Origin: Streptomyces sp. NBC_01216
GTDB lineage: Bacteria; Actinomycetota; Actinomycetes; Streptomycetales; Streptomycetaceae
Assembly: GCF_035994945.1 (NCBI RefSeq)
Contig: NZ_CP108677.1
Span: forward strand, 5,952,001 to 6,016,000
DNA length: 64,000 bases
Reading direction: 5' to 3'
This document shows, piece by piece, positions 1 to 64,000 of this stretch (position 1 is its first letter; the number at the start of each line of letters is the position of its first letter). The notes beneath the pieces were generated by a model. That model was not told the DNA's origin. It searched no databases and worked only from the letters and a program-made list of their open reading frames with translations. The position numbers were made by a program, and so were the translations under genes.

Positions 1-570
1 TGGGACGTCGACAACAACGTCTGGATCGTGGGCGACGACACGGAGGCGATCGTCATCGACGCCGCCCACGACGCCCCCGCGATCCTCGCCGCCCTCGACG
101 GCCGCACCCTGCGGGCCATCGTCTGCACCCACGCCCACAACGACCACATCGACGCGGCCCCGGCGCTCGCCGCCGCCACCGGCGCCCGAATCCTGCTACA
201 CCCCGACGACCAGCCGCTCTGGAAGCAGACCCACCCCGACCACACCCCCGACGGCGACCTCGCCGACGGCCAGGTCCTCACCATCGCCGGGACCGACCTC
301 CAGGTCCTGCACACTCCCGGACACGCCCCCGGCGCGGTCTGCCTTCACGCCCCCGACCTGGGCACCGTCTTCACCGGCGATACCCTCTTCCACGGCGGTC
401 CCGGTGCGACGGGGCGCTCCTTCTCCCACTTCCCGACCATCATCGAGTCGATCCGCACCCGCCTGCTCACCCTCCCGCCCGAGACCGTCGTGCGCACCGG
501 CCACGGCGATTCGACCACCATCGGCGCCGAGGCACCCGCGCTCGACGCATGGATCAGCCGAGGCCACTGA
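1..570 (+). CDS. MBL-fold metallo-hydrolase, 5'-truncated by the window edge
   Basis: The reading frame is already open at base 1, so the N-terminus lies outside the window; the GTG at 28 is internal. The visible 189 residues carry the metallo-beta-lactamase signature T-H-A-H-N-D-H, then H-T-P-G-H, the metal-bridging Asp in F-T-G-D-T and a late G-H-G-D. This is the glyoxalase II-like branch, usually a cytoplasmic thioester or ester hydrolase binding two zinc ions. The substrate cannot be told from sequence; in mycothiol-producing actinomycetes such proteins are often S-mycothiol hydrolase candidates. Its 3' end overlaps the convergent pseudouridine synthase gene by 17 bases. Confidence 0.9.
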   Translation, partial: WDVDNNVWIVGDDTEAIVIDAAHDAPAILAALDGRTLRAIVCTHAHNDHIDAAPALAAATGARILLHPDDQPLWKQTHPDHTPDGDLADGQVLTIAGTDLQVLHTPGHAPGAVCLHAPDLGTVFTGDTLFHGGPGATGRSFSHFPTIIESIRTRLLTLPPETVVRTGHGDSTTIGAEAPALDAWISRGH

Positions 571-1501
571 GTCGCAGCCGACTCTCGAACCGCCTCGGCA
601 CGCCCGTCACCGGGTCGGTGAACTCCAGCGTCCGCGCCAGCAGTTGCAGCGGACGGGTGAAGTCCTCCGGCCCGTCCGGGCACACGTCGGGATAGAGCGG
701 ATCGTGCAGGATCGGCAGCCCCAGGGAGTTCATGTGCACCCGCAGCTGATGGGTGCGCCCGGTGACCGGCGCCAACCGGTACCGGGCCAGGCCGCCCCGG
801 TGCCCGACCCGCTCGATCCGACTCTCGCTGTTGGGCTCGCCCGGCTCCTCCCGGGCCGCCGGCGCGCCCCGCTCCTTCACGATCCGGCTCCGCACCGTCA
901 CCGGGAACGCGAGCCCCGGATCGTGCGGGGCCACCGCCTCGTACTCCTTGGCGACCAGCCGGTCCCGGAACAGGGTCTGGTACGCGCCCCGGTCCTCGGT
1001 CCGCACGACGAAGAGCACCAGGCCGGCTGTCAGCCGGTCGAGCCGGTGCGCCGGCTGGAGCTCCGGCAGTCCCAGCTCGCGCCGCAGCCGGGCCATCGCC
1101 GTCTCCGTCACATGCCGGCCGCGCGGCATCGTCGCGAGGAAGTGCGGTTTGTCGACGACCACGAGCCGTTCGTCGCGGTGCACCACCCCGATGCCGAAGG
1201 GCACCCGCTCCTCGGCGGGGAAGTCCCGGTGGAACCAGAGGTACCGTCCGGAGTCGTACGGCTCCTGGCCGGACACCGGCCCCCGGACCCCGACGAAGCG
1301 GCCGTCCCGGAGCATCTCGTCGACCCGCCCGGCCCCGATCGCGCCCCCGAACCGCGCCCGGAGATGGTCCCCGACCGTCGCCCAGACCCCTTCCGGGTCC
1401 TCGGGCAGCCGCACCCGTGCCGGGTCGACGCCCTCCCGCTGGGGCAGCGGCGCGGCAGGGGTCCTCGTTCTCCGTCTCACCGGTCCACGGTATCGAGCCA
1501 C
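554..1501 (-). CDS. RluA-family pseudouridine synthase
   Basis: A 315-residue protein isomerising uridine to pseudouridine in rRNA or tRNA. The family motif H-R-L-D-R-L-T-A-G-L sits near residue 150 with the catalytic Asp in it, followed by K-E-Y-E-A and the late T-G-R-T-H-Q-L-R-V-H motif typical of RluA/RluC/RluD. The N-terminal 100 residues are basic and Pro/Arg rich and lack a clear S4 domain. ATG start at 1501. It converges on the MBL gene, and a short gap separates it from tRNA-Leu upstream. Target position unknown. Confidence 0.88.
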   Translation of the reverse strand: MARYRGPVRRRTRTPAAPLPQREGVDPARVRLPEDPEGVWATVGDHLRARFGGAIGAGRVDEMLRDGRFVGVRGPVSGQEPYDSGRYLWFHRDFPAEERVPFGIGVVHRDERLVVVDKPHFLATMPRGRHVTETAMARLRRELGLPELQPAHRLDRLTAGLVLFVVRTEDRGAYQTLFRDRLVAKEYEAVAPHDPGLAFPVTVRSRIVKERGAPAAREEPGEPNSESRIERVGHRGGLARYRLAPVTGRTHQLRVHMNSLGLPILHDPLYPDVCPDGPEDFTRPLQLLARTLEFTDPVTGVPRRFESRLRLSGLG

Positions 1502-1817
1502 CGCGACGCTGAACCGTTCCGGGTTCGATCGAGACTCTAGATCTTGACTGTGAACTGGGGTTTCGTGATTCTGCGGTCCTGGTTGGTTTCAGAACCGTCG
1601 GCTCCTGGTTCCGGCCACCACTCGCCGGGGAACACCATGGCCTGGTGCGGGCATTCACGCATGGGCGGAGCGCGGAAGCCCGCCGCCTGCGGTGCGGGCC
1701 GACTCGGCCCGTCGTCCCTGGTCTGACCTGGGGAATCGCTGGACCGTTGGTCACGTGATTGGTCACGCCACCGCCCAGAAATGCGAAAGACCCCAGATCG
1801 ACTGGGGTCTCAGCTGG
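1502..1817. other. Intergenic region between RluA gene and tRNA-Leu
   Basis: About 316 bases without a convincing gene. It holds the tRNA terminator hairpin (1788-1810). On the minus strand an open 41-codon frame from ATG 1662 to the stop at 1537-1539 encodes a short peptide with C-P-H-Q near its start. It has no good ribosome-binding site and no family I recognise, so it is not called as a gene. Confidence 0.4.
1788..1810 (-). terminator. Hairpin terminator after tRNA-Leu
   Basis: A perfect 9-bp stem (AGACCCCAG / CTGGGGTCT) with a 5-base loop lies 8 bases downstream of the tRNA in its reading direction. It is followed on that strand by a T-rich stretch. This fits a factor-independent terminator for the single tRNA transcript. 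Confidence 0.7.
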
Positions 1818-1902
1818 TGTCCGAGGGGGGACTTGAACCCCCACGCCCGATAAAGGGCACTAGCACCTCAAGCTAGCGCGTCTGCCATTCCGCCACCCGG
1901 AC
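1818..1902 (-). tRNA. tRNA-Leu (anticodon GAG)
   Basis: Reading the minus strand gives an 85-base class II tRNA: acceptor stem GTCCGGG pairing with CTCGGAC, a D arm, an anticodon stem CTAGC/GCTAG enclosing TTGAGGT (anticodon GAG, CUC codons), a long variable arm, and the T-loop GTTCAAGTC. The discriminator base is A, as expected for leucine. CCA is not encoded. No integrase or duplicated 3' end is seen beside it. Confidence 0.93.
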
Positions 1903-2115
1903 AAGGTGTCTGTCTTCCCGGCCGTCCGGCCGTTCCGACGTGGAAAACCATAGCAAACATTCGGGGTGGCCGATCACCACCCAGATCCCCGGTGACCCCG
2001 CCCCGCACCGTGCGCCGTACCGGCCGGCCGCCGCCCTTGGGTCCCCGGGGCGGGAAGCGGGAGGATGAGGGGGACCACCAGTCGTCATGTGGGGCACGTA
2101 GTGGGAGGAAGCAGC

Positions 2116-3450
2116 GTGAGCGAGTCGAACAAGGCCCGGAGTCTCAGCGGCGGGACCGGCGAGGACGAGGTCGTCGACCTCTGCCGTGACCTCATCCGGA
2201 TCGACACCAGCAACTACGGCGACCACTCGGGTCCGGGCGAGAGGGCCGCGGCCGAGTACGTGGCGGAGAAGCTCGCCGAGGTCGGACTCGAACCGAAGAT
2301 CATCGAGTCGCACAAGGGGCGCGCCTCGACCGTGGCCCGGATCGAGGGCGAGGACCCCTCCCGCCCGGCCCTGCTCATCCACGGGCACACCGACGTCGTG
2401 CCCGCCAACGCGGACGACTGGACGCACCACCCGTTCTCCGGCGAGGTCGCCGACGGCTGCGTCTGGGGCCGGGGCGCCGTCGACATGAAGGACATGGACG
2501 CCATGACCCTGGCGGTGGTGCGGGACCGGATGCGCAGCGGACGCAAGCCCCCGCGGGACATCGTCCTCGCCTTCCTCGCGGACGAGGAGGCGGGTGGCAC
2601 CTATGGTGCCCGGCACCTCGTCGATCACCACCGTGACCTCTTCGACGGGGTCACCGAGGCCATCGGCGAGGTCGGCGGATTCTCCTTCACGGTCAACGAG
2701 AACCTGCGGCTCTACCTCGTCGAGACCGCCCAGAAGGGCATGCACTGGATGCGGCTGACCGTCGACGGCACGGCCGGTCACGGCTCGATGACCAACGACG
2801 ACAACGCCATCACCGAGCTCTGCGAGGCGGTCGGCCGACTGGGCCGCCATCAGTGGCCGGTACGGATGACCAAGACCGTCCGGTCCTTCCTGGACGAACT
2901 CTCGGACGCGCTCGGCACCCCGCTCGACCCCGAGGACATGGAGGCCACGCTCGCCAAGCTCGGCGGCATCGCCAAGATGGTCGGCGCCACCCTGCGCAAC
3001 TCCGCGGCCCCGACCATGCTGGGCGCCGGCTACAAGGTCAACGTCATTCCCGGCCAGGCGACCGCCCATGTCGACGGACGGTTCCTGCCCGGCTACGAGG
3101 AGGAGTTCCTCGCCGACCTCGACCGGATCCTCGGCCCGCGGGTGCGGCGCGAGGACGTGCACGGCGACAAGGCCCTGGAGACCGGTTTCGACGGCGGCCT
3201 CGTCGATGCCATGCAGCTCGCCCTGCGGGCCGAGGACCCGATCGCCCGCGCCGTGCCCTACATGCTCTCCGGCGGCACCGACGCCAAGTCCTTCGACGAC
3301 CTCGGCATCCGCTGCTTCGGTTTCGCGCCGCTCCAGCTGCCCCCTGAGCTGGACTTCGCGGGGATGTTCCACGGTGTCGACGAGCGGGTGCCGGTCGACG
3401 GTCTGAAGTTCGGCGTGCGGGTGCTCGACCGGTTCATCGACGCCTCCTGA
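2116..3450 (+). CDS. M20/M25/M40-family metallopeptidase
   Basis: A 444-residue zinc peptidase or deacylase of the ArgE/DapE/CPG2 superfamily. Visible metal-site motifs are H-G-H-T-D near residue 90, G-R-G-A-V-D-M-K with the bridging Asp, and A-D-E-E-A-G-G containing the catalytic and metal Glu pair; a late G-G-T-D-A-K supplies further ligand residues. The start is GTG 2116, preceded by GGAGGAAG at ideal spacing; an ATG 17 codons upstream has no such site. Such proteins hydrolyse N-acyl amino acids or small peptides in the cytoplasm; the exact substrate is not predictable. A weak hairpin lies just downstream. Confidence 0.9.
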   Translation: MSESNKARSLSGGTGEDEVVDLCRDLIRIDTSNYGDHSGPGERAAAEYVAEKLAEVGLEPKIIESHKGRASTVARIEGEDPSRPALLIHGHTDVVPANADDWTHHPFSGEVADGCVWGRGAVDMKDMDAMTLAVVRDRMRSGRKPPRDIVLAFLADEEAGGTYGARHLVDHHRDLFDGVTEAIGEVGGFSFTVNENLRLYLVETAQKGMHWMRLTVDGTAGHGSMTNDDNAITELCEAVGRLGRHQWPVRMTKTVRSFLDELSDALGTPLDPEDMEATLAKLGGIAKMVGATLRNSAAPTMLGAGYKVNVIPGQATAHVDGRFLPGYEEEFLADLDRILGPRVRREDVHGDKALETGFDGGLVDAMQLALRAEDPIARAVPYMLSGGTDAKSFDDLGIRCFGFAPLQLPPELDFAGMFHGVDERVPVDGLKFGVRVLDRFIDAS

Positions 3451-3456
3451 GCCTGA

Positions 3457-3482
3457 GGTGAGGCCGGGCCCTCCGGCTCACC
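3457..3482 (+). terminator. Weak hairpin after the M20 peptidase gene
   Basis: An imperfect inverted repeat (GGTGAG ... CTCACC with an inner GCC/GGC pair) begins six bases after the stop codon. It has no poly-T tail. It is a plausible but weak terminator. Confidence 0.35.
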
Positions 3483-3621
3483 CCCTCCGGCTATTCGTCC
3501 ACCTGTCCGTATGTGACCGGAAAGAGTGAATGCGTTCAGGGGCTCGTAGCCCCCTCACCTCCCCCTCGTTACAGGTGGTGCGGTCCGCGGTTGGGACCGC
3601 ATTTGCCAACAAGGAGGAATA

Positions 3622-3855
3622 ATGATCAAGAAGGTCGTCGCTGCTGCGGCTGCCACGGGCGGTCTCGTTCTCGCGGGTGCGGGCATGGCCGTTGCCGACT
3701 CGGGTGCCCAGGGTGCCGCCATCGGTTCCCCCGGCGTGCTCTCGGGCAACGTCGTCCAGGTGCCGGTCCACGTCCCGGTGAACGTGTGCGGCAACACGGT
3801 CTCCGTGATCGGCCTGCTGAACCCCGCCTTCGGCAACACCTGCGTCAACGCCTGA
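3622..3855 (+). CDS. chpH: Short chaplin (ChpH-like)
   Basis: A 77-residue secreted protein: a Lys-containing, Ala-rich signal peptide to about residue 25 (cleavage after A-V-A), then one chaplin domain with the paired cysteines in V-C-G-N and G-N-T-C and the hydrophobic N-V-V-Q-V-P-V-H-V-P core. Short chaplins assemble into amyloid-like fibrils on aerial hyphae and spores and lower surface tension. An excellent AAGGAGG precedes ATG 3622. The next gene is a long chaplin, the chpH/chpC arrangement known in S. coelicolor. The paralog ChpE is the alternative name, but adjacency favours ChpH. Confidence 0.9.
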   Translation: MIKKVVAAAAATGGLVLAGAGMAVADSGAQGAAIGSPGVLSGNVVQVPVHVPVNVCGNTVSVIGLLNPAFGNTCVNA

Positions 3856-3890
3856 CGTTGTGCCTCGACCCCCTGAGGGTCCGAGCCAGG

Positions 3891-3927
3891 CCGGCCCCGG
3901 AGTGCGTGCCATGCACTCCGGGGCCGG
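3891..3927 (+). terminator. Strong hairpin between chpH and chpC
   Basis: A perfect 15-bp GC-rich stem (3891-3905 pairing with 3913-3927) with a 7-base loop lies 36 bases after the chpH stop codon. It probably insulates or stabilises the very abundant chpH message and separates it from chpC. Confidence 0.75.
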
Positions 3928-4012
3928 TGGGCATTTCCGCCCCGGGCCCTGATGCCCGGAGGCCCCTTCTGAAGCCCAGAAGGCAGTAGCCGAGAAGCAG
4001 GGAACACAAGCT

Positions 4013-4819
4013 ATGCGACAGGTCACGCGCAAGGGTCTGATCACCGTTGCGGCAGCCGGCGGCGTCATCGCCCTCGGCGGGGGTTACGCGCACGCCGACG
4101 CGGGTGCGAGCGGCACGGCCTCGAACTCTCCGGGCGTCGCGTCCGGAAATTCCGTCCAGGTTCCGGTGCACGCGCCGGTGAACGTCTGCGGGAACACCGT
4201 CAACGCCGTCGGGCTGCTCAACCCGGCGTTCGGCAACTCGTGCGCCAACGTCTCCAAGCCCGGCGGCGGGTCCCGCGCCCACGGGCGCACCAGTCACTCT
4301 CCGGGCGTCGCGTCCGGCAACACCGTCCAGGTGCCCATCGACGCCCCCGTGAATCTGTGTGGCAACAGCGTCACGGGCGTGGGCGGCCTCAACCCGGCCA
4401 TGGGCAACGACTGCGCCAACGGCGCCGGGCCCTCGCACCCGGAGCACCCCGAGCACCCGGACTGCCCGGAGCACCCGGGTACTCCTGAGACCCCGGGCAA
4501 CCCGGGTACTCCTGAGAACCCGGGTACTCCTGAGACCCCGGGCAACCCGGGTACTCCTGAGAACCCGGGTACTCCTGAGACCCCGGGCAACCCGGGTACT
4601 CCTGAGAACCCCGGTAGCCCCGAGACCCCGGGCAACCCCGGCGGGCCGGGGTCGCCGTCCGGGCCGAACACGCCCGGGGTCCAGGTGGTCACCCCGCCGA
4701 ACGGTGCCGACGAGCTGGCTCGGACCGGCTCCGACGCGCTCGGGATGGCCGTCCCGGCCGGCGCGGGCCTGCTGCTCGCCGGCTCCGTGCTCTACCGCCG
4801 CGCGCGCCGATCGGCCTAG
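4013..4819 (+). CDS. chpC: Long chaplin with sorting signal (ChpC-like)
   Basis: A 268-residue cell-wall protein. After a signal peptide (about residues 1-29) come two chaplin domains (about 30-83 and 95-140), each with a V-C-G-N / N-L-C-G-N and C-A-N cysteine pair, then a Pro/Gly/Thr/Glu-rich linker, and a C-terminal L-A-R-T-G sortase motif, hydrophobic segment and Arg-rich tail. L-A-x-T-G is the class E sortase motif typical of Streptomyces. Long chaplins are anchored to peptidoglycan and help nucleate short-chaplin fibrils. The linker is encoded by near-identical 45-bp tandem repeats. Start ATG 4013. Confidence 0.93.
   Translation: MRQVTRKGLITVAAAGGVIALGGGYAHADAGASGTASNSPGVASGNSVQVPVHAPVNVCGNTVNAVGLLNPAFGNSCANVSKPGGGSRAHGRTSHSPGVASGNTVQVPIDAPVNLCGNSVTGVGGLNPAMGNDCANGAGPSHPEHPEHPDCPEHPGTPETPGNPGTPENPGTPETPGNPGTPENPGTPETPGNPGTPENPGSPETPGNPGGPGSPSGPNTPGVQVVTPPNGADELARTGSDALGMAVPAGAGLLLAGSVLYRRARRSA
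4481..4630 (+). repeat. 45-bp tandem repeats in the chpC linker
   Basis: Copies start at 4481, 4526 and 4571, the last decaying after 4616. Each encodes alternating T-P-E-T-P-G-N-P-G and T-P-E-N-P-G units. The first copies are almost identical at nucleotide level, so copy number should vary between strains by slippage or recombination, changing linker length without breaking the frame. Confidence 0.85.
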
Positions 4820-4950
4820 AAGCGTCCTGAAGATCTTGAAATCGTGCCCGGCTTGCACCAGTTCGTAACGATTGACATTTAATGGCAATCCGGGGCGAGC
4901 CGGGGGGCCGGAGTGCGATCCTCATCGGTCTTCCAGGTTTGCTGTCCGGT

Positions 4951-5019
4951 GAGGTGGGCCGTGCGGCGCGCACCTCACGCGTCGGAGGGGCGTCCGCGTA
5001 CGCGGACGCCCCTCCGACG
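4951..5019. terminator. Tandem hairpins between convergent chpC and DUF5703 genes
   Basis: Two inverted repeats follow each other: a GAGGTG...CACCTC hairpin at 4951-4976 and a perfect 40-base palindrome at 4980-5019 (20 bp per arm, effectively no loop). The second can terminate transcription from either side. The rest of the 4820-5103 gap shows no gene. Confidence 0.75.
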
Positions 5020-5103
5020 TCAGATGTCCCGCGTGTTCCGGCGAGTGCGGAGCGTGTCAGGAGACCCGCGCGGCGGACGACGACGGTTCGGCCGGGCCCC
5101 CTG

Positions 5104-5292
5104 TCACCAGGTGGCGCGAACCTGCCGGATGATGCGCCGGCGCAGCCGCACCCTGCGACTGCCGTCCCGGTGCAGGGTCAGGCGGTCCAACTCCCAGTGC
5201 TGGTACTCGGCATGGTCGGTGAGAAGCCGCGTCGCCTCCTTGCGGGAGACGCCCCGAGGCACGTACAGGTCGACGAATTCGTATTCCGGCAT
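5104..5292 (-). CDS. Small DUF5703-type conserved protein
   Basis: A 62-residue basic protein beginning M-P-E-Y-E-F-V-D-L-Y-V-P-R-G-V-S and ending in an Arg-rich tail. It resembles the short actinomycete family DUF5703, whose function is unknown. The start region is divergent from the next gene (47 bases between starts), so they probably share a promoter region. No signal peptide or metal motif is visible. The family assignment is from memory of the N-terminal pattern. Confidence 0.7.
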   Translation of the reverse strand: MPEYEFVDLYVPRGVSRKEATRLLTDHAEYQHWELDRLTLHRDGSRRVRLRRRIIRQVRATW

Positions 5293-5339
5293 CGCATCTA
5301 TTGTGCGGGCACGGGTCCCGTACGGATAGCGTCTGTCCC

Positions 5340-5984
5340 ATGTCTGATGCTGCGCAGCCCACCGCTGCCGAGGTACGTGCCGCCGCCGAGGCGGTCAAAG
5401 CCGCACTGGACCGCCACCTCGCGGCGGTCGAACGCCGCACGGGGGACGACGACCCGGCCGTCTACGAAGCCTTCAACGCCCTCGCCGCGGCGGCGGAGGC
5501 GTACGACGAGCGGCTCTACGACCGGTACGACGAGGTCACGCCCTTCGAGATCCCCGGCGCCGACGACTCCCTTCCGCCGTACGCCGGACCCGAGGAGCCG
5601 CACGCTCTGAGCGTGCTCATCCGCCGTGACTACGCGGTGGCCGAGCCGAAGCGGCTGCTCGCCCAGGCGCAGCGCATCGCCGATCTGGAGAACGAGGGCG
5701 ACCCGGAGACGGCCGCGCTGGTCGGTGCCAGTACCCACGCGGCACTCGGCGTACTCTTCGGCGAGTTCGAACCGGACGAAATCGCCTCGCGGCACCAGGA
5801 GTTCGGCTTGGAGGAGGGTGACTCCACGCTCTGGGTCGCGGCCGCCGAGGAACTGCCGGACCCGGGGGAGTGGCTCGACGCGCCCTTCGAACAGGCGGAC
5901 CCCGAACGGATCGTCTGCCGCTTCGACGTCAGCGCGGTCTTCGACGACGAGCTGGACGAGGACCCCGAGGCCCCCGGGGCCTGA
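5340..5984 (+). CDS. Conserved acidic protein of unknown function
   Basis: A 214-residue, strongly acidic cytoplasmic protein without signal peptide or membrane segment. The N-terminal 80 residues look helical and Ala/Glu rich, and the C-terminus ends in a D-D-E-L-D-E-D-P-E-A run. I do not recognise a catalytic motif. ATG 5340 (M-S-D-A-A-Q) is preferred over the upstream in-frame ATG at 5301 because the extension would be Cys/Arg rich and run into the divergent promoter. Codon use is typical of the host, so it is a resident gene. Confidence 0.75.
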   Translation: MSDAAQPTAAEVRAAAEAVKAALDRHLAAVERRTGDDDPAVYEAFNALAAAAEAYDERLYDRYDEVTPFEIPGADDSLPPYAGPEEPHALSVLIRRDYAVAEPKRLLAQAQRIADLENEGDPETAALVGASTHAALGVLFGEFEPDEIASRHQEFGLEEGDSTLWVAAAEELPDPGEWLDAPFEQADPERIVCRFDVSAVFDDELDEDPEAPGA

Positions 5985-6020
5985 CCGGAGCGGCCGCCCG
6001 GCGGCCGGTGCGCGGCGAGG

Positions 6021-6043
6021 GGCGGGCACCGCGGGTGCCCGCC
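6021..6043. terminator. Bidirectional hairpin terminator
   Basis: A perfect 10-bp stem (GGCGGGCACC / GGTGCCCGCC) with a 3-base loop sits between two convergent genes and is followed on the plus strand by a pyrimidine-rich run. Confidence 0.75.
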
Positions 6044-6073
6044 GCTCCTTCCCTCTTCCTCACCAGTCCTGGA

Positions 6074-8227
6074 TCAGTCCTCCGCTGCCGCCAGCAGGGA
6101 CTCCAGGAGCGGCCTCAGCCGGGTCGTACGGTCCGGCGCGAGCCCTTCCGCCACGGCCCGCGGCAGCGCCTGGTCCACGCCGTGGACGACGGACAGGTGA
6201 CGCTCGGCGCGGCCGAAGGCGGTGTACACCCACGCCCGGCTCAGACCGCCGGCCGCGTCGCCCGGCAACACCACCACCGCGGCCGGCCAGCGCATCGCGG
6301 CGGCCTGGTGCGCGGTCAGGGCCCAGCCGTGGCGCAGTGTCCCCGCCACCCGCTCCTTCGGCACCAGGACCTTCGTCCCCTCGCACTCCAGGTGAAGACC
6401 CTCGGCGTCGGCCGAGACGACCGTACCCGTGACCGTCCCGCCGGGCGCCGGCGCGTAGGCGACGGCGTCGCCGGGGTCGTAGCCGCCGAAGCGGCCGGGG
6501 CCGGGGTTGAGGCGCTCCTTCAGCGCCGTGTTGAGCGCGCGGGTGCCGGCTGAGCCGCCGTGGCCCACGGTGATCACGCGGGTCCCGTCGGCCGGTACGC
6601 CGATGGCCCGCGGGATCGAGTCGGCGACGAGCTGGACGGTGCGGTGGACCGCCTCGCCCGCGTCCCCGACCGGGACGATCACAACCTCCTTGCCGGGTGC
6701 CTCCACCGGGTGGAGTTCCCCGATGCCGATGCCGGAGACCAGCTCGCCCAGTGGCCCGGGGTCGGGCGTGCGGGAGACGACCCGCGGGCACACCCGCGCC
6801 GCCAGCAGATCGGCGAACACCCGGCCCGCGCCGGCGGACTCCAGCACGGCGGGGTCGCCGCCGAGCACCAGCCGGCAGCCGTCCGGCAGCGACTCCACGA
6901 TCATGGCGGCGCTCTCGACGTCCAGTCGCGGGGCGTCCAGGACGATCAGCAGGTCCAGGGCGAGGGCGCCTTCCTCGTCCCGGCCAGGTCCGGCCTCGCC
7001 GGACAGCAGCGAGGCGACGGTCACCGCGTCGGCGCCGAGCCGGCGTCTGCCGTTCTCGCCGTGCACCGCGAGCGTGACCCGCAGGCCGCGCTCGCCCGCG
7101 GCCTGGGCGAGCGCGACCGGCTCGGCGCGGGCCGCCTCGCCGCCGGTGTGCAGCACCAGGCCGTGTCCTCCGGCGGTCCGGACCAGCTCCGGGCCCTCCC
7201 AGACCTCGGGGGTGACCGTCTTGACCAGTCGGGCGAGACCGTCCGCCAGGCTCTCCTCGGCGAGGGCGTAGCGGTCCAGGCCGAGCAGGACGGGAAGCCC
7301 GGCGCCTGGTGCCGCCTCCTGAGGGTCTTCCTCGTCGGGGTCCTCCGCGACGGCGTCCCCGGGGGGCGCCGCCGGGGTCTCCTCGTCATGGAAGACGAGC
7401 ACCGCGGCCTCGGCGACCGCCTGCCGGACCGCCTCGTCCGGGTCCGGCACCGAGAGCCCGGCCAGCCCGGCGCTGACCTCGCCGATCTCCAGGGCGGTGT
7501 GCCCCTTCAGCGCGGCCCGTTCGAGGAGCAGGCCGACCAGCGCGACGCCGCGGCGCGGATCGTCCGGGGCGCATGACGGGCCGAGCAGCGCGCGGGCGAA
7601 GGCGTCCGCGTGCTCGGGCCGTACGCCCGGGACGCGGAGCAGTTGCCAGGGGTCCTCGCCGAGGATCTGGGCGGCTCCCTCGCCGAGCGTCGCCGCGACC
7701 CGCTCCGCCAGTGTCTCGGGGGCCCCGCCCCGGGCGAGGACCCCGCGTACCGCGGCCACCGTCTCGGGAGCGTGGTGCGTCGGGGGCTCGGCCGAGGGCC
7801 GTACCTGGGGTGCGGGCGGGGGGACGGGGGCCGCCCGCCGGGGCGCAGGTTCCGGCGTCTCGAGGAAGGCGGCGCCGTCCCGGGTACCGCTCTCCACGGC
7901 GCGTACCGCCGCCAGCAGATCGGCCGCCTCACCGCTCAGCCCCGTGCCCGCCGCGATGGGGCCTTCCTTCTCCGCCTTGCGCTGCTCGATCCGGGCCCGC
8001 AGCTCGCGCTGGGCGGCCAGCTCCGCCTGCGCCTCGGAGACTCCGGCCGCGGCGTCACCCGCGGCCGGAGTCGCCGTGGCCGCGCTCGTGTCCGTGTCCG
8101 TCTGTGCCGTCGCTCCGGCCCCGGCGGCGGGTGTGGCGTCCTGTGGCGCCGAGCGCTCCGCGGCCGGCTCCACGACGGCCTCGTCGTGCTCGGCCTCGGG
8201 AGTGGTCTCGCGGGAAGGCTCGGTCAC
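6074..8227 (-). CDS. RecD2-like protein with helix-hairpin-helix region and degenerate helicase core
   Basis: A 717-residue protein. Residues 1-150 are low-complexity, Ala/Pro rich, with a short coiled segment. About residues 185-230 form a helix-hairpin-helix-like motif (D-P-W-Q-L-L-R-V-P-G-V). From there to the end it follows the RecD2 superfamily-1 helicase layout, including G-T-R-A-L-N-T-A-L-K-E-R-L-N-P and a C-terminal UvrD-like Y-T-A-F-G-R-A. The Walker A position reads H-T-G-G-E-A-A-R-A-E, without the G-K-T lysine, and Walker B reads V-L-D-A-P instead of V-D-E-A. It is probably a DNA-binding protein without ATPase activity. The GTG start overlaps the upstream aldo/keto reductase stop. 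Confidence 0.8.
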   Translation of the reverse strand: MTEPSRETTPEAEHDEAVVEPAAERSAPQDATPAAGAGATAQTDTDTSAATATPAAGDAAAGVSEAQAELAAQRELRARIEQRKAEKEGPIAAGTGLSGEAADLLAAVRAVESGTRDGAAFLETPEPAPRRAAPVPPPAPQVRPSAEPPTHHAPETVAAVRGVLARGGAPETLAERVAATLGEGAAQILGEDPWQLLRVPGVRPEHADAFARALLGPSCAPDDPRRGVALVGLLLERAALKGHTALEIGEVSAGLAGLSVPDPDEAVRQAVAEAAVLVFHDEETPAAPPGDAVAEDPDEEDPQEAAPGAGLPVLLGLDRYALAEESLADGLARLVKTVTPEVWEGPELVRTAGGHGLVLHTGGEAARAEPVALAQAAGERGLRVTLAVHGENGRRRLGADAVTVASLLSGEAGPGRDEEGALALDLLIVLDAPRLDVESAAMIVESLPDGCRLVLGGDPAVLESAGAGRVFADLLAARVCPRVVSRTPDPGPLGELVSGIGIGELHPVEAPGKEVVIVPVGDAGEAVHRTVQLVADSIPRAIGVPADGTRVITVGHGGSAGTRALNTALKERLNPGPGRFGGYDPGDAVAYAPAPGGTVTGTVVSADAEGLHLECEGTKVLVPKERVAGTLRHGWALTAHQAAAMRWPAAVVVLPGDAAGGLSRAWVYTAFGRAERHLSVVHGVDQALPRAVAEGLAPDRTTRLRPLLESLLAAAED

Positions 8228-9210
8228 AAGGTGCTCCAGTCCTGGTCCGGATAGCGGTGCACGGGCGCCGACACGTCGTCGAGGGCCCGACAGATCTCGT
8301 CAGGAAGACTAAGGCTCTCCACTGACAGCGCGGCCGTGAGCTGGTGCGCGTCGCGCGCGCCGACGATCGGCGCGGTCACTCCGGGCCGGTCGCGCACCCA
8401 GGCCAGCGCCACCTGGAGGGGCGTCGTCGCCAGGCCGTCCGCCGCCGTCGTGACCGCGTCCACGACCCGGGTCGCCGCCTCGTCCAGATACGGCTCCACG
8501 AACGGCGCCAGCGTCTCCGATCCGCCCCGCGAGTCCGTCGGCGTACCGTGCCGGTACTTGCCCGTCAGCACCCCGCGCCCCAGCGGCGAGGACGGCAGCA
8601 GACCTATTCCCAGATCCAGCGCGGCCGGCAGCACCTCGCGCTCCACTCCCCGCTGGAGCAGCGAGTACTCCATCTGCGTCGCCGCGAGACGGGTCCGCGT
8701 CCCGCCCGCCGCACCGAGCTGCCAGGTCCCCGCCTTCGCCAGCTGCCACCCGCAGAAGTTCGACACTCCGACGTAGCGGGCCCGGCCGCTGCTCACCGCG
8801 ATGTCGAGCGCCTGCAGCGACTCCTCCAGCGGCGTGTGGGGGTCGAAGGCGTGGAGGTGCCACAGGTCGACGTGGTCGGTGCCCAGCCGCGCCAGCGAGG
8901 CGTCGAGCGCGTCGAGCAGGTGCCCGCGGGAGCCGTCCGTCCGCCGGTCGGGGTCGGGCACACTGCCGGCCTTCGTCGAGACGACGAGATCCCGCCGGGG
9001 CACCAGGCGCTCCATCAGCCGCCCGAGCAGGTATTCGGCCTCACCGCCTCCATACACGTCCGCCGTGTCGACGAGGGTGCCGCCGGCCTCCCAGAACGCC
9101 TTCAACTGGTCGGCCGCGTCGTGCTCGTCGGCGTCCCGTCCCCAGGTGAGGGTGCCGAGTCCGAGCCGGGACACGCGCAGGCCGGTCCGTCCGAGATACC
9201 TCTGCTCCAT
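8224..9210 (-). CDS. Aldo/keto reductase
   Basis: A 328-residue NAD(P)H-dependent TIM-barrel oxidoreductase. It begins M-E-Q-R-Y-L-G-R-T-G-L-R-V-S, the usual opening, with D-T-A-D-V-Y-G (catalytic Asp and Tyr), K-A-G (catalytic Lys), W-H-L-H near residue 125 (catalytic His) and Y-V-G-V-S-N-F. ATG 9210 is chosen because the family starts here; upstream in-frame codons are unrelated. The gene overlaps the next one by four bases, indicating coupled translation with the RecD2-like protein. Carbonyl substrate unknown. Confidence 0.92.
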   Translation of the reverse strand: MEQRYLGRTGLRVSRLGLGTLTWGRDADEHDAADQLKAFWEAGGTLVDTADVYGGGEAEYLLGRLMERLVPRRDLVVSTKAGSVPDPDRRTDGSRGHLLDALDASLARLGTDHVDLWHLHAFDPHTPLEESLQALDIAVSSGRARYVGVSNFCGWQLAKAGTWQLGAAGGTRTRLAATQMEYSLLQRGVEREVLPAALDLGIGLLPSSPLGRGVLTGKYRHGTPTDSRGGSETLAPFVEPYLDEAATRVVDAVTTAADGLATTPLQVALAWVRDRPGVTAPIVGARDAHQLTAALSVESLSLPDEICRALDDVSAPVHRYPDQDWSTL

Positions 9211-9339
9211 GAGCGCGAGATTACTGGCCAGGACTGCACGCGCAGAGACCCCGTGGGCATCCTCCTCCTGACGGATGCCGTGCCCGCGCGCTAGAGTCCG
9301 CCGCAAGGGACGTTACTGATCGGTAAAGAGGGTGCGGAT

Positions 9340-10389
9340 ATGCGGCTCGGCATCAACCTCGGCTACTGGGGCGCCGGTATGGACGGCGACAACCTCGCCG
9401 TCGCCCAGGAGGCGGACCGCCTCGGCTACGACGTGTGCTGGGCCGCCGAGGCATACGGCTCCGACGCGCCCACCGTGCTCTCCTGGGTGGCCGCCAAGAC
9501 CGAGCGGATCGACGTCGGTTCCGCGATCATGCAGATCCCGGCGCGCCAGCCGGCCATGACGGCCATGACCGCGGCCACCCTGGACTCGCTCTCCGGCGGC
9601 CGTTTCCGCCTCGGTCTCGGCGTGTCCGGACCGCAGGTCTCGGAAGGCTGGTACGGCGTCAGGTTCGACAAGCCGCTCGCCCGCACCCGGGAGTACGTCG
9701 AGATCGTCCGCAAGGCCATGACCCGGGAACGGCTCACCTACGAGGGCGCCCACTGGACGCTCCCGCTGCCGGACGGGCCGGGCAAGCCCATCAAGCTCAC
9801 CGTCCATCCGGAGCGCGAGCACATTCCCCTCTACATCGCCGCGATCGGCCCCAGGAACCTGGAGCAGACCGGCGAGATCGCCGACGGCGCCCTGTTGATC
9901 TTCCCCTCCGCCGAACACCTGGAGGACACCGCGATCCGCCACCTGCGCGCGGGCCGCGAGAAGGCCGGTCTGACGATGGACGGCTTCGACGTCCACCCGA
10001 CGCTGCCCCTGGCGCTCGGGGACGACATCGACGCCCTCGCGGACGTGTTCCGTCCCTACACCGCCCTGTACGTCGGCGGCATGGGCAGCCGCAAGCAGAA
10101 CTTCTACAACCAGCTCGCCCGGCGCATGGGGTACGAGAAGGAGGCCGGCGAGATCCAGGACAAGTACCTGGCCGGCGACAAGACAGGAGCCGCCGCCGCC
10201 GTACCGCGGCAGCTCATCGACCAGACGACCCTGCTCGGGTCCGTCGAGCGGATCGCCGACCGTATGCGGGCCTACGCCGAGGCCGGCGTCACCACCCTCA
10301 CACTCGCCCCGGCCGGGTTCACGCTGGAGGAGCGGATCGCCGCCCTGCGCGCCGGTACGGAGGCGCTGGAGCGGGCGGGACTGGCCTGA
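9340..10389 (+). CDS. LLM-class F420-dependent oxidoreductase
   Basis: A 349-residue luciferase-like TIM-barrel enzyme. The opening M-R-L-G-I-N-L-G-Y-W-G, the L-S-G-G-R-F-R-L-G-L-G-V-S-G motif near residue 85 and the later A-A-I-G-P-R-N-L are typical of F420-dependent members of the bacterial luciferase family, common in Streptomyces. It likely transfers hydride between F420 and an unknown substrate in the cytoplasm. The gene is divergent from the aldo/keto reductase, with 129 bases between the starts. Start ATG 9340. Confidence 0.9.
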   Translation: MRLGINLGYWGAGMDGDNLAVAQEADRLGYDVCWAAEAYGSDAPTVLSWVAAKTERIDVGSAIMQIPARQPAMTAMTAATLDSLSGGRFRLGLGVSGPQVSEGWYGVRFDKPLARTREYVEIVRKAMTRERLTYEGAHWTLPLPDGPGKPIKLTVHPEREHIPLYIAAIGPRNLEQTGEIADGALLIFPSAEHLEDTAIRHLRAGREKAGLTMDGFDVHPTLPLALGDDIDALADVFRPYTALYVGGMGSRKQNFYNQLARRMGYEKEAGEIQDKYLAGDKTGAAAAVPRQLIDQTTLLGSVERIADRMRAYAEAGVTTLTLAPAGFTLEERIAALRAGTEALERAGLA

Positions 10390-10625
10390 CACGCCACCGG
10401 CCGGGTCCGTCGGAGGAGGAAGTCCGCGGCCGTGGTGGGGGCTCGGGGGTCTTCCCCGCCACGGCCGTCGTGCTGAACAACGCGCCGGACCGCCCTCCGG
10501 TTACGCTCCGGCGCTCCTTCGTTCGGCCGAGTGACCCGCGTCTCGTGTTGCCCGCCGGGCCGCCGCGCATTTGACTCGTGGTCTGCGGACGTGCGGCGTG
10601 CGGACGCCCGCATGGAGGTGGCAGC

Positions 10626-11411
10626 ATGATCACGGCCAGGAGCCTTTTCCAGGAGATCATCGACGACGACGAGTCCTTCCGGCTGTTCTGCTCCATCGCC
10701 GCAAGCGGCGAGGCGCAGGGAGGCTGGGAGAACGCCAGGATCGCCGCGCTCGTCGCCCCGGGCATGCGGGACCTGACCCCCAAGATCACCCGGCACGGCG
10801 CCGACGAGGACAAGCACGGGCGGATCTTCAACGCCCTGATGCGCAAGCGCGGCCTGGAACCCGTACCGGTCCCCCCGGAGACCGACTACACCATGCTCCT
10901 GGAGCAGCGCGGGATCGGCCTCGCCCACGAGAAGCTGCGCCGGGACGAGCCACTGAGCGAGGCCGACGTGGTGGTCTACCTCGCCCACAGCAGGGTGACG
11001 GAACAGCGGGCGGCCGACCAGATGGACATGCTGGTCACCTCCTTCGGCGACCATCCCGAACTGGGCAAGGCCATCCACCTGATCTGCAACGACGAGGAGA
11101 ACCACCTCGCCTACTGCCACGAGGAACTACTGCGCCTCGCGCGCGCCGGACACGGGCGGCTCATCCAGCGGACCCTGCGCGAGTCCGCGCTCACCGAGAT
11201 CGGGGTCTACCGCGACGTCAGCCTGGCCGTGATGAGCCACATGGGCCGCCTCCTGAGGTGGCCGCGGCCCAAGTCGGCCGCGCTCGCCGCCGGCATCCGC
11301 GCGATGTACGCGTGGGAGCGGGTCGCCGGCTGGCACCGGATGGTCGACCTGAGGATTCCCGAGCGGCGCAACGCGCTGGGCGGCCCCGCGACCCCCGCTC
11401 CCGCCTTCTGA
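10626..11411 (+). CDS. Ferritin-like di-iron domain protein
   Basis: A 261-residue, mostly helical protein. Acidic metal-ligand pairs typical of ferritin-like four-helix bundles are visible as D-E-D-K-H-G-R near residue 60 and D-E-E-N-H-L-A-Y-C-H-E-E near residue 157. ATG 10626 follows a GGAGGTGGCAG ribosome-binding site; the longer frame upstream does not. It could bind iron or act as a di-iron oxygenase; substrate unknown. It lies alone between the LLM gene and convergent corA, with a 236-base gap upstream that shows no other gene. Confidence 0.8.
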   Translation: MITARSLFQEIIDDDESFRLFCSIAASGEAQGGWENARIAALVAPGMRDLTPKITRHGADEDKHGRIFNALMRKRGLEPVPVPPETDYTMLLEQRGIGLAHEKLRRDEPLSEADVVVYLAHSRVTEQRAADQMDMLVTSFGDHPELGKAIHLICNDEENHLAYCHEELLRLARAGHGRLIQRTLRESALTEIGVYRDVSLAVMSHMGRLLRWPRPKSAALAAGIRAMYAWERVAGWHRMVDLRIPERRNALGGPATPAPAF

Positions 11412-11436
11412 CCGCCCGGCGCCGAGCGGCGCGGGG

Positions 11437-12420
11437 CTACATCCAGCCGCGCCGCTTGAACAGCCGGTACAGGCCGCCCACGGCCCCGGCCATCAGCACG
11501 ATGACCATCGGGTACGACCAGCCCCAGGCGAGTTCCGGCATGTGCGCGAAGTTCATGCCGTAGATCCCCGCGACCATCGTGGGGACGGCGGCCATGGCCG
11601 CCCAGGCCGAGATCTTCCGCATGTCGTCGTTCTGCCGCACGCCCATCTGCGCCAGATGCGCCGACAGCACGTCGGAGAGCAGCCGGTCCAGACCCTCCAC
11701 CTGCTCGTTGGCCCGGGTCAGGTGGTCGACGACGTCCCGGAAGAACGGCATGGCCTGCTCGTGCACGAACGGCACCGCCCCGGCCGCCAGCCGCTGCATC
11801 GGCGCCATCAGCGGCCCGCCGGCCCGCCGGAACTCGAGCACCTGGCGCTTGGCCGCGTAGATCCGCGCCGCGGTGTTGCCCGGCTTCCTGCCGACCGGCG
11901 CGAACACATCGGCCTCCAGCTCCTCCAGGTCGACCTGGAGCTCACCGGCCACGTCGATGTAGTGGTCGACGACCGCGTCGCTGATCGCGTACAGGACCGC
12001 CGTCGGGCCGTGCCGCAGCACCTCCGGCTCGGCCTCCAGCCGTCGCCGAACCGCCGCGAGCGGCGCGCCCTCGCCGTGCCGGACCGTCACCACGAACGAA
12101 TCGCCCAGGAAGACCATCAGCTCGTCCGTGCTGACGCGGTCGCTTTCCGGCTCGTAGACCACGGGTTTGAGGACCATGAAGAGCGAGTCCTCGTACACCT
12201 CCAGCTTCGGCCGCTGATGAGCCTTCAGCGCGTCCTCGACGGCCAGGGGGTGCAGCGCGAACTCGGCCGACACGTGATCGAACTCCGCCTCGGTCGGCTC
12301 GTACAGACCGACCCAGAGGAAGGCGTCCCCGCTCGCCCGGGCCTCCGCCAGGGCGGCGGACAGATCGGCGGGGCCGTCGGCACGAGCACCGCTCTTGTAG
12401 AGGGCAGAGTTCACGATCAC
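11437..12420 (-). CDS. corA: CorA-family magnesium/cobalt transporter
   Basis: A 327-residue membrane protein. A long acidic cytoplasmic N-terminal domain and helical stalk lead to two C-terminal transmembrane segments; the first ends in the signature Y-G-M-N-F (G-M-N filter), and the loop M-P-E-L-A-W-G precedes the last helix and a basic tail R-L-F-K-R-R-G-W-M. CorA forms pentameric channels for Mg2+ and related divalent cations. The start GTG at 12420 is chosen because family homology begins there. Divergent from the phosphatase gene. Confidence 0.93.
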   Translation of the reverse strand: MIVNSALYKSGARADGPADLSAALAEARASGDAFLWVGLYEPTEAEFDHVSAEFALHPLAVEDALKAHQRPKLEVYEDSLFMVLKPVVYEPESDRVSTDELMVFLGDSFVVTVRHGEGAPLAAVRRRLEAEPEVLRHGPTAVLYAISDAVVDHYIDVAGELQVDLEELEADVFAPVGRKPGNTAARIYAAKRQVLEFRRAGGPLMAPMQRLAAGAVPFVHEQAMPFFRDVVDHLTRANEQVEGLDRLLSDVLSAHLAQMGVRQNDDMRKISAWAAMAAVPTMVAGIYGMNFAHMPELAWGWSYPMVIVLMAGAVGGLYRLFKRRGWM

Positions 12421-12495
12421 GCCGGGTATTCTTCCCCGCCCCACCGGTTCCCGCACCCGTGCCCCGCGCCCGGCCGTGCCCCTACCCTTGCCGCC

Positions 12496-13185
12496 ATGGC
12501 CACGTTGCTCCTCGTCCGCCACGGACGTTCCACCGCCAACACCTCCGGGGTCCTCGCCGGGCGGATGCCCGGGGTCGCCCTCGACGAGCGCGGCGCCGCG
12601 CAGGCCGCCGCGCTCCCCGGACGGCTCGCCGCCGTGCCGCTGTCCGCCGCCGTCAGCAGCCCCCTGCAGCGCTGCCGCGAGACCCTCCGGCCGCTCCTGG
12701 ACGCCCGCCCCGGGCTGCCGTTGCACACCGAGGAGCGGATCAGCGAGTGCGACTACGGCGACTGGTCCGGTCGCAAGCTCGCCGAACTCAACGACGAACC
12801 CCTGATGGAAGTCGTCCAGGCGCACGCGTCCGCCGCGGCCTTCCCCGGCGGCGAGTCCATGCGCGCCATGCAGGCGCGGGCCGTCGACGCCGTACGGGAC
12901 TGGAACGCCCGGATCGAGGCCGAGCACGGCGAGGACGCCGTCTACCTGATGTGCTCGCACGGCGACCTCATCAAGTCGATCGTCGCGGACGCGCTCGGCA
13001 TGCACCTCGACCTCTTCCAGCGCATCCACGTCGATCCCTGCTCCGTCACCGCCGTGCGCTACACCCGGGTGCGCCCCTTCCTGGTCCGACTCGGCGACAC
13101 CGGCGACCTCGCCGCGCTCGCGCCCCGGGAGAGCCCGGACACCCAGGGGACCGCGGAGGTCGGGGGCGGCGCGGGCGCACCGTGA
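12496..13185 (+). CDS. Histidine phosphatase (phosphoglycerate mutase-like)
   Basis: A 229-residue cytoplasmic phosphatase. The catalytic R-H-G motif is at residues 8-10 (L-V-R-H-G-R-S), the second Arg in S-P-L-Q-R-C-R-E-T, the acid in I-S-E-C-D-Y-G-D-W, and the second His in C-S-H-G-D. These are the hallmark residues of histidine phosphatase branch 1. It belongs with the actinobacterial subgroup found next to DUF3090 genes, as here. The last 25 residues are low complexity. The gene leads the co-directional set phosphatase - DUF3090 - kinase-like - mshC. Substrate unknown. Confidence 0.9.
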   Translation: MATLLLVRHGRSTANTSGVLAGRMPGVALDERGAAQAAALPGRLAAVPLSAAVSSPLQRCRETLRPLLDARPGLPLHTEERISECDYGDWSGRKLAELNDEPLMEVVQAHASAAAFPGGESMRAMQARAVDAVRDWNARIEAEHGEDAVYLMCSHGDLIKSIVADALGMHLDLFQRIHVDPCSVTAVRYTRVRPFLVRLGDTGDLAALAPRESPDTQGTAEVGGGAGAP

Positions 13186-13262
13186 TCCATCCGCGCAGTA
13201 GGGTGGACGGGCCGCTGTAGCGCGGGCCTTCACCGCTGTCGAGACGCAAGGGAGTCAGGGAC

Positions 13263-13853
13263 GTGTCCCGTCAGGTGTTCCTCTACGACCCACCGGAGCG
13301 TTTCGTGGCCGGTACGGTCGGGCTGCCTGGCCGCCGTACGTTCTTCCTTCAGGCGTCCGCGGCGGGCCGGGTCACCAGCGTGGCCCTGGAGAAGACCCAG
13401 GTGGCCGCCCTCGCCGAACGCATCGACGAACTCCTCGACGAGGTCGTGCGCCGCACCGGCGGCAACGCCCCCGTCCCGGCCGTCGCCCCCGCCGACATCG
13501 CGGACACCGCCCCGCTGGACGCTCCGGTGGAGGAGGAGTTCCGGGTCGGCACGATGGCACTGGCCTGGGACGGCGAGGAACAGCGCATGATCGTCGAGGC
13601 GCAGGCGCTGGTGGAACTCGACGCCGAGTCCGACGAAGACCTCGCCGATGCCGAGGAACGCCTGCTCCAGGACGAGGAGAACGGCCCGCCGATGCTGCGC
13701 GTCCGGCTCACCGGAGCGCAGGCCCGTGCCTTCGCCAAGCGCGCCCTCGACGTGGTCAACGCGGGCCGTCCGCCATGCCCGCTGTGCAGCCTGCCGCTCG
13801 ACCCCGAGGGCCATGTGTGCCCGCGCCAGAACGGATACCGGCGCGGCGCATGA
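13263..13853 (+). CDS. DUF3090 family protein
   Basis: A 196-residue protein starting with GTG (M-S-R-Q-V-F-L-Y-D-P-P-E-R-F). It matches the actinobacterial DUF3090 family: a beta-rich N-terminus, an acidic middle, and a C-terminal zinc-ribbon-like C-P-L-C ... G-H-V-C-P-R motif. Function is unknown. Its stop codon overlaps the ATG of the next gene (ATGA), so translation is coupled to the kinase-like gene that usually accompanies it near mshC. Confidence 0.9.
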   Translation: MSRQVFLYDPPERFVAGTVGLPGRRTFFLQASAAGRVTSVALEKTQVAALAERIDELLDEVVRRTGGNAPVPAVAPADIADTAPLDAPVEEEFRVGTMALAWDGEEQRMIVEAQALVELDAESDEDLADAEERLLQDEENGPPMLRVRLTGAQARAFAKRALDVVNAGRPPCPLCSLPLDPEGHVCPRQNGYRRGA

Positions 13854-14707
13854 CGGACGCCGAAGGACCCCCCGTACCCCTGGTTCCGGCCCGGTACCCC
13901 GGGCCGGCCGGGCCCCCCTCCGTCGCGGACGCCGAACTCCTCAGCCGGGGGGAGCTGACCGTCCGCGGCCAGATCCACGAGGCGTCCAACGCGGTGCTCC
14001 TCTGCTCGGTCGCCCACCGGGGCCGGCGGGCCGAATGCGTCTACAAGCCCGTCGCCGGCGAGCAGCCGCTGTGGGACTTCCCCGACGGGAACCTGGCTCG
14101 GCGCGAGGTCGCCGCCTATGCCGTCTCCGAGGCGACCGGCTGGGGCCTGGTGCCGCCCACGGTGCTGCGCGACGGCCCGTACGGCGAGGGCATGGTCCAG
14201 CTGTGGATCGAGGCCGACCCCGGCGCGAGCCTGCTCGCGCTCACCGAGGACGAGCAGGCCGGGGAGGGCTGGAAGGCCGTCGGCCCCGCGCAGGTCGGAG
14301 CGGACCGCACCGCGCTCCTGGTACACGCCGACAGCCCCGTGCTGCGCCGCCTGGCCGTCCTGGACGCGGTCATCAACAACGGCGACCGCAAGGGCGGACA
14401 TCTGCTGCCCGCCTCCGACGGGCGGCTGTACGCCATCGACCACGGGGTGACCTTCCACGTGGAGGACAAGCTCCGGACGTTGCTGTGGGGCTGGTCGGGC
14501 GAGCGGCTGCCCACCGAGGCCGTCGAGGTCCTGGCCGATCTCGCCACCGCACTGGAGCCCGGCGCTCCGCTCGCCACCCGGCTGGCGGAACTGCTCACCG
14601 CGGCCGAGGTGGACGCTCTGCGCGCCCGGGTGGACGCCCTCCGGGCCGCCGGACGGCACCCGGAGCCGTCCGGCCGGTGGCCCGCGATCCCCTGGCCACC
14701 GGTCTGA
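13850..14707 (+). CDS. TIGR03843-type PI3/4-kinase-like protein next to mshC
   Basis: A 285-residue protein. Motifs include Y-K-P-V-A-G-E near residue 66 (putative ATP Lys), W-D-F-P-D-G-N, a catalytic-loop-like N-N-G-D-R-K-G-G-H near residue 180 and A-I-D-H-G-V-T-F (metal-binding Asp), the pattern of phosphatidylinositol 3/4-kinase-like and HipA-like folds. The family is widely conserved beside DUF3090 and mshC in actinobacteria, suggesting a shared role, but no substrate is known to me. ATG 13850 overlaps the upstream stop codon by four bases. Confidence 0.85.
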   Translation: MTDAEGPPVPLVPARYPGPAGPPSVADAELLSRGELTVRGQIHEASNAVLLCSVAHRGRRAECVYKPVAGEQPLWDFPDGNLARREVAAYAVSEATGWGLVPPTVLRDGPYGEGMVQLWIEADPGASLLALTEDEQAGEGWKAVGPAQVGADRTALLVHADSPVLRRLAVLDAVINNGDRKGGHLLPASDGRLYAIDHGVTFHVEDKLRTLLWGWSGERLPTEAVEVLADLATALEPGAPLATRLAELLTAAEVDALRARVDALRAAGRHPEPSGRWPAIPWPPV

Positions 14708-14848
14708 CCGGTCCGGTCGGCCCATCAGGCTCCCTCCGGAGTGCCCGCGTGGAGAAGCACGGACCCTCCTGGCCCGCAAGATCGCCTTATCGGCCAAGAT
14801 CCCGGATCCGGTTCGTATCCGGAACAGGTGTCCGGTTACGCTCAGGAC

Positions 14849-16078
14849 ATGCATGCCTGGCCCGCTTCTGAGGTCCCCGCCCTGCCCGGCAAGGGCCGCG
14901 ACCTCCGGATCCACGACACCGCGACCGGCGGACGAGTGACTCTCGCCCCCGGCCCCGTCGCCCGTATCTACGTCTGCGGCATCACGCCGTACGACGCGAC
15001 CCACCTGGGTCACGCGGCGACCTACAATGCGTTCGACCTCGTTCAGCGCGTGTGGCTCGACACCAAGCGGCAGGTCCAGTACGTCCAGAACGTCACCGAC
15101 GTCGACGATCCACTCCTGGAACGGGCGATCCGCGACGGCGTCGACTGGGTGGGGCTCGCCGAGCGTGAGACCGCCCTGTTCCGTGAGGACATGACCGCCC
15201 TGCGGATGCTGCCGCCGCAGCACTACATCGGCGCGGTCGAGGCCATACCGGGGATCGTGCCGCTGGTCGAGCGACTGCGTGACACCGGCGCCGCCTACGA
15301 GCTGGACGGCGACGTCTACTTCTCCGTCGAGGCCGACCCGCACTTCGGCTCGGTGTCGCACTACGACACCGAGCTCATGCGGCACCTCTTCGCCGAGCGC
15401 GGCGGGGACCCGGACCGTCCGGGCAAGAAGAACCCGCTCGACCCGATGCTCTGGATGGCCGCCCGGGAGGGCGAGCCGAGCTGGGACGGCGGCAGCCTCG
15501 GCCCCGGCCGCCCCGGCTGGCACATCGAGTGCGTCGCCATCGCCCTCGACCACCTCGGCATGGGCTTCGACGTGCAGGGCGGCGGCTCCGACCTCGTCTT
15601 CCCGCACCACGAGATGGGCGCCTCGCACGCCCAGGCGCTCACCGGCGAGTACCCGATGGCCAAGGCGTACGTCCACGCCGGCATGGTCGCGCTGCACGGC
15701 CAGAAGATGTCCAAGTCCAAGGGCAACCTGGTCTTCGTCTCGGCGCTCCGCCGCGCCGGTGTCGACCCGGCCGCCATCCGCCTCGCGCTCCTCTCCCACC
15801 ACTACCGCGCCGACTGGGAGTGGACCGACCAGGTCCTCCAGGAAGCCGTGGACCGGCTGGCGCGCTGGCGCGCGGCGGTCTCGCGTCCCGACGGAGTGTC
15901 CGCCGACGCGCTCGTCGAGGAGATCCGGGAGGCCCTCGCCGACGACCTCGACGCCCCGGCGGCGCTCGCCGCGGTCGACCGCTGGGCCGCGGCCCAGACC
16001 GCGGACGGCGGGACGGACGAGTCCGCGCCCGGCCTCGTCTCCCGCGCCGTCGACGCACTGCTCGGGGTCGCCCTGTAG
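14849..16078 (+). CDS. mshC: Cysteine--1-D-myo-inosityl 2-amino-2-deoxy-alpha-D-glucopyranoside ligase (MshC)
   Basis: A 409-residue class I aminoacyl-tRNA synthetase homolog that ligates cysteine to GlcN-Ins using ATP in mycothiol biosynthesis. The zinc-site Cys is in V-C-G-I-T-P-Y-D, the HIGH-like motif reads H-L-G-H, W-H-I-E-C holds a second zinc Cys, and K-M-S-K-S is present near residue 287. [13 protein letters not shown] is specific to MshC rather than CysS. ATG 14849 gives the expected family length. A 141-base gap separates it from the kinase-like gene, and a strong terminator follows. Confidence 0.95.
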
Positions 16079-16107
16079 CCGGCGGCCCCGCCGACTACCC
16101 TTCGCGC

Positions 16108-16150
16108 AACCGCCCGCGGACTTCCGGCCGAAGTCCGCGGGCGGTTCTTC
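16108..16150 (+). terminator. Factor-independent terminator of mshC
   Basis: A perfect 17-bp stem (16108-16124 with 16130-16146), a 5-base loop and a T-rich tail (TTCTTTTGT) 30 bases after the mshC stop codon. Confidence 0.9.
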
Positions 16151-16240
16151 TTTTGTCCTGACCCGGCGCTCGATTACGCGCCAAATAGCATCCACGCAAT
16201 CAACATCACGCATGAAGACCGCAGTCTCCGGCCGCTCTCA

Positions 16241-16402
16241 GAGCCTGTCGGGTGGCTTCTGGCCGGGCGGTCACGCCGTGGCACGCACGCTGCCGGTGTT
16301 GCCGACATGCCCCGGTGGCTCCGCTCCAGCGACATCCCGGCGCCTTGGAATCGCACGCACCAGGGCGTGACCACCTGCCGGTCGAAGGCCAACGACAGGC
16401 TC
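16241..16402. mobile_element. MITE-like element with terminal inverted repeats and TCA duplication
   Basis: A 162-bp segment begins GAGCCTGTCG and ends with its exact complement CGACAGGCTC. The similarity extends imperfectly to about 40 bases per end (both arms share GGTCACGCC about 28-37 bases in). It is flanked on both sides by TCA (16238-16240 and 16403-16405), consistent with a 3-bp target duplication as made by some IS5-group transposases. It encodes no transposase. The right-hand TCA is the stop codon of the PAC2 gene on the minus strand. Confidence 0.75.
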
Positions 16403-17461
16403 TCAGGCGTCCCCGTCCCCGTCCGTGCCCCTGTCCCCGCCCTCGCCGGCGTCGTCGCCCGCCGCGCGCGGCGGCCCGGCCTGCTCCGTACCGCCGTCCT
16501 CCGGCTGCGCCTCGGGCCCCGGACGGTCCGGCCTCGGAGGCCGTGTCCGGCTACTGGAGGGGTCCCGCAGGTACGAGGTGTCGCCGCCCTCCGTCGCGAG
16601 CCCCGGTCCCGGTCCCGGGCCCGGCTCGCGTCGCCGCAGATACCGCTCGAACTCCCGGGCGATGGCCTCGCCCGAGGCCTCCGGCAGTTCCGCGGTGTCC
16701 CGCGCCTCCTCCAAGGTCTGGACGTACTCGGCGACTTCGCTGTCCTCGGAGGCCAGCTGGTCCACGCCCAGCTGCCAGGCCCGCGCGTCCTCGGGCAGCT
16801 CCCCCAGCGGGATGCGCAGGCCGATGAGGTCCTCCAGCCGGTTCAGCAGCGCCAGCGTGGCCTTCGGGTTCGGCGGCTGCGACACGTAGTGCGGCACCGC
16901 GGCCCACAAGCTCACCGCCGGAACACCCGCGTGCGTGCACGCCTCCTGGAGGATGCCCACGATGCCGGTGGGACCCTCGTAGCGCGTCTCCTCCAGCTCC
17001 ATGGTCCGTGCCAGATCGGGGTCGGACGTGACCCCGCTGACCGGCACCGGCCGGGTGTGCGGCGTGTCTCCGAGCAGCGCGCCCAGGATCACCACCATCT
17101 CCACGCCCAACTCGTGGGCGAATCCCAGGATCTCGTTGCAGAACGAGCGCCAGCGCATCGACGGCTCGATACCCCGGACCAGCACCAGGTCCCGCGGCTT
17201 GTCGCCGCCGACGCGGACCACCGAGAGCCGGGTCGTCGGCCAGGTGATCTTCCGGACCCCGTTGTCCAGCCACACCGTGGGGCGGTTGACCTGGAAGTCG
17301 TAGTAGTCCTCGGCGTCCAGCGCCGCGAAGACCTCGCCCTTCCATTCCCGGTCCAGGTGGGCGACCGCGGTGGAGGCGGCGTCGCCGGCGTCGTTCCAGC
17401 CCTCGAACGCGGCCACCATGACCGGGTCGATCAGCTCGGGAACCCCCTCGAGCTCGATCAC
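16403..17461 (-). CDS. PAC2-family protein
   Basis: A 352-residue cytoplasmic protein of the PAC2 family (related to eukaryotic proteasome assembly chaperone 2), starting at GTG 17461 after an AAAAGGAGG ribosome-binding site (M-I-E-L-E-G-V-P-E-L). The folded part spans about residues 1-265; the last 80 residues are low complexity (Pro/Gly/Asp/Glu). Bacterial function is unproven; with a 20S proteasome locus 40 kb away a role in protein turnover is a fair guess only. The TGA stop coincides with the target duplication of the adjacent MITE-like element. Confidence 0.88.
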   Translation of the reverse strand: MIELEGVPELIDPVMVAAFEGWNDAGDAASTAVAHLDREWKGEVFAALDAEDYYDFQVNRPTVWLDNGVRKITWPTTRLSVVRVGGDKPRDLVLVRGIEPSMRWRSFCNEILGFAHELGVEMVVILGALLGDTPHTRPVPVSGVTSDPDLARTMELEETRYEGPTGIVGILQEACTHAGVPAVSLWAAVPHYVSQPPNPKATLALLNRLEDLIGLRIPLGELPEDARAWQLGVDQLASEDSEVAEYVQTLEEARDTAELPEASGEAIAREFERYLRRREPGPGPGPGLATEGGDTSYLRDPSSSRTRPPRPDRPGPEAQPEDGGTEQAGPPRAAGDDAGEGGDRGTDGDGDA

Positions 17462-17684
17462 CCAGTGCCTCCTTTTCGACGTTCCTGTCGTACGGACCAA
17501 CCTTACGGCTTTCCGGCGGTCCGGCCGCAGCCCTCGTACCCGCCGAGGGCGTCCGCTGCCCTGACCCGCTACCCAGGAACTCCGCCCGGCACACGAGGAC
17601 CTGGTCTCCCGGGGGACTCGGGGCACTGTTTCCGGGCGACGCCACGGCGCCCGCCCGGCGGCCCCGGACCGCGCCGCCGCCGCA

Positions 17685-17733
17685 CCGGTTCCGGGCGCGC
17701 CGCGGGGGCGGCCCGGAACCGGACCGCCCCCGC
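17685..17733 (-). terminator. Terminator region of the glp operon
   Basis: Two mutually exclusive perfect stems lie just after the glpD stop codon: a 12-bp stem (17685-17696 with 17711-17722) and a 10-bp stem (17702-17711 with 17724-17733). The second is the nearer in transcription direction. The rest of the 283-base gap before the PAC2 gene shows no gene. Confidence 0.7.
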
Positions 17734-17744
17734 GCGCACCGCCG

Positions 17745-19355
17745 TCAGGCCCGTTCGCCGAGGAACCCCTCGACCCTGGCGCGGATCTCGTCGGTGGCGA
17801 GTCCGCGGATCGTCAGCGTCGTGCGGCGGCGCAGCACGTCGTCCGCCGTCTCGGCCCACTCGTGGTCGCGCGCGTAGGCGACCTGGGCCCAGATCTCCGG
17901 GGCGTCCGGGTGGACGCGCTGTGCCAGCTCCGGGTTCTCGTTCGCCATCCGCGCGATGTCGAAGGAGAGCGAACCGTAGTGCGTGGCCAGGTGCTTGGCG
18001 GTGTCGGCGGCCATCCGCGGACCGGGGGCCGGTCCGTCCACGAGCAGCCGGTGTGCCACCGCGTTCGGGTTGGCGATGCCGGGCAGCGGCAGGCGCTTCG
18101 GCAGCTTGGAGACCGGCTCGTAGTCCTCGCCCAGCGGGTGGCCGGGCAGGGACTCCAGCTTCTTCATCACCGTGCGACCGATGTGACGGAAGGTCGTCCA
18201 CTTGCCGCCGGCCACCGACAGCATGCCGCCGCGGCCCTCGGTGACGACGGTCTCCCGCTTGGCCTTGGACGTGTCACCGGGACCCCCCGGAAGCACCCTC
18301 AGACCCGCGAAGGAGTAGGTGATCAGGTCGCGCGACAGCTGCTGGTCGCGGATGGAGAAGGCTGCCTCGTCCAGGATCTGGGCGGTGTCCCGCTCGGTGA
18401 CCTCGACCTGGCCGGGGTCGCCCTCGTACTCCTCGTCGGTGGTGCCGAGCAGGAGCATGTCCTCCCAGGGGAGGGCGAAGGTGATGCGGTACTTGTCGAT
18501 CGGCGTGGCCAGCGCGGCCTTCCACGGGGAGGTCCGCTTGAGGACCAGGTGCGCGCCTTTCGACAGGCGGATCGAGGGAGCCGCGTTCGGGTCCTCCATC
18601 CGGCGCAGGTGGTCGACCCACGGGCCGGTGGCGTTGAGCACGAGACGGGCGCTGACGCCGAACTCGTCGCCTGTGGTGCGGTCCTTGAGCTCCGCACCGG
18701 TGACCCGGCCTCGGGTGAAGCGCAACCCGGTGACCTCCGCGTGGTTGAGGACGGTGGCTCCGGCGGCGACCGCCGCGCGGACCGTCATCAGCGCCATGCG
18801 GGCGTCGTTCATCTGGTCGTCGCCGTACACGGCCACGGCCTTGAGGTCGTCGGTGCGCAGTTCGGGCACGTCCTGCGCGGCCTTGGCCGGTGAGAGGAGG
18901 TGTCCGACGCCGTCGCCGAAGGCCGACAGGGCGCTGTAGGCGAAGACGCCGGCGCCGAGCTTGGCCGCGCCGTGCGGGCCGCCCTTGTAGACGGGCAGGT
19001 AGAAGGTGAGGGGGTTGGCGAGGTGCGGTGCCACCTGGCGGGACACCGCACGCCGCTCGAAGTGGTTCTCCGCGACCAGCTTCACCGCGCCGGTCTGCAG
19101 GTAGCGCAGACCGCCGTGGAGCAGCTTGGAGGAGGCGGAGGAGGTGGCGCCGGCGAAGTCGCCGGCGTCCACAAGGGCCACCCGCAGGCCCGACTGCGCG
19201 GCGTGCCAGGCGGTGGAGATGCCCAGGATGCCACCGCCGATCACCAGGAGGTCGTACGTCGCCTTGGAAAGCTGTTCCCGGGTCTCGGCGCGGCTCGGCA
19301 GGGAACCGGCAGCCGGGCGCGTCCCGAGGGTGGGGACGCTCTGCAGGGTGGTCAT
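17745..19355 (-). CDS. glpD: Glycerol-3-phosphate dehydrogenase (GlpD)
   Basis: A 536-residue FAD enzyme oxidising sn-glycerol 3-phosphate to dihydroxyacetone phosphate and feeding electrons to menaquinone at the membrane. The FAD-binding motif D-L-L-V-I-G-G-G-I-L-G appears at about residue 35, followed by L-V-D-A-G-D-F-A-G and S-S-K-L-L-H-G-G-L-R-Y-L. The C-terminal DAO_C domain is intact. It is the last gene of the gylR-controlled operon, six bases after glpK, so translationally coupled. Length is typical. Confidence 0.96.
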   Translation of the reverse strand: MTTLQSVPTLGTRPAAGSLPSRAETREQLSKATYDLLVIGGGILGISTAWHAAQSGLRVALVDAGDFAGATSSASSKLLHGGLRYLQTGAVKLVAENHFERRAVSRQVAPHLANPLTFYLPVYKGGPHGAAKLGAGVFAYSALSAFGDGVGHLLSPAKAAQDVPELRTDDLKAVAVYGDDQMNDARMALMTVRAAVAAGATVLNHAEVTGLRFTRGRVTGAELKDRTTGDEFGVSARLVLNATGPWVDHLRRMEDPNAAPSIRLSKGAHLVLKRTSPWKAALATPIDKYRITFALPWEDMLLLGTTDEEYEGDPGQVEVTERDTAQILDEAAFSIRDQQLSRDLITYSFAGLRVLPGGPGDTSKAKRETVVTEGRGGMLSVAGGKWTTFRHIGRTVMKKLESLPGHPLGEDYEPVSKLPKRLPLPGIANPNAVAHRLLVDGPAPGPRMAADTAKHLATHYGSLSFDIARMANENPELAQRVHPDAPEIWAQVAYARDHEWAETADDVLRRRTTLTIRGLATDEIRARVEGFLGERA

Positions 19356-19361
19356 GTCGAA

Positions 19362-20897
19362 TTACTCCTCGTCAGATCCGTCTTCGAGCCAGCCCATGGA
19401 GCGTTCAACGGCCTTCAGCCAGCTCTTGTACTCGCTGTCACGCTTGTCGGCGTCCATGCGAGGGGTCCATTCAGCGGCGCGGCGCCAGTTGGCGCGCAGC
19501 GCGTCGGTGTCCGGCCAGAAGCCGACGGCCAGGCCGGCGGCGTAGGCGGCGCCGAGGCAGGTCGTCTCGGCGACCATCGGACGCACGACCGGCGCGTCCA
19601 GGAAGTCCGAGAGGGTCTGCATCAGCAGGTTGTTGGAGGTCATGCCGCCGTCCACCTTGAGCGCGGTCAGTTCGACGCCGGAGTCCTTGGTCATGGCGTC
19701 GGTGATCTCGCGGGTCTGCCAGGCGGTGGCCTCGAGGACGGCGCGGGCGATGTGCGCCTTGGTGACGTACCGGGTGAGGCCGGCGATCACACCGCGGGCG
19801 TCGGAGCGCCAGTACGGGGCGAACAGGCCGGAGAAGGCCGGGACGAAGTAGGCACCGCCGTTGTCCTCGACGGAGGACGCCAGGGTCTCGATCTCGGCGG
19901 CGGACTTGATCAGGCCCATCTGGTCGCGCATCCACTGCACCAGCGAACCGGTGACGGCGATCGAGCCCTCCAGGGCGTAGACCGGCTTCTCCTCGCCGAT
20001 CTGGTAGCCGACCGTGGTCAGCAGGCCGCTGTAGGAGTTGATGATCTTGTCACCGGTGTTCATCAGCATGAAGGTGCCGGTGCCGTAGGTGGACTTGGCC
20101 TCGCCCTCGGCGAAGCAGGTCTGGCCGAAGAGGGCCGCCTGCTGGTCGCCGAGCGCGGAGGCGACCGGGATGCCGTCCAGGACGCCGCCCTTGACGTGGC
20201 CGTAGACCTCGGCGGAGGAGCGGATCTCCGGCAGCACGGCGGCCGGGACGTCCATGGACTGGAGGATCTTGTCGTCCCACTCCATGGTGTGGAGGTTCAT
20301 GAGCATGGTGCGCGACGCGTTGGTCACGTCGGTGACGTGGTGGCCGCCGTCGACGCCGCCGGTCAGGTTCCAGATGACCCAGGAGTCCATCGTGCCGAAG
20401 AGGATGTCGCCGCGCTCGGCGCGCTCCCGCAGGCCCTCGACGTTGTCGAGCAGCCAGCGGACCTTCGGCCCGGAGAAGTAGCTGGCCAGCGGCAGGCCCG
20501 TCTCGCGCCGGAAGCGGTCCTGGCCGACGTTGCGGCCGAGCTCCCTGCACAGCCCGTCGGTGCGGGTGTCCTGCCAGACGAGCGCGTTGTGGACCGGCTC
20601 ACCGGTGTTCTTGTCCCACATCAGCGTGGTCTCGCGCTGGTTGGTGATGCCGATGGCCTTCACGTCGGCGGCGGAGATGCCGCCCTTCTCGATGGCTCCG
20701 GCCACCACTTCCTGCACGTTGGTCCAGATCTCGGCGGCGTCGTGCTCCACCCAGCCCGGCTTGGGGAAGATCTGTTCGTGCTCCTTCTGGTCGACGGAGA
20801 CGATCCGGCCGTCCTTGTCGAAGACGATGCAGCGGGACGAGGTCGTGCCCTGGTCGATGGCGGCGATGAAGGGGCCGCTGGTGTGTGCGTCGGTCAC
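19362..20897 (-). CDS. glpK: Glycerol kinase
   Basis: A 511-residue FGGY-family kinase phosphorylating glycerol with ATP. It opens with [12 protein letters not shown], and carries W-Q-D-T-R (substrate loop), [10 protein letters not shown] and the late D-G-G-M-T-S-N-N motif. GTG 20897, with GGGAG upstream, is chosen because family homology starts directly after it. It lies between glpF and glpD on the same strand. Confidence 0.96.
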
Positions 20898-20949
20898 TGG
20901 TGCTCCCTGGAGGTCTCGGTGTTCATTCCCACGACTACTGCTGTACGGC

Positions 20950-21738
20950 TCAGGCGAACGCGATGTTGTAGATACCCGCCGCGAGGGCACCACCGATCAG
21001 CGGACCGGCGATCGGGATCCAGGCGTAGCTCCAGTCGGAGCCGCCCTTGTTCGGCAGCGGGAGCAGGGCGTGCACGATGCGCGGACCGAGGTCACGGGCC
21101 GGGTTGATGGCGTAGCCGGTCGGGCCGCCCAGCGAGAGGCCGATGGAGACGACGACGAAGGCGGTGATCAGGGCGCCGAGGACGCCGAGGCCCTTGCCGC
21201 TGTCGTTGAGGCCCTGGGTGAGCACCGCCAGTACCAGCACGACGGTGCCGATGATCTCGGTGGCCAGGTTCTGCCACACGTTGCGGACCTCGGGGCCGGT
21301 GGAGAAGATGCCGAGCACGGGGCCGGCGTTCGGAGCGGTCTTCTGGTCGACCATGCCCTCCTCGTGCGGGGGCGCGGCGATGATCTCCGGGTCCGTGAGG
21401 TGGGCCTGGAACTGGCCGTAGTAGGCGACCCAGACCAGCGCGGCGCCGATCATCGCGCCGAGCAGCTGGCCGGCGAAGTAGACCGGAACGTTGCTCCAGT
21501 CGCTGTCCTTGATCGCGATACCGACCGTGACCGCCGGGTTGAGGTGGGCGCCGGAGAGGGAGGCCGTCATGTAGACCGCGGTCATGACCGCGAAGCCCCA
21601 CCCGAAGGTGATGGCCAGCCAACCGGCGTTCTGCGCCTTCGAGCGCTTGAGTACGACGGCGGCGACGACGCCGGCGCCGAGCAGGATGAGTACGGCGGTA
21701 CCTATGGTCTCGCCGATGAAGATGTCGGAGCTGGACAC
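20950..21738 (-). CDS. glpF: Glycerol uptake facilitator (GlpF, MIP family)
   Basis: A 262-residue aquaglyceroporin with six predicted membrane helices and the two NPA half-helix motifs: H-L-N-P-A-V-T-V near residue 65 and [10 protein letters not shown] near residue 215. It moves glycerol across the cytoplasmic membrane down its gradient, trapped by GlpK. GTG 21738 follows AAAGGAGTCGCGG. It is the first structural gene of the operon; a GylR-like palindrome lies about 130 bases upstream. Confidence 0.95.
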
Positions 21739-21864
21739 CCGCGACTCCTTTGTCCATCGTCCAGGGGAAGGCGAACCACGGGATTCTCCGATGGTCCGCG
21801 CCCTCGAGTGAGGGCGTTGGCCGGCCCATGGCACTGTCACACCCTAGCGCGTATTGCCGTTAGG

Positions 21865-21882
21865 TGTTCGACAATGTCGACC
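21865..21882. promoter_or_regulatory. Putative GylR operator upstream of glpF
   Basis: The sequence TGTTCGACAATGTCGACC is an imperfect palindrome that matches, at 13 of 18 positions with mostly transition changes, a site in front of gylR itself (23243-23260). IclR-family regulators bind such short palindromes. Both sites precede genes of the same regulon. Confidence 0.6.
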
Positions 21883-22079
21883 GGTGAACGGAAGTTTTGC
21901 CCTCCGGTTAACAGCACGTCAAGAGGTCCTGCCCGAGAACCGTCTGCATAACGCGATCGTTACCGAGGGGCTCCGACGCTGCATCCCGAACGACCGGGCG
22001 GAAGGGGGACCGACCACCGGCGGGGCGGCCGGTCCGGGCGCGGACGAGGCCCGGGAGTGACGTGTCCTGGTGCGTGAGC

Positions 22080-22112
22080 GGCACCCCGGGGCCCGTGTGG
22101 CGCCGGGGTGCC
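22080..22112 (-). terminator. Hairpin downstream of gylR
   Basis: A perfect 10-bp stem (GGCACCCCGG / CCGGGGTGCC) with a 13-base loop, about 300 bases after the gylR stop codon in its direction. It may terminate or attenuate read-through into glpF. No poly-T tail. Confidence 0.5.
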
Positions 22113-22406
22113 GGTTCGAGGCAAAGGGGGGGGTCGGCCCCACAGGGCGTGAGCGCGGCGCCTGTGGCGCTGGGGGCGGGCCCGGGTCCGCCTCGTGACC
22201 CCGCGGGCCCCGGCGGAAAGGGTGAGCCCGGTGGGAAGGGCGGGTGTCGGCGGGGCCGGGGTTCCGTGGTGAAGGCTCCGCGCGGCGCGATGGCCAAACC
22301 CGCCACGAGGGCGGGCGCCGCCGGGGACGCGGGGCGGTCCTCGGTGAAGGCCGTGCCGGGGCGAACCTCGCCGGGCGCCGCCCTGGGGCTACTCTCGCGA
22401 CACGCC

Positions 22407-23168
22407 CTAGAAGCGGCCTGCGCCCAGGTCGCGGGAGACGGCGCGGGCGCAGTCACGCACCGCGGCGACCAGCTCGGAGCGCAGTTCGCCGCCCGCACAG
22501 ACCCGCTCCACGGCGCCTGTGATGGCCACCGCGCCTACCGGCATCCGGCGTCGGTCGTGGATGGGGGCGGCCACTGAGGCCACGCCCTCCCAGGTCTCCT
22601 CCACGTCGGCTGCCCACCCGCGCGCCCGGGTGTGGTCGAGCAGCGTCTCGAAGGACTCCGTGTCGGTGACGGTGCGGGGCGTGAAGGGCTCGCGCGCGAT
22701 CTCCAGGACCTCGCTGTGCGCCACCGGGTCGTAGGCCGACAGCACCTTGCCCAGTGCCGTGGAGTGCAGCGGCTGCATCGCGCCGACCTCCAGGACCTGC
22801 CGACTGTCGTCGGGCCGGAAGACGTGGTGCACGATCAGGACGCCCTGCTGGTGCAGGACGCCCAGATGGACGCTCTCGCCGCTGGAGCGGGCCAGGTCGT
22901 CGGTCCAGACCAGCGCCCGCGCCCGCAGCTCGTGCACGTCCAGGTAGCTGTTGCCCAGGCGCAGCAGTTCCGCGCCCAGCTGGTAGCGCGAGGCCGCGTC
23001 CTGCTCGACGAAGCCCTCGGCCTGGAGGGTGCGCAGGATGCCGTGTGCCGTGCCCTTGGCGAGCCCCAGGGACGAGGCGATGTCGGACAGCCCGAGCCGG
23101 CGTTCGCCGCCCGCGAGCAGTCGCAGCATCGCCGCCGCCCGTTCAAGCGACTGGATGTTCTTCGCCAT
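22407..23168 (-). CDS. gylR: IclR-family glycerol operon regulator (GylR)
   Basis: A 253-residue regulator: N-terminal winged helix (about residues 1-65, with I-A-S-S-L-G-L-A-K-G-T-A-H-G-I-L as recognition helix) and a C-terminal IclR effector domain. Position directly upstream of glpF-glpK-glpD on the same strand is the classical gylR-gylCAB arrangement, where GylR represses the operon and itself until glycerol or glycerol 3-phosphate is present. ATG 23168 (M-A-K-N-I-Q-S-L-E-R) follows a purine-rich GAGAAAGGCCGGGCG. An operator-like palindrome sits 75 bases upstream. Confidence 0.93.
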   Translation of the reverse strand: MAKNIQSLERAAAMLRLLAGGERRLGLSDIASSLGLAKGTAHGILRTLQAEGFVEQDAASRYQLGAELLRLGNSYLDVHELRARALVWTDDLARSSGESVHLGVLHQQGVLIVHHVFRPDDSRQVLEVGAMQPLHSTALGKVLSAYDPVAHSEVLEIAREPFTPRTVTDTESFETLLDHTRARGWAADVEETWEGVASVAAPIHDRRRMPVGAVAITGAVERVCAGGELRSELVAAVRDCARAVSRDLGAGRF

Positions 23169-23242
23169 CGCCCGGCCTTTCTCCCTGTCCCCGATCCCGA
23201 AGGCTCCGTGGATCTTACGGAGTGGAGTCCCCTGGATCATGC

Positions 23243-23260
23243 TGTTCGGTAATGCTGAAC
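23243..23260. promoter_or_regulatory. Putative GylR operator upstream of gylR
   Basis: TGTTCGGTAATGCTGAAC is a near-perfect palindrome (extending one base to TGTTC...GAACA) between gylR and the divergent metH. It shares the core TGTTCG--AATG--GA with the site in front of glpF, consistent with autoregulation. Confidence 0.6.
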
Positions 23261-23459
23261 ACTATCGGTCGATGCCGACCAGTAGTTACTCTGACAGTGT
23301 CGTTCACGAACACAGGTGACCGGGAGTCCCGCGACACAGGATGCCGTCCGTCCCGTGGAACACCCTGCCCACCCTGCCACCGGCATGGTTACTCTGGCTC
23401 CGTACGCCCTCCACCGAGGGTGTGAAGCCGACAGCCGTCGCATCCCAGGGAGCTCATCC

Positions 23460-26400
23460 ATGGCCTCGTCGCCGACCCCGCCCGCCGGCAGCCCCGACCG
23501 CGCCGCAGCCCTCCGTGAGGCACTCGCGACCCGTGTGGTCGTGGCGGACGGAGCGATGGGCACCATGCTCCAGGCGCAGGACCCCTCGATGGAGGACTTC
23601 GAGAACCTCGAGGGCTGCAACGAGATCCTGAACGTCACCCGGCCCGACATCGTCCGCTCGGTGCACCAGGAGTACTTCGCCGCGGGCGTCGACTGTGTCG
23701 AGACCAACACCTTCGGCGCCAACCTCGCCGCGCTCGGCGAGTACGACATCCCCGAGCGCGTGCACGAGCTCTCCGAGTCCGGCGCCCGGATCGCCCGCGA
23801 GGTCGCCGACGAGTTCACCGCCTCCACCGGGCAGCAGCGCTGGGTGCTGGGCTCCATCGGTCCGGGCACCAAGTTGCCGACCCTGGGCCACGCGCCGTAC
23901 ACCGCGCTGCGCGACGCCTACCAGCAGAACGCCGAGGGCCTGCTCGCGGGCGGCGCCGACGCGCTGCTGGTGGAGACCACCCAGGACCTGCTCCAGACCA
24001 AGGCGTCCGTCGTCGGCGCCCGCCGCGCCCTCGACGCGCTCGGCGCCGACGTCCCGCTGATCTGTTCCGTCACGGTCGAGACGACGGGCACGATGCTGCT
24101 CGGTTCGGAGATCGGCGCGGCGCTCACCGCGCTGGAGCCGCTCGGCATCGACATGATCGGCCTGAACTGCGCGACCGGTCCGGCCGAGATGAGCGAGCAC
24201 CTGCGGTATCTGGCACGCCACTCGCGCATCCCGCTGTCCTGCATGCCCAACGCCGGCCTGCCGGTGCTGGGGAAGGACGGCGCGCACTATCCGCTGTCTC
24301 CGACGGAGCTGGCCGACGCGCAGGAGAACTTCGTCCGTGAGTACGGGCTGTCGCTGATCGGCGGCTGTTGCGGTACGACCCCCGAGCACCTGCGCCAGGT
24401 CGTGGAGCGGGTCCGGGGCCTCGCCCCGACCGCTCGCGAGCCGCGCCCCGAGCCGGGTGCCGCCTCGCTCTACCAGACGGTGCCGTTCCGGCAGGACACC
24501 GCCTACATGGCGATCGGGGAGCGGACGAACGCCAACGGGTCCAAGAAGTTCCGCGAGGCGATGCTCGAGGCCCGCTGGGACGACTGTGTGGAGATGGCGC
24601 GGGACCAGATCCGCGAGGGAGCGCACATGCTGGATCTGTGCGTGGACTACGTGGGCCGTGACGGCGTCGCGGACATGGCGGAACTGGCGGGTCGCTTCGC
24701 GACGGCGTCGACGCTGCCGATCGTGCTGGACTCCACCGAGGTCGACGTCCTCCAGGCCGGTCTGGAGAAGCTCGGCGGCCGTGCGGTGATCAACTCGGTC
24801 AACTACGAGGACGGTGACGGCCCCGACTCGCGCTTCGCGAAGGTGACCCGGCTGGCTCGGGAACACGGTGCCGCGCTGATCGCCCTCACCATCGACGAGG
24901 AGGGCCAGGCCCGGACCGTCGAGACCAAGGTCGCCATCGCCGAGCGGTTGATCGAGGACCTGACCGGCAACTGGGGCATCCACGAGTCGGACATCCTGAT
25001 CGACACCCTGACCTTCACGATCTGCACCGGTCAGGAGGAGTCGCGCGGCGACGGTGTCGCCACCATCGAGGCGATCCGTGAGCTCAAGCGCCGCCATCCG
25101 GAGGTGCAGACCACGCTCGGCCTGTCGAACATCTCCTTCGGTCTCAACCCGGCCGCCCGGATCCTGCTGAACTCCGTCTTCCTCGACGAGTGCGTCAAGG
25201 CGGGTCTGGACTCGGCGATCGTGCACGCCTCCAAGATCCTCCCGATCGCCCGGTTCGACGAGGAGCAGGTCACCACCGCCCTCGACCTGATCCACGACCG
25301 GCGTTCCGAGGGCTACGACCCGCTCCAGAAGCTGATGGCCCTCTTCGAGGGCGTCGACACCAAGTCGATGAAGGCAGGCAAGACCGAGGAACTCCTCGCC
25401 CTGCCGCTGGACGAGCGGCTGAAGCGGCGCATCATCGACGGAGAGAAGAACGGTCTGGAGACCGATCTCGATGAGGCACTGGAGACCCGCCCCGCGCTGG
25501 ACATCGTCAACGAGACGCTGCTGGAGGGCATGAAGGTCGTCGGTGAGCTGTTCGGCTCCGGCCAGATGCAGCTCCCGTTCGTGCTCCAGTCCGCCGAGGT
25601 GATGAAGAACGCGGTCGCCTACCTCGAACCCCACATGGAGAAGTCGGACGCCGAGGGCAAGGGCACCATCGTGCTGGCCACGGTGCGCGGTGACGTTCAC
25701 GACATCGGCAAGAACCTGGTCGACATCATCCTCTCCAACAACGGCTACAACGTGGTGAACCTCGGCATCAAGCAGCCCGTCGCCGCGATCCTGGAAGCCG
25801 CCGAGGAGCACAGGGCCGACGTCATCGGCATGTCGGGCCTCCTGGTCAAGTCCACCGTGATCATGAAGGAGAACCTCGAGGAGCTCAACCAGCGCGGACT
25901 CGCCACCGACTTCCCCGTCATCCTCGGCGGCGCCGCCCTCACTCGCGCCTACGTCGAACAGGACCTCCACGAGATCTACCACGGCGAGGTCCGTTACGCC
26001 CGCGACGCCTTCGAGGGCCTGCGCCTCATGGACGCCCTGATCGCCGTCAAGCGCGGCGTCCCCGGCGCTGCCCTGCCCGAACTCAAGCAACGCCGGGTCG
26101 CCCAGCGCGCCAGCGCGCTCGAGGTCAACGAGCCGGAGGAAGCCGGCCGTTCCGACGTCGCCACGGACAACCCCGTGCCGGCCCCGCCGTTCTGGGGCAC
26201 CCGGGTCGTGAAGGGCATCCAGCTGAAGGAGTACGCGAGCTGGCTCGACGAGGGCGCCCTCTTCAAGGGCCAGTGGGGCCTGAAGCAGACGCGTGCCGGG
26301 GACGGCCCGAGCTACGAGGAGCTCGTCGAGACCGACGGCCGCCCGCGGCTGCGCGGCTGGCTGGAGCGGCTGCACACCGAGAACCTGCTGGAGGCGGCCG

Positions 26401-26969
26401 TCGTGCACGGCTACTTCCCGTGTGTCTCCAAGGGCGACGACCTGATCATCCTCGACGAGCAGGGCAACGAGCGGACCCGCTTCACCTTCCCGCGCCAGCG
26501 CCGGGGACGCCGCCTGTGCCTGGCCGACTTCTTCCGCCCCGAGGAGTCCGGCGAGACCGACGTGGTCGGCCTCCAGGTCGTCACCGTCGGCTCCCGGATC
26601 GGCGAGGCCACCGCCAGGCTCTTCGAGTCCGACTCCTACCGCGACTACCTCGAACTGCACGGCCTGTCGGTGCAGCTGGCCGAGGCCCTCGCCGAGTACT
26701 GGCACGCCCGGGTCCGGGCGGAGCTCGGCTTCGCGGGCGAGGACCCGGCCGATGTCGAGGACATGTTCGCGCTGAAGTACCGTGGCGCCCGCTTCTCGCT
26801 GGGCTACGGTGCCTGCCCCGACCTGGAGGACCGCGCGAAGATCGCCGAGCTGCTCCGTCCCGAGCGGATCGGAGTCCAGCTGTCCGAGGAGTTCCAGCTC
26901 CACCCGGAGCAGTCCACGGACGCGATCGTCATTCACCACCCCGAGGCGAAGTACTTCAACGCCCGCTGA
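23460..26969 (+). CDS. metH: Cobalamin-dependent methionine synthase
   Basis: A 1169-residue, four-module enzyme that methylates homocysteine using methyltetrahydrofolate and methylcobalamin. In order: homocysteine module with zinc Cys in G-L-N-C and G-G-C-C-G-T-T (about 1-310); pterin-binding module (I-G-E-R-T-N-A-N-G-S, about 340-600); cobalamin module with the axial His in D-V-H-D-I-G-K-N near residue 745; and the AdoMet reactivation module to the end. ATG 23460 begins the family homology. I see no cobalamin or S-adenosylhomocysteine riboswitch in the 290 bases upstream. Confidence 0.97.
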   Translation: MASSPTPPAGSPDRAAALREALATRVVVADGAMGTMLQAQDPSMEDFENLEGCNEILNVTRPDIVRSVHQEYFAAGVDCVETNTFGANLAALGEYDIPERVHELSESGARIAREVADEFTASTGQQRWVLGSIGPGTKLPTLGHAPYTALRDAYQQNAEGLLAGGADALLVETTQDLLQTKASVVGARRALDALGADVPLICSVTVETTGTMLLGSEIGAALTALEPLGIDMIGLNCATGPAEMSEHLRYLARHSRIPLSCMPNAGLPVLGKDGAHYPLSPTELADAQENFVREYGLSLIGGCCGTTPEHLRQVVERVRGLAPTAREPRPEPGAASLYQTVPFRQDTAYMAIGERTNANGSKKFREAMLEARWDDCVEMARDQIREGAHMLDLCVDYVGRDGVADMAELAGRFATASTLPIVLDSTEVDVLQAGLEKLGGRAVINSVNYEDGDGPDSRFAKVTRLAREHGAALIALTIDEEGQARTVETKVAIAERLIEDLTGNWGIHESDILIDTLTFTICTGQEESRGDGVATIEAIRELKRRHPEVQTTLGLSNISFGLNPAARILLNSVFLDECVKAGLDSAIVHASKILPIARFDEEQVTTALDLIHDRRSEGYDPLQKLMALFEGVDTKSMKAGKTEELLALPLDERLKRRIIDGEKNGLETDLDEALETRPALDIVNETLLEGMKVVGELFGSGQMQLPFVLQSAEVMKNAVAYLEPHMEKSDAEGKGTIVLATVRGDVHDIGKNLVDIILSNNGYNVVNLGIKQPVAAILEAAEEHRADVIGMSGLLVKSTVIMKENLEELNQRGLATDFPVILGGAALTRAYVEQDLHEIYHGEVRYARDAFEGLRLMDALIAVKRGVPGAALPELKQRRVAQRASALEVNEPEEAGRSDVATDNPVPAPPFWGTRVVKGIQLKEYASWLDEGALFKGQWGLKQTRAGDGPSYEELVETDGRPRLRGWLERLHTENLLEAAVVHGYFPCVSKGDDLIILDEQGNERTRFTFPRQRRGRRLCLADFFRPEESGETDVVGLQVVTVGSRIGEATARLFESDSYRDYLELHGLSVQLAEALAEYWHARVRAELGFAGEDPADVEDMFALKYRGARFSLGYGACPDLEDRAKIAELLRPERIGVQLSEEFQLHPEQSTDAIVIHHPEAKYFNAR

Positions 26970-27065
26970 CACCGTCCGCCGTGCCCGCACGGCGGCACGA
27001 CCGCGCACGTCAGGAGATAGATGCCTGCATCCGCGGTGGTCGAGACGTACACTGGTCGGTCCAGT

Positions 27066-27107
27066 GCAGGCCGGTCTCCCTCCCCGTACCGGGAGGGGGC
27101 CGGCCTT
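27066..27107 (+). terminator. Hairpin between metH and HAD gene
   Basis: An imperfect GC-rich inverted repeat (AGGCCGG...CTCCC / GGGAGG...CCGGCCT) about 100 bases after metH, followed by TCTCGTCCCT. Probable terminator of metH. Confidence 0.5.
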
Positions 27108-27133
27108 CTCGTCCCTCCATGGAGGTGTGCCGG

Positions 27134-27835
27134 ATGACCAGTACGGTCCCCGCGTCCTTGTTCCGTACCGACGGCAGCTCCGCCCTGCAGGCGGTGTTCC
27201 TCGACATGGACGGCACCCTCGTCGACACCGAGGGATTCTGGTGGGACGCGGAGGTCGAGGCGTTCCGGGACCTCGGGCACCGGCTGGACGAGTCCTGGCG
27301 GGACGTAGTCGTCGGCGGCCCCATGACGCGCAGTGCCGGCTACCTCATCGACGCCACGGGCGCCGACATCACCCTCGCCGAACTGACGGTCCTGCTCAAC
27401 GAGAAGTTCGAGCAGCGCATCGACCGGGGAGTACCACTGATGCCGGGCGCCGAGCGGCTCCTGGCCGAGCTGTCACGGCACGCCATCCCGACCGCCCTGG
27501 TCTCCGCCTCGCACCGGCGGATCATCGACCGGGTCCTCGCGTCCCTGGGCCATGACCGTTTCACCCTCACCGTCGCCGGCGACGAGGTCCTGCGTACCAA
27601 GCCCCACCCCGAGCCGTATCTGACGGCCGCCCGTGGCGTGGGCGCCGACCCGGGTCTCTGCGCCGTCATCGAGGACACGGCGACCGGCGTGGCGGCTGCC
27701 GAGGCGGCCGGTTGCCGGGTGGTCGCGGTTCCCTCCGTGGCACCTATCCCGCCGGCCGGGGGCCGTACCGTCGTCCGTTCCCTGGAAGAGGTCGACGTGC
27801 CGTTTCTCCGGACCTTGATCACTGGTCCCCGATGA
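27134..27835 (+). CDS. HAD-superfamily IA phosphatase
   Basis: A 233-residue beta-phosphoglucomutase-like hydrolase. The nucleophile motif D-M-D-G-T-L-V-D-T-E is at about residue 24, motif II S-A-S at about 124, the Lys in R-T-K-P-H-P-E-P-Y, and motif IV E-D-T-A-T-G-V-A-A. Substrates of this group are small phosphorylated metabolites. ATG 27134 follows GGAGGTGTGCCGG. It stands alone downstream of metH; the next 529 bases contain no gene. Confidence 0.9.
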   Translation: MTSTVPASLFRTDGSSALQAVFLDMDGTLVDTEGFWWDAEVEAFRDLGHRLDESWRDVVVGGPMTRSAGYLIDATGADITLAELTVLLNEKFEQRIDRGVPLMPGAERLLAELSRHAIPTALVSASHRRIIDRVLASLGHDRFTLTVAGDEVLRTKPHPEPYLTAARGVGADPGLCAVIEDTATGVAAAEAAGCRVVAVPSVAPIPPAGGRTVVRSLEEVDVPFLRTLITGPR

Positions 27836-28364
27836 TTTGAGCTTTGTCTGAGCTTCGTTTTCCCGGCGCGGGCGCACGCGAACGCTGAGCACTTGATCGT
27901 GCATTTTCCGTGACCGGGGCGTGAAGGCCCGCAGTGGTCCGCGCGAGGTATTCCGGCCACCCGTCGAAAAAGCACCGGCGTGACCTTGGTCACGCAGCGT
28001 GTGCTTCGGCGGGTGGCCTTCACGTGTCCGGCATCCGGAATGTGCGGATTCACCCCTGCCCTTGTGTCCCGGTTCAGCGCTTGATGTACGAATCACGTGC
28101 CGCATGACTATCGAGACCCTCGCATTCATGATCACCGTGCGATTACCCCTGAAGTCGCTCGGCGTCCGGTAATGCCGACGCCGCCCACTAATCTTTCGCG
28201 AGTACTTCGCCGCATATCCGCGTGCCCCCGGCGCATACCCGAGCCGCCGCGAACACAGGACCGATCGCACACCATCCCGGCCCGATCGCCCGCCCCGACC
28301 GGGCGGTAGCGGCGAGTGTTCGCCCACCCGCTGAAAACAGTGCCGGATGAGGAGACTGTCCAGG
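27836..28364. other. Intergenic region before the binding-protein genes
   Basis: 529 bases with no supportable gene and somewhat lower GC than the surroundings. The clear structure is a nested inverted repeat (27955-28018). The remainder probably holds the promoter of the downstream lipoprotein gene; no confident -10/-35 pair was identified. Confidence 0.5.
27955..28018. repeat. Nested inverted repeats
   Basis: Outer arms GGCCACCCG (27955-27963) and CGGGTGGCC (28010-28018) enclose an inner perfect repeat GCGTGACC / GGTCACGC (27978-27985 and 27988-27995). Intermediate GCAC / GTGC bases also pair. The structure could act as terminator for the HAD gene; the inner palindrome could equally be a protein-binding site. 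Confidence 0.6.
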
Positions 28365-29954
28365 ATGAACCGCAAGACCTTGGTGCTGCCGGCCGTGGCC
28401 GGACTGCTCGCGCCGCTGCTCGTCGCGTGCGGCGGTTCGGACGAGAACAGAGCCATCGTCGTCGGCACCACCGACCGGTTCCTCGCCGACAGCGAGACCC
28501 CGGCGCCCCTCGACCCGGCCTTCGCCTACGACACCGGCGCCTGGAACATCCTGCGCCAGACCGTGCAGACGCTGATGCACGCGCCTCGCGGCGGCGGCGA
28601 GCCCGTGCCCGAGGCCGCCGAGAGCTGCGGATTCAGCGACAAGGCCAGCGAGAGCTACCGCTGCAAACTGCGCGAGGGCCTCACCTTCTCGGACGGCACA
28701 CCGCTCACCGCCGATGACGTGAAGTTCTCCGTCGAGCGCGTCCTGAACATCAAGTCCGACAACGGCACCGCGGCCCTCCTCGCCGGCATCGACACCATCG
28801 AGACGAAGAACGACCGCGAGATCGTCTTCCACCTCAAGACGCCTGACGCGACCTTCCCGTACAAGCTCTCCACCCCGGTCGCCGGCATCCTGAGCAAGGG
28901 CAAGTACAGCGCCACCGAGCTACGCGAGGGCTTCGAGGTCGACGGCTCCGGCCCGTACACGATGAAGGTCGAGCGCGAAGGCGACCGCGTCGCCAAGGCT
29001 GTCTTCACCCGGAACCCGAAGTACCAGGGTGACATCACCCTGCGCAACGACAAGGTCGAGCTCCGCTCCTACGCCGACGCGGACACCATGGGCCGGGCGC
29101 TCCGGAACCGCGAGATCGACGTCATGACCCGCTCGATGTCGCTGGACCAGATCAAGGACCTCACCGAGAAGCCCCAGGCGGGCATCGAACTCACCGAGGT
29201 CCCGGGCCTGGAGATCCGCTACCTCGCCTTCAACACCGAGGCGCCCTCCGTCAAGGACAAGGCCGTCCGGCAGGCCATGGCCTCCGTCGTCGACCGCGGC
29301 GCGCTCGTGAACGCGGTGTACGGCACCACCGCGCAGCCGCTCTACTCACTGATCCCCTCCAGCATCACCGGGCACTCCACCGACTTCTTCGACATCTACG
29401 GAGAGCCCAGCGCCGCCAAGGCCCGCGGCATCCTGAAGGACGCCGGCATCAAGACCCCGGTGAAGCTGACGCTGCACTACACCACCGATCACTACGGTTC
29501 CGGCACACAGAAGGAATTCGAGACGCTGCGCGAGCAGCTCAACTCCACGGGCCTCTTCGACGCGGCCATCGAGGGCGCCGAGTGGTCCACCTTCCGCCCG
29601 GCGCAGAAGCGCGGTGACTACGCGGTCTACGGCCTCGGCTGGTTCCCCGACTTCCCGGACCCGGACAACTACGTGGCGCCGTTCCTCGACGCGGACAACT
29701 TCCTCAACACGCCTTACGTCAACAAGGCGGTCCGGGAGCAGCTGATCCCGGAGTCGCGCCGCTCGGCCGACCGCACCGCCGTCAGCCCGGTCTTCGGCGA
29801 GATCCAGGAGACCGTGGCCAAGGACGTGCCGCTCCTTCCGCTGTGGCAGGGCAAGCAGTACGTCGCCGCCCGCGACGACGTGACCGGCGTCGAATGGGCG
29901 CTGAACACCTCCTCCGACCTGCTCCTGTGGGAGCTCGGCCGGGGCAGCGTCTGA
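28365..29954 (+). CDS. Peptide/nickel-type ABC transporter solute-binding lipoprotein
   Basis: A 529-residue SBP_bac_5 family protein. The lipoprotein signal ends in L-L-V-A-C with Cys22 as the acylated residue. Family landmarks include L-R-E-G-L-T-F-S-D-G-T-P-L-T-A-D-D-V-K-F-S and the Y-G-L-G-W-F-P-D-F-P-D-P-D region. It would bind an oligopeptide or similar ligand on the outer membrane face. ATG 28365 fits the lipobox best; ATG 28347 is possible. A close paralog follows 71 bases later, but no permease or ATPase genes are present. Confidence 0.92.
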   Translation: MNRKTLVLPAVAGLLAPLLVACGGSDENRAIVVGTTDRFLADSETPAPLDPAFAYDTGAWNILRQTVQTLMHAPRGGGEPVPEAAESCGFSDKASESYRCKLREGLTFSDGTPLTADDVKFSVERVLNIKSDNGTAALLAGIDTIETKNDREIVFHLKTPDATFPYKLSTPVAGILSKGKYSATELREGFEVDGSGPYTMKVEREGDRVAKAVFTRNPKYQGDITLRNDKVELRSYADADTMGRALRNREIDVMTRSMSLDQIKDLTEKPQAGIELTEVPGLEIRYLAFNTEAPSVKDKAVRQAMASVVDRGALVNAVYGTTAQPLYSLIPSSITGHSTDFFDIYGEPSAAKARGILKDAGIKTPVKLTLHYTTDHYGSGTQKEFETLREQLNSTGLFDAAIEGAEWSTFRPAQKRGDYAVYGLGWFPDFPDPDNYVAPFLDADNFLNTPYVNKAVREQLIPESRRSADRTAVSPVFGEIQETVAKDVPLLPLWQGKQYVAARDDVTGVEWALNTSSDLLLWELGRGSV

Positions 29955-30025
29955 CCGCTCCACCAGCTCGGTGACCCCGGCCGCGCGGCGCGGCCGGCCT
30001 GGCAAGAGATCAAGAGGCAAGTTCT

Positions 30026-31606
30026 GTGAAGCACAACAAGTGGCTGACGGCCCCGCTCGCGGCAGGTCTGTCCGCCGCCCTGCTCAGCGGCTGCGGCACC
30101 GAGCAGGGCGGGGGCTCCGCCGGCTCGGGAGGCAGCGTGCGCGTCGGGATGTCGGACGAGATCCTGGCGACCGACCCCGCCGCCGGCTACGACCCCGGCT
30201 CCTGGCTGTTGTTCAACAACGTCTTCCAGTCCCTGCTGAGCTTCCCCAAGGGCTCCACCCTTCCCGAGCCCGAGGCGGCCGAGAAGTGCGGCTTCGAGAC
30301 GGGCAGCAAGGTCTACCGCTGCACCCTGCGCGACGGCCTGAAGTTCTCCAACGGCAACGACCTGACCTCGGAGGACGTCAAGTTCTCCTTCGAGCGCGCG
30401 CTGAAGATCAACGACCCGTCCGGGCCGGTGCCGCTGCTGTCCACGATCGACTCCATCGAGACCCCGGACGACAGGACCGTCGTCTTCCACCTCAAGGTCC
30501 CCGACGCCACGTTCCCGAGCAAGATCGCCTCCGGCGCCGGCTCCATCGTCGACCACCGCGAGTACGCCCCCGACGCCCTGCGCACCGACGGCAAGGCGGT
30601 CGGCTCCGGCCCGTACACGCTGGAGTCCATCAGCGACTCCGAGGCCCTTTTCTCCGTCAACGCCGCCTACCAGGGCAACGCGCGGCCGAGCAACGGCGGC
30701 ATCACGCTCAAGCTCTACAACGGCGACCGCGAGGCCCTGGCGAAGGCCCTCGCCGACAACGACGTGGACGTGGCCTACCGTGGCCTCGCCGCGGACGACA
30801 TCGCCGCCCTGGAGACCTCCGAGAACACGGACGACCGGGGCGTCGAGATCGTCCAGGGCACCAGCGCCGAGGTCCAGCACCTCGTCTTCAACGTGGAGGA
30901 CCCGGTCGTCGGCAAGCTCGCCGTCCGCCAGGCGATCGCCCACCTCGTCGACCGCGAGGCCCTCGTCGAGGACATCCTCAAGTCCACGGCGACCCCGCTG
31001 TACTCGATCGTCCCGGCCGGCATCGCCGGACACAACACCGCCTTCTTCGACACCTACGGCCGCCCGGACGCGGCCAAGGCCAAGAAGACGCTCCGCAAGG
31101 CCGGCATCACCGACAAGGTCAAGCTCACCCTCTGGTCCACCCCGAGCCGCTACGGCCCCTCCACCGACCTGGAATTCGGGGCGATAGCCGAACAGCTCAA
31201 CAGCAGCGGACTGTTCGACGCGGACGTCCAGTCCGTCGCCTTCGAGCAGTACGAGAAGGACATCACGGCCGGCAAGTACGGCGTGTACGTCAAGGGCTGG
31301 GTGCCCGACTACCCGGACGCCGACAACTTCACCGCCCCGTTCTTCGGCGAGGACAACGTCCTCGGCAACCACTACGAGAACGCCACCATCACCGGCACTC
31401 TCCTCCCGCGGACCTCGGCCGCCGCCGACCGCGCGGCCACCGACGCGGACTTCGGCCGCCTGCAGGACCTGGTGGCCGACGAGCTGCCGATCCTCCCGCT
31501 CTGGCAGGGCAAGCAGTACGCGGTCGCCCGTGACAACGTCACCGGCCTCGAATGGACCCTGGACGCCTCCACGGTCTTCCGCTTCTGGGAGATCAAGAAG
31601 GCCTGA
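30026..31606 (+). CDS. Second peptide-type solute-binding lipoprotein
   Basis: A 526-residue paralog of the previous gene, aligned along its whole length (same L-R-D-G-L-K-F-S-N-G and V-K-F-S-F-E-R-A motifs, and the same W-V-P-D-Y-P-D-A-D-N segment). The lipobox is L-L-S-G-C with Cys23. GTG start at 30026. The C-terminal residues E-I-K-K-A are encoded at the left boundary of the genomic island; a similar 19-base sequence reappears 17 kb away, so the last codons may have been supplied by the integrated element. Confidence 0.92.
   Translation: MKHNKWLTAPLAAGLSAALLSGCGTEQGGGSAGSGGSVRVGMSDEILATDPAAGYDPGSWLLFNNVFQSLLSFPKGSTLPEPEAAEKCGFETGSKVYRCTLRDGLKFSNGNDLTSEDVKFSFERALKINDPSGPVPLLSTIDSIETPDDRTVVFHLKVPDATFPSKIASGAGSIVDHREYAPDALRTDGKAVGSGPYTLESISDSEALFSVNAAYQGNARPSNGGITLKLYNGDREALAKALADNDVDVAYRGLAADDIAALETSENTDDRGVEIVQGTSAEVQHLVFNVEDPVVGKLAVRQAIAHLVDREALVEDILKSTATPLYSIVPAGIAGHNTAFFDTYGRPDAAKAKKTLRKAGITDKVKLTLWSTPSRYGPSTDLEFGAIAEQLNSSGLFDADVQSVAFEQYEKDITAGKYGVYVKGWVPDYPDADNFTAPFFGEDNVLGNHYENATITGTLLPRTSAAADRAATDADFGRLQDLVADELPILPLWQGKQYAVARDNVTGLEWTLDASTVFRFWEIKKA
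31588..31606 (+). repeat. Candidate attL: 3' end of the binding-protein gene
   Basis: GGAGATCAAGAAGGCCTGA matches 16 of 19 positions with 48728-48746, and the terminal TGA stop codons align. The integrase gene ends 8 bases away, the usual geometry for a tyrosine-integrase element inserted into a gene's 3' end. Short and imperfect, hence tentative. Confidence 0.4.
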
Positions 31607-31613
31607 TCTCCCT

Positions 31614-32768
31614 CTAGGCGGCCTGACCTGCACTTTCGCGGGTCGCGCCGCTTAGCTGTCCGCACCCGGTCCGCAGGCCGCCGAGCACGGCGTCCATGAC
31701 GGCCCGGGTGCGGTCTTCTTCCCCGGGCCACAGGTGCGCGTAGATCCGCAGCGTGATGACGGCGGACGCGTGCCCGAGGACCAGCTGAACCTGCTTGACG
31801 CTTGCGCCGCCGGCGATGAGCGCGGAGGCGTAGAAGTGCCGCAGGTCGTGGGTCACCATGTGCGGCAGCTCGATGGGCTTGCGGCCCTCGCGCTTGGCCG
31901 CCTCACTCTCCTCCGCCTGGAGCGCCCTGCGGGCGCAGTTCCACTCGGTCTTCCACCGCCGGTAGTTGAGCGGCTCCCCCTCCTCCATCGTGAACAGCCA
32001 CTCCTTGGAGGGGCGTGCGGCGAGATGCGCGAGGAGCGCGTCGGTGACGACCTCCCCGACCGGGACCGTACGCCGGGACTTCGCGGTCTTCGGCGGGCCG
32101 ATCTTCCCGGACTGAAGCCGCTGCCGGTCGACCCGGATGGTGCCAGCCTTGAAGTCGACGTCCGACACCTTCAGGCCGAGCAGTTCACCGATGCGCAGCC
32201 CTGATCCGGCGAGGGTGACGATCGCCGCGCGGATGTACGGCGGCATCACGCGGGCCATGGCCTCGACCTGGGCGACCGTGGGCGGGGTGACCTCTTCGTC
32301 CGGCATGGCCGGGAGGGTGATCCGGCGGCATGGGCTGGAGGCGATGACCTTGTCGTCCACGGCCGCCGCCATGACGCGCACGAGGACGTCGTAGACGTTC
32401 CGCACGCTGCCGGGGCCGAGCTGGTCGGACAGGTGCTTGAAGAGCACTTGTATGTCGTTGCGGCGTATCGCCGCCATGGAGCGGGCGCCCAGTGCCGGTA
32501 CGAGGTGGAGCCGTAGCGCGTTGTCGGTGATGCGCTCGCCCGCCTCGCTGGCGATGAGCGAGCCCTCCCACTTCTCGGCGTACTTCTCGAACGTGATCCG
32601 ACCGGCGCGCGGGTCGACGTACTGACCGGTGACCATGCTCGCCGTGACCTCGTCGAGCCACCGCTGGGCGTCGAGCTTCCGCTCGAAGTGGCGGGCGTGC
32701 TCCTTGCCGTCGAGATCGCGGTAGCGGGCACGCCATTTGCCGTTGGGGCGCTTCTGGATGTTGGCCAA
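31614..32768 (-). CDS. int: Tyrosine site-specific recombinase (integrase)
   Basis: A 384-residue phage-type integrase. An N-terminal AP2-like arm-binding region (M-A-N-I-Q-K-R-P-N-G-K-W) and core-binding SAM-like domain (about 65-150) precede the catalytic domain with Arg in S-G-L-R-I-G-E-L-L-G (near 190), H-D-L-R-H (near 305), L-G-H, and the nucleophile Tyr in I-Y-A-H-L-W-P (near 342). The start is TTG 32768 with AAGGAGAGG upstream. It lies 24 bases after the XRE gene on the same strand and terminates at the island edge, so it should drive integration and excision there. Confidence 0.95.
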   Translation of the reverse strand: MANIQKRPNGKWRARYRDLDGKEHARHFERKLDAQRWLDEVTASMVTGQYVDPRAGRITFEKYAEKWEGSLIASEAGERITDNALRLHLVPALGARSMAAIRRNDIQVLFKHLSDQLGPGSVRNVYDVLVRVMAAAVDDKVIASSPCRRITLPAMPDEEVTPPTVAQVEAMARVMPPYIRAAIVTLAGSGLRIGELLGLKVSDVDFKAGTIRVDRQRLQSGKIGPPKTAKSRRTVPVGEVVTDALLAHLAARPSKEWLFTMEEGEPLNYRRWKTEWNCARRALQAEESEAAKREGRKPIELPHMVTHDLRHFYASALIAGGASVKQVQLVLGHASAVITLRIYAHLWPGEEDRTRAVMDAVLGGLRTGCGQLSGATRESAGQAA

Positions 32769-32792
32769 GTGGCCTCTCCTTCGTGTCGGTTG

Positions 32793-33293
32793 TCAGTAGT
32801 GGCCGCCGTCCTCGATGTCGTTGCTGAGGGTGCGAGCGTCGCGCTCGTCGCCCATGAGGCGGAGGCACTGCTCGTGGATCGCCCGCGAGCTGTCGGGATG
32901 AGCCTTGATGTGGTCGGCGATGGCGACCACGGCGCGGTGGAGGCGGTCGCGCGCGTCGCGGGCCTCATAGAACGCTTCGACGGCTTCTTGGACGAGCCGC
33001 CGACTGTCGATGTCGAGCCCCTCCAGGGGCGGTGACATCAGCTCTTCGAGAGGAAGCTCGAAGACGCGGCTGAAGGCGAGGGCCTCATCGAGATTAATGC
33101 GCCGACGCGGTGTGCCGTTCTCGATGCGCCAGACCGCCGTCTGGTTCATCTTCACGCCGGCTCTGGTCACCCGATCCGCCAGCTCGGTCGTGCTCCACCC
33201 TCTGACCTCACGCTCCAGGGCCACGCGCGCGGCCACGTTCCCCTCGCTGTAGAGCAGCGGCACCTCGCCGCCTTCGGGTCTGTCGCCTGCCAT
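32793..33293 (-). CDS. XRE-family transcriptional regulator
   Basis: A 166-residue protein with an N-terminal helix-turn-helix (about 18-75: R-G-W-S-T-T-E-L-A-D-R-V ... M-N-Q-T-A-V-W-R-I-E-N-G) and a helical C-terminal half. ATG 33293 follows GGAGG at good spacing. It is transcribed with int and divergently from xis, with a 121-base region between, so it is the natural candidate for the switch repressor that keeps the element quiescent. Confidence 0.85.
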   Translation of the reverse strand: MAGDRPEGGEVPLLYSEGNVAARVALEREVRGWSTTELADRVTRAGVKMNQTAVWRIENGTPRRRINLDEALAFSRVFELPLEELMSPPLEGLDIDSRRLVQEAVEAFYEARDARDRLHRAVVAIADHIKAHPDSSRAIHEQCLRLMGDERDARTLSNDIEDGGHY

Positions 33294-33414
33294 CGAACCT
33301 CCATCATCACCGTCGCTATCCCAATTGAAACATGAGCTTCCCGATTTGGTTAACCGCCGATCCCGAGGTACAACTCTATGCAGATCGAATCGCCACCTAG
33401 CCGAATGGGAATGC

Positions 33415-33609
33415 ATGCGATACCTGACCACTGCCGAGGTCGCCGAGCGCTACCGCACAGCCGAGAGCACCGTCCGCTACTGGCGCCAGATCAAGAAGGG
33501 GCCGCGCGGCATCAAGGTCGGCAAGCGGGTGCTCTACCCCGAGGCCGAGCTGCTGCGCTACGAGCGCATCCTGATCGACGGCCGAGACGAGTGGGGCCTG
33601 GCCTCGTGA
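33415..33609 (+). CDS. xis: Excisionase-like MerR/HTH_17 DNA-binding protein
   Basis: A 64-residue winged-helix protein beginning M-R-Y-L-T-T-A-E-V-A-E-R-Y, followed by S-T-V-R-Y-W-R-Q and I-K-V-G-K-R-V-L-Y-P-E-A-E, the pattern of helix-turn-helix domain 17 used by excisionases of Streptomyces integrative elements. ATG 33415 begins this domain directly. It should bend att DNA and bias the integrase to excision. Divergent from the XRE regulator. Confidence 0.85.
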   Translation: MRYLTTAEVAERYRTAESTVRYWRQIKKGPRGIKVGKRVLYPEAELLRYERILIDGRDEWGLAS

Positions 33610-33706
33610 GCCGCCGACAGACCCGGACACAGCAACGGCCCCCGGCGCGCCAACGCCGAGGGCCGGAGATTCCCCTGCACGTCGCCCATCCCTGAACGAA
33701 CGAACC

Positions 33707-33743
33707 GGTGAGAGGCGGGACCTTGCCCGTCCCGTCCCTCACC
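33707..33743 (+). promoter_or_regulatory. Hairpin just upstream of the DUF3631 gene
   Basis: Paired arms GGTGAG...GGGAC and GTCCC...CTCACC end four bases before the GAGAGGAA ribosome-binding site of the next gene. It could be a terminator after xis or a structure modulating translation of the ATPase. Confidence 0.4.
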
Positions 33744-33757
33744 TGAGAGGAACGCCA

Positions 33758-35329
33758 ATGGAGGACTCTACGTCCCCCGCCACCTCGAACACGTCCCCCA
33801 AGGTCGTCTGGCCCACCCCTGCGGTCCCCGGCCAGGGCATCCCGTGGCACCGTCCGGACCGACCCGCGACCGAAACCCGGACCGGAGTTCCGGACAACCC
33901 GGACCAGGAACCCGGACCGGCGGAGAACACGCAGCTCAGCGCCCAACTGGACCGGACCGGGAACCCGGACCATGGACCCGGTCCGGAAGCCGAGGACCGG
34001 ACGGAGAGTTCCGGTCAGTCGGCTGGCGAACCCGGACCGCCGGTCCGGGTTGACCACGGTGCTGCGGAGACGGTCCCCGAACCCGGACCGGGGACTCGGG
34101 ACCGCGAACGTGCCAGCCTCACAGCGGACGGGGACCAGGACGGGACCGTCGTATTGGACGACCTGCGCGCCGCGATCGGCCGGTACGTCGTCCTGCCGAG
34201 CGAGGAGGCCCTGACCGCGGTCACCTTGTGGGTGGCGGCCTCCCCCATCCAGCCCGCTCTCCAGCATGCGCCGCGTCTGGCGGTGGTGGGGCCGACCAAG
34301 GGGTGCGGCAAGTCCCGTGTCCTGGACGTGCTCCACGAGACCGTGTCCCGGCCGATGATGACCGTGAACACCTCACCGGCGGTGGTTTTCCGGATCATCG
34401 GCGAGGACCCTCCGACGCTGCTGGTGGACGAGGCCGACACCATTTTCGGCCCGAAGGCCGGCGACAAGGAGGACCTGCGTGGCCTGCTGAACGCCGGACA
34501 CCAGCGCAACCGCCCCGCCTGGCGGATCTCCGGCCCGGAGCACAAGCCGACCGCGTTCCCGACCTTCGCCATGGCCGCGCTGGCAGGCATCGGCGACCTG
34601 CCGGACACGATCATGGACCGTGCCGTCGTGCTCCGCATGCAGAAGCGCAAGCCCGGCGAGAAGGTCGCTCCCTTCCGCTCCCGGCACTCCGTCCCGGAAC
34701 TGAACGCGTTGCGGGACCGCCTGGCCGCGTGGCTGACCCCGCTGCGCGGGGCAGCGCACCGGCTGGTGCCACCGATGCCGGTCGAAGACCGGGCCGCGGA
34801 CACCTGGGAGCCCCTGGTCATCGTCGCCGACCTGGCCGGCGGACACTGGCCCACGCAGGCCCGTGCGGCCTGCCTGGCGATGACCCGCACCGAGCTGGTC
34901 CAGGACGAACAGACGACGCTGAAGACCCGGCTGCTCCGGGACATCCGCCGCGCCTTCGAGCAACACGGCGATACGGAGGCGCTGCGCAGCCACGACCTGC
35001 TCGCCGCGCTCATCCAGGACGCCGAGGCGCCGTGGGCCGAGTACGGGACGAAGGGCCTGAACGCCTACCACCTGGCCAATCTGCTGCGCGACTTCGGCAT
35101 CAGCCCGGCCAACCACCGTTTCGAGAACGGCAGGCAGGCCAAGGCGTACGCCCGCAACCAGTTCCTCGACGCCTGGGCCCGCTACTGCCCCGACCCTGCC
35201 CAACCAGCACCCGCAGCCAGCGAGGCCGTGCTCGCACGTCGAGCCCAGGGCAAGCCACCGGCCCCTCCGTCGGGGACGCTGCCCATCGGCCCGCCCGGCG
35301 GGCCTGCTGGCCCCAGGCCCACTCGCTGA
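33758..35329 (+). CDS. DUF3631-type P-loop ATPase of the element
   Basis: A 523-residue protein. Residues 1-130 are disordered, rich in Pro/Gly/Asp/Arg/Thr. The P-loop G-P-T-K-G-C-G-K-S lies near residue 178 and Walker B L-L-V-D-E-A-D-T near 221, then a DUF3631 C-terminal domain (about 320-490). Such proteins are common in actinomycete integrative elements next to xis and mob genes and are suspected to act in replication or DNA processing; this is not proven. ATG 33758 has GAGAGGAACGCC upstream. The N-terminal coding region contains a repeated decamer independent of frame. Confidence 0.85.
   Translation: MEDSTSPATSNTSPKVVWPTPAVPGQGIPWHRPDRPATETRTGVPDNPDQEPGPAENTQLSAQLDRTGNPDHGPGPEAEDRTESSGQSAGEPGPPVRVDHGAAETVPEPGPGTRDRERASLTADGDQDGTVVLDDLRAAIGRYVVLPSEEALTAVTLWVAASPIQPALQHAPRLAVVGPTKGCGKSRVLDVLHETVSRPMMTVNTSPAVVFRIIGEDPPTLLVDEADTIFGPKAGDKEDLRGLLNAGHQRNRPAWRISGPEHKPTAFPTFAMAALAGIGDLPDTIMDRAVVLRMQKRKPGEKVAPFRSRHSVPELNALRDRLAAWLTPLRGAAHRLVPPMPVEDRAADTWEPLVIVADLAGGHWPTQARAACLAMTRTELVQDEQTTLKTRLLRDIRRAFEQHGDTEALRSHDLLAALIQDAEAPWAEYGTKGLNAYHLANLLRDFGISPANHRFENGRQAKAYARNQFLDAWARYCPDPAQPAPAASEAVLARRAQGKPPAPPSGTLPIGPPGGPAGPRPTR
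33874..34089. repeat. Iteron-like repeats AACCCGGACC
   Basis: The decamer occurs six times in direct orientation (33874, 33896, 33909, 33962, 34029, 34080) and once inverted (34042-34051). The copies fall in all three codon phases of the ATPase gene, so protein repetition does not explain them. They resemble initiator-binding iterons inside a gene. Confidence 0.7.
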
Positions 35330-35355
35330 CACCAGCTCCGTATCCATCCGTCGCA

Positions 35356-35387
35356 TCCGTCCCCGCGCAGGTCAGCGCGGGGACGGA
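35356..35387 (+). terminator. Hairpin after the DUF3631 gene
   Basis: A perfect 13-bp stem (TCCGTCCCCGCGC and its complement) with a 6-base loop, 27 bases after the stop codon. It is in the 180-base gap before the mob genes, where an oriT could also lie. Confidence 0.65.
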
Positions 35388-35408
35388 GTTCCTCGCCGAT
35401 ACGGATCA

Positions 35409-35437
35409 CTCCGTACCTGCGACCGCCTCCGTACCTG
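35409..35437. repeat. Direct repeats upstream of the mob genes (possible oriT region)
   Basis: CTCCGTACCTG occurs at 35409-35419 and again at 35427-35437, 18 bases apart, between a strong hairpin and the mobC-like gene. Transfer origins of mobilizable elements are usually placed here. No nic consensus was recognised. Confidence 0.35.
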
Positions 35438-35509
35438 TCCTGACCAGCTACGGGACGGATGCAACGGACGTGACGAAGCCCCACCCCACACGACCACCGG
35501 AGCACCACC

Positions 35510-36217
35510 ATGCCCGAAACGAGCACCGACAACTCCCCCACCCGCCGCCGCAAGGGATTCTTCGGCCTGACCCGCCGATCAGCAGCAAGCTGGAGCGAAC
35601 GAGCCTCTAACGAGGCTTCGTCCGCGCTTGCCCCCGCCCCAGGGGTGGCGGAGGAGGCCGAGCGCCAGGGGGCGCCCGAGCCGGAAGAGGGTGCAGCCGA
35701 GAGCAGTTGCCCTCCCGCACCCGACTCCGCCGCCCCGAGCACTCAGCCGCCGGCCGATATCCCGCCACCCGCCGAGCAGCCCTCCTGGCGAGAGCTCGAT
35801 GCCCCCGTCCTGCCCGCTCTGATGAACCGCAAGCGCACCGTGGAGAAGCGCGATCAGGAGAAGACCATCCGCTTCACACGAACAGCTGTGACCGTGATCA
35901 GCGCCGCCGCTCACCAGCGCGGCCAGAAGTTCGCCGGATTCGTCGGGGACGCCGCCCTCGCCGTGGCCCTCGGCAAGGCAGGGCTGGTCGGCAGCCCGGA
36001 GGACGATCCCGTCCGCCCGCTGATCGAGGCCATCGAGGCACACACGGTCGCGCTGAACCGCATCGGCGGCAACCTCAACCAGATCACCGCAGCCATCCAC
36101 CGAGGAACAGTGCCCGAGCGTGCCGAGGCGGTGCTGGACCGCGTCGAGCAAGCAGCCGACTCCAGCTACCGACTGATAGACCAGCTCCTGGCGGAAGGCA
36201 CCGCGCATGGTTCCTGA
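35510..36217 (+). CDS. MobC-like relaxosome accessory protein
   Basis: A 235-residue protein. The first 110 residues are low complexity; the C-terminal half has a ribbon-helix-helix-like stretch (K-T-I-R-F-T-R-T-A-V, near 120) and the MobC hallmark L-N-R-I-G-G-N-L-N-Q-I near residue 183. MobC proteins open the oriT region for the relaxase. The stop codon overlaps the start of the relaxase gene by 11 bases, so translation is coupled. ATG 35510. Confidence 0.85.
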   Translation: MPETSTDNSPTRRRKGFFGLTRRSAASWSERASNEASSALAPAPGVAEEAERQGAPEPEEGAAESSCPPAPDSAAPSTQPPADIPPPAEQPSWRELDAPVLPALMNRKRTVEKRDQEKTIRFTRTAVTVISAAAHQRGQKFAGFVGDAALAVALGKAGLVGSPEDDPVRPLIEAIEAHTVALNRIGGNLNQITAAIHRGTVPERAEAVLDRVEQAADSSYRLIDQLLAEGTAHGS

Positions 36218-37904
36218 CGTCTCCACCGGCTCCGACACCCGCGGACTGATCGTCTACCTCTTCGGCCCAGGCCGCCGCGACGAACACACCGACCCGCACA
36301 TCGTCGCCGCCTGGGACATGGCCGGCGCCCCCGACCCCGGCCGCGACCCGACAGCCACCTACACCCAGCTCGCCAAGCGCCTCGACCACCACGTCGACCT
36401 GCGCACCCGCGAACTGGGCGGCAAGAAACCACCCCAGCACGTCTGGCACTGCCCGGTCCGCACCGCGCCCGGCGACCGCTACCTCACCGACGCCGAGTGG
36501 GCCGAGGTCGCCCGCCGCATCGTTCACGCCGCTGGCATTGCCCCCGAAGGCGACGAGAAGGCATGTCGGTGGATCGCGGTGCGCCACGCCGACGACCACA
36601 TCCACATCATGGCCACCACCGTCCGCGCCGACGGACGCCGCCCCCGCACCCACCGTGACGGACAGCAGGCCCAGGCGGAGTGCCGCAAGATCGAGGCGGA
36701 GTTCGGTCTGCGCCGCCTGAAGTCCGGCGACCTCACCGCGCCCCGCACCCCCACCGGCGCCGAACGCGCCTAGGCCGAACGCCAAGGCCAGACGGTCACA
36801 GCACGGCAGTGGCTCCGTGAGCAGGCGTACGCGGTCGCCGCCGCCGTACAAACCGAAGCCGACTACTTCACCGTGCTGCAGTCCCTCGGCATCAAGGTCA
36901 AAACGCGCCTCGGCCCCGAGACAGGCGACGTCATCGGCTACAGCCTCGCCGCCCCCGGCGACACCAACGCGGCCGGCGAACCCGTCTGGTACGGCGGCTC
37001 GAAACTCGCCCCCGACCTCTCCATCAACCGCCTACGCGAACGCCTCCCCGACCAGGGTCTGGCCGACCGCCCCCGGTATGTGGCGGACCTCGCCGATCCA
37101 TGGCGCCACACCACCACCGCCATACACGCGGCACGCACCGTCCTCGACTCCGGTGACGATGCAGCCGCCCAGGGCCACCTGGCCGCCTTCGGCGACGCCC
37201 TGTACAACATCGCCAACGCCGCGACCGGCCCACACCGGGCGGAGTTGCGGGCGGCAGCAGTGGCGTTCAACCGCGCCCGCCGCTCCGCCACCCGCGCCGA
37301 TCACCAGGCCGCCACCGCCCTGCGCAAGGCCGCCAAGGAACTCGCCTACGCCTCCAACGAGCCGGGCGGACTCGCCATCGCCCTGCTCTTCGCTACCGTG
37401 CACCTGGCCCGCGCCGCCGCCAAGTGGCACGAACAGCGCGGCCACGAACAGCAGGCCGCCACGGCCGAAGAAGCCCTCCGCCACCTCCAGGCGGGCTACC
37501 AGCAGGCCGCCACCCCCGTCCTGGCGGACCTGGCCCGCCGCGCACCACGAGCCGCAACCGCCCGTCGCTTCGAGCAGGACGTTCGCGTGGCCCTCCCCGA
37601 CCACGCCGACCGGATCCTCGCCGACCCCGCTTGGGCCGCCCTGACCACAACCCTCGCCCACGCCGAGACCGCCGGCCACAACCCCCGACGCCTCCTGGCC
37701 GAGCTGGGCGCCCAGCGAGAGCTCGACAGCGCCGAGCGCCCTGCGGAGGTCCTCAACTGGCGCATCACGGCTCAGCCGAACCGGCGCACGCAAGCAGCTC
37801 GCAGGCGAAGCACCACCAGCGGCACCTCGGTTATGTCCGCCACGCCACACCCTCCGGCCACACCAGTGGCCATGAGGCCCGAAGAGCGCAGTCGGCACCG
37901 CTGA
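36207..37904 (+). pseudogene. MobA-type relaxase interrupted by an in-frame amber codon
   Basis: One reading frame of 565 codons, read through a TAG at 36771-36773 (codon 189). The N-terminal 188 residues hold the relaxase domain with the His cluster H-A-D-D-H-I-H-I-M-A-T near residue 130. The sequence after TAG continues in the same frame with host-like codon use and a helical C-terminal region ending at 37904. A single CAG-to-TAG transition would explain the break. Without read-through only the catalytic domain is made; an ATG at 36873 could give a separate C-terminal piece. Relaxases nick oriT and lead single-stranded transfer. Confidence 0.85.
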
Positions 37905-37916
37905 CCCCGCCCCGAT

Positions 37917-37941
37917 GCCCCGCCACGCCTCGTGGCGGGGC
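37917..37941. terminator. Bidirectional terminator hairpin
   Basis: A perfect 10-bp stem (GCCCCGCCAC / GTGGCGGGGC) with a 5-base loop between the convergent relaxase and SUKH-like genes. Confidence 0.75.
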
Positions 37942-37953
37942 GTCGGGTCCGGC

Positions 37954-38487
37954 TCAACGGCAGAGCTTCATGATGGTGTCGTCGAAGTCGGGAAACTCCT
38001 GTGTGGCCTGCGCGATGATCGCCGTTGCCGACGCGCGGCGGTCCGGGGCGAATTGCTCCGCGATGGCCGCCAGGTCGCGATTGGCCTGGGGAGCCCAATC
38101 CGGCTCGGGCTCGTATGAGGTGGCTGCTTCCCACGGGCCGAAGCCGTCAGCTAGCAGCCACAAGAAGGCACCCAGGTCGCGAGCGACAACGCCTGTCTCC
38201 CCCTCGGAGCCCAGGAAGACAACGGGCTGCTCTACCAGTTCCCGACCTTCACGGACCAGCCATAGCGCTGCGTACCCGCCGGTGCCGTCCTGGCCAAAAA
38301 CGCGGAAGTCGTCGCCGTTCAGCTCGCCGTTGCCGGTCCACGCGCGGAACCACTCAGTGGTCTCATCGGCGGTCAGGAAGGACTCGTAAGGTTCGAAGTC
38401 GACACCATCCTCGCCAATGCACTCGAGCCTGACTGCCATGGCAGCGGCGAGCGCGGCGGGGAACTGGCGATCTCCGTTCACGGTCAT
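37954..38487 (-). CDS. SUKH/SMI1-KNR4-like protein, possibly an immunity protein
   Basis: A 177-residue acidic protein, starting M-T-V-N-G-D-R-Q-F-P. The pattern of G-D-D-F-R-V-F-G-Q-D-G-T-G-G-Y-A-A-L-W followed by P-V-V-F-L-G-S-E-G-E and a later W-L-L-A-D-G-F resembles SMI1/KNR4 (SUKH) proteins, many of which are immunity proteins of polymorphic toxins; no toxin gene is recognised beside it. ATG 38487 is chosen as the first Met of the homologous part. It is divergent from the next gene (90 bases). Confidence 0.6.
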   Translation of the reverse strand: MTVNGDRQFPAALAAAMAVRLECIGEDGVDFEPYESFLTADETTEWFRAWTGNGELNGDDFRVFGQDGTGGYAALWLVREGRELVEQPVVFLGSEGETGVVARDLGAFLWLLADGFGPWEAATSYEPEPDWAPQANRDLAAIAEQFAPDRRASATAIIAQATQEFPDFDDTIMKLCR

Positions 38488-38577
38488 GCGAACAGAGTAG
38501 CGATCGGCTTGGGCTGCCAAGCTGCTGATAGTGCTGGCGGATCTCCAGCCGAGGCACGCGTGGGGCATGCTGTCACG

Positions 38578-39081
38578 GTGAGTGAATCCTCAAACGAGTG
38601 GCAGGCTTGGTTGAACAGTCTGGACGCGCGTGGAAGGGCGGCAGCGGAGTCGCTGCGCGCCCGATTCGAAGCACTCGGCGCAGCCGATGCTGGCGACTGG
38701 GCCAAGTCGGAGATCTGTGAGGACCTTCCACACCTCGCGCGGTTCATGCTGCTGCGAAGTCTGTGGCGCGGTCCGATCGGCGGTTGGGCCGATCCGGATG
38801 CCATCGATCAGCTTCCTGTTGCCCAGCGGCTCCTTGCTGCTGGGGCGAACAAGGAGGATCTCGTTCGCCTGGCGCGAGCGGTCGCCTATGAGGCAGTGAT
38901 CGCAACACTCGACGAGCTCGACACCGGGAGTGATGTGAACGTATCGGGCATCGATGTCGGCTGGCTCGTCATGGAGTCAGCCGAAGACGGCGCCCCGACT
39001 GGTCGAGCCCTCTCGGGCCTGCACGAAGATCTCTTGGCCATGGACCCGAGTGGGCGCGATGGAGCGGACTTGTGGCAGTAG
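38578..39081 (+). CDS. Hypothetical island protein
   Basis: A 167-residue acidic, mostly helical protein ([16 protein letters not shown] at the start). I recognise no family, signal peptide or metal motif. The GTG at 38578 lacks a clear ribosome-binding site, and an upstream ATG at 38509 is possible. GC content is a few percent below neighbouring core genes. Divergence from the SUKH-like gene suggests shared regulation. Confidence 0.65.
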
Positions 39082-39147
39082 CCCTGGTGCAGGGCCCGCA
39101 GCGCACCCTGATGCCCTCGCTGCTCGTGGCAGCGAGGGCATCAGTCG

Positions 39148-39693
39148 TCAGGCGGCGCGGGCTGTGCGTAACTGCGCGACCCACCTCGTGACCTCGGTCA
39201 GGTGCTCGGGCTGTAGACCGAGGTGCGGGGCGGGCTGAATGAGGAGGGTTGCCGTTCCCTTCGCAGTGCGTTCCACCGCCCATTCATGGTCGAGGCTGGT
39301 GAAGTCGTCGTCTATCCAGACGGCGGGGGCGTCGCCCAGCCATGCGTCGACGTGGTCGCGTTTCCACAGGTAGCCGTTGGGGTGGCTGGTGGTGATCTGC
39401 GGACGCGGGAGATCGACGTACGGCAGGGTCGGAAGGTCGAGGAGCGGGCCGATAAGGGCGGTGGCGTCCTGGCGCCAGCTGGTGCACCAGGCCGGGGTGA
39501 CCAGGCCGGTGCGGATCACGTCCATGAGCAGGTGGCCGTGGTCGGGGTTGAGCCAGACGGTGACCGGGTTGTCGGCGCTCCGGCCGGTGGGGACGACGTC
39601 GTGACGGGCGTGGGTGGCCGGGGTCGAGCCGTCCGCGTTGGGGAAGGGTATGAGGACGCCGTCGATGTCGAGGAGCAGGTAGGGCGGGCGCAT
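39148..39693 (-). CDS. HAD-fold hydrolase of the island operon
   Basis: A 181-residue protein with the HAD nucleophile motif near the start ([10 protein letters not shown]), a mid-protein T-S-W and the acidic W-I-D-D-D-F motif. It resembles small HAD proteins that lack a cap domain and act on nucleic acid ends or small phosphates. It is the last gene of a four-gene minus-strand set, 34 bases after the methyltransferase. ATG 39693 is favoured over an ATG four codons upstream. Confidence 0.75.
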
Positions 39694-39727
39694 CGGTTCC
39701 TCCAAGGGAAGCCGGGCGAATGGCTGA

Positions 39728-40420
39728 TCAGAGTTTGCGGGCGCGGATCAGCAGGGTGGTGGGCCAGTGGCCCATGCGGAGGTCGTGGAACTCCTGGGCT
39801 GAGGTGAGCCAGAAGCCCGCCTGACTGAGGTGCTTCTCCCACCGGTCCGTGGAGAACTCCCAGCGGGCGATGGGTAGGCGGGTGTGGTCGGGAAGGGTGA
39901 CGAAGTCCCGGCGCGGACGGTCGTCGCCGGAGGGGCTACGGCCGCCGCGCTGCGGGTGCGGGACGGAGAAGACGAGCACCCGGCCGGGCGTGAGGCGTTG
40001 GGCGATGGCCGGGAGCAGGAGCTCGGGGGCGACGAGACCGATGGCTCCGAAGACGGAGTAGATTGCGTCGAACTGCTCGTCGGAGGCGTGCAGGTAGTGC
40101 AGGGCGTGGCCGGCGACGAAGGTGAGGCTGTTCAGCCGTCCGTAGTGGGAGCGGGCGCGGCGGACCTGGAGGCCGACCAGGTCGACGCCGGTGACGTGGG
40201 CGCCGTGGCGGGTGGCGAGGTGGGCGGCGTTGTGGCCGGGGCCGCAGCCGAGTTCCAGGAGTCGCTTGCCGCGCAGGTCGGGGCCGAGGATCTCGGCGCC
40301 GGGACCTTGGCCAGGTCGGGTAGTCCATTCCATCCGGGCGGGTACAGCAAGCGGTTCGGCGAGTCCGGCGGCCGTGCGCTGGGCGGCGTGGGCGTGCCAG
40401 GGGGATGCCTGGGCGAGCAC
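39728..40420 (-). CDS. Class I SAM-dependent methyltransferase
   Basis: A 230-residue Rossmann-fold methyltransferase. Motif I is L-L-E-L-G-C-G-P-G-H-N near residue 55, with V-T-G-V-D-L as the acidic ribose-binding loop and F-D-A-I-Y-S-V-F-G-A-I-G as motif IV. The acceptor is unknown. The GTG at 40420 follows the kinase stop codon by one base (TGACGTG), so the two are coupled and probably act in one pathway. Confidence 0.85.
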   Translation of the reverse strand: MLAQASPWHAHAAQRTAAGLAEPLAVPARMEWTTRPGQGPGAEILGPDLRGKRLLELGCGPGHNAAHLATRHGAHVTGVDLVGLQVRRARSHYGRLNSLTFVAGHALHYLHASDEQFDAIYSVFGAIGLVAPELLLPAIAQRLTPGRVLVFSVPHPQRGGRSPSGDDRPRRDFVTLPDHTRLPIARWEFSTDRWEKHLSQAGFWLTSAQEFHDLRMGHWPTTLLIRARKL

Positions 40421-40421
40421 G

Positions 40422-41333
40422 TCAGATCTCCAGGAGGTGGAGGACGTCGGTGAGGTGGCGGCGGACGGCCTTGATGTAGGCGGGGTCGGTGGCCGGGTCG
40501 TTGATCCAGCGGATGGACTGCTCCATGAACCACTCGACGGCCCACATGCGGTGCCAGCCCAGGGCCCAGTGTTCGGCGGTGAGCCCGCCGCGTCGGGCGA
40601 GGGCGTCGGGGGTGCCGCCGGCGGTGACGTACTGCTCCAGGAAGACGCGCAGGCGCACGGGGTGCGGGGGCTCGATGGTGCCGTGCCAGCTGGCGAGGTC
40701 GAGCAGGCCGGGGCCCGTGAAGGCGCGGGCGAAGTCGAGCAGCCTCCAGCCGCGCTCGCCGATGTGGAGGCTGGTGGGGTGGAACTCGGAGTGCACCCAG
40801 CCGAACGGCTCCAGCGTCGCTCCGGCCGAGCGGGCCTCGGCGGCCTGGGCGATCCGGTCGAGCGCGTCCTCGACGTCGTCGGCCCCCTGCCATCGGTCGG
40901 CCTTGCGCAGCCGTTCGAGGTGCTCCAGCGCCCGGGCCGGGAGCGTCCGCAGCCGCTCCTGGTCGAGGACGGGCAAGGGCGGAGCCGTACGGGTTCCGTG
41001 CAGGATTACGGCCGCGGCGACGCCGTCGAGGTCGTTGGCCTCGCGGACGGACGGTCCGAGGTCCTCCATGAGCATGCCGAGCCAGCCGTCCAGGACGGCG
41101 GAGGCGTGGACCTGGGGGACGGGTACGCCGAGGGTGTGGGCCAGGCGGAGGGCCTGGTCCTCGCTGTCGAAGGGCTTCTTGGCGTACTTGAAGATGGCCG
41201 TGGAGCCGTCGGGGAAGGTCACGCGCTCGACGCCGGACATGGACCACACGCGCACCTCCTCCCGTACGGCGGTGGTCTGGCCGGTCGCGGTGAGCAGGTT
41301 GTCGAGGAGTTCGGCGCTGGGGTTCGTGGTCAC
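40422..41333 (-). CDS. APH-fold kinase-like protein with altered catalytic motif
   Basis: A 303-residue protein of the aminoglycoside phosphotransferase/choline kinase fold: an N-lobe with A-I-F-K-Y-A-K (ATP Lys), a hinge-region M-L-M-E-D-L-G, and a C-lobe where the catalytic loop reads V-H-S-E-F-H-P-T-S-L rather than H-G-D-x-H-P-x-N, followed by L-L-D-F-A-R-A. The general base Asp is thus Glu, and the metal-binding Asn is Ser. It may be a weak or dead kinase. GTG 41333 with GGAG upstream. It is coupled to the methyltransferase gene. Confidence 0.75.
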   Translation of the reverse strand: MTTNPSAELLDNLLTATGQTTAVREEVRVWSMSGVERVTFPDGSTAIFKYAKKPFDSEDQALRLAHTLGVPVPQVHASAVLDGWLGMLMEDLGPSVREANDLDGVAAAVILHGTRTAPPLPVLDQERLRTLPARALEHLERLRKADRWQGADDVEDALDRIAQAAEARSAGATLEPFGWVHSEFHPTSLHIGERGWRLLDFARAFTGPGLLDLASWHGTIEPPHPVRLRVFLEQYVTAGGTPDALARRGGLTAEHWALGWHRMWAVEWFMEQSIRWINDPATDPAYIKAVRRHLTDVLHLLEI

Positions 41334-41410
41334 GTGGGGCTCCGGGGAGGGGTGGTGGCGTCCGGGGCGGGCGAGGGATGCCGGCCCGCCCCGGAGCCTG
41401 ATCGGGTGGG

Positions 41411-42160
41411 TTAAGCGGCGGAGTTCACGCGGTGGGCGTAGACCTGCTCGATCCAGCCCGCCTTGAACGCGGCGAGGTCGTCGCGGAAGTTCGCCATCGA
41501 GGCACCGTAGGGCGCGACCACGCCGCCGGACTGGTCCGGCACGGACTGGCAGCCGTGCACGAGCCGGCCGCCGAGCGCGGCGTGCGCCTTGATGGACTCG
41601 ATGCGGCGGTGCTCGTTGAACCAGCCGCCGTGGTAGACCTCGTCGAGCATCTCGCCCATCTCGTCGTCCAGGTCGAAGACGACGGAGGTGGCGGCGGGGA
41701 AGAACCAGCACGGGCCGACGTTGGAGATGTGCCCGTCCAGCTCGACCTTGTTGAGCGCCATGAGCGTGGCCGCCTCGCGCAGCATCCGCAAATGGTCAGC
41801 GGTGATCTGCGGCAGACCGAGGCCGGCCAGGTGCTCGTCGCGGAAGAGGTACGCGTACACCTCGTACGCGGTGGCCAGGACGCGGGCCGCGTCGGACGTG
41901 GACTCGCTGTGCTGCTTGATGAAGTCGAGCGCGAGCTGCTCGACCGCGCTCTCGGTCGTCTCGTCCGCGTCCAGGAGCTGGGACTTGACCAGCTCCCAGT
42001 CGGCGACGAGCCAGGTGTTCGACTCGAAGCGGAAGAAGTACTCGGCCGGGTCGATGGTGATGCGCCGGCCGTCGACCTGGATGCCGGGCAGGCGGCTCCA
42101 GCGCGGGTCGAACGCCTCGGGCAGCTCGACCGTGATGGCCGTGGTGTCGATGGTGGTCAC
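41411..42160 (-). CDS. Unknown protein heading the island operon
   Basis: A 249-residue acidic protein (M-T-T-I-D-T-T-A-I-T-V). A middle helical region (about 60-135) is followed by V-G-P-C-W-F-F-P-A-A-T-S and a histidine/acid-rich stretch. I do not recognise the family. GTG 42160 has GGAG at suitable spacing. It is first in the minus-strand operon unknown - kinase-like - methyltransferase - HAD, divergent from the TPR regulator. Confidence 0.7.
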   Translation of the reverse strand: MTTIDTTAITVELPEAFDPRWSRLPGIQVDGRRITIDPAEYFFRFESNTWLVADWELVKSQLLDADETTESAVEQLALDFIKQHSESTSDAARVLATAYEVYAYLFRDEHLAGLGLPQITADHLRMLREAATLMALNKVELDGHISNVGPCWFFPAATSVVFDLDDEMGEMLDEVYHGGWFNEHRRIESIKAHAALGGRLVHGCQSVPDQSGGVVAPYGASMANFRDDLAAFKAGWIEQVYAHRVNSAA

Positions 42161-42384
42161 CGTGTCTCCGTCTCTGATTGGCCGGTCTCGGGCACAGGAA
42201 TGCCCGAGCCTGGTGTGGGCGTACGGAACTTCGGGGTGCCACCCGGACCCAAGGGGGAGTCTGGATCACGGTCGCGCCGTTCCGGGCGGCTGCTGATAAG
42301 TGAACCGGTGGTCACGCTCGGTGGGTACGGTGGAAGGCAGTTGAAGCGGTATACGCGGTTTACAGGTCCGGAGTGGAGGCGATC

Positions 42385-43740
42385 GTGGCGGCGCAGAGAG
42401 ACCCCAATTCCCGTCTGCGCGACGTCATCGCGGCGGTCGACTGCACCTACGAGGCCCTCGCCAGAGACGTGCGGCGCATCGCGGCCGAGAACGGCGAGAT
42501 CCTCCAGACCAACAAGTCGGCCATCTCGCACTGGGTGAACGGCACCCGCGCCCCGTCGGGCCGGGTAGGTCAGTACCTGGCCGAGGCGCTGTCCCGCCGA
42601 GCGGGACGCATGGTCTCCCAGACCGAGATCGGCCTCCAGGCCAGCGATGACGAAGCGCCGGCGGAATCCGACCCTGTCCTCGCCGCCACCGACCTGGGCC
42701 GCGCCGACGTCGAGCGCCGCCGCTTCCTCGCCATCGCGGCCTTCACCACCGCCGGCGTCGCCATGCCGCTCGGATACGACCACGAAGCCACTGCCCGCAT
42801 GCTCCGCGCCCGCACCGGCACGTCCCTGGTCGGCGCGGAGGACGTGGACGTCGTACGGCAGATCACCGCGGCCTTCAGCGCCGCCGACGAGCGCCTCGGC
42901 GGCGGGCACGGCCTGACCACCGTCACCGCGTACCTCGCCGACACCGCCGCCCCCATGCTGCGCGGACGCTTCCCCAGCGAAGCCTTACGCCGGGCCGCCT
43001 TCGGCGCCGTCGCCGAACTCGCCTACCTCGCAGGATGGAAGCACCACGACCTCGGCCAAGAAGGCGCCGCCCAGCGCTACTACCAGGTCGGCTACAAGCT
43101 CGCCTGCGAAGCCGACCCCCACGGCCACGCCGCCTGGATGATGCGCGCCCTCGCCCACCAGGCCCTCAGCCTCAAGCGGCCCCACCACTGCGTCGACCTC
43201 GTCGAAGGCGCCCTCCGCACAGGTCTCGGCCACGTCGACGGCCAGACCGAAGCGCTCCTCCATATCACGCACGCCCGCGCCTACGCCGCGGTCAACGAGA
43301 ACCCCTTGGCCGCGCGCGCCCTACTCGCCGCCGAGGACGCCCTCCTACGAGACGACGGCCCCCAGCCCAGCTACTCCCGCGTGAGCGGCCCCGCCGCCGG
43401 CACCGTGGCCAGCCACACCGCCCGCACCCTGACAGACCTCGCCGACCACATCGGCACGGAGCAGCAGCACCGGGACGCCCTCACACGCTGGGACCCCCAG
43501 AAGTACAAGCGCGTCCACGCCCTCACCCACGCCGACCTCGGCGACAGCCTCGCCGCCCAGGCCCGCGCCGACGAAGCCGTCGCCGCCTGGACCCAGGCCC
43601 TCGTGCTCATGGAGGGCATGACCTCCGACCGGACGCGCAAGGCGATCACCTCGATCCGTTCCACTCTGGCGATCTACCAGAGGCGCAAGGTACCCGGTGC
43701 CGCCGATCTCGCCCGCCGTGCTCGTGAGGCCCTCGCCTAA
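42385..43740 (+). CDS. XRE/TPR-type transcriptional regulator
   Basis: A 451-residue protein common in Streptomyces: an N-terminal helix-turn-helix-like region (about 1-75, with N-K-S-A-I-S-H-W-V-N-G), a short R-R-R-F-L segment near 105, and a helical tetratricopeptide-like C-terminal domain containing repeated A-R-A-L-L-A-A-E-D-A-L type helices. GTG 42385 follows GTGGAGGCGATC; an alternative GTG lies four codons upstream. It is divergent from the kinase/methyltransferase operon and probably regulates it, and is followed by a NUDIX gene. Confidence 0.8.
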   Translation: MAAQRDPNSRLRDVIAAVDCTYEALARDVRRIAAENGEILQTNKSAISHWVNGTRAPSGRVGQYLAEALSRRAGRMVSQTEIGLQASDDEAPAESDPVLAATDLGRADVERRRFLAIAAFTTAGVAMPLGYDHEATARMLRARTGTSLVGAEDVDVVRQITAAFSAADERLGGGHGLTTVTAYLADTAAPMLRGRFPSEALRRAAFGAVAELAYLAGWKHHDLGQEGAAQRYYQVGYKLACEADPHGHAAWMMRALAHQALSLKRPHHCVDLVEGALRTGLGHVDGQTEALLHITHARAYAAVNENPLAARALLAAEDALLRDDGPQPSYSRVSGPAAGTVASHTARTLTDLADHIGTEQQHRDALTRWDPQKYKRVHALTHADLGDSLAAQARADEAVAAWTQALVLMEGMTSDRTRKAITSIRSTLAIYQRRKVPGAADLARRAREALA

Positions 43741-43774
43741 CATGCCCAACAACCCGCCCGACGAAGGGAACACC

Positions 43775-44272
43775 GTGACCCAGCAGACCGACGACCAGCC
43801 CAAGGCCCTGAAGCCGGCGCTCGAATCCATGACCCTGCTGGTCGCCGCCGTCATCGTCCACGACAAGGCGACCAACCGCGTCGTCCTCCTCCAGCGCAGC
43901 GAGAACGCCAAGTTCGCCCAGGGCCTGTGGGACCTCCCCGTCGGCAAGAGCGAACCGGGCGAACCCATCACGGAGACGGCAGTCCGCGAGCTCTACGAGG
44001 AGACGGGCCTCACGGTGAAGCCCGAGTCCCTCAAGGTCGCCCACGTCATCCACGGCGCCTGGGGCGTCGAGGCCCCCAACGGCTTCCTCACCATCGTCTT
44101 CGCCGCCCACGACTGGTCCGGCAAACCAGAGAACCGCGAACCGCGCAAGCACGCCCAAGTCCGCTGGGTTGACGCCGACACCATCCCCGAAAACTTCGTG
44201 GACACCACCGCCAGCGCGCTCCGCCGCTATCTCTCCGACGGTCCCGAAGTATCCCTCGACGGCTGGCGCTAG
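43775..44272 (+). CDS. NUDIX hydrolase
   Basis: A 165-residue pyrophosphohydrolase. The complete Nudix box runs from about residue 57 to 78 (G-K-S-E-P-G-E ... A-V-R-E-L-Y-E-E-T-G-L), with all metal-binding Glu present. It hydrolyses a nucleoside diphosphate linked to some moiety; substrate unknown. The GTG 43775 has GAAGGGAAC upstream; an ATG at 43742, two bases after the regulator stop, would add 11 residues. Probably cotranscribed with the regulator. Confidence 0.88.
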   Translation: MTQQTDDQPKALKPALESMTLLVAAVIVHDKATNRVVLLQRSENAKFAQGLWDLPVGKSEPGEPITETAVRELYEETGLTVKPESLKVAHVIHGAWGVEAPNGFLTIVFAAHDWSGKPENREPRKHAQVRWVDADTIPENFVDTTASALRRYLSDGPEVSLDGWR

Positions 44273-44377
44273 ACCTACCGGAGCCAATCTCCCGGTCTCG
44301 GTCCTCACGTCCGGCTCGCCGCAACAGCGGTTCTGAACGGCCAAAACCAACTCCGCACCTCTCAGAGCAGAGCGCGT

Positions 44378-44734
44378 TCAGTTCGAGTCCTCTGCTGTCC
44401 GCACGCCGGCTAGTGTTTCCAGTCTCTCAACAATGCTGCGCCATTCATCGATAATCACGGCTGGGGCATCCACCATGCTCGACCTGCCATGCAGAATGTC
44501 CGATGCCCGACCATAAACATGCCTAACTAGACGCACCAAGCCGACCGCTTCCAGTACATTTTCTGGAGGGACTAGGGCGATCACCATAGAGAGCCGCCCC
44601 GTCACGTTATTAATGTACAGAAGTGGATTCTCTGGCCGGCATACCCGATGGTATGCCTCGATAGTTGCCAACTCGATGCGAAGCCTCAACTCAAAAACTT
44701 CAATGCGCCGCCGAGATGCACCGTCAAGCTTCAT
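44378..44734 (-). CDS. Small HEPN-like partner protein
   Basis: A 118-residue all-helical protein. A candidate HEPN active-site motif, R-A-S-D-I-L-H (R-x5-H), lies near residue 78, followed by G-R-S-S. HEPN domains are RNases or inactive scaffolds in toxin-antitoxin and phage-defence systems. ATG 44734 overlaps the stop codon of the ATPase gene as ATGA, so the two are translationally coupled. Base composition is clearly AT-richer than the host average. The family call rests on this short motif, helicity and context, so it is tentative. Confidence 0.6.
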   Translation of the reverse strand: MKLDGASRRRIEVFELRLRIELATIEAYHRVCRPENPLLYINNVTGRLSMVIALVPPENVLEAVGLVRLVRHVYGRASDILHGRSSMVDAPAVIIDEWRSIVERLETLAGVRTAEDSN

Positions 44735-47247
44735 GAGAAGACCCAGCCAGTGATCAATGCGCACCCTTCTCGCGCCTTATCGATTTCCAAGTTCAGATCC
44801 GCTTTCGCGCCATCCGATCCGTGGACTGCCTTGTTCCAACCACGCAGGTACGGTCCACAAATCCCGTTGAATTCATCGATCGGGTTTTTGCCAGCATGGG
44901 TCGCATTAATCAACCCTTCTGCGAAAGCCACCCTTTTCAAGGTGTTATCGAGCAGATCGATCGATTCGAGGTTGCGCGCCACATCCTGCCCCCGCGCCAA
45001 CGAGTAGCGGACAACGCAGGAATGCAGGGCATGGTCAACCGCCTGCCTACACAGCCCTCTCACAACCTGACCTTCAGTCAAATAGGCAGTGGGAGACGAC
45101 CGTGGCGCCCAAGTGACGATGTTTCGGGCATCATCCAGCAATACTCTCCACATCTCGTCCGTCGACTCGATGTCGATTTCGCCTTTCTCGACATCACGGC
45201 TCACTCTCCAAGCTTGTCCGTTTACCGCCCGAGCAAGGAGATGCTGCTTCAAGCGCTCATCATGAGTAAAAACTATCACTCGTCGCTCGGAACTGAGATC
45301 GACCAAAACCGACGCCAGACGGTCAACTCGAATCTCATCAAAAGCATGAACAGGGTCATCCAGAATCAAGAAAGAGAACGGCCCAGACTCGGCAGTAGAG
45401 AGCAACGGAGCAAGGAGAAAAGCGTTTCTCTGCCCAGCGCTCAGCATTGACAGCTGCAATTCTTGACCACTCGAATTGCTTACGCTTACATCAGCCCGGG
45501 TTGTCGTCAGGTGAATTCCGTTCAAGTAGATCCCAACATCCTCCAGCAGCTGCCTGACTCGCTTATCCGCCCTCTCCTTGAAGCGTTCAGTCCGCTCTTT
45601 GCGCAGCTTGTCGGCCAGAGTCGTAGAGCACTTCTTAGTCTCTTGCCACAGAGCGCTTTCCTTAGCTGTTTCCTGCTCCGTCCGCCACACATGCAGGAAG
45701 TTTTCAAGAGCCCCCCTGCGCTCACGAAGCCACTTACGTGTCACCTCGCTTGCTTCGACCGCCACGCCACTCGCCTCACCCCAGCCAGCGGTATTAGTGG
45801 AGTTCCTCAAGGCCAGGAATGCGTCCCGTACCTCCAATGCAGGCCGACTCCCGTGGTAACTCATTGCAGTGCGAAGGCGCTCTGCAACTGCCGCTGCACT
45901 CGCCGATGCAGTCCTGTGAGCGCCGCTTGACGAATGGATCAACTCAAGAACTTCTGCGACGTGACTCACAACAGCAGAAGCATCCCTGAGTTCACTCAAT
46001 GCATCACGCATCTCTTCGTGGATTGGCGCCAGTTCAGCGTGCCGCTCCACATTCTCATGCAGAGTCTGCACCCAATTATCAACTGCCGAATTACAAACGG
46101 GGCATGCTGAGCCCGGTGCAACCTCAACAGCATCTTTGTAAAGCGCGTCCAAATGCTGAGAGATTCTCGGACTCGTCAGCTCAGGGACGCCCTCCAGCTT
46201 CTGGAATGCAGCATCCACGGACGACAGTGACAACCTCAGGCGTTCCACGTCTACACTGGTGACTTCTACCGTCGGCAAACCACCGTCTACGAGCTTGTGA
46301 CTAATCAGCCAGCCCTCGATGCTGTCGGTAATTTCCGGCCAGGAGACATCTTCTATATCGACCGCCGGCTCCTTGAGACGAAATAGACGGTCAACTTCGG
46401 CGACTCGAACCTTTCCATCCCTGAGGGCGACATCGATCTTCTTCTTACTAGTAGAGGCAGCCTCACTCAGCTCGGAAACCAGCGCCTCCAGATGCGTGAA
46501 AGCCCCGCCCAGCGCGAGAAGATTGGCAATGTAACGCTGCAAATCATTGCTCTGCTGGACTCGCCTTTCCACCTCTGCGTAGGAAAAGACGGGCGGATGC
46601 CCTTCCAGTGCGTGACGCCATGTGCTTCCCATGTCAACACGGCGCACTTCCGCAGAGGAGGTCTTCCATTCGCCGTAGGCGTCGCTAACTTCACCGCCGT
46701 CGGTGAGTACGCACTTCAAGGTCAGCTCTTCACCCGTTCGTACGAGTGTGACCTCCGCCCACGATTTCGAACTGTCACGGGCCCGATTAATCTTTTCCCA
46801 GAGCGGATCGAACTTGCTTCGCCCCGTAGGCGCGGCTACCTCAGTCCACCATCCTGTCTTGCCTGACATCGCGGTACGAATCCCATCAGCAATGGTCGAC
46901 TTGCCGGATCCGTTCGGGCCGTGATAAATGCTGATTCCAGGAGAAGGATCGATCGTCATGGAGAGCTCAGACGTAGTCCCCTGGAACCCACAGAGACGCA
47001 ACCCCTTGATACTCCAGGCTTCGCCCTGAGTAGGATCGAGTGCGCCTGAGTTTTCACCCTGAAGTTGGTTAAGCAACGCCCGAAGGTTTTCCCATCCCGC
47101 CTTCGTCTTTGTAGCGCCGGCCTGCATCCTCGCGGCAGCTTCAGAAAGGTCGGCATAGGTGAGCAGAGAAAGCTTGTGCCCCGCACCACTGCGCTTCCTG
47201 CTCTCCGGAACTGCCGCATCAGGGGTTTGGTTGTTCATGACGGTCAT
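44731..47247 (-). CDS. Zinc-hook SMC/Rad50-like ATPase (RloC-like architecture)
   Basis: An 838-residue ABC-type ATPase. Walker A G-P-N-G-S-G-K-S-T lies near residue 110. Coiled-coil arms flank a zinc-hook motif C-P-V-C near 380. The ABC signature L-S-A-G-Q-R-N-A is near 600, Walker B F-L-I-L-D-D-P near 625, and the H-loop F-T-H-D follows. The last 150 residues are helical and end with R-G-W-N-K-A-V-H-G near 800, an R-x6-H pattern as in HEPN nucleases. The order ABC core, zinc hook, C-terminal nuclease-like domain recalls RloC/PrrC anticodon nucleases. ATG 47247 follows GGAG; GC content is much lower than in neighbours. Confidence 0.85.
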   Translation of the reverse strand: MTVMNNQTPDAAVPESRKRSGAGHKLSLLTYADLSEAAARMQAGATKTKAGWENLRALLNQLQGENSGALDPTQGEAWSIKGLRLCGFQGTTSELSMTIDPSPGISIYHGPNGSGKSTIADGIRTAMSGKTGWWTEVAAPTGRSKFDPLWEKINRARDSSKSWAEVTLVRTGEELTLKCVLTDGGEVSDAYGEWKTSSAEVRRVDMGSTWRHALEGHPPVFSYAEVERRVQQSNDLQRYIANLLALGGAFTHLEALVSELSEAASTSKKKIDVALRDGKVRVAEVDRLFRLKEPAVDIEDVSWPEITDSIEGWLISHKLVDGGLPTVEVTSVDVERLRLSLSSVDAAFQKLEGVPELTSPRISQHLDALYKDAVEVAPGSACPVCNSAVDNWVQTLHENVERHAELAPIHEEMRDALSELRDASAVVSHVAEVLELIHSSSGAHRTASASAAAVAERLRTAMSYHGSRPALEVRDAFLALRNSTNTAGWGEASGVAVEASEVTRKWLRERRGALENFLHVWRTEQETAKESALWQETKKCSTTLADKLRKERTERFKERADKRVRQLLEDVGIYLNGIHLTTTRADVSVSNSSGQELQLSMLSAGQRNAFLLAPLLSTAESGPFSFLILDDPVHAFDEIRVDRLASVLVDLSSERRVIVFTHDERLKQHLLARAVNGQAWRVSRDVEKGEIDIESTDEMWRVLLDDARNIVTWAPRSSPTAYLTEGQVVRGLCRQAVDHALHSCVVRYSLARGQDVARNLESIDLLDNTLKRVAFAEGLINATHAGKNPIDEFNGICGPYLRGWNKAVHGSDGAKADLNLEIDKAREGCALITGWVFS

Positions 47248-47640
47248 GCCGACTCCACTGCATGGTGCTCGTGCCGCATGTAGGGACGTAATGCTAGCTG
47301 TGTGCCGGGGCAGAAGTATGGGGTTTTTGGAGCCCCTCAGCATCCACGACGCATTTATGCCTTTAGCTGGCTACGTTCCTATTTCTTACGTTATGACCAA
47401 TATGATGCTGGTCGTTCCACTCGCCGGGTTCACATCAGACAGCGGAGGATCGCCTTGAGGGTGCGGGCGCCTGGCTCAGGATGCATCGACGTCGCTGCTA
47501 TTTCGTGAGCGCTCGGAGTCCGCACACAGTCCGCAGGACACCCGATCAGGACCGTCGCACCCCATCGCCAGTCAACAGCAAAAGGCCAGGTCAGCGACCT
47601 ACAGGAGAGATCCCCGCAGGTCACCGACCCGGCCCGTTAC
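47248..47640. other. AT-richer intergenic region before the IS element
   Basis: About 390 bases containing no supportable gene. It is upstream of the zinc-hook ATPase and should hold its promoter; composition changes gradually from AT-rich near the ATPase to GC-rich near the IS. No repeat or hairpin of note was seen. Confidence 0.4.
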
Positions 47641-48727
47641 TAGGTCCTGTCTGAAGTTCGGATCATGAGGGCGGTGTGATGCTGCGGAGCCAGAGCATCG
47701 CACCGCACAGGTGCAGTCCGGCTTCGTAGCTGGTTGGGGTCTTGTCGTAGCGGGTGGCGATGCCCCGCCAGTTTCGGAGACGGTTGATGCACCGCTCGAC
47801 GGTGTTTCTCTTCTTGTAGAGCGCGGAGTCGTGGCTGACGGGGCGGCCTCCCTTGCGGCCTTTCTTCTTCCGGTTGGCGGCCTGGTCCTTCTTCTCCGGG
47901 ATGACGGCCTTGATGTTGCGTTTGCGCAGGTGAGCACGGTTGCTGCGGGACGAGTACGCCTTGTCGCCGGCTATGGCGTCCGGCCGGGTCCTCGGGCGCC
48001 CGACCGGCCCGCGGACCTTCACCTTCTCCAGCACCGGGACGAACTGCGGACTGTCACCGCACTGCCCGGGCGTGAGCACGAACGCCAGCGGACGGCAGCG
48101 CCGGTCAGCCGCCAGATGAATCTTGCTGGTCAGCCCACCCCTCGAACGCCCCAGGTCAGCGGCGGTCAAGCGGATCCGGTACCGTCGGCGAACCCGGCGT
48201 CGCTCCTCGCGGGCGGGGTCCTCTTCCTGCCGGTCTTGCGGCTGTTGTCCTTCCGCCGGGCCCCCTTTTCGGCCTCGACAGCCGCCTCCAGGGCTGCCAG
48301 CTGCTCCGGATCCAGGATCATCCCGGCGGCATGGTGGTGTGCCCGTGCTGTCGCCGAGTCCACGCTGACCAGCCCCAGGTCGACCTGGTCGCGGGCGGCA
48401 GCTTCCGCGATCACCATCTCCATCAGATTCTGGAAGATGCCCTGCTTCGCCCAGACCTGGAAGCGGTCGTAGGAACTCTGCCAGGGGCCGAACTCCTCCG
48501 GCAGGTCGCGCCACGGGCTGCCGGTCCGAAAGCGCCACATCGCCGCGTTGAAGTATTTCCGCAGGTCGGGGATAGGCCCGACCGCGGCGATCGGGAGATG
48601 GGGCTCAATCAGGGACCACTGCTCGTCGGTGAGATCGCCTCGCGCCATGGCCACTTGACTACCAAGGACACCCCGTCGCGCGCAGGCGATCCCACACATT
48701 CGTGATCTGGACTTCAGACAGGACCTA
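47641..48727 (-). mobile_element. Complete IS5-type insertion sequence
   Basis: The ends are inverted repeats, GGTCCTGTCTGAAGT identical at both ends and 23 of 26 positions matching further in. They are flanked by TA on each side (47641-47642 and 48726-48727), consistent with a TA target duplication. The body (47643-48725) encodes one transposase in two frames. The left flank is island DNA; the right flank begins with the candidate attR repeat. Confidence 0.9.
47663..48648 (-). CDS. IS5-family transposase, joined by -1 frameshift
   Basis: The first frame runs from ATG 48648 (M-A-R-G-D-L-T-D-E-Q-W) to a stop at 48166. The second continues in the -1 frame to 47663. The slippery heptamer A-AAG-GGG lies at 48268-48262, just where the frames should join. 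The fused product of about 328 residues has the DDE triad: D in S-V-D-S-A-T-A-R, D in A-G-D-K-A-Y, and E in N-T-V-E-R-C-I-N-R-L. It cuts and joins the IS ends. Both frames are intact, so the element is probably active. Confidence 0.88.
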
Positions 48728-48746
48728 GGAGACCAAGAAGAACTGA
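48728..48746 (+). repeat. Candidate attR
   Basis: GGAGACCAAGAAGAACTGA resembles the 3' end of the second binding-protein gene (16 of 19, with the stop codon aligned; E-T-K-K-N versus E-I-K-K-A). It directly follows the IS and may be the original 3' end of the host gene displaced by the island. Identity is too short to be decisive. Confidence 0.4.
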
Positions 48747-48872
48747 CCCGCCGCCCCGGCCGCCGCGCGCCCCGTCCGGAGAGCGCGGCGCCACGACGGT
48801 GGCACGCGAGAAGGGTTCGGCACGCGACGAGCGCGCCGGACCCTCCGCCGTACGTCCTCCGGGGCGGCGCCG

Positions 48873-49544
48873 CTACTGCGCGCCCGGCCGCACCAGGCCG
48901 CTCTCGTACGCGTACACCGCCGCCTGCACCCGGTCGCGCAGGCCCAGCTTCGTCAGCACGTGGCCCACGTGCGTCTTCACCGTCGTCTCGCTGACGAACA
49001 GATCCGCCGCGATCTCCGCGTTCGACAGCCCCCGCGCGACCAGCTTCAGCACCTCGACCTCACGCTCGGTCAGCGTGTTCAGCGTCTGCGGCACCTGTTC
49101 CTCACCCGAGGGCAGATGCGCCGAGTACTTGTCGAGCAGCCGCCGGGTGATCGACGGAGCCAGCATCGCCTCGCCCGCCGCCACCACCCGGATCGCCTGC
49201 ACCAGCTCGGCGGCCGGAGCGTCCTTCAGCAGGAACCCGCTGGCCCCGGCCCGCAGAGCCTCCACGACGTACTCGTCCAGATCGAAGGTCGTCAGCACCA
49301 GCACCTTCGCCGGACCGTCGCGTCCCGGACCGGTGATCTGCCGGGTCGCCTCCACGCCGTCCATCCTCGGCATCCGGATGTCCATCAGCACCACGTCGGG
49401 CTGCAGCGCCCGCACCTGCTCCAGCGCCTGCAGGCCGTCCCCGGCCTCACCGACGACCGCGATGTCCTGCTCCGCCTCCAGAATCATCCGGAAACCGGTG
49501 CGCAGCAGCGGCTGGTCGTCGACCAGAAGGACGCGGATGGCCAC
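48873..49544 (-). CDS. NarL/LuxR-family response regulator
   Basis: A 223-residue two-component regulator. The receiver domain has the acidic pair D9-D10, phosphoacceptor Asp55 in V-V-L-M-D-I-R-M-P, and Lys in L-L-K-D-A; the C-terminal LuxR helix-turn-helix reads L-T-E-R-E-V-E-V-L-K-L-V-A-R-G-L-S-N-A-E-I-A. No histidine kinase gene is next to it, so it is an orphan regulator here. It lies 10 bases after the RecB-like gene on the same strand. Confidence 0.93.
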   Translation of the reverse strand: MAIRVLLVDDQPLLRTGFRMILEAEQDIAVVGEAGDGLQALEQVRALQPDVVLMDIRMPRMDGVEATRQITGPGRDGPAKVLVLTTFDLDEYVVEALRAGASGFLLKDAPAAELVQAIRVVAAGEAMLAPSITRRLLDKYSAHLPSGEEQVPQTLNTLTEREVEVLKLVARGLSNAEIAADLFVSETTVKTHVGHVLTKLGLRDRVQAAVYAYESGLVRPGAQ

Positions 49545-49554
49545 AGGAACTCCT

Positions 49555-50457
49555 CTACGGGGCGGGCGGGACCGGCCCCATTCTGCCCTGCCCCGATTCG
49601 TCCGGCTCCGGCGGGCGTGCGGAGACGATCTCCAGCGGGTACACCGGGGGAGTGCCGCCGAACTCCGGGCACACCGCCTGGTGGTCGCACCAGCCGCACA
49701 GCTTCGTCGGCCGGGGCCGCCACTCCCCGGTCTCCGTCGCCAGCCGGATCGCCTCCCACAGCGCCAGCAGCTTCCGCTCCACCCGGAGCAGGTCGGCCTC
49801 CACCGGGTCGTACGTCAGCACGTCCCCGCTGCCCAGATAGACCAGCTGCAGGCGCCGCGGCACCACCCGCTTCAGCCGCCAGATCACCAGCGCGTAGAAC
49901 TTCATCTGGAACAGGGCACCCTCGCTGTACTCCGGCCGCGGCGCCTTGCCCGTCTTGTAGTCGACGATCCGCACCTCGCCCGTCGGGGCCACGTCGACCC
50001 GGTCGATCACCCCTCGCAGCCGCAGCCCCGAATCCAGCTCCGTCTCGACGAACAGCTCGCGCTCCGCCGGCTCCAGCCGCGTCGGGTCCTCCAGCGTGAA
50101 CCACCGCTCGACCAGCTGCTCCGCCTCGCCGAGCCAGTGGGCCAGACGCTCGCCCTCGGCGTCTTCCGCGAACAGCCCGGCCAGCTCCGGTCTCGACTCC
50201 AGAAGCCGGTCCCACTGCCCCGGAACCAGCGACTTCGCCCGCGGCGCCGTCCGCTCCACCGCCGGGGCGTCGAAGAGTCGCTCCAGCACCGCGTGCACCA
50301 GCGTGCCCCGGGTCGCCGCCTCGCTCGGCTTCTCCGGCAGCCTGTCGATCACCCGGAACCGGTACAGCAGGGGACACTGCATGAAGTCGCTCGCCCGCGA
50401 GGGCGACAGCGACACGGGGGCGCGGGGCCCCGCCGGCGGCTGCTCGCTCGTACTCAT
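49555..50457 (-). CDS. RecB-family PD-(D/E)XK exonuclease-like protein
   Basis: A 300-residue nuclease-fold protein. The catalytic motifs appear as G-V-I-D-R-V-D-V followed by V-D-Y-K-T-G-K near residue 160. Cysteines in F-M-Q-C-P-L-L-Y near the N-terminus and C-G-W-C-D-H-Q-A-V-C near the C-terminus match the AddB/Cas4-type iron-sulfur cluster. It is a stand-alone single-strand exonuclease domain without helicase, probably in DNA repair. ATG 50457 is chosen (M-S-T-S-E-Q). Divergent from the M50 protease. Confidence 0.88.
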   Translation of the reverse strand: MSTSEQPPAGPRAPVSLSPSRASDFMQCPLLYRFRVIDRLPEKPSEAATRGTLVHAVLERLFDAPAVERTAPRAKSLVPGQWDRLLESRPELAGLFAEDAEGERLAHWLGEAEQLVERWFTLEDPTRLEPAERELFVETELDSGLRLRGVIDRVDVAPTGEVRIVDYKTGKAPRPEYSEGALFQMKFYALVIWRLKRVVPRRLQLVYLGSGDVLTYDPVEADLLRVERKLLALWEAIRLATETGEWRPRPTKLCGWCDHQAVCPEFGGTPPVYPLEIVSARPPEPDESGQGRMGPVPPAP

Positions 50458-50590
50458 GACCCAGACCCTACGACCCGCCACCGACAGCGAGCGGCATACC
50501 ATCGACGACAGACCCCTCACACCGCATGATCGAGACGCGACGCGGTACCGCGACGGAGCGGATCACACAGTTCGGCCACGAAAGGAACCC

Positions 50591-51871
50591 GTGAACCAGG
50601 ACGACGAGCGCGGCGAGAACGACCGGCCGCGGTCCGGCGCATCGGAACCCGGGCCAGACGAACCGCGGCGGCCCGGCGGTCCCGCCGGCGGCGGAGGCGA
50701 CAAGCCGCGACGTGCCGAGGAGCCCGGCGGCGGCATCCTCATGGGCCGGCCCTTCGGCGTGCCCGTCTACGTCGCCCCCAGCTGGTTCCTCGTCGCCGCC
50801 CTCATCACCTGGGTCTTCGGCGACCAGATCCAGCGCGTACTGCCCGACCTCGGAGCCGCCCGCTACCTGGTCTCCCTGTTCTTCGCGGTCGCCTTCTACG
50901 CGTCCGTCCTGGTCCACGAACTGGCCCACACCGTCGCCGCGCTCCGGTTCAAACTCCCCGTGCGCCGTATCCAGCTCCAGTTCTTCGGCGGCGTCTCCGA
51001 GATCGAGAAGGAGACCGAGACCCCCGGGCGTGAATTCGTGCTCGCCTTCGTCGGTCCGCTGCTCTCCCTCGTCCTCGCCGGTGTCTTCTACCTCACCCTC
51101 TACGCCGTCGAACCCGGCACCGTCCCCGGTGTCCTCCTCGGCGGCCTGATGATCTCCAACCTGATCGTGGCGGTCTTCAACCTGCTGCCCGGGCTTCCGC
51201 TGGACGGCGGCCGGATGCTGCGCGCCGTGGTCTGGAAGATCACCGGCAAGCCGATGAGCGGCACCGTCGCCGCCGCCTGGGTCGGCCGCGCGCTCGCCGT
51301 CGCCGTCCTCATCGGCCTGCCGCTGCTCACCCGCACGGGTCTCCTCGGGAACGAGACCGACGAGATCAGCGGCATGGACACCGTCACCGACGCCCTGCTG
51401 GCCGCGATCCTCGCCGCGATCATCTGGACCGGCGCCGGCAACAGCCTGCGCATGGCCCGCCTGCGCGAACACCTCCCCGAACTGGGTGCCCGCAGCCTCA
51501 CCCGCCGCGCCATCCCGGTGGAACCGGCCACCCCGCTCTCCGAGGCGCTGCGCCGCGCCAACGAGGCCGGCGCCCGCGCCCTCGTCGTCGTCGACGGCCA
51601 GGGCACCCCCACCGGACTGGTCCGCGAGACCGCCATCGCCGGAGTCCCGCAGCACCGTCGCCCCTGGGTGGCCGTCAGCGGCCTGGCCCAGGACCTCACC
51701 GAGGGCATGCGGGTGCCGGCCGAGCTGTCCGGCCAGCCCCTCCTGGACCACCTGCGCGCCAGCCCCGCCACCGAGTACCTCGTCGTCGAGGACACCGGGG
51801 AGATCTACGGAGTGCTCTCCACCGCGGACGTGGAACGCGCCTTCGTCCGGGCCATGGCAAGACCCTCCTGA
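50591..51871 (+). CDS. Site-2 protease family (M50) membrane metalloprotease with CBS domains
   Basis: A 426-residue membrane protease. A disordered N-terminus (1-45) precedes the transmembrane core with the zinc motif H-E-L-A-H near residue 109 and the third ligand in L-P-L-D-G-G-R near 204; paired CBS domains follow from about 300. This SpoIVFB-like domain plan is typical of intramembrane proteases sensing nucleotides through CBS. The substrate may be an anti-sigma factor or membrane regulator. GTG 50591 follows AAAGGAACCC. The next gene starts 21 bases later. Confidence 0.92.
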   Translation: MNQDDERGENDRPRSGASEPGPDEPRRPGGPAGGGGDKPRRAEEPGGGILMGRPFGVPVYVAPSWFLVAALITWVFGDQIQRVLPDLGAARYLVSLFFAVAFYASVLVHELAHTVAALRFKLPVRRIQLQFFGGVSEIEKETETPGREFVLAFVGPLLSLVLAGVFYLTLYAVEPGTVPGVLLGGLMISNLIVAVFNLLPGLPLDGGRMLRAVVWKITGKPMSGTVAAAWVGRALAVAVLIGLPLLTRTGLLGNETDEISGMDTVTDALLAAILAAIIWTGAGNSLRMARLREHLPELGARSLTRRAIPVEPATPLSEALRRANEAGARALVVVDGQGTPTGLVRETAIAGVPQHRRPWVAVSGLAQDLTEGMRVPAELSGQPLLDHLRASPATEYLVVEDTGEIYGVLSTADVERAFVRAMARPS

Positions 51872-51892
51872 TAACCCCGGTACTCTGGTCAC

Positions 51893-52780
51893 ATGTCCGA
51901 ACCGACCGGTGCCGCCCGCCGACGCGGGCCCTTCAAGGTCGGGGACCAGGTCCAGCTCACCGACCCCAAGGGACGCCACTACACGTTCACGCTCGAGGCC
52001 GGGAAGAACTTCCACACCCACAAGGGTTCCTTCCCCCACGACGAGCTGATCGGTGCTCCCGAGGGCAGTGTTGTCCGTACCACGGGAAACGTCGCCTACC
52101 TTGCGCTGCGCCCCCTGCTCCCCGACTACGTCCTGTCCATGCCCCGCGGCGCCGCCGTGGTCTACCCCAAGGACGCGGGGCAGATCCTGGCCTTCGCCGA
52201 CATCTTCCCCGGCGCGCGCGTCGTGGAAGCCGGGGTCGGCTCGGGCTCGCTCAGCAGCTTCCTGCTCCGCGCCATCGGCGACAGCGGAATGCTGCACTCC
52301 TACGAGCGCCGTGAGGACTTCGCGGAGATCGCCAAGGGCAACGTCGAGCGCTACTTCGGCGGGCCCCACCCCGCCTGGCAGCTGACCGTCGGCGACCTCC
52401 AGGACAACCTGTCCGACACCGACGTCGACCGCGTCATCCTGGACATGCTCGCTCCCTGGGAATGCCTCGAGGCCGTCTCCAAGGCGCTCGTGCCCGGCGG
52501 CATCCTCTGCTGCTACGTGGCCACCACCACCCAGCTCGCCCGCACCGTGGAGTCCATCCGTGAGTTCGGCTGCTACGCCGAGCCGCAGCCCTGGGAGTCC
52601 ATGATCCGCAACTGGCACGTCGAGGGCCTGGCCGTCCGCCCGGACCACCGGATGATCGGCCACACCGGCTTCCTGGTCACCGCGCGCCGCCTGGCCGACG
52701 GGGTCGAGCCGCCGATGCGCCGCCGCCGTCCGGCCAAGGGCGCCTACGGCGAGGACTACGAAGGTCCCAACAAGGGCTGA
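51893..52780 (+). CDS. trmI: tRNA (adenine-58-N1)-methyltransferase TrmI
   Basis: A 295-residue SAM-dependent enzyme that makes m1A58 in the tRNA T-loop. The N-terminal beta domain (about 1-75) is followed by the Rossmann fold with motif I V-V-E-A-G-V-G-S-G-S-L near residue 105, and V-I-L-D-M-L-A-P-W near 180, both family-specific. Short spacing to the M50 gene suggests one transcript. In actinomycetes it is conserved near the proteasome locus, as here. Confidence 0.95.
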   Translation: MSEPTGAARRRGPFKVGDQVQLTDPKGRHYTFTLEAGKNFHTHKGSFPHDELIGAPEGSVVRTTGNVAYLALRPLLPDYVLSMPRGAAVVYPKDAGQILAFADIFPGARVVEAGVGSGSLSSFLLRAIGDSGMLHSYERREDFAEIAKGNVERYFGGPHPAWQLTVGDLQDNLSDTDVDRVILDMLAPWECLEAVSKALVPGGILCCYVATTTQLARTVESIREFGCYAEPQPWESMIRNWHVEGLAVRPDHRMIGHTGFLVTARRLADGVEPPMRRRRPAKGAYGEDYEGPNKG

Positions 52781-53012
52781 CGTCCCTCGGGCCTGACGTC
52801 CCGACAACGACGCCGTGCCGCCGTACACTTCCCGCCCCGCGTGTGGAAGTGCACGGCGGCACATCGACGTTCGGGCGTGTGCGGGTTCGCTTTCGGCATC
52901 GCCGTGCGCGGGCTTCCCGCGGTCCCCGTACCCCGGCTGTTCCGCCCGGCTGTGACCTGTGGCACGATGCCCGACAACTCCTTCCGCGCCACCTTCACAG
53001 GAGACTTCTCGC

Positions 53013-53594
53013 GTGCAGCCCTCCGCGGTCCCGGACCTCGCGCACACCCACGCCCGGCCGGTGCACTGGCTGGCCACCGCCACCGCGATGGCCGCGGTCG
53101 TCGCCCTGGCCGGCCTGATGCAGCCCGCGCCCGCGACCGCGATCACCGAGGCGGGCCCGAGGACGGCTCCGGCCGCCGTCCCCGCGGCGGCATCCGCTCC
53201 GGACTCCGCCACGGCCGAGTACCCCCTCCGGTGCGCCGGCGCGCCCACCAGGGTCGTCCGGCAGGGCCAGGGGGACCTGGACGGCGACGGCATCCCCGAG
53301 ACCGTTGCGGTCGTGCACTGCGAAGCGGGATCCGGGACCCCGCCCAGCGGCATATACGTGCTCACCCGGGGTGAGCACGGCACCGCGCGTGTGGTGGCCA
53401 CGCTGGTGGACCCGGCCCTGCGGAGGAGCGTCGCCGACTTCGCGGTGCGCGACGGCGCGGTCACCGCGACCCTGCTCGGCTACTCGTCCCCCGACGTGCC
53501 CAGCTGCTGCCCCGACGAGCGGGAGCGGTTCAAGTGGCGCTGGCAGGGTGGCGTGTTCGTACGCACCACTCCGGACGGCGCCCTCGCCCGGTGA
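53013..53594 (+). CDS. Secreted protein of unknown function
   Basis: A 193-residue protein with a membrane-targeting hydrophobic segment at about residues 22-42, ending in A-T-A, probably a signal peptide. The mature part has G-D-L-D-G-D-G-I-P-E-T, a calcium-binding FG-GAP/dockerin-like loop, and four cysteines that could form disulfides. GTG 53013 follows AGGAGACTTC. No enzyme family recognised. Confidence 0.75.
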   Translation: MQPSAVPDLAHTHARPVHWLATATAMAAVVALAGLMQPAPATAITEAGPRTAPAAVPAAASAPDSATAEYPLRCAGAPTRVVRQGQGDLDGDGIPETVAVVHCEAGSGTPPSGIYVLTRGEHGTARVVATLVDPALRRSVADFAVRDGAVTATLLGYSSPDVPSCCPDERERFKWRWQGGVFVRTTPDGALAR

Positions 53595-53651
53595 ACCGCG
53601 GCACACCCCTCCCGGAAGACCACGGAGCGTGAGAGTCGGGCGCCGTTCCCG

Positions 53652-53963
53652 TCACTCCGCGTCAGGCCCGTAGACCTCGGTCCCGTCCGAGACCCGGCGC
53701 ACGTGGATGCAGTCGCCGGGGCACTCCTTCGCGGAGTCCGCCACGTCCCGGAGCAGCGGCAGCGGCACCGGTGTGGTGGCCCCCGCGTCCTGGAGCAGTT
53801 CGTCGTCGGCGCTCTTGACGTACGCCAGCCCGTCGATGTCGAGCTCGAAGACCTCGGGCGCGTACTGCACGCAGATCCCGTCCCCGGTGCAGAGGTCCTG
53901 GTCGATCCAGACCTCCAGCGCCTCGCCGGCGCCCGCCGTCGGGGCCTCGTGCTGCACGGTCAT
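53652..53963 (-). CDS. Ferredoxin next to arc
   Basis: A 103-residue small electron carrier. Cluster cysteines are in L-C-T-G-D-G-I-C and the C-terminal E-C-P-G-D-C-I-H, the pattern of actinobacterial 3Fe-4S or 4Fe-4S single-cluster ferredoxins, here with a non-standard spacing at the second site. ATG 53963. It is divergent from arc, 241 bases apart; the same neighbour is found beside arc in other Streptomyces. Its redox partner is unknown. Confidence 0.87.
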   Translation of the reverse strand: MTVQHEAPTAGAGEALEVWIDQDLCTGDGICVQYAPEVFELDIDGLAYVKSADDELLQDAGATTPVPLPLLRDVADSAKECPGDCIHVRRVSDGTEVYGPDAE

Positions 53964-54204
53964 ATTCCCTGCCGTTTCTGCGTCGCGTTCCTAAGTCCGG
54001 TCAAGCCTGACGGGTGTTGACCACTCACGACGATACAACCGCCCGCTTTCCGATGTTGATGGGTGGGTATTCACCTGGCGTGAGGGGAAGCGCAAGGGTG
54101 AAGATCGGACACACCCGACAGTCTTTGTGATCTAGGGGTTTCAATCACCACCCACGCAGGTAGGGTCAGGAAGCGTCCAGCTCCCCTTGGAGGAGGTGAG
54201 GACC

Positions 54205-55971
54205 GTGGCAGCCCACGACGACGACATCAACCGCGGCATCCGGCCGGGGCGGGGGTCTGAAGACCCCGCCGGCCAGGTTGCCTATCTCGAGCAGGAAATC
54301 GCCGTCCTGCGCCGCAAGCTCGCCGACTCTCCGCGCCATACGAGGATTCTCGAAGAGCGGATCGTCGAGCTGCAGACAAACCTGGCCGGCGTGTCCGCGC
54401 AGAACGAGCGGCTCGCCCATACTCTCCGCGAGGCCCGCGACCAGATCGTGGCACTCAAGGAGGAGGTCGACCGGCTCGCACAGCCACCGGCCGGCTTCGG
54501 TGTCTTCCTGCAGTCCAACGAGGACGGCACCTGCGACATCTTCACCGGGGGCCGCAAGCTCCGGGTGAACGTCAGTCCCAGCGTCGAGCTCGAGGAGCTC
54601 CGGCGTGGCCAGGAGGTCATGCTCAACGAAGCGCTCAACGTGGTCGAGGCCATGGAGTTCGAGCGGGCCGGGGACATCGTCACCCTCAAGGAGATCCTCG
54701 AGGACGGCGAGCGCGCCCTGGTGATCGGGCACACCGACGAGGAGAGGGTGGTGAGGCTCGCGGACACCCTGCTGGACATCACCATCCGCCCCGGCGACGC
54801 CCTGCTGCTCGAACCCAGGTCCGGATACGTCTACGAGGTGATCCCCAAGAGCGAGGTCGAGGAGCTCGTCCTCGAAGAGGTCCCCGACGTCGACTACGAC
54901 AAGATCGGCGGTCTGGGCGGCCAGATCGAGATGATCCGCGACGCGGTCGAACTCCCGTACCTCTACCCGGACCTCTTCAAGGAGCACGAACTGCGTCCGC
55001 CGAAGGGCATCCTGCTCTACGGACCGCCCGGATGCGGCAAGACGCTCATCGCCAAGGCGGTGGCCAACTCCCTTGCCAAGAAGGTCGCCGAGGTGACCGG
55101 ACAGCCCGCGGGGAAGTCCTACTTCCTGAACATCAAGGGCCCGGAGCTCCTCAACAAGTACGTCGGCGAGACCGAGCGGCACATCCGCCTCGTCTTCCAG
55201 CGTGCCCGGGAGAAGGCGAGCGAGGGGACCCCCGTCATCGTCTTCTTCGACGAGATGGAGTCCCTCTTCCGCACCCGCGGGTCCGGGGTCAGCTCGGATG
55301 TGGAGAACACCATCGTCCCGCAGCTGCTCGCCGAGATCGACGGCGTGGAGGGGCTGGAGAACGTCATCGTCATCGGTGCCTCCAACCGCGAGGACATGAT
55401 CGACCCCGCGATCCTTCGGCCCGGCCGGCTGGACGTCAAGATCAAGATCGAGCGTCCGGACGCGGAGGCCGCCAAGGACATCTTCGCCAAGTACCTCACT
55501 CCCACCCTGCCGCTGCACTCGGACGACCTGTCCGAGCACCAGGGCTCGCGGGAGGCCGCCGCGCACGGAATGATCCAGTCCGTCGTGGAGCAGATGTACG
55601 CGGAATCCGAGGAGAACCGCTTCCTGGAGGTCACGTACGCCAACGGCGACAAGGAAGTCCTCTACTTCAAGGACTTCAACTCCGGAGCGATGATCCAGAA
55701 CATCGTCGACCGGGCGAAGAAGATGGCCATCAAGGCATTCCTCGACCACAACCAGAAGGGCATTCGCGTCTCCCACCTCCTCCAGGCGTGCGTGGACGAG
55801 TTCAAGGAGAACGAGGACCTGCCCAACACCACCAACCCCGACGACTGGGCCCGGATCTCCGGAAAGAAGGGCGAGCGGATCGTCTTCATCCGCACGCTCG
55901 TCACCGGAAAGCAAGGCGCGGACACGGGACGCTCCATCGACACGGTGGCGAACACCGGTCAGTACCTGTAG
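54205..55971 (+). CDS. arc: Proteasomal ATPase ARC/Mpa
   Basis: A 588-residue AAA ATPase that forms a hexameric ring, binds Pup through its N-terminal coiled coil (about 25-95) and threads tagged proteins into the 20S core. OB-type interdomains follow, then Walker A G-P-P-G-C-G-K-T near 273, Walker B F-F-D-E near 345, and the second region of homology. The C-terminus ends Q-Y-L, the tail that docks into the proteasome. GTG 54205 after GGAGGTGAGGACC gives the known family length. Confidence 0.97.
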
Positions 55972-56195
55972 GTCGCAACCGGCTGCGGATGTCCGGACCA
56001 CGGGCATCCGCAGCCGGCTGTTTTTCCCCCGCAGCAAAGACGTAATCGATCTCCCCACCGGCGCGGAGTCGCTCTAGGCTCTTCGGTACCGCCGAGTCGC
56101 GCTCAGTGCGGGGACGGGCACCGCACCAGCATCGGCAGAGAGCGGTACTTGAGCGCCGCGCCCGAAGGGGAGCGCCGCCGGGCAAGGAGGGCCGC

Positions 56196-57707
56196 ATGAC
56201 CGTACGGCGAGTAATGGGCATCGAGACGGAGTACGGGATCTCCGTCCCGGGGCACCCGAACGCCAATGCCATGCTCACCTCGTCCCAGATCGTCAACGCC
56301 TACGCGGCGGCGATGCACCGGGCGCGACGCGCCCGCTGGGACTTCGAGGAGGAGAATCCGCTGCGGGACGCCCGCGGCTTCGACCTCGCCCGCGAGGCCG
56401 CGGACTCGAGCCAGCTCACCGACGAGGACATCGGCCTCGCCAACGTGATCCTCACCAACGGAGCCCGTCTCTACGTCGACCACGCCCACCCCGAGTACAG
56501 CGCTCCCGAGGTGACCAACCCCCGCGACGCCGTGCTCTGGGACAAGGCCGGCGAGCGGATCATGGCCGAGGCCGCCGAGCGCGCCGCCCAGCTGCCCGGG
56601 GCCCAGCCGATCCACCTGTACAAGAACAACACCGACAACAAGGGCGCCTCCTACGGCACGCACGAGAACTACCTCATGAAGCGGGAGACCCCGTTCTCCG
56701 ACATCGTGCGCCACCTGACCCCGTTCTTCGTGTCCCGGCAGGTCGTGACCGGCGCGGGCCGGGTCGGCATCGGGCAGGACGGCCGCGACCACGGCTTCCA
56801 GATCAGTCAGCGCGCCGACTACTTCGAGGTCGAGGTCGGCCTGGAGACCACCCTCAAACGGCCCATCATCAACACCCGCGACGAACCGCACGCGGACGCC
56901 GAGAAGTACCGGCGGCTCCACGTGATCATCGGCGACGCCAATCTGTCCGAGATCTCGACCTACCTCAAGCTCGGCACCACGGCCCTGGTCCTGTCGATGA
57001 TCGAGGACGGCTTCATCAACGTCGACCTCGCCGTGGACCAGCCGGTCCGTACCCTGCACCAGGTCTCCCACGACCCGGCCCTCCAGCACCTGATCACGCT
57101 CCGCAGCGGCCGGACGCTGACGGCCGTCCAGCTCCAGATGGAGTATTTCGAGCTGGCCAGGAAGTACGTGGAGGAGCGCTTCGGGGCGGACGCCGACGAG
57201 CAGACCAAGGACGTCCTGAGCCGCTGGGAGGACACCCTCAACCGGCTCGAGAACGATCCGATGAGCCTGGCCGGCGAGCTGGACTGGATCGCCAAGCGGG
57301 AGCTCATGGAGGGGTACCGGCGGCGGGACGGCCTGGACTGGGACGCGGCCCGGCTGCACCTGGTCGACCTCCAGTACGCCGACGTACGGCCCGAGAAGGG
57401 CCTGTACAACCGTCTGGTGGCCCGCGGCCGCATGAAGAGGCTCCTGGACGAGAACGAGGTCGTACGGGCCGAGACGAAGCCCCCGGAGGACACCAGGGCC
57501 TATTTCCGGGGCCGCTGCCTGGAGCAGTACGCGGACGACGTCGCCGCGGCCTCCTGGGACTCGGTCATCTTCGACCTGCCGGGGCGGGACTCCCTGCAAC
57601 GGGTACCGACCCTGGAGCCCCTGCGGGGGACCAGGAACCACGTCAAGGAACTGCTGGACCGGTGCAGGACGGCCGAGGAACTGGTCCAGGTCCTGTCCGG
57701 CGCCTGA
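56196..57707 (+). CDS. dop: Pup deamidase/depupylase
   Basis: A 503-residue glutamine synthetase-fold enzyme, paralog of PafA. It opens [15 protein letters not shown] and contains the Dop-specific loop after S-S-Q-I-V-N-A-Y (about 45-85) that distinguishes it from PafA, plus [12 protein letters not shown] and N-T-R-D-E-P-H-A-D. It removes Pup from substrates and deamidates Pup ending in Gln; the Pup here ends in Glu. ATG 56196 follows AAGGAGGGCCGC. Confidence 0.96.
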
Positions 57708-57850
57708 AGCCTGAAATACCCGGGCACTGGGAATCATGGGACTAGTGCCCGGGCGTTGTACCAAACTGCGGGGCCGATGTCAGACCTGGCTTGTAGGGTC
57801 TGATCTTGAGAGACCCAACCGAGCGGGCCGATTCGAGCGGGGTGAGGGAT

Positions 57851-58063
57851 ATGGCGACCAAGGACACCGGCGGCGGACAGCAGAAGGCGACGCGTTCCAC
57901 GGAGGAGGTCGAGGAGACGACCGCGGAGGAGAGCTCCGACCTCAAGGAACGCCAGGAGAAGCTGAGCGACGACGTCGACTCCGTGCTGGACGAGATCGAC
58001 GACGTGCTCGAGGAGAACGCCGAGGACTTCGTACGCTCGTTCGTGCAGAAGGGTGGCGAGTAG
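57851..58063 (+). CDS. pup: Prokaryotic ubiquitin-like protein Pup
   Basis: A 70-residue disordered, Glu/Asp-rich protein. The C-terminus reads F-V-R-S-F-V-Q-K-G-G-E; the terminal Glu side chain is joined to substrate lysines by PafA. Because it already ends in Glu, no deamidation is needed. A helix-prone segment V-D-S-V-L-D-E-I-D-D-V-L binds the ARC coiled coil. ATG 57851 is chosen by family length. It lies between dop and prcB. Confidence 0.96.
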   Translation: MATKDTGGGQQKATRSTEEVEETTAEESSDLKERQEKLSDDVDSVLDEIDDVLEENAEDFVRSFVQKGGE

Positions 58064-58327
58064 CGCGCTCGCGCCCCTCGCCCACGGGGCTCCGGCCCGC
58101 GCGCCGCGCCGCGGCGCGCGGAGACGGGCCACGTCCGTCCGGCGGGGACGCCGCACCGCTGAGTGCCTCGCCGATCCGCGGAACCTCCCCCGCGGTACAT
58201 GTGGATCACGGCCACGAGACGGGTAGGGTCCGTGACGTACGGTGCATCAACTGCAATACGGCCACCGGCTCGTTGGGAGAGATCCCGACACGACGCGCCG
58301 GGCCGACTCATACCTGGAGGGACACGC

Positions 58328-59167
58328 GTGGAAGCCAACACTCGGAGCACCGGGCGTCTACCCGCTGCCTTCCTGACGCCGGGATCGTCCTCCTTCATGG
58401 ACTTCCTCTCCGACCACTCGCCGGACCTGCTCCCGGGTCACCGGAAGCTGCCCGAGGGGGTCGTCGAGGCACCGCACGGCACCACGATCGTCGCCGCCAC
58501 CTTCCCCGGTGGCGTGGTGCTCGCCGGCGACCGGCGGGCGACGATGGGCAACATGATCGCCCAGCGGGACATCGAGAAGGTCTTCCCGGCCGACGAGTAC
58601 TCCGCCGTGGGCATCGCCGGTACGGCCGGTCTCGCCGTGGAGATGGTCAAGCTGTTCCAGCTGGAGCTGGAGCACTTCGAGAAGGTGGAGGGGGCGACCC
58701 TCTCCCTGGAGGGCAAGGCCAACCGCCTCTCCACCATGATCCGCGGCAATCTCGGCATGGCGATGCAGGGCCTCGCGGTCGTGCCGCTCTTCGCCGGCTG
58801 GGACGAGGGCAAGGAGAAGGGCCGGATCTTCTCCTACGACGTCACCGGCGGCCGTTCCGAGGAACACGGCTTCGCCGCCACGGGCTCCGGATCGATCTTC
58901 GCCCGGGGGTCGATGAAGAAGCTCTTCCGCCCCGACCTGACGGAGCAGCAGGCCACCACGCTCGTCGTGCAGGCGCTGTACGACGCGGCCGACGACGACT
59001 CGGCGACCGGTGGACCGGACCTCTACCGGCACATCTACCCGATCGTCACCGTCATCACCGACGAGGGCTTCCGCAGACTCAGCGAGGAGGAGTCCTCGGC
59101 GCTCGCCCGCTCGGTCACCGATCGGCGCCTGGAGCAGCCCGACGGCCCGCGCGCCGCCCTGCTCTGA
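58328..59167 (+). CDS. prcB: 20S proteasome beta subunit
   Basis: A 279-residue precursor. A propeptide of 51 residues ends in E-A-P-H-G, before the catalytic Thr52 of G-T-T-I-V-A, which becomes Thr1 on autocleavage; Lys and Asp of the catalytic set follow in G-D-R-R-A-T. Two beta rings carry the proteolytic sites in the core. GTG 58328 follows a CTGGAGG site. 69 bases separate it from prcA. Confidence 0.97.
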
Positions 59168-59236
59168 CCATCCGCCGCCTCTCCCGGACCACGTCCGGGG
59201 GACCCCCAGCGCCCAGCAGAAAGGGACGGATACCCG

Positions 59237-59998
59237 GTGTCGACTCCGTTCTACGTCTCACCCCAGCAGGCCATGGCCGACCGGGCCGAGTACGCCCGCA
59301 AGGGCATCGCCCGGGGCCGCAGCCTCGTCGTCCTCCAGTACACCGACGGCATCGTCTTCGTCGGCGAGAACCCGTCCCGGGCTCTCCACAAGTTCAGTGA
59401 GATCTACGACCGGATCGGCTTCGCCGCGGCCGGCAAGTACAACGAGTACGAGAACCTCCGCATCGGCGGTGTCCGCTACGCCGACCTGCGCGGCTACACC
59501 TACGACCGGGACGACGTGACCGCCCGCGGTCTGGCCAACGTCTACGCCCAGACGCTCGGCACGATCTTCTCCAGCGCGGGCGAGAAGCCCTACGAGGTGG
59601 AGCTGGTCGTCGCCGAGGTAGGCACCGAGCCGGCGGGCGACCAGATCTACCGGCTCCCGCACGACGGGTCGATCGTCGACGAGCACGGCTCGGTCGCGGT
59701 CGGCGGCAACGCCGAACAGATCGGCAGCTTCCTCGACCAGCGGCACCGCGACGGCATGTCCCTGGCGGAGGCGCTGAAGCTGGCCGTGCAGGCGCTCTCG
59801 CGCGACACGAACGGCAGCGAGCGGGAGATTCCCGCCGAGCGCCTGGAGGTGGCGGTCCTGGACCGTACGCGTCCGCAGCAGCGCAAGTTCAAGCGGATCG
59901 TCGGACGTCAGCTGGTGCGTCTCCTGGAGGCGGACAACGCCGCGATCGCGAAGACGGACGACCCCTCGGACGAGATTCCGGAGGAGTCGGCGGAGTAG
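59237..59998 (+). CDS. prcA: 20S proteasome alpha subunit
   Basis: A 253-residue subunit of the outer heptameric rings that gate the core and dock ARC. It begins [21 protein letters not shown], the alpha-type N-terminal helix and gate. No catalytic Thr, as expected. GTG 59237, with AAAGGGA upstream. The last gene of the pup-prcBA set, followed by a hairpin. Confidence 0.97.
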
Positions 59999-60033
59999 GT
60001 CCTCCGGGGTCCTCCGTACGGCTCTTCTGCCGG

Positions 60034-60065
60034 CCCCCGGTACCCGCGAGCGGGCACCGGGGGCC
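60034..60065 (+). terminator. Terminator hairpin of the pup-prcBA transcript
   Basis: Arms GCCCCCGGT (60034-60042) and ACCGGGGGC (60057-60065) with an additional inner CCCG/CGGG pairing, 35 bases after prcA. The remaining gap to 60259 is extremely GC rich with no gene. Confidence 0.75.
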
Positions 60066-60259
60066 GCGCCGTGCCGGACGACGCCGGGTCCCGCGGCGGG
60101 TCGCTTCCGCGGCCCGAAGGGGCGCGCGGCGCCGCCGGACGCGCCCGGCGGAAAGCCCGCCGCAGGCCCGGCGCGCGTTCGCCGCCCGGCCCCGTGCCGA
60201 ACCCCTCGGTACGGCCCGGACGTGGCGCGGCAGCCGCCGCCGGCTTGCCCGGACGGCGG

Positions 60260-61279
60260 TCAGAGCCGTGGCGGCGGACCCGAGGAGGCGCGGGGAACCA
60301 GTGTGACGGGCAGGTCGCCCGCCTCCGGCCGCTCACCCGCCAGCACCGCGAGGAGCGCGGCCATGCCGCGTTCCCCGATGGACTCGGCGGGAAGCCGGAC
60401 CGTGGTCAGTTCGGGCTCCAGCGCCGTGGCGAGGGCCAGGTCGTCGAAGCCGGTGACCGAGACGTCCTCGGGCACGCGCAGGCCGAGCCGCCGCACCGCC
60501 TTGCAGGCGCCCGCCGCCAGGATGTCGTCGTCACAGATCAGCGCGGTGGGCCGGGGCCCCGGCCCGGTCAGCGCGCGCACCGTCGCGGCGCGCGCTCCGT
60601 CGACGTGCAGGGGGGCCCGCACGGTGCGGACGGTCCTGCCTCGAAGCGCCTCCGTCAGCGCCGCGGCGCGCACGTCGAAGGTCCAGGACGGCACGGCCGA
60701 GGCGAGATGGACGAAGTCGCGGTGGCCGAGGCCGAGCAGATGCCGGGTGACCTGGCGCATGCCGTCGGCCACGTCGAGGTTCACCTGCGCGGCGGTCCCG
60801 GTGTCAGCGGGGTCGCTGTCGAGCATGACGAGCGGCAGGTCCGTCCCCCGGAACGCCCCCAGGGCGTCGGAGGCCATCGAGGAGGCGATCACACCGTCCA
60901 GGGCGGCGCGGGCCGAGGCGAACGGGTCCCTGGCCGGCCCCACGCCGTCCGGGGAGGGGTAGAGGACCACGCCGAAGCCGTGCCGGGCGGCGACCGTGGC
61001 GGCCCCGGTGTAGACGCGGGCGAAGAACTCGTTGGTCAGGGCCGGAACCACCAGCAGAGCGGTCCTGGTGTGCCCGAGCCGGAGGTTGCGGGCGGCGAGG
61101 TTCGGCCGGTACCCGAGCCCCGCCGCGGCCTCCCGCACGGACTCCGCCGTCCGCTCCGAGACACGGCCGCGCCACTTGTCGCCCAGCACCAGGGAGACGG
61201 TGGCCTGCGAGACCCCGACGGCCCTGGCCACGTCCCGACTGGTCGGCCGCGGTCCGCCGAGCGGCTCCGGGGTGTGCAC
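60260..61279 (-). CDS. LacI-family transcriptional regulator
   Basis: A 339-residue repressor: N-terminal LacI helix-turn-helix (S-R-D-V-A-R-A-V-G-V-S-Q-A-T-V-S-L-V-L, about 14-32) and a periplasmic-binding-protein-like effector domain to the end. It is divergent from an MFS transporter gene, with overlapping palindromes between them, so local control of the transporter is likely. Position between prcA and pafA is shared with other Streptomyces as I recall. Confidence 0.92.
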   Translation of the reverse strand: MHTPEPLGGPRPTSRDVARAVGVSQATVSLVLGDKWRGRVSERTAESVREAAAGLGYRPNLAARNLRLGHTRTALLVVPALTNEFFARVYTGAATVAARHGFGVVLYPSPDGVGPARDPFASARAALDGVIASSMASDALGAFRGTDLPLVMLDSDPADTGTAAQVNLDVADGMRQVTRHLLGLGHRDFVHLASAVPSWTFDVRAAALTEALRGRTVRTVRAPLHVDGARAATVRALTGPGPRPTALICDDDILAAGACKAVRRLGLRVPEDVSVTGFDDLALATALEPELTTVRLPAESIGERGMAALLAVLAGERPEAGDLPVTLVPRASSGPPPRL

Positions 61280-61337
61280 ATGCGCCTCCGCGATGACGGT
61301 CCTGGCTCTTCCGTGGTCCGCGGGCTGGACCCCCGGA

Positions 61338-61376
61338 CTGCCGTCATGGTACGTATGACGGCAGACGTTATACGTA
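61338..61376. promoter_or_regulatory. Overlapping palindromes in the LacI/MFS divergent promoter
   Basis: CTGCCGTCAT (61338-61347) pairs with ATGACGGCAG (61355-61364), and TACGTAT (61350-61356) pairs with ATACGTA (61370-61376). The two overlap, in the 134-base region between divergent starts. They are good candidate operators for the LacI-type regulator. Confidence 0.65.
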
Positions 61377-61413
61377 AAACCTCGGGGTGGGTGCCGGGGG
61401 AGAGGAGACCGGC

Positions 61414-62736
61414 ATGGCCATCGAGGCCCAGGCGACGGGCGGCTATCGCGACATCCTCAGGGCGCCGCACGCCCTGCGGCTGCTCGTCGGAACGCTCGTC
61501 GGACGACTCCCCAACGGCACCGGCCCCCTCGCCCTCGTGCTCTTCACCCGGTCCGAGGGCGGCAGCTACAGCCTGGCCGGCGGCCTCACCGCCGCGTACG
61601 GCGTCGCCACGGCCGTCGGGCAGCCCCTGCTGGGCAGGGCCGTCGACCTCAAGGGCCAGCCGCGCGTCCAGCTTCCGGCAGCCCTCGTCTCCGCCCTCGG
61701 CATGACCGTCCTGGCCGTCTGCGGCATCGGCCACCTCGTCCTCGCCTATGCGGCGGTCCTCGTCGCCGGACTGTTCACCCCACCCCTCGAAGGAGGGCTG
61801 CGCGCCCTCTGGCCGAGCGTGCTGGGCCGCGAGGACCGGGTCCACCGGGCCTACGCGCTGGACGCCGTCGCCCAGGAGGTCATGTTCACCCTCGGCCCCC
61901 TGCTGCTCACCCTCCTCGTCGCCCTGAGGTCGCCTGCCGTCGCCCTCGTCGTCATCAACGTCCTCGGCGTCCTCGGCGCGCTCTCCGTCGTGCTCAGCGA
62001 GCCCTCGCGCGTCTGGCGCTCCGAGCCGCGCGAGGCCCACTGGCTCGGCGCCCTGCGCTCGCCCGGACTGCTCGCCCTGCTCGGCTCCTTCTTCTTCGTC
62101 GGCCTCGCGCTCGGCTCCATCACCGTCGCCGCCCTGGCGTACGCGGACGATCGGGGCGACGGACCGGCCTACGGCTGGCTGATGGCGGCGCTCGGCCTCG
62201 GCGCCCTCGTCGGCGGTGTCCTCTACGGCGCGCGCCAGTGGGCCGGGGCGCCAGAGCGGCGGCTGCGGGTGATCGTCGGACTGCTCGCGCTGGGATACCT
62301 GCCGCTGACGCTCACGCCGGGTGTGCCGGCGATGACCGGGCTCGCCGCGCTCTCCGGCGTGTTCCTCGCCCCCGCCCTCGCCTGCGGGTTCATCGTGGTG
62401 GACCGGCACGCGCCGAGCGGTACCGTGACCGAGGCGTTCTCGTGGCTGGTGACCACCTTCGGCGTCGGGGCCGCCCTCGGCTCCGCCGTCGCCGGGCCCG
62501 TCGTCGAACTCTCCGGCACCGCGGCGGGTTTCGGCGTCGCCGGAGCGGGCGGCACCGCGGCCCTCCTGGTCCTCCTGGCCACCGGCCGGGTCCTCGCGGC
62601 CCCCGGCCGCACGGCACGACACGCCGTCGCGGCCGGCGGCGGGAACCCCGGACAGGCCGAAAAGAACACGCACGCATCGGAAATTGATCGAAACGGGGCC
62701 GCCGAACCCGGTTTCAGCACACGCCGTCAGGCGTAA
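61414..62736 (+). CDS. MFS transporter
   Basis: A 440-residue membrane protein with hydrophobic segments spaced across about residues 20-405, consistent with 12 transmembrane helices. Motif A-like G-R-A-V-D-L-K-G is in the loop after helix 2. It fits the major facilitator superfamily; whether it exports a drug or takes up a sugar is not evident. ATG 61414 follows GAGAGGAGACC. Probably controlled by the divergent LacI protein. Confidence 0.9.
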   Translation: MAIEAQATGGYRDILRAPHALRLLVGTLVGRLPNGTGPLALVLFTRSEGGSYSLAGGLTAAYGVATAVGQPLLGRAVDLKGQPRVQLPAALVSALGMTVLAVCGIGHLVLAYAAVLVAGLFTPPLEGGLRALWPSVLGREDRVHRAYALDAVAQEVMFTLGPLLLTLLVALRSPAVALVVINVLGVLGALSVVLSEPSRVWRSEPREAHWLGALRSPGLLALLGSFFFVGLALGSITVAALAYADDRGDGPAYGWLMAALGLGALVGGVLYGARQWAGAPERRLRVIVGLLALGYLPLTLTPGVPAMTGLAALSGVFLAPALACGFIVVDRHAPSGTVTEAFSWLVTTFGVGAALGSAVAGPVVELSGTAAGFGVAGAGGTAALLVLLATGRVLAAPGRTARHAVAAGGGNPGQAEKNTHASEIDRNGAAEPGFSTRRQA

Positions 62737-62745
62737 TGTTCAGTC

Positions 62746-64000
62746 ATGGACCGCCGCATTTTCGGGCTGGAGAACGAGTACGGCGTCACGTGCACGTTCA
62801 GGGGACAGCGCCGACTGTCTCCTGACGAAGTGGCGCGCTACCTCTTCCGCCGTGTCGTGTCATGGGGCCGCAGCAGCAATGTCTTCCTGCGGAACGGCGC
62901 CCGCCTGTACCTCGACGTGGGTTCGCATCCGGAATACGCAACTCCCGAATGCGACAACGTGACCGAACTGGTCACGCACGACAAGGCCGGGGAGCGCATT
63001 CTCGAGGGCCTGCTCGTCGACGCCGAACGCCGCCTGCACGAGGAGGGAATCGCGGGCGACGTCTATCTCTTCAAGAACAACACCGATTCGGCGGGAAACT
63101 CCTACGGTTGCCACGAGAACTATCTCGTCGCCCGTCACGGAGAGTTCTCCCGGCTCGCGGACATCCTCATTCCCTTCCTCGTCACCCGACAGCTCATCTG
63201 CGGCGCCGGGAAGGTCCTCCAGACCCCACGAGGCGCCGTCTTCTGCGTCTCCCAGCGGGCCGAGCACATCTGGGAGGGCGTCAGCTCCGCGACCACCCGT
63301 TCCCGGCCCATCATCAACACCCGCGACGAACCGCACGCGGACGCCGAGCGGTACCGCCGGCTCCACGTCATCGTCGGCGACTCGAACATGTCCGAGACGA
63401 CCATGCTGCTCAAGGTCGGCGCGACCGACCTCGTCCTGCGCATGATCGAGGCGGGCACCGTGATGCGCGACCTGACGCTGGAGAACCCCATCCGGGCCAT
63501 CCGCGAGGTCAGCCACGACATCACCGGACAGCGCAAGGTCCGCCTCGCCAGCGGCCGCGAGGCATCCGCCCTGGAGGTCCAGCGCGAGTACTACGAGAAG
63601 GCCGCGGACTTCGTCGACCGCCGCGGCATCCGCACCGGCACCGTCGCCCAGGTCCTGGAGCTGTGGGGCCGCACGCTCGACGCCATCGAGGCGGAGGACC
63701 TCGACCGCATCGGCACCGAGATCGACTGGGTCATGAAGCACAAGCTCATCGAGCGGTACCGGGCGAAGAACAACATGACCATGTCGCACCCGCGGGTCGC
63801 GCAGATAGACCTCGCCTACCACGACATCCACCGCCGCCGAGGGCTCTACTACCTCCTGGAGCGGAAGGGCCAGGCCGCCCGGATCTGCAACGACATGAAG
63901 ATCTTCGAGGGCAAGTCCGTGCCCCCGCAGACCACCAGGGCCCGGCTGCGCGGCGACTTCATCCGTCGCGCCCAGGAACAGCGGCGGGACTTCACCGTCG
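62746..64000 (+). CDS. pafA: Pup--protein ligase PafA, 3'-truncated by the window edge
   Basis: 418 complete codons are visible and the gene continues beyond the window. It opens [15 protein letters not shown], with the active-site Glu-rich strand, [12 protein letters not shown] and N-T-R-D-E-P-H-A-D shared with Dop; it lacks the Dop loop. PafA uses ATP to phosphorylate the Pup C-terminal Glu and ligate it to substrate lysine. ATG 62746 starts the family homology, just after the MFS gene. Confidence 0.96.

Follow-up and report, generated by a model that had tools for sequence, protein, structure and literature searches.

A mobile gene pair of a Rad50-like zinc-hook ATPase and a small HEPN-like partner in Streptomyces, a probable actinobacterial defence system

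The gene pair and its Rad50-like ATPase

The stretch of Streptomyces sp. NBC_01216 DNA analysed here (the window; 64,000 nucleotides) carries two tightly coupled genes, which lie with all their features on the minus strand. The ATPase ORF (44731-47247) encodes 838 amino acids from the ATG at 47247 or 835 from the ATG at 47238, and the 835-residue version (P0001) sets the ATPase residue numbering used below. Its stop overlaps the start of a second ORF (44378-44734), encoding a HEPN-like partner of 118 amino acids, by an ATGA at 44731-44734. From sequence and alignment, we located in the ATPase a Walker A motif GPNGSGKST (residues 107-115; 46894-46920), the ABC signature LSAGQ (599-603; 45430-45444) and a Walker B region FLILDDP (623-629; 45352-45372). 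A CPVC zinc hook (379-382; 46093-46104) has helices 358-373 and 389-420 on either side, and the chain ends in a helical domain (698-835; 44734-45147) with helices at 722-748, 753-761, 766-776, 786-802 and 812-830. The four ATPase motifs named in the initial annotation were thus all present. We compared 26 ATPases (alignment A4: 18 P rows including the query, seven loci and the remote relative P0037). K113, S114, S600, G602, D627, D628 and H659 were kept in all 26, hook residues C379 and C382 in 25 each, and Q603 in 24. Two further alignments comprised the query plus 20 of 34 family members (A1) and 19 rows without locus L016 (A3).

The protein is a Rad50/SMC-type zinc-hook ABC ATPase with a split head (Walker A, signature, Walker B) and a coiled coil. 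It matched SMC_N in Pfam with 52.8 bits, and a structure search with the whole chain modelled returned Rad50 and SbcC as the closest folds, which upholds the ATPase part of the RloC-like architecture first proposed for this locus. The PADLOC profile mad3 matched with 75 bits over no more than part of a 374-residue ATPase model, and a literature search on mad3 found nothing relevant. Foldseek also returned Lamassu LmuB chains (9hqu_A, E 2.5e-9), and LmuB profiles were among the best PADLOC matches (69 bits, partial; 87 bits for L010). These bear on a Lamassu-like explanation, which we consider unlikely: the small protein would serve the ATPase as an adaptor without catalytic function, as LmuC serves LmuB, the C-terminal domain would dock or sense, and something else, such as DISARM or a host nuclease, would do the killing. 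Zinc hooks in LmuB and small middle components are described in the accessible part of PMC10586767. Against this explanation, no LmuA-like effector gene was seen adjoining the pair in the window, and the pair was not assigned to Lamassu.

Genomic setting, pairing and distribution

Over 44.5-47.5 kb, the GC content drops from about 0.70 to 0.54-0.58, and an IS4/5-family transposase domain (DUF4096; 48166-48699, minus strand, overlapping the frame 47663-48538) lies beside the pair. The claim of an AT-rich, island-like setting among mobile genes is therefore right. The convergent neighbour, a NUDIX hydrolase gene (43697-44272, plus strand), marks the right-hand limit of a block that also occurs without the pair. 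Genome G761 shares with the window a stretch of 8546 bp (39102-47644) at 98.8% identity; its other flank is just 87% identical and located elsewhere. Genomes G754, G221 and G758 keep the NUDIX block, which stops at window 44169-44273, and the ATPase was absent from the 12-19 kb examined beside it. The pair was thus gained or lost where a moving block ends. By eye, a low-GC ABC-transporter-like gene set follows the block in G754 in place of the pair (L078, about 10700-13800), which suggests a spot with changing cargo. The same moving block holds a HAD_SAK_2 domain, a type ascribed to RNA repair proteins, at window 39148-39705 (28.8 bits, cut-off 27.5).

When genome contigs were scanned, 37 loci emerged, of which 14 have a clear family member (L003-L016; L016 includes just the ATPase end) and 23 have weak or short matches. 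The 14 loci, which we examined, came from Streptomyces, Arthrobacter, Clavibacter, Pseudonocardia and Brevibacterium. In every one of them the small gene stood at the ATPase stop (12 by pattern; L012 and L016 by eye), from a few-base overlap up to five bases apart, and in L012 the usual start codon is missing at the overlap. The separate small partner and its ATGA overlap were therefore confirmed, and the recurrence of the pair elsewhere, on which the initial annotation had made its proposal depend, was found across several actinobacterial genera. The small-protein profile matched 4 of 394 Streptomycetaceae genomes, and the same four carry an adjacent full family ATPase (>1000 bits). The family is rare, since a class-wide sample gave a small-protein match in only 1 of 394 genomes, that of the query itself. 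Neither the family nor RloC was found in viral contigs, and phage records gave no family member. A mirror-tree comparison (Spearman 0.68, 28 pairs of 8 loci) was given no weight as evidence of pairing, because shared ancestry alone would predict such a correlation.

Beyond the family, 48 genomes gave a match to the ATPase profile, and from these we examined 26 loci (L044-L069) as a sister clade. All encode a zinc-hook ATPase (CPxCG or CAVCG) whose C-terminal domain contains LCRxxLE...GAH, directly followed on its 3' side by a small gene (23 by pattern, 3 by eye). The only plasmid matches, two remote ones, belong to this clade. On the sister-clade Streptomyces plasmid stretches L087 and L088, a gene for a UvrD-like helicase comes after the pair in both.

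Other family loci also lie near mobility genes: RepSA, a pSAM2-type integrative element replication initiator, in L004 and L006, an integrase in L012, and a resolvase immediately upstream in L014. The Pseudonocardia locus L015 (1818-17270) carries on one strand drmD (1214 bits), drmMI (1546 bits), the ATPase gene, the small gene, drmA (925 bits) and drmB (214 bits), so that the pair is inserted between drmMI and drmA of a DISARM operon. A partial drmA (498 bits) was found downstream of the pair in L011, where the downstream side was scanned. Among the window neighbours scanned by Pfam, none belonged to DISARM. The defence association initially proposed is supported by these two loci. Because the two genes stay together in other actinobacteria, in one case within a known anti-phage operon, they probably make up a defence system that has yet to be characterised, and we hold a defence role to be highly probable. 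An RNase-free DNA processing or repair complex of the SbcCD/Rad50 type would agree with the closest folds and with an SbcC-like PHROG match (38.8 bits). It is very unlikely, given that no Mre11/SbcD-like partner gene was seen adjoining the pair in the window, that Rad50 lacks the extra C-terminal domain, and that the distribution is patchy and mobile, with linkage to DISARM.

Conserved residues and the small partner protein

For the small-protein model, the best VIA structural matches were HEPN toxins, and the closest was HepT of the MntA-HepT pair. This moderate support makes a HEPN-like fold likely for the small protein, in agreement with the initial annotation. Lamassu and DISARM chains were absent from the VIA rows for this model, an absence that carries no excluding weight. 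Sequence routes to HEPN were rejected: a single-sequence PDB search gave a MarR regulator as its best match (E 0.15), and a PDB profile search gave only light-harvesting proteins (E >= 0.022), judged to be chance. BFVD structures gave no match at E <= 0.001. A profile search collected 101 homologs, none with a Pfam domain, and 99 of them were aligned with the query (A6; P0043 and P0045 left out). The helix layout of the small protein is co-linear with that of the ATPase C-terminal domain; comparison of the two detected no homology.

The two Arg/His pairs that had been taken for HEPN RNase motifs are literally present (R799-x6-H806 in the ATPase, R76-x5-H82 in the small protein) and both histidines are conserved, but the arginines are not, so that the motif assignment fails. 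R799 is Arg in only 8 of the 26 ATPases, and at position 76, 51 of the 100 small proteins have Arg and 34 have Glu. Across both sets the Arg of the HEPN motif R-x4-6-H is unconserved: the canonical position, five before His, holds Trp in 25 ATPases (W801) and Thr, Ser, Cys, Ala or Ile in the small proteins. The alignments pointed instead to residues overlooked before. R731-x3-D735 (45034-45048) lies in the C-terminal domain of the ATPase, on its first long helix, with Arg in all 26 rows and Asp in 24 or Glu in 2 at the second position. H806, within WNKAVHG (801-807; 44818-44838), is invariant, and N802 is Asn in 24. In the small protein, R17-x3-E21 (44672-44686) is kept in all 98 rows with a letter there. 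Around Y74...SDILHGR84 (44483-44515) and beyond it, Y74, H82, G83, R84 and W98 are invariant, and D79 is Asp in 99 of 100. In both chains, therefore, the first long helix bears a conserved Arg-x3-acid pair, and a conserved His directly follows a later helix (R731/D735/H806 and R17/E21/H82), in the form of the RloC/PrrC triad Arg-x3-Glu...His. The available part of PMC3710099 (section 6) describes HEPN families, such as Parep1/8, that are without the Arg and retain the His together with further basic residues.

In the sister clade, the C-terminal domain keeps R in 26, E in 24 and H in 26 of 26 loci, and the small protein R in 25, E or D in 26 and H in 24. Aligned over their full length, the small families of the two clades have Arg, Glu and His at matching positions, a weak match (probability 11%, E 0.0027) for which controls reached at most 1.2% probability. 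L058 and L062, alone among the 26, combine an ATPase C-terminus without the Glu of Arg-x3-Glu with a small protein that has Lys for His. This double change is a possible co-loss, and the two loci, being alike, may represent one event.

These residues bear on two of the alternatives. The lack of the canonical HEPN Arg in either chain would suit the Lamassu-like adaptor, but triad-form polar residues are conserved in both chains, seemingly beyond the needs of a scaffold. In a toxin-antitoxin arrangement, one HEPN-like chain would act as RNase, with the other, catalytically reduced, as an inhibitor freed on ATP turnover. The tight overlap, the obligate pairing and the closeness of HepT to the small model are in its favour. 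We regard it as improbable, because both chains retain the His and the Arg-x3-acid pair and neither therefore looks degenerate. HEPN-MNT pairs are also unlike this ATPase-first order with long coiled coils.

Proposed mechanism and comparison with known systems

The reading that we favour starts from the ATPase architecture, the obligate pairing, the co-linear helices, the Arg-x3-Glu/Asp...His sets, the mobility and the one DISARM locus, and its chances appear about even. The pair would be a two-gene defence module, spread by horizontal transfer, in which the Rad50-like ATPase, presumably a dimer through its CPVC hook, senses a DNA state linked to infection. We infer a complex of the two proteins: the ATPase C-terminal domain and the co-translated 118-residue subunit would be two HEPN-like domains that jointly form an RNase, with Arg/acid/His as its site and tRNA or mRNA as its substrate. 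Restrained at rest, this RNase would be set free when ATP drives the heads to move; translation would halt and the phage infection abort. RNase activity could equally be present or absent, and an active site shared between the chains is somewhat less likely than not.

A wider and somewhat doubtful proposal is that the pair represents a new defence family of at least two deep clades. Its heteromeric HEPN-like RNase, half ATPase C-terminal domain and half small subunit, would have its assembly gated by the heads and use a non-canonical site (Arg-x3-Asp/Glu plus His in each chain, with Trp for the canonical Arg in the ATPase), and the module could be incorporated into DISARM as a second, abortive layer. 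If true, ATPase-gated RNase defence, known from RloC and PrrC, would extend to a two-subunit form, a HEPN active site of a kind undescribed in the parts of the literature searched would be added, a hitherto unnamed small-protein family would gain a name, and DISARM would gain a possible abortive arm. With R731, D735 and H806 and R17, E21, H82 and R84 defined as mutation targets, the idea is directly testable. The available portions of PMC3710099, PMC2610378, PMC4621449, PMC10586767, PMC12839542 and PMC10482375 do not describe the pair; an earlier mention elsewhere is possible.

Like LmuB-LmuC of Lamassu, a near relative alongside RloC, the pair joins a Rad50-like zinc-hook ATPase to a small protein, but here the small gene comes after rather than before the ATPase gene, and the ATPase has a putative HEPN-like C-terminal domain. 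With HepT and SO_3166, the small protein shares small size, helical structure and a His past the end of the third helix. Unlike the HEPN toxins of MNT pairs, it has no R-x4-H and carries an invariant HGR, with the Arg two past the His, and its partner is an ATPase rather than a nucleotidyltransferase. This HGR occupies residues 82-84 in 100 of 100 small proteins; HepT has Tyr104 at the place of its Arg (accessible part of PMC4621449). The same part of that source gives the SO_3166 motif as RNIAVH, with R97, N98 and H102 important, which resembles WNKAVH of the ATPase (801-806) with Trp replacing Arg. The ABC-HEPN fusions APECO1_4465 and ERFG_01251 likewise have an ABC ATPase with a HEPN C-terminus in mobile islands, but they are single chains with R-x4-6-H, and the available part of PMC3710099 describes no second HEPN-like gene.

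RloC resembles the pair in architecture: in both, a split ABC ATPase carries a coiled coil and a CPxC hook and is followed by a C-terminal helical domain with an Arg-x3-acid...His set. As in RloC/PrrC, the CxxC hook lies in a coiled-coil insert with flanking helices, and it is CPxC in 25 of 26 ATPases. The RloC/PrrC triad is Arg-x3-Glu-x36-52-His, and Ala at any one position abolished RloC activity (PMC2610378, accessible part). All 26 ATPases keep this order as R731-x3-[D/E]735-x70-H806, with longer spacing and Asp in 24; in the small protein the spacing is x60, also beyond the RloC range. Membership of the RloC family, the other half of the initial comparison, was rejected. P0001 had no match to AAA_13 (PF13166) at E <= 1, and four relatives scored 15.6-23.1 bits, under the cut-off of 36 bits, against 510.5 bits for a true RloC-like control; BLASTP against that control protein aligned the ATPase motifs alone. 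Four RloC C-termini share M-R-x3-E-x37-H, and these four sequences gave no profile match to the domains of the pair. What sets the pair apart from RloC is its separate second HEPN-like subunit and a C-terminal acid that is mostly Asp. Although no RloC, the pair may act in a similar way.
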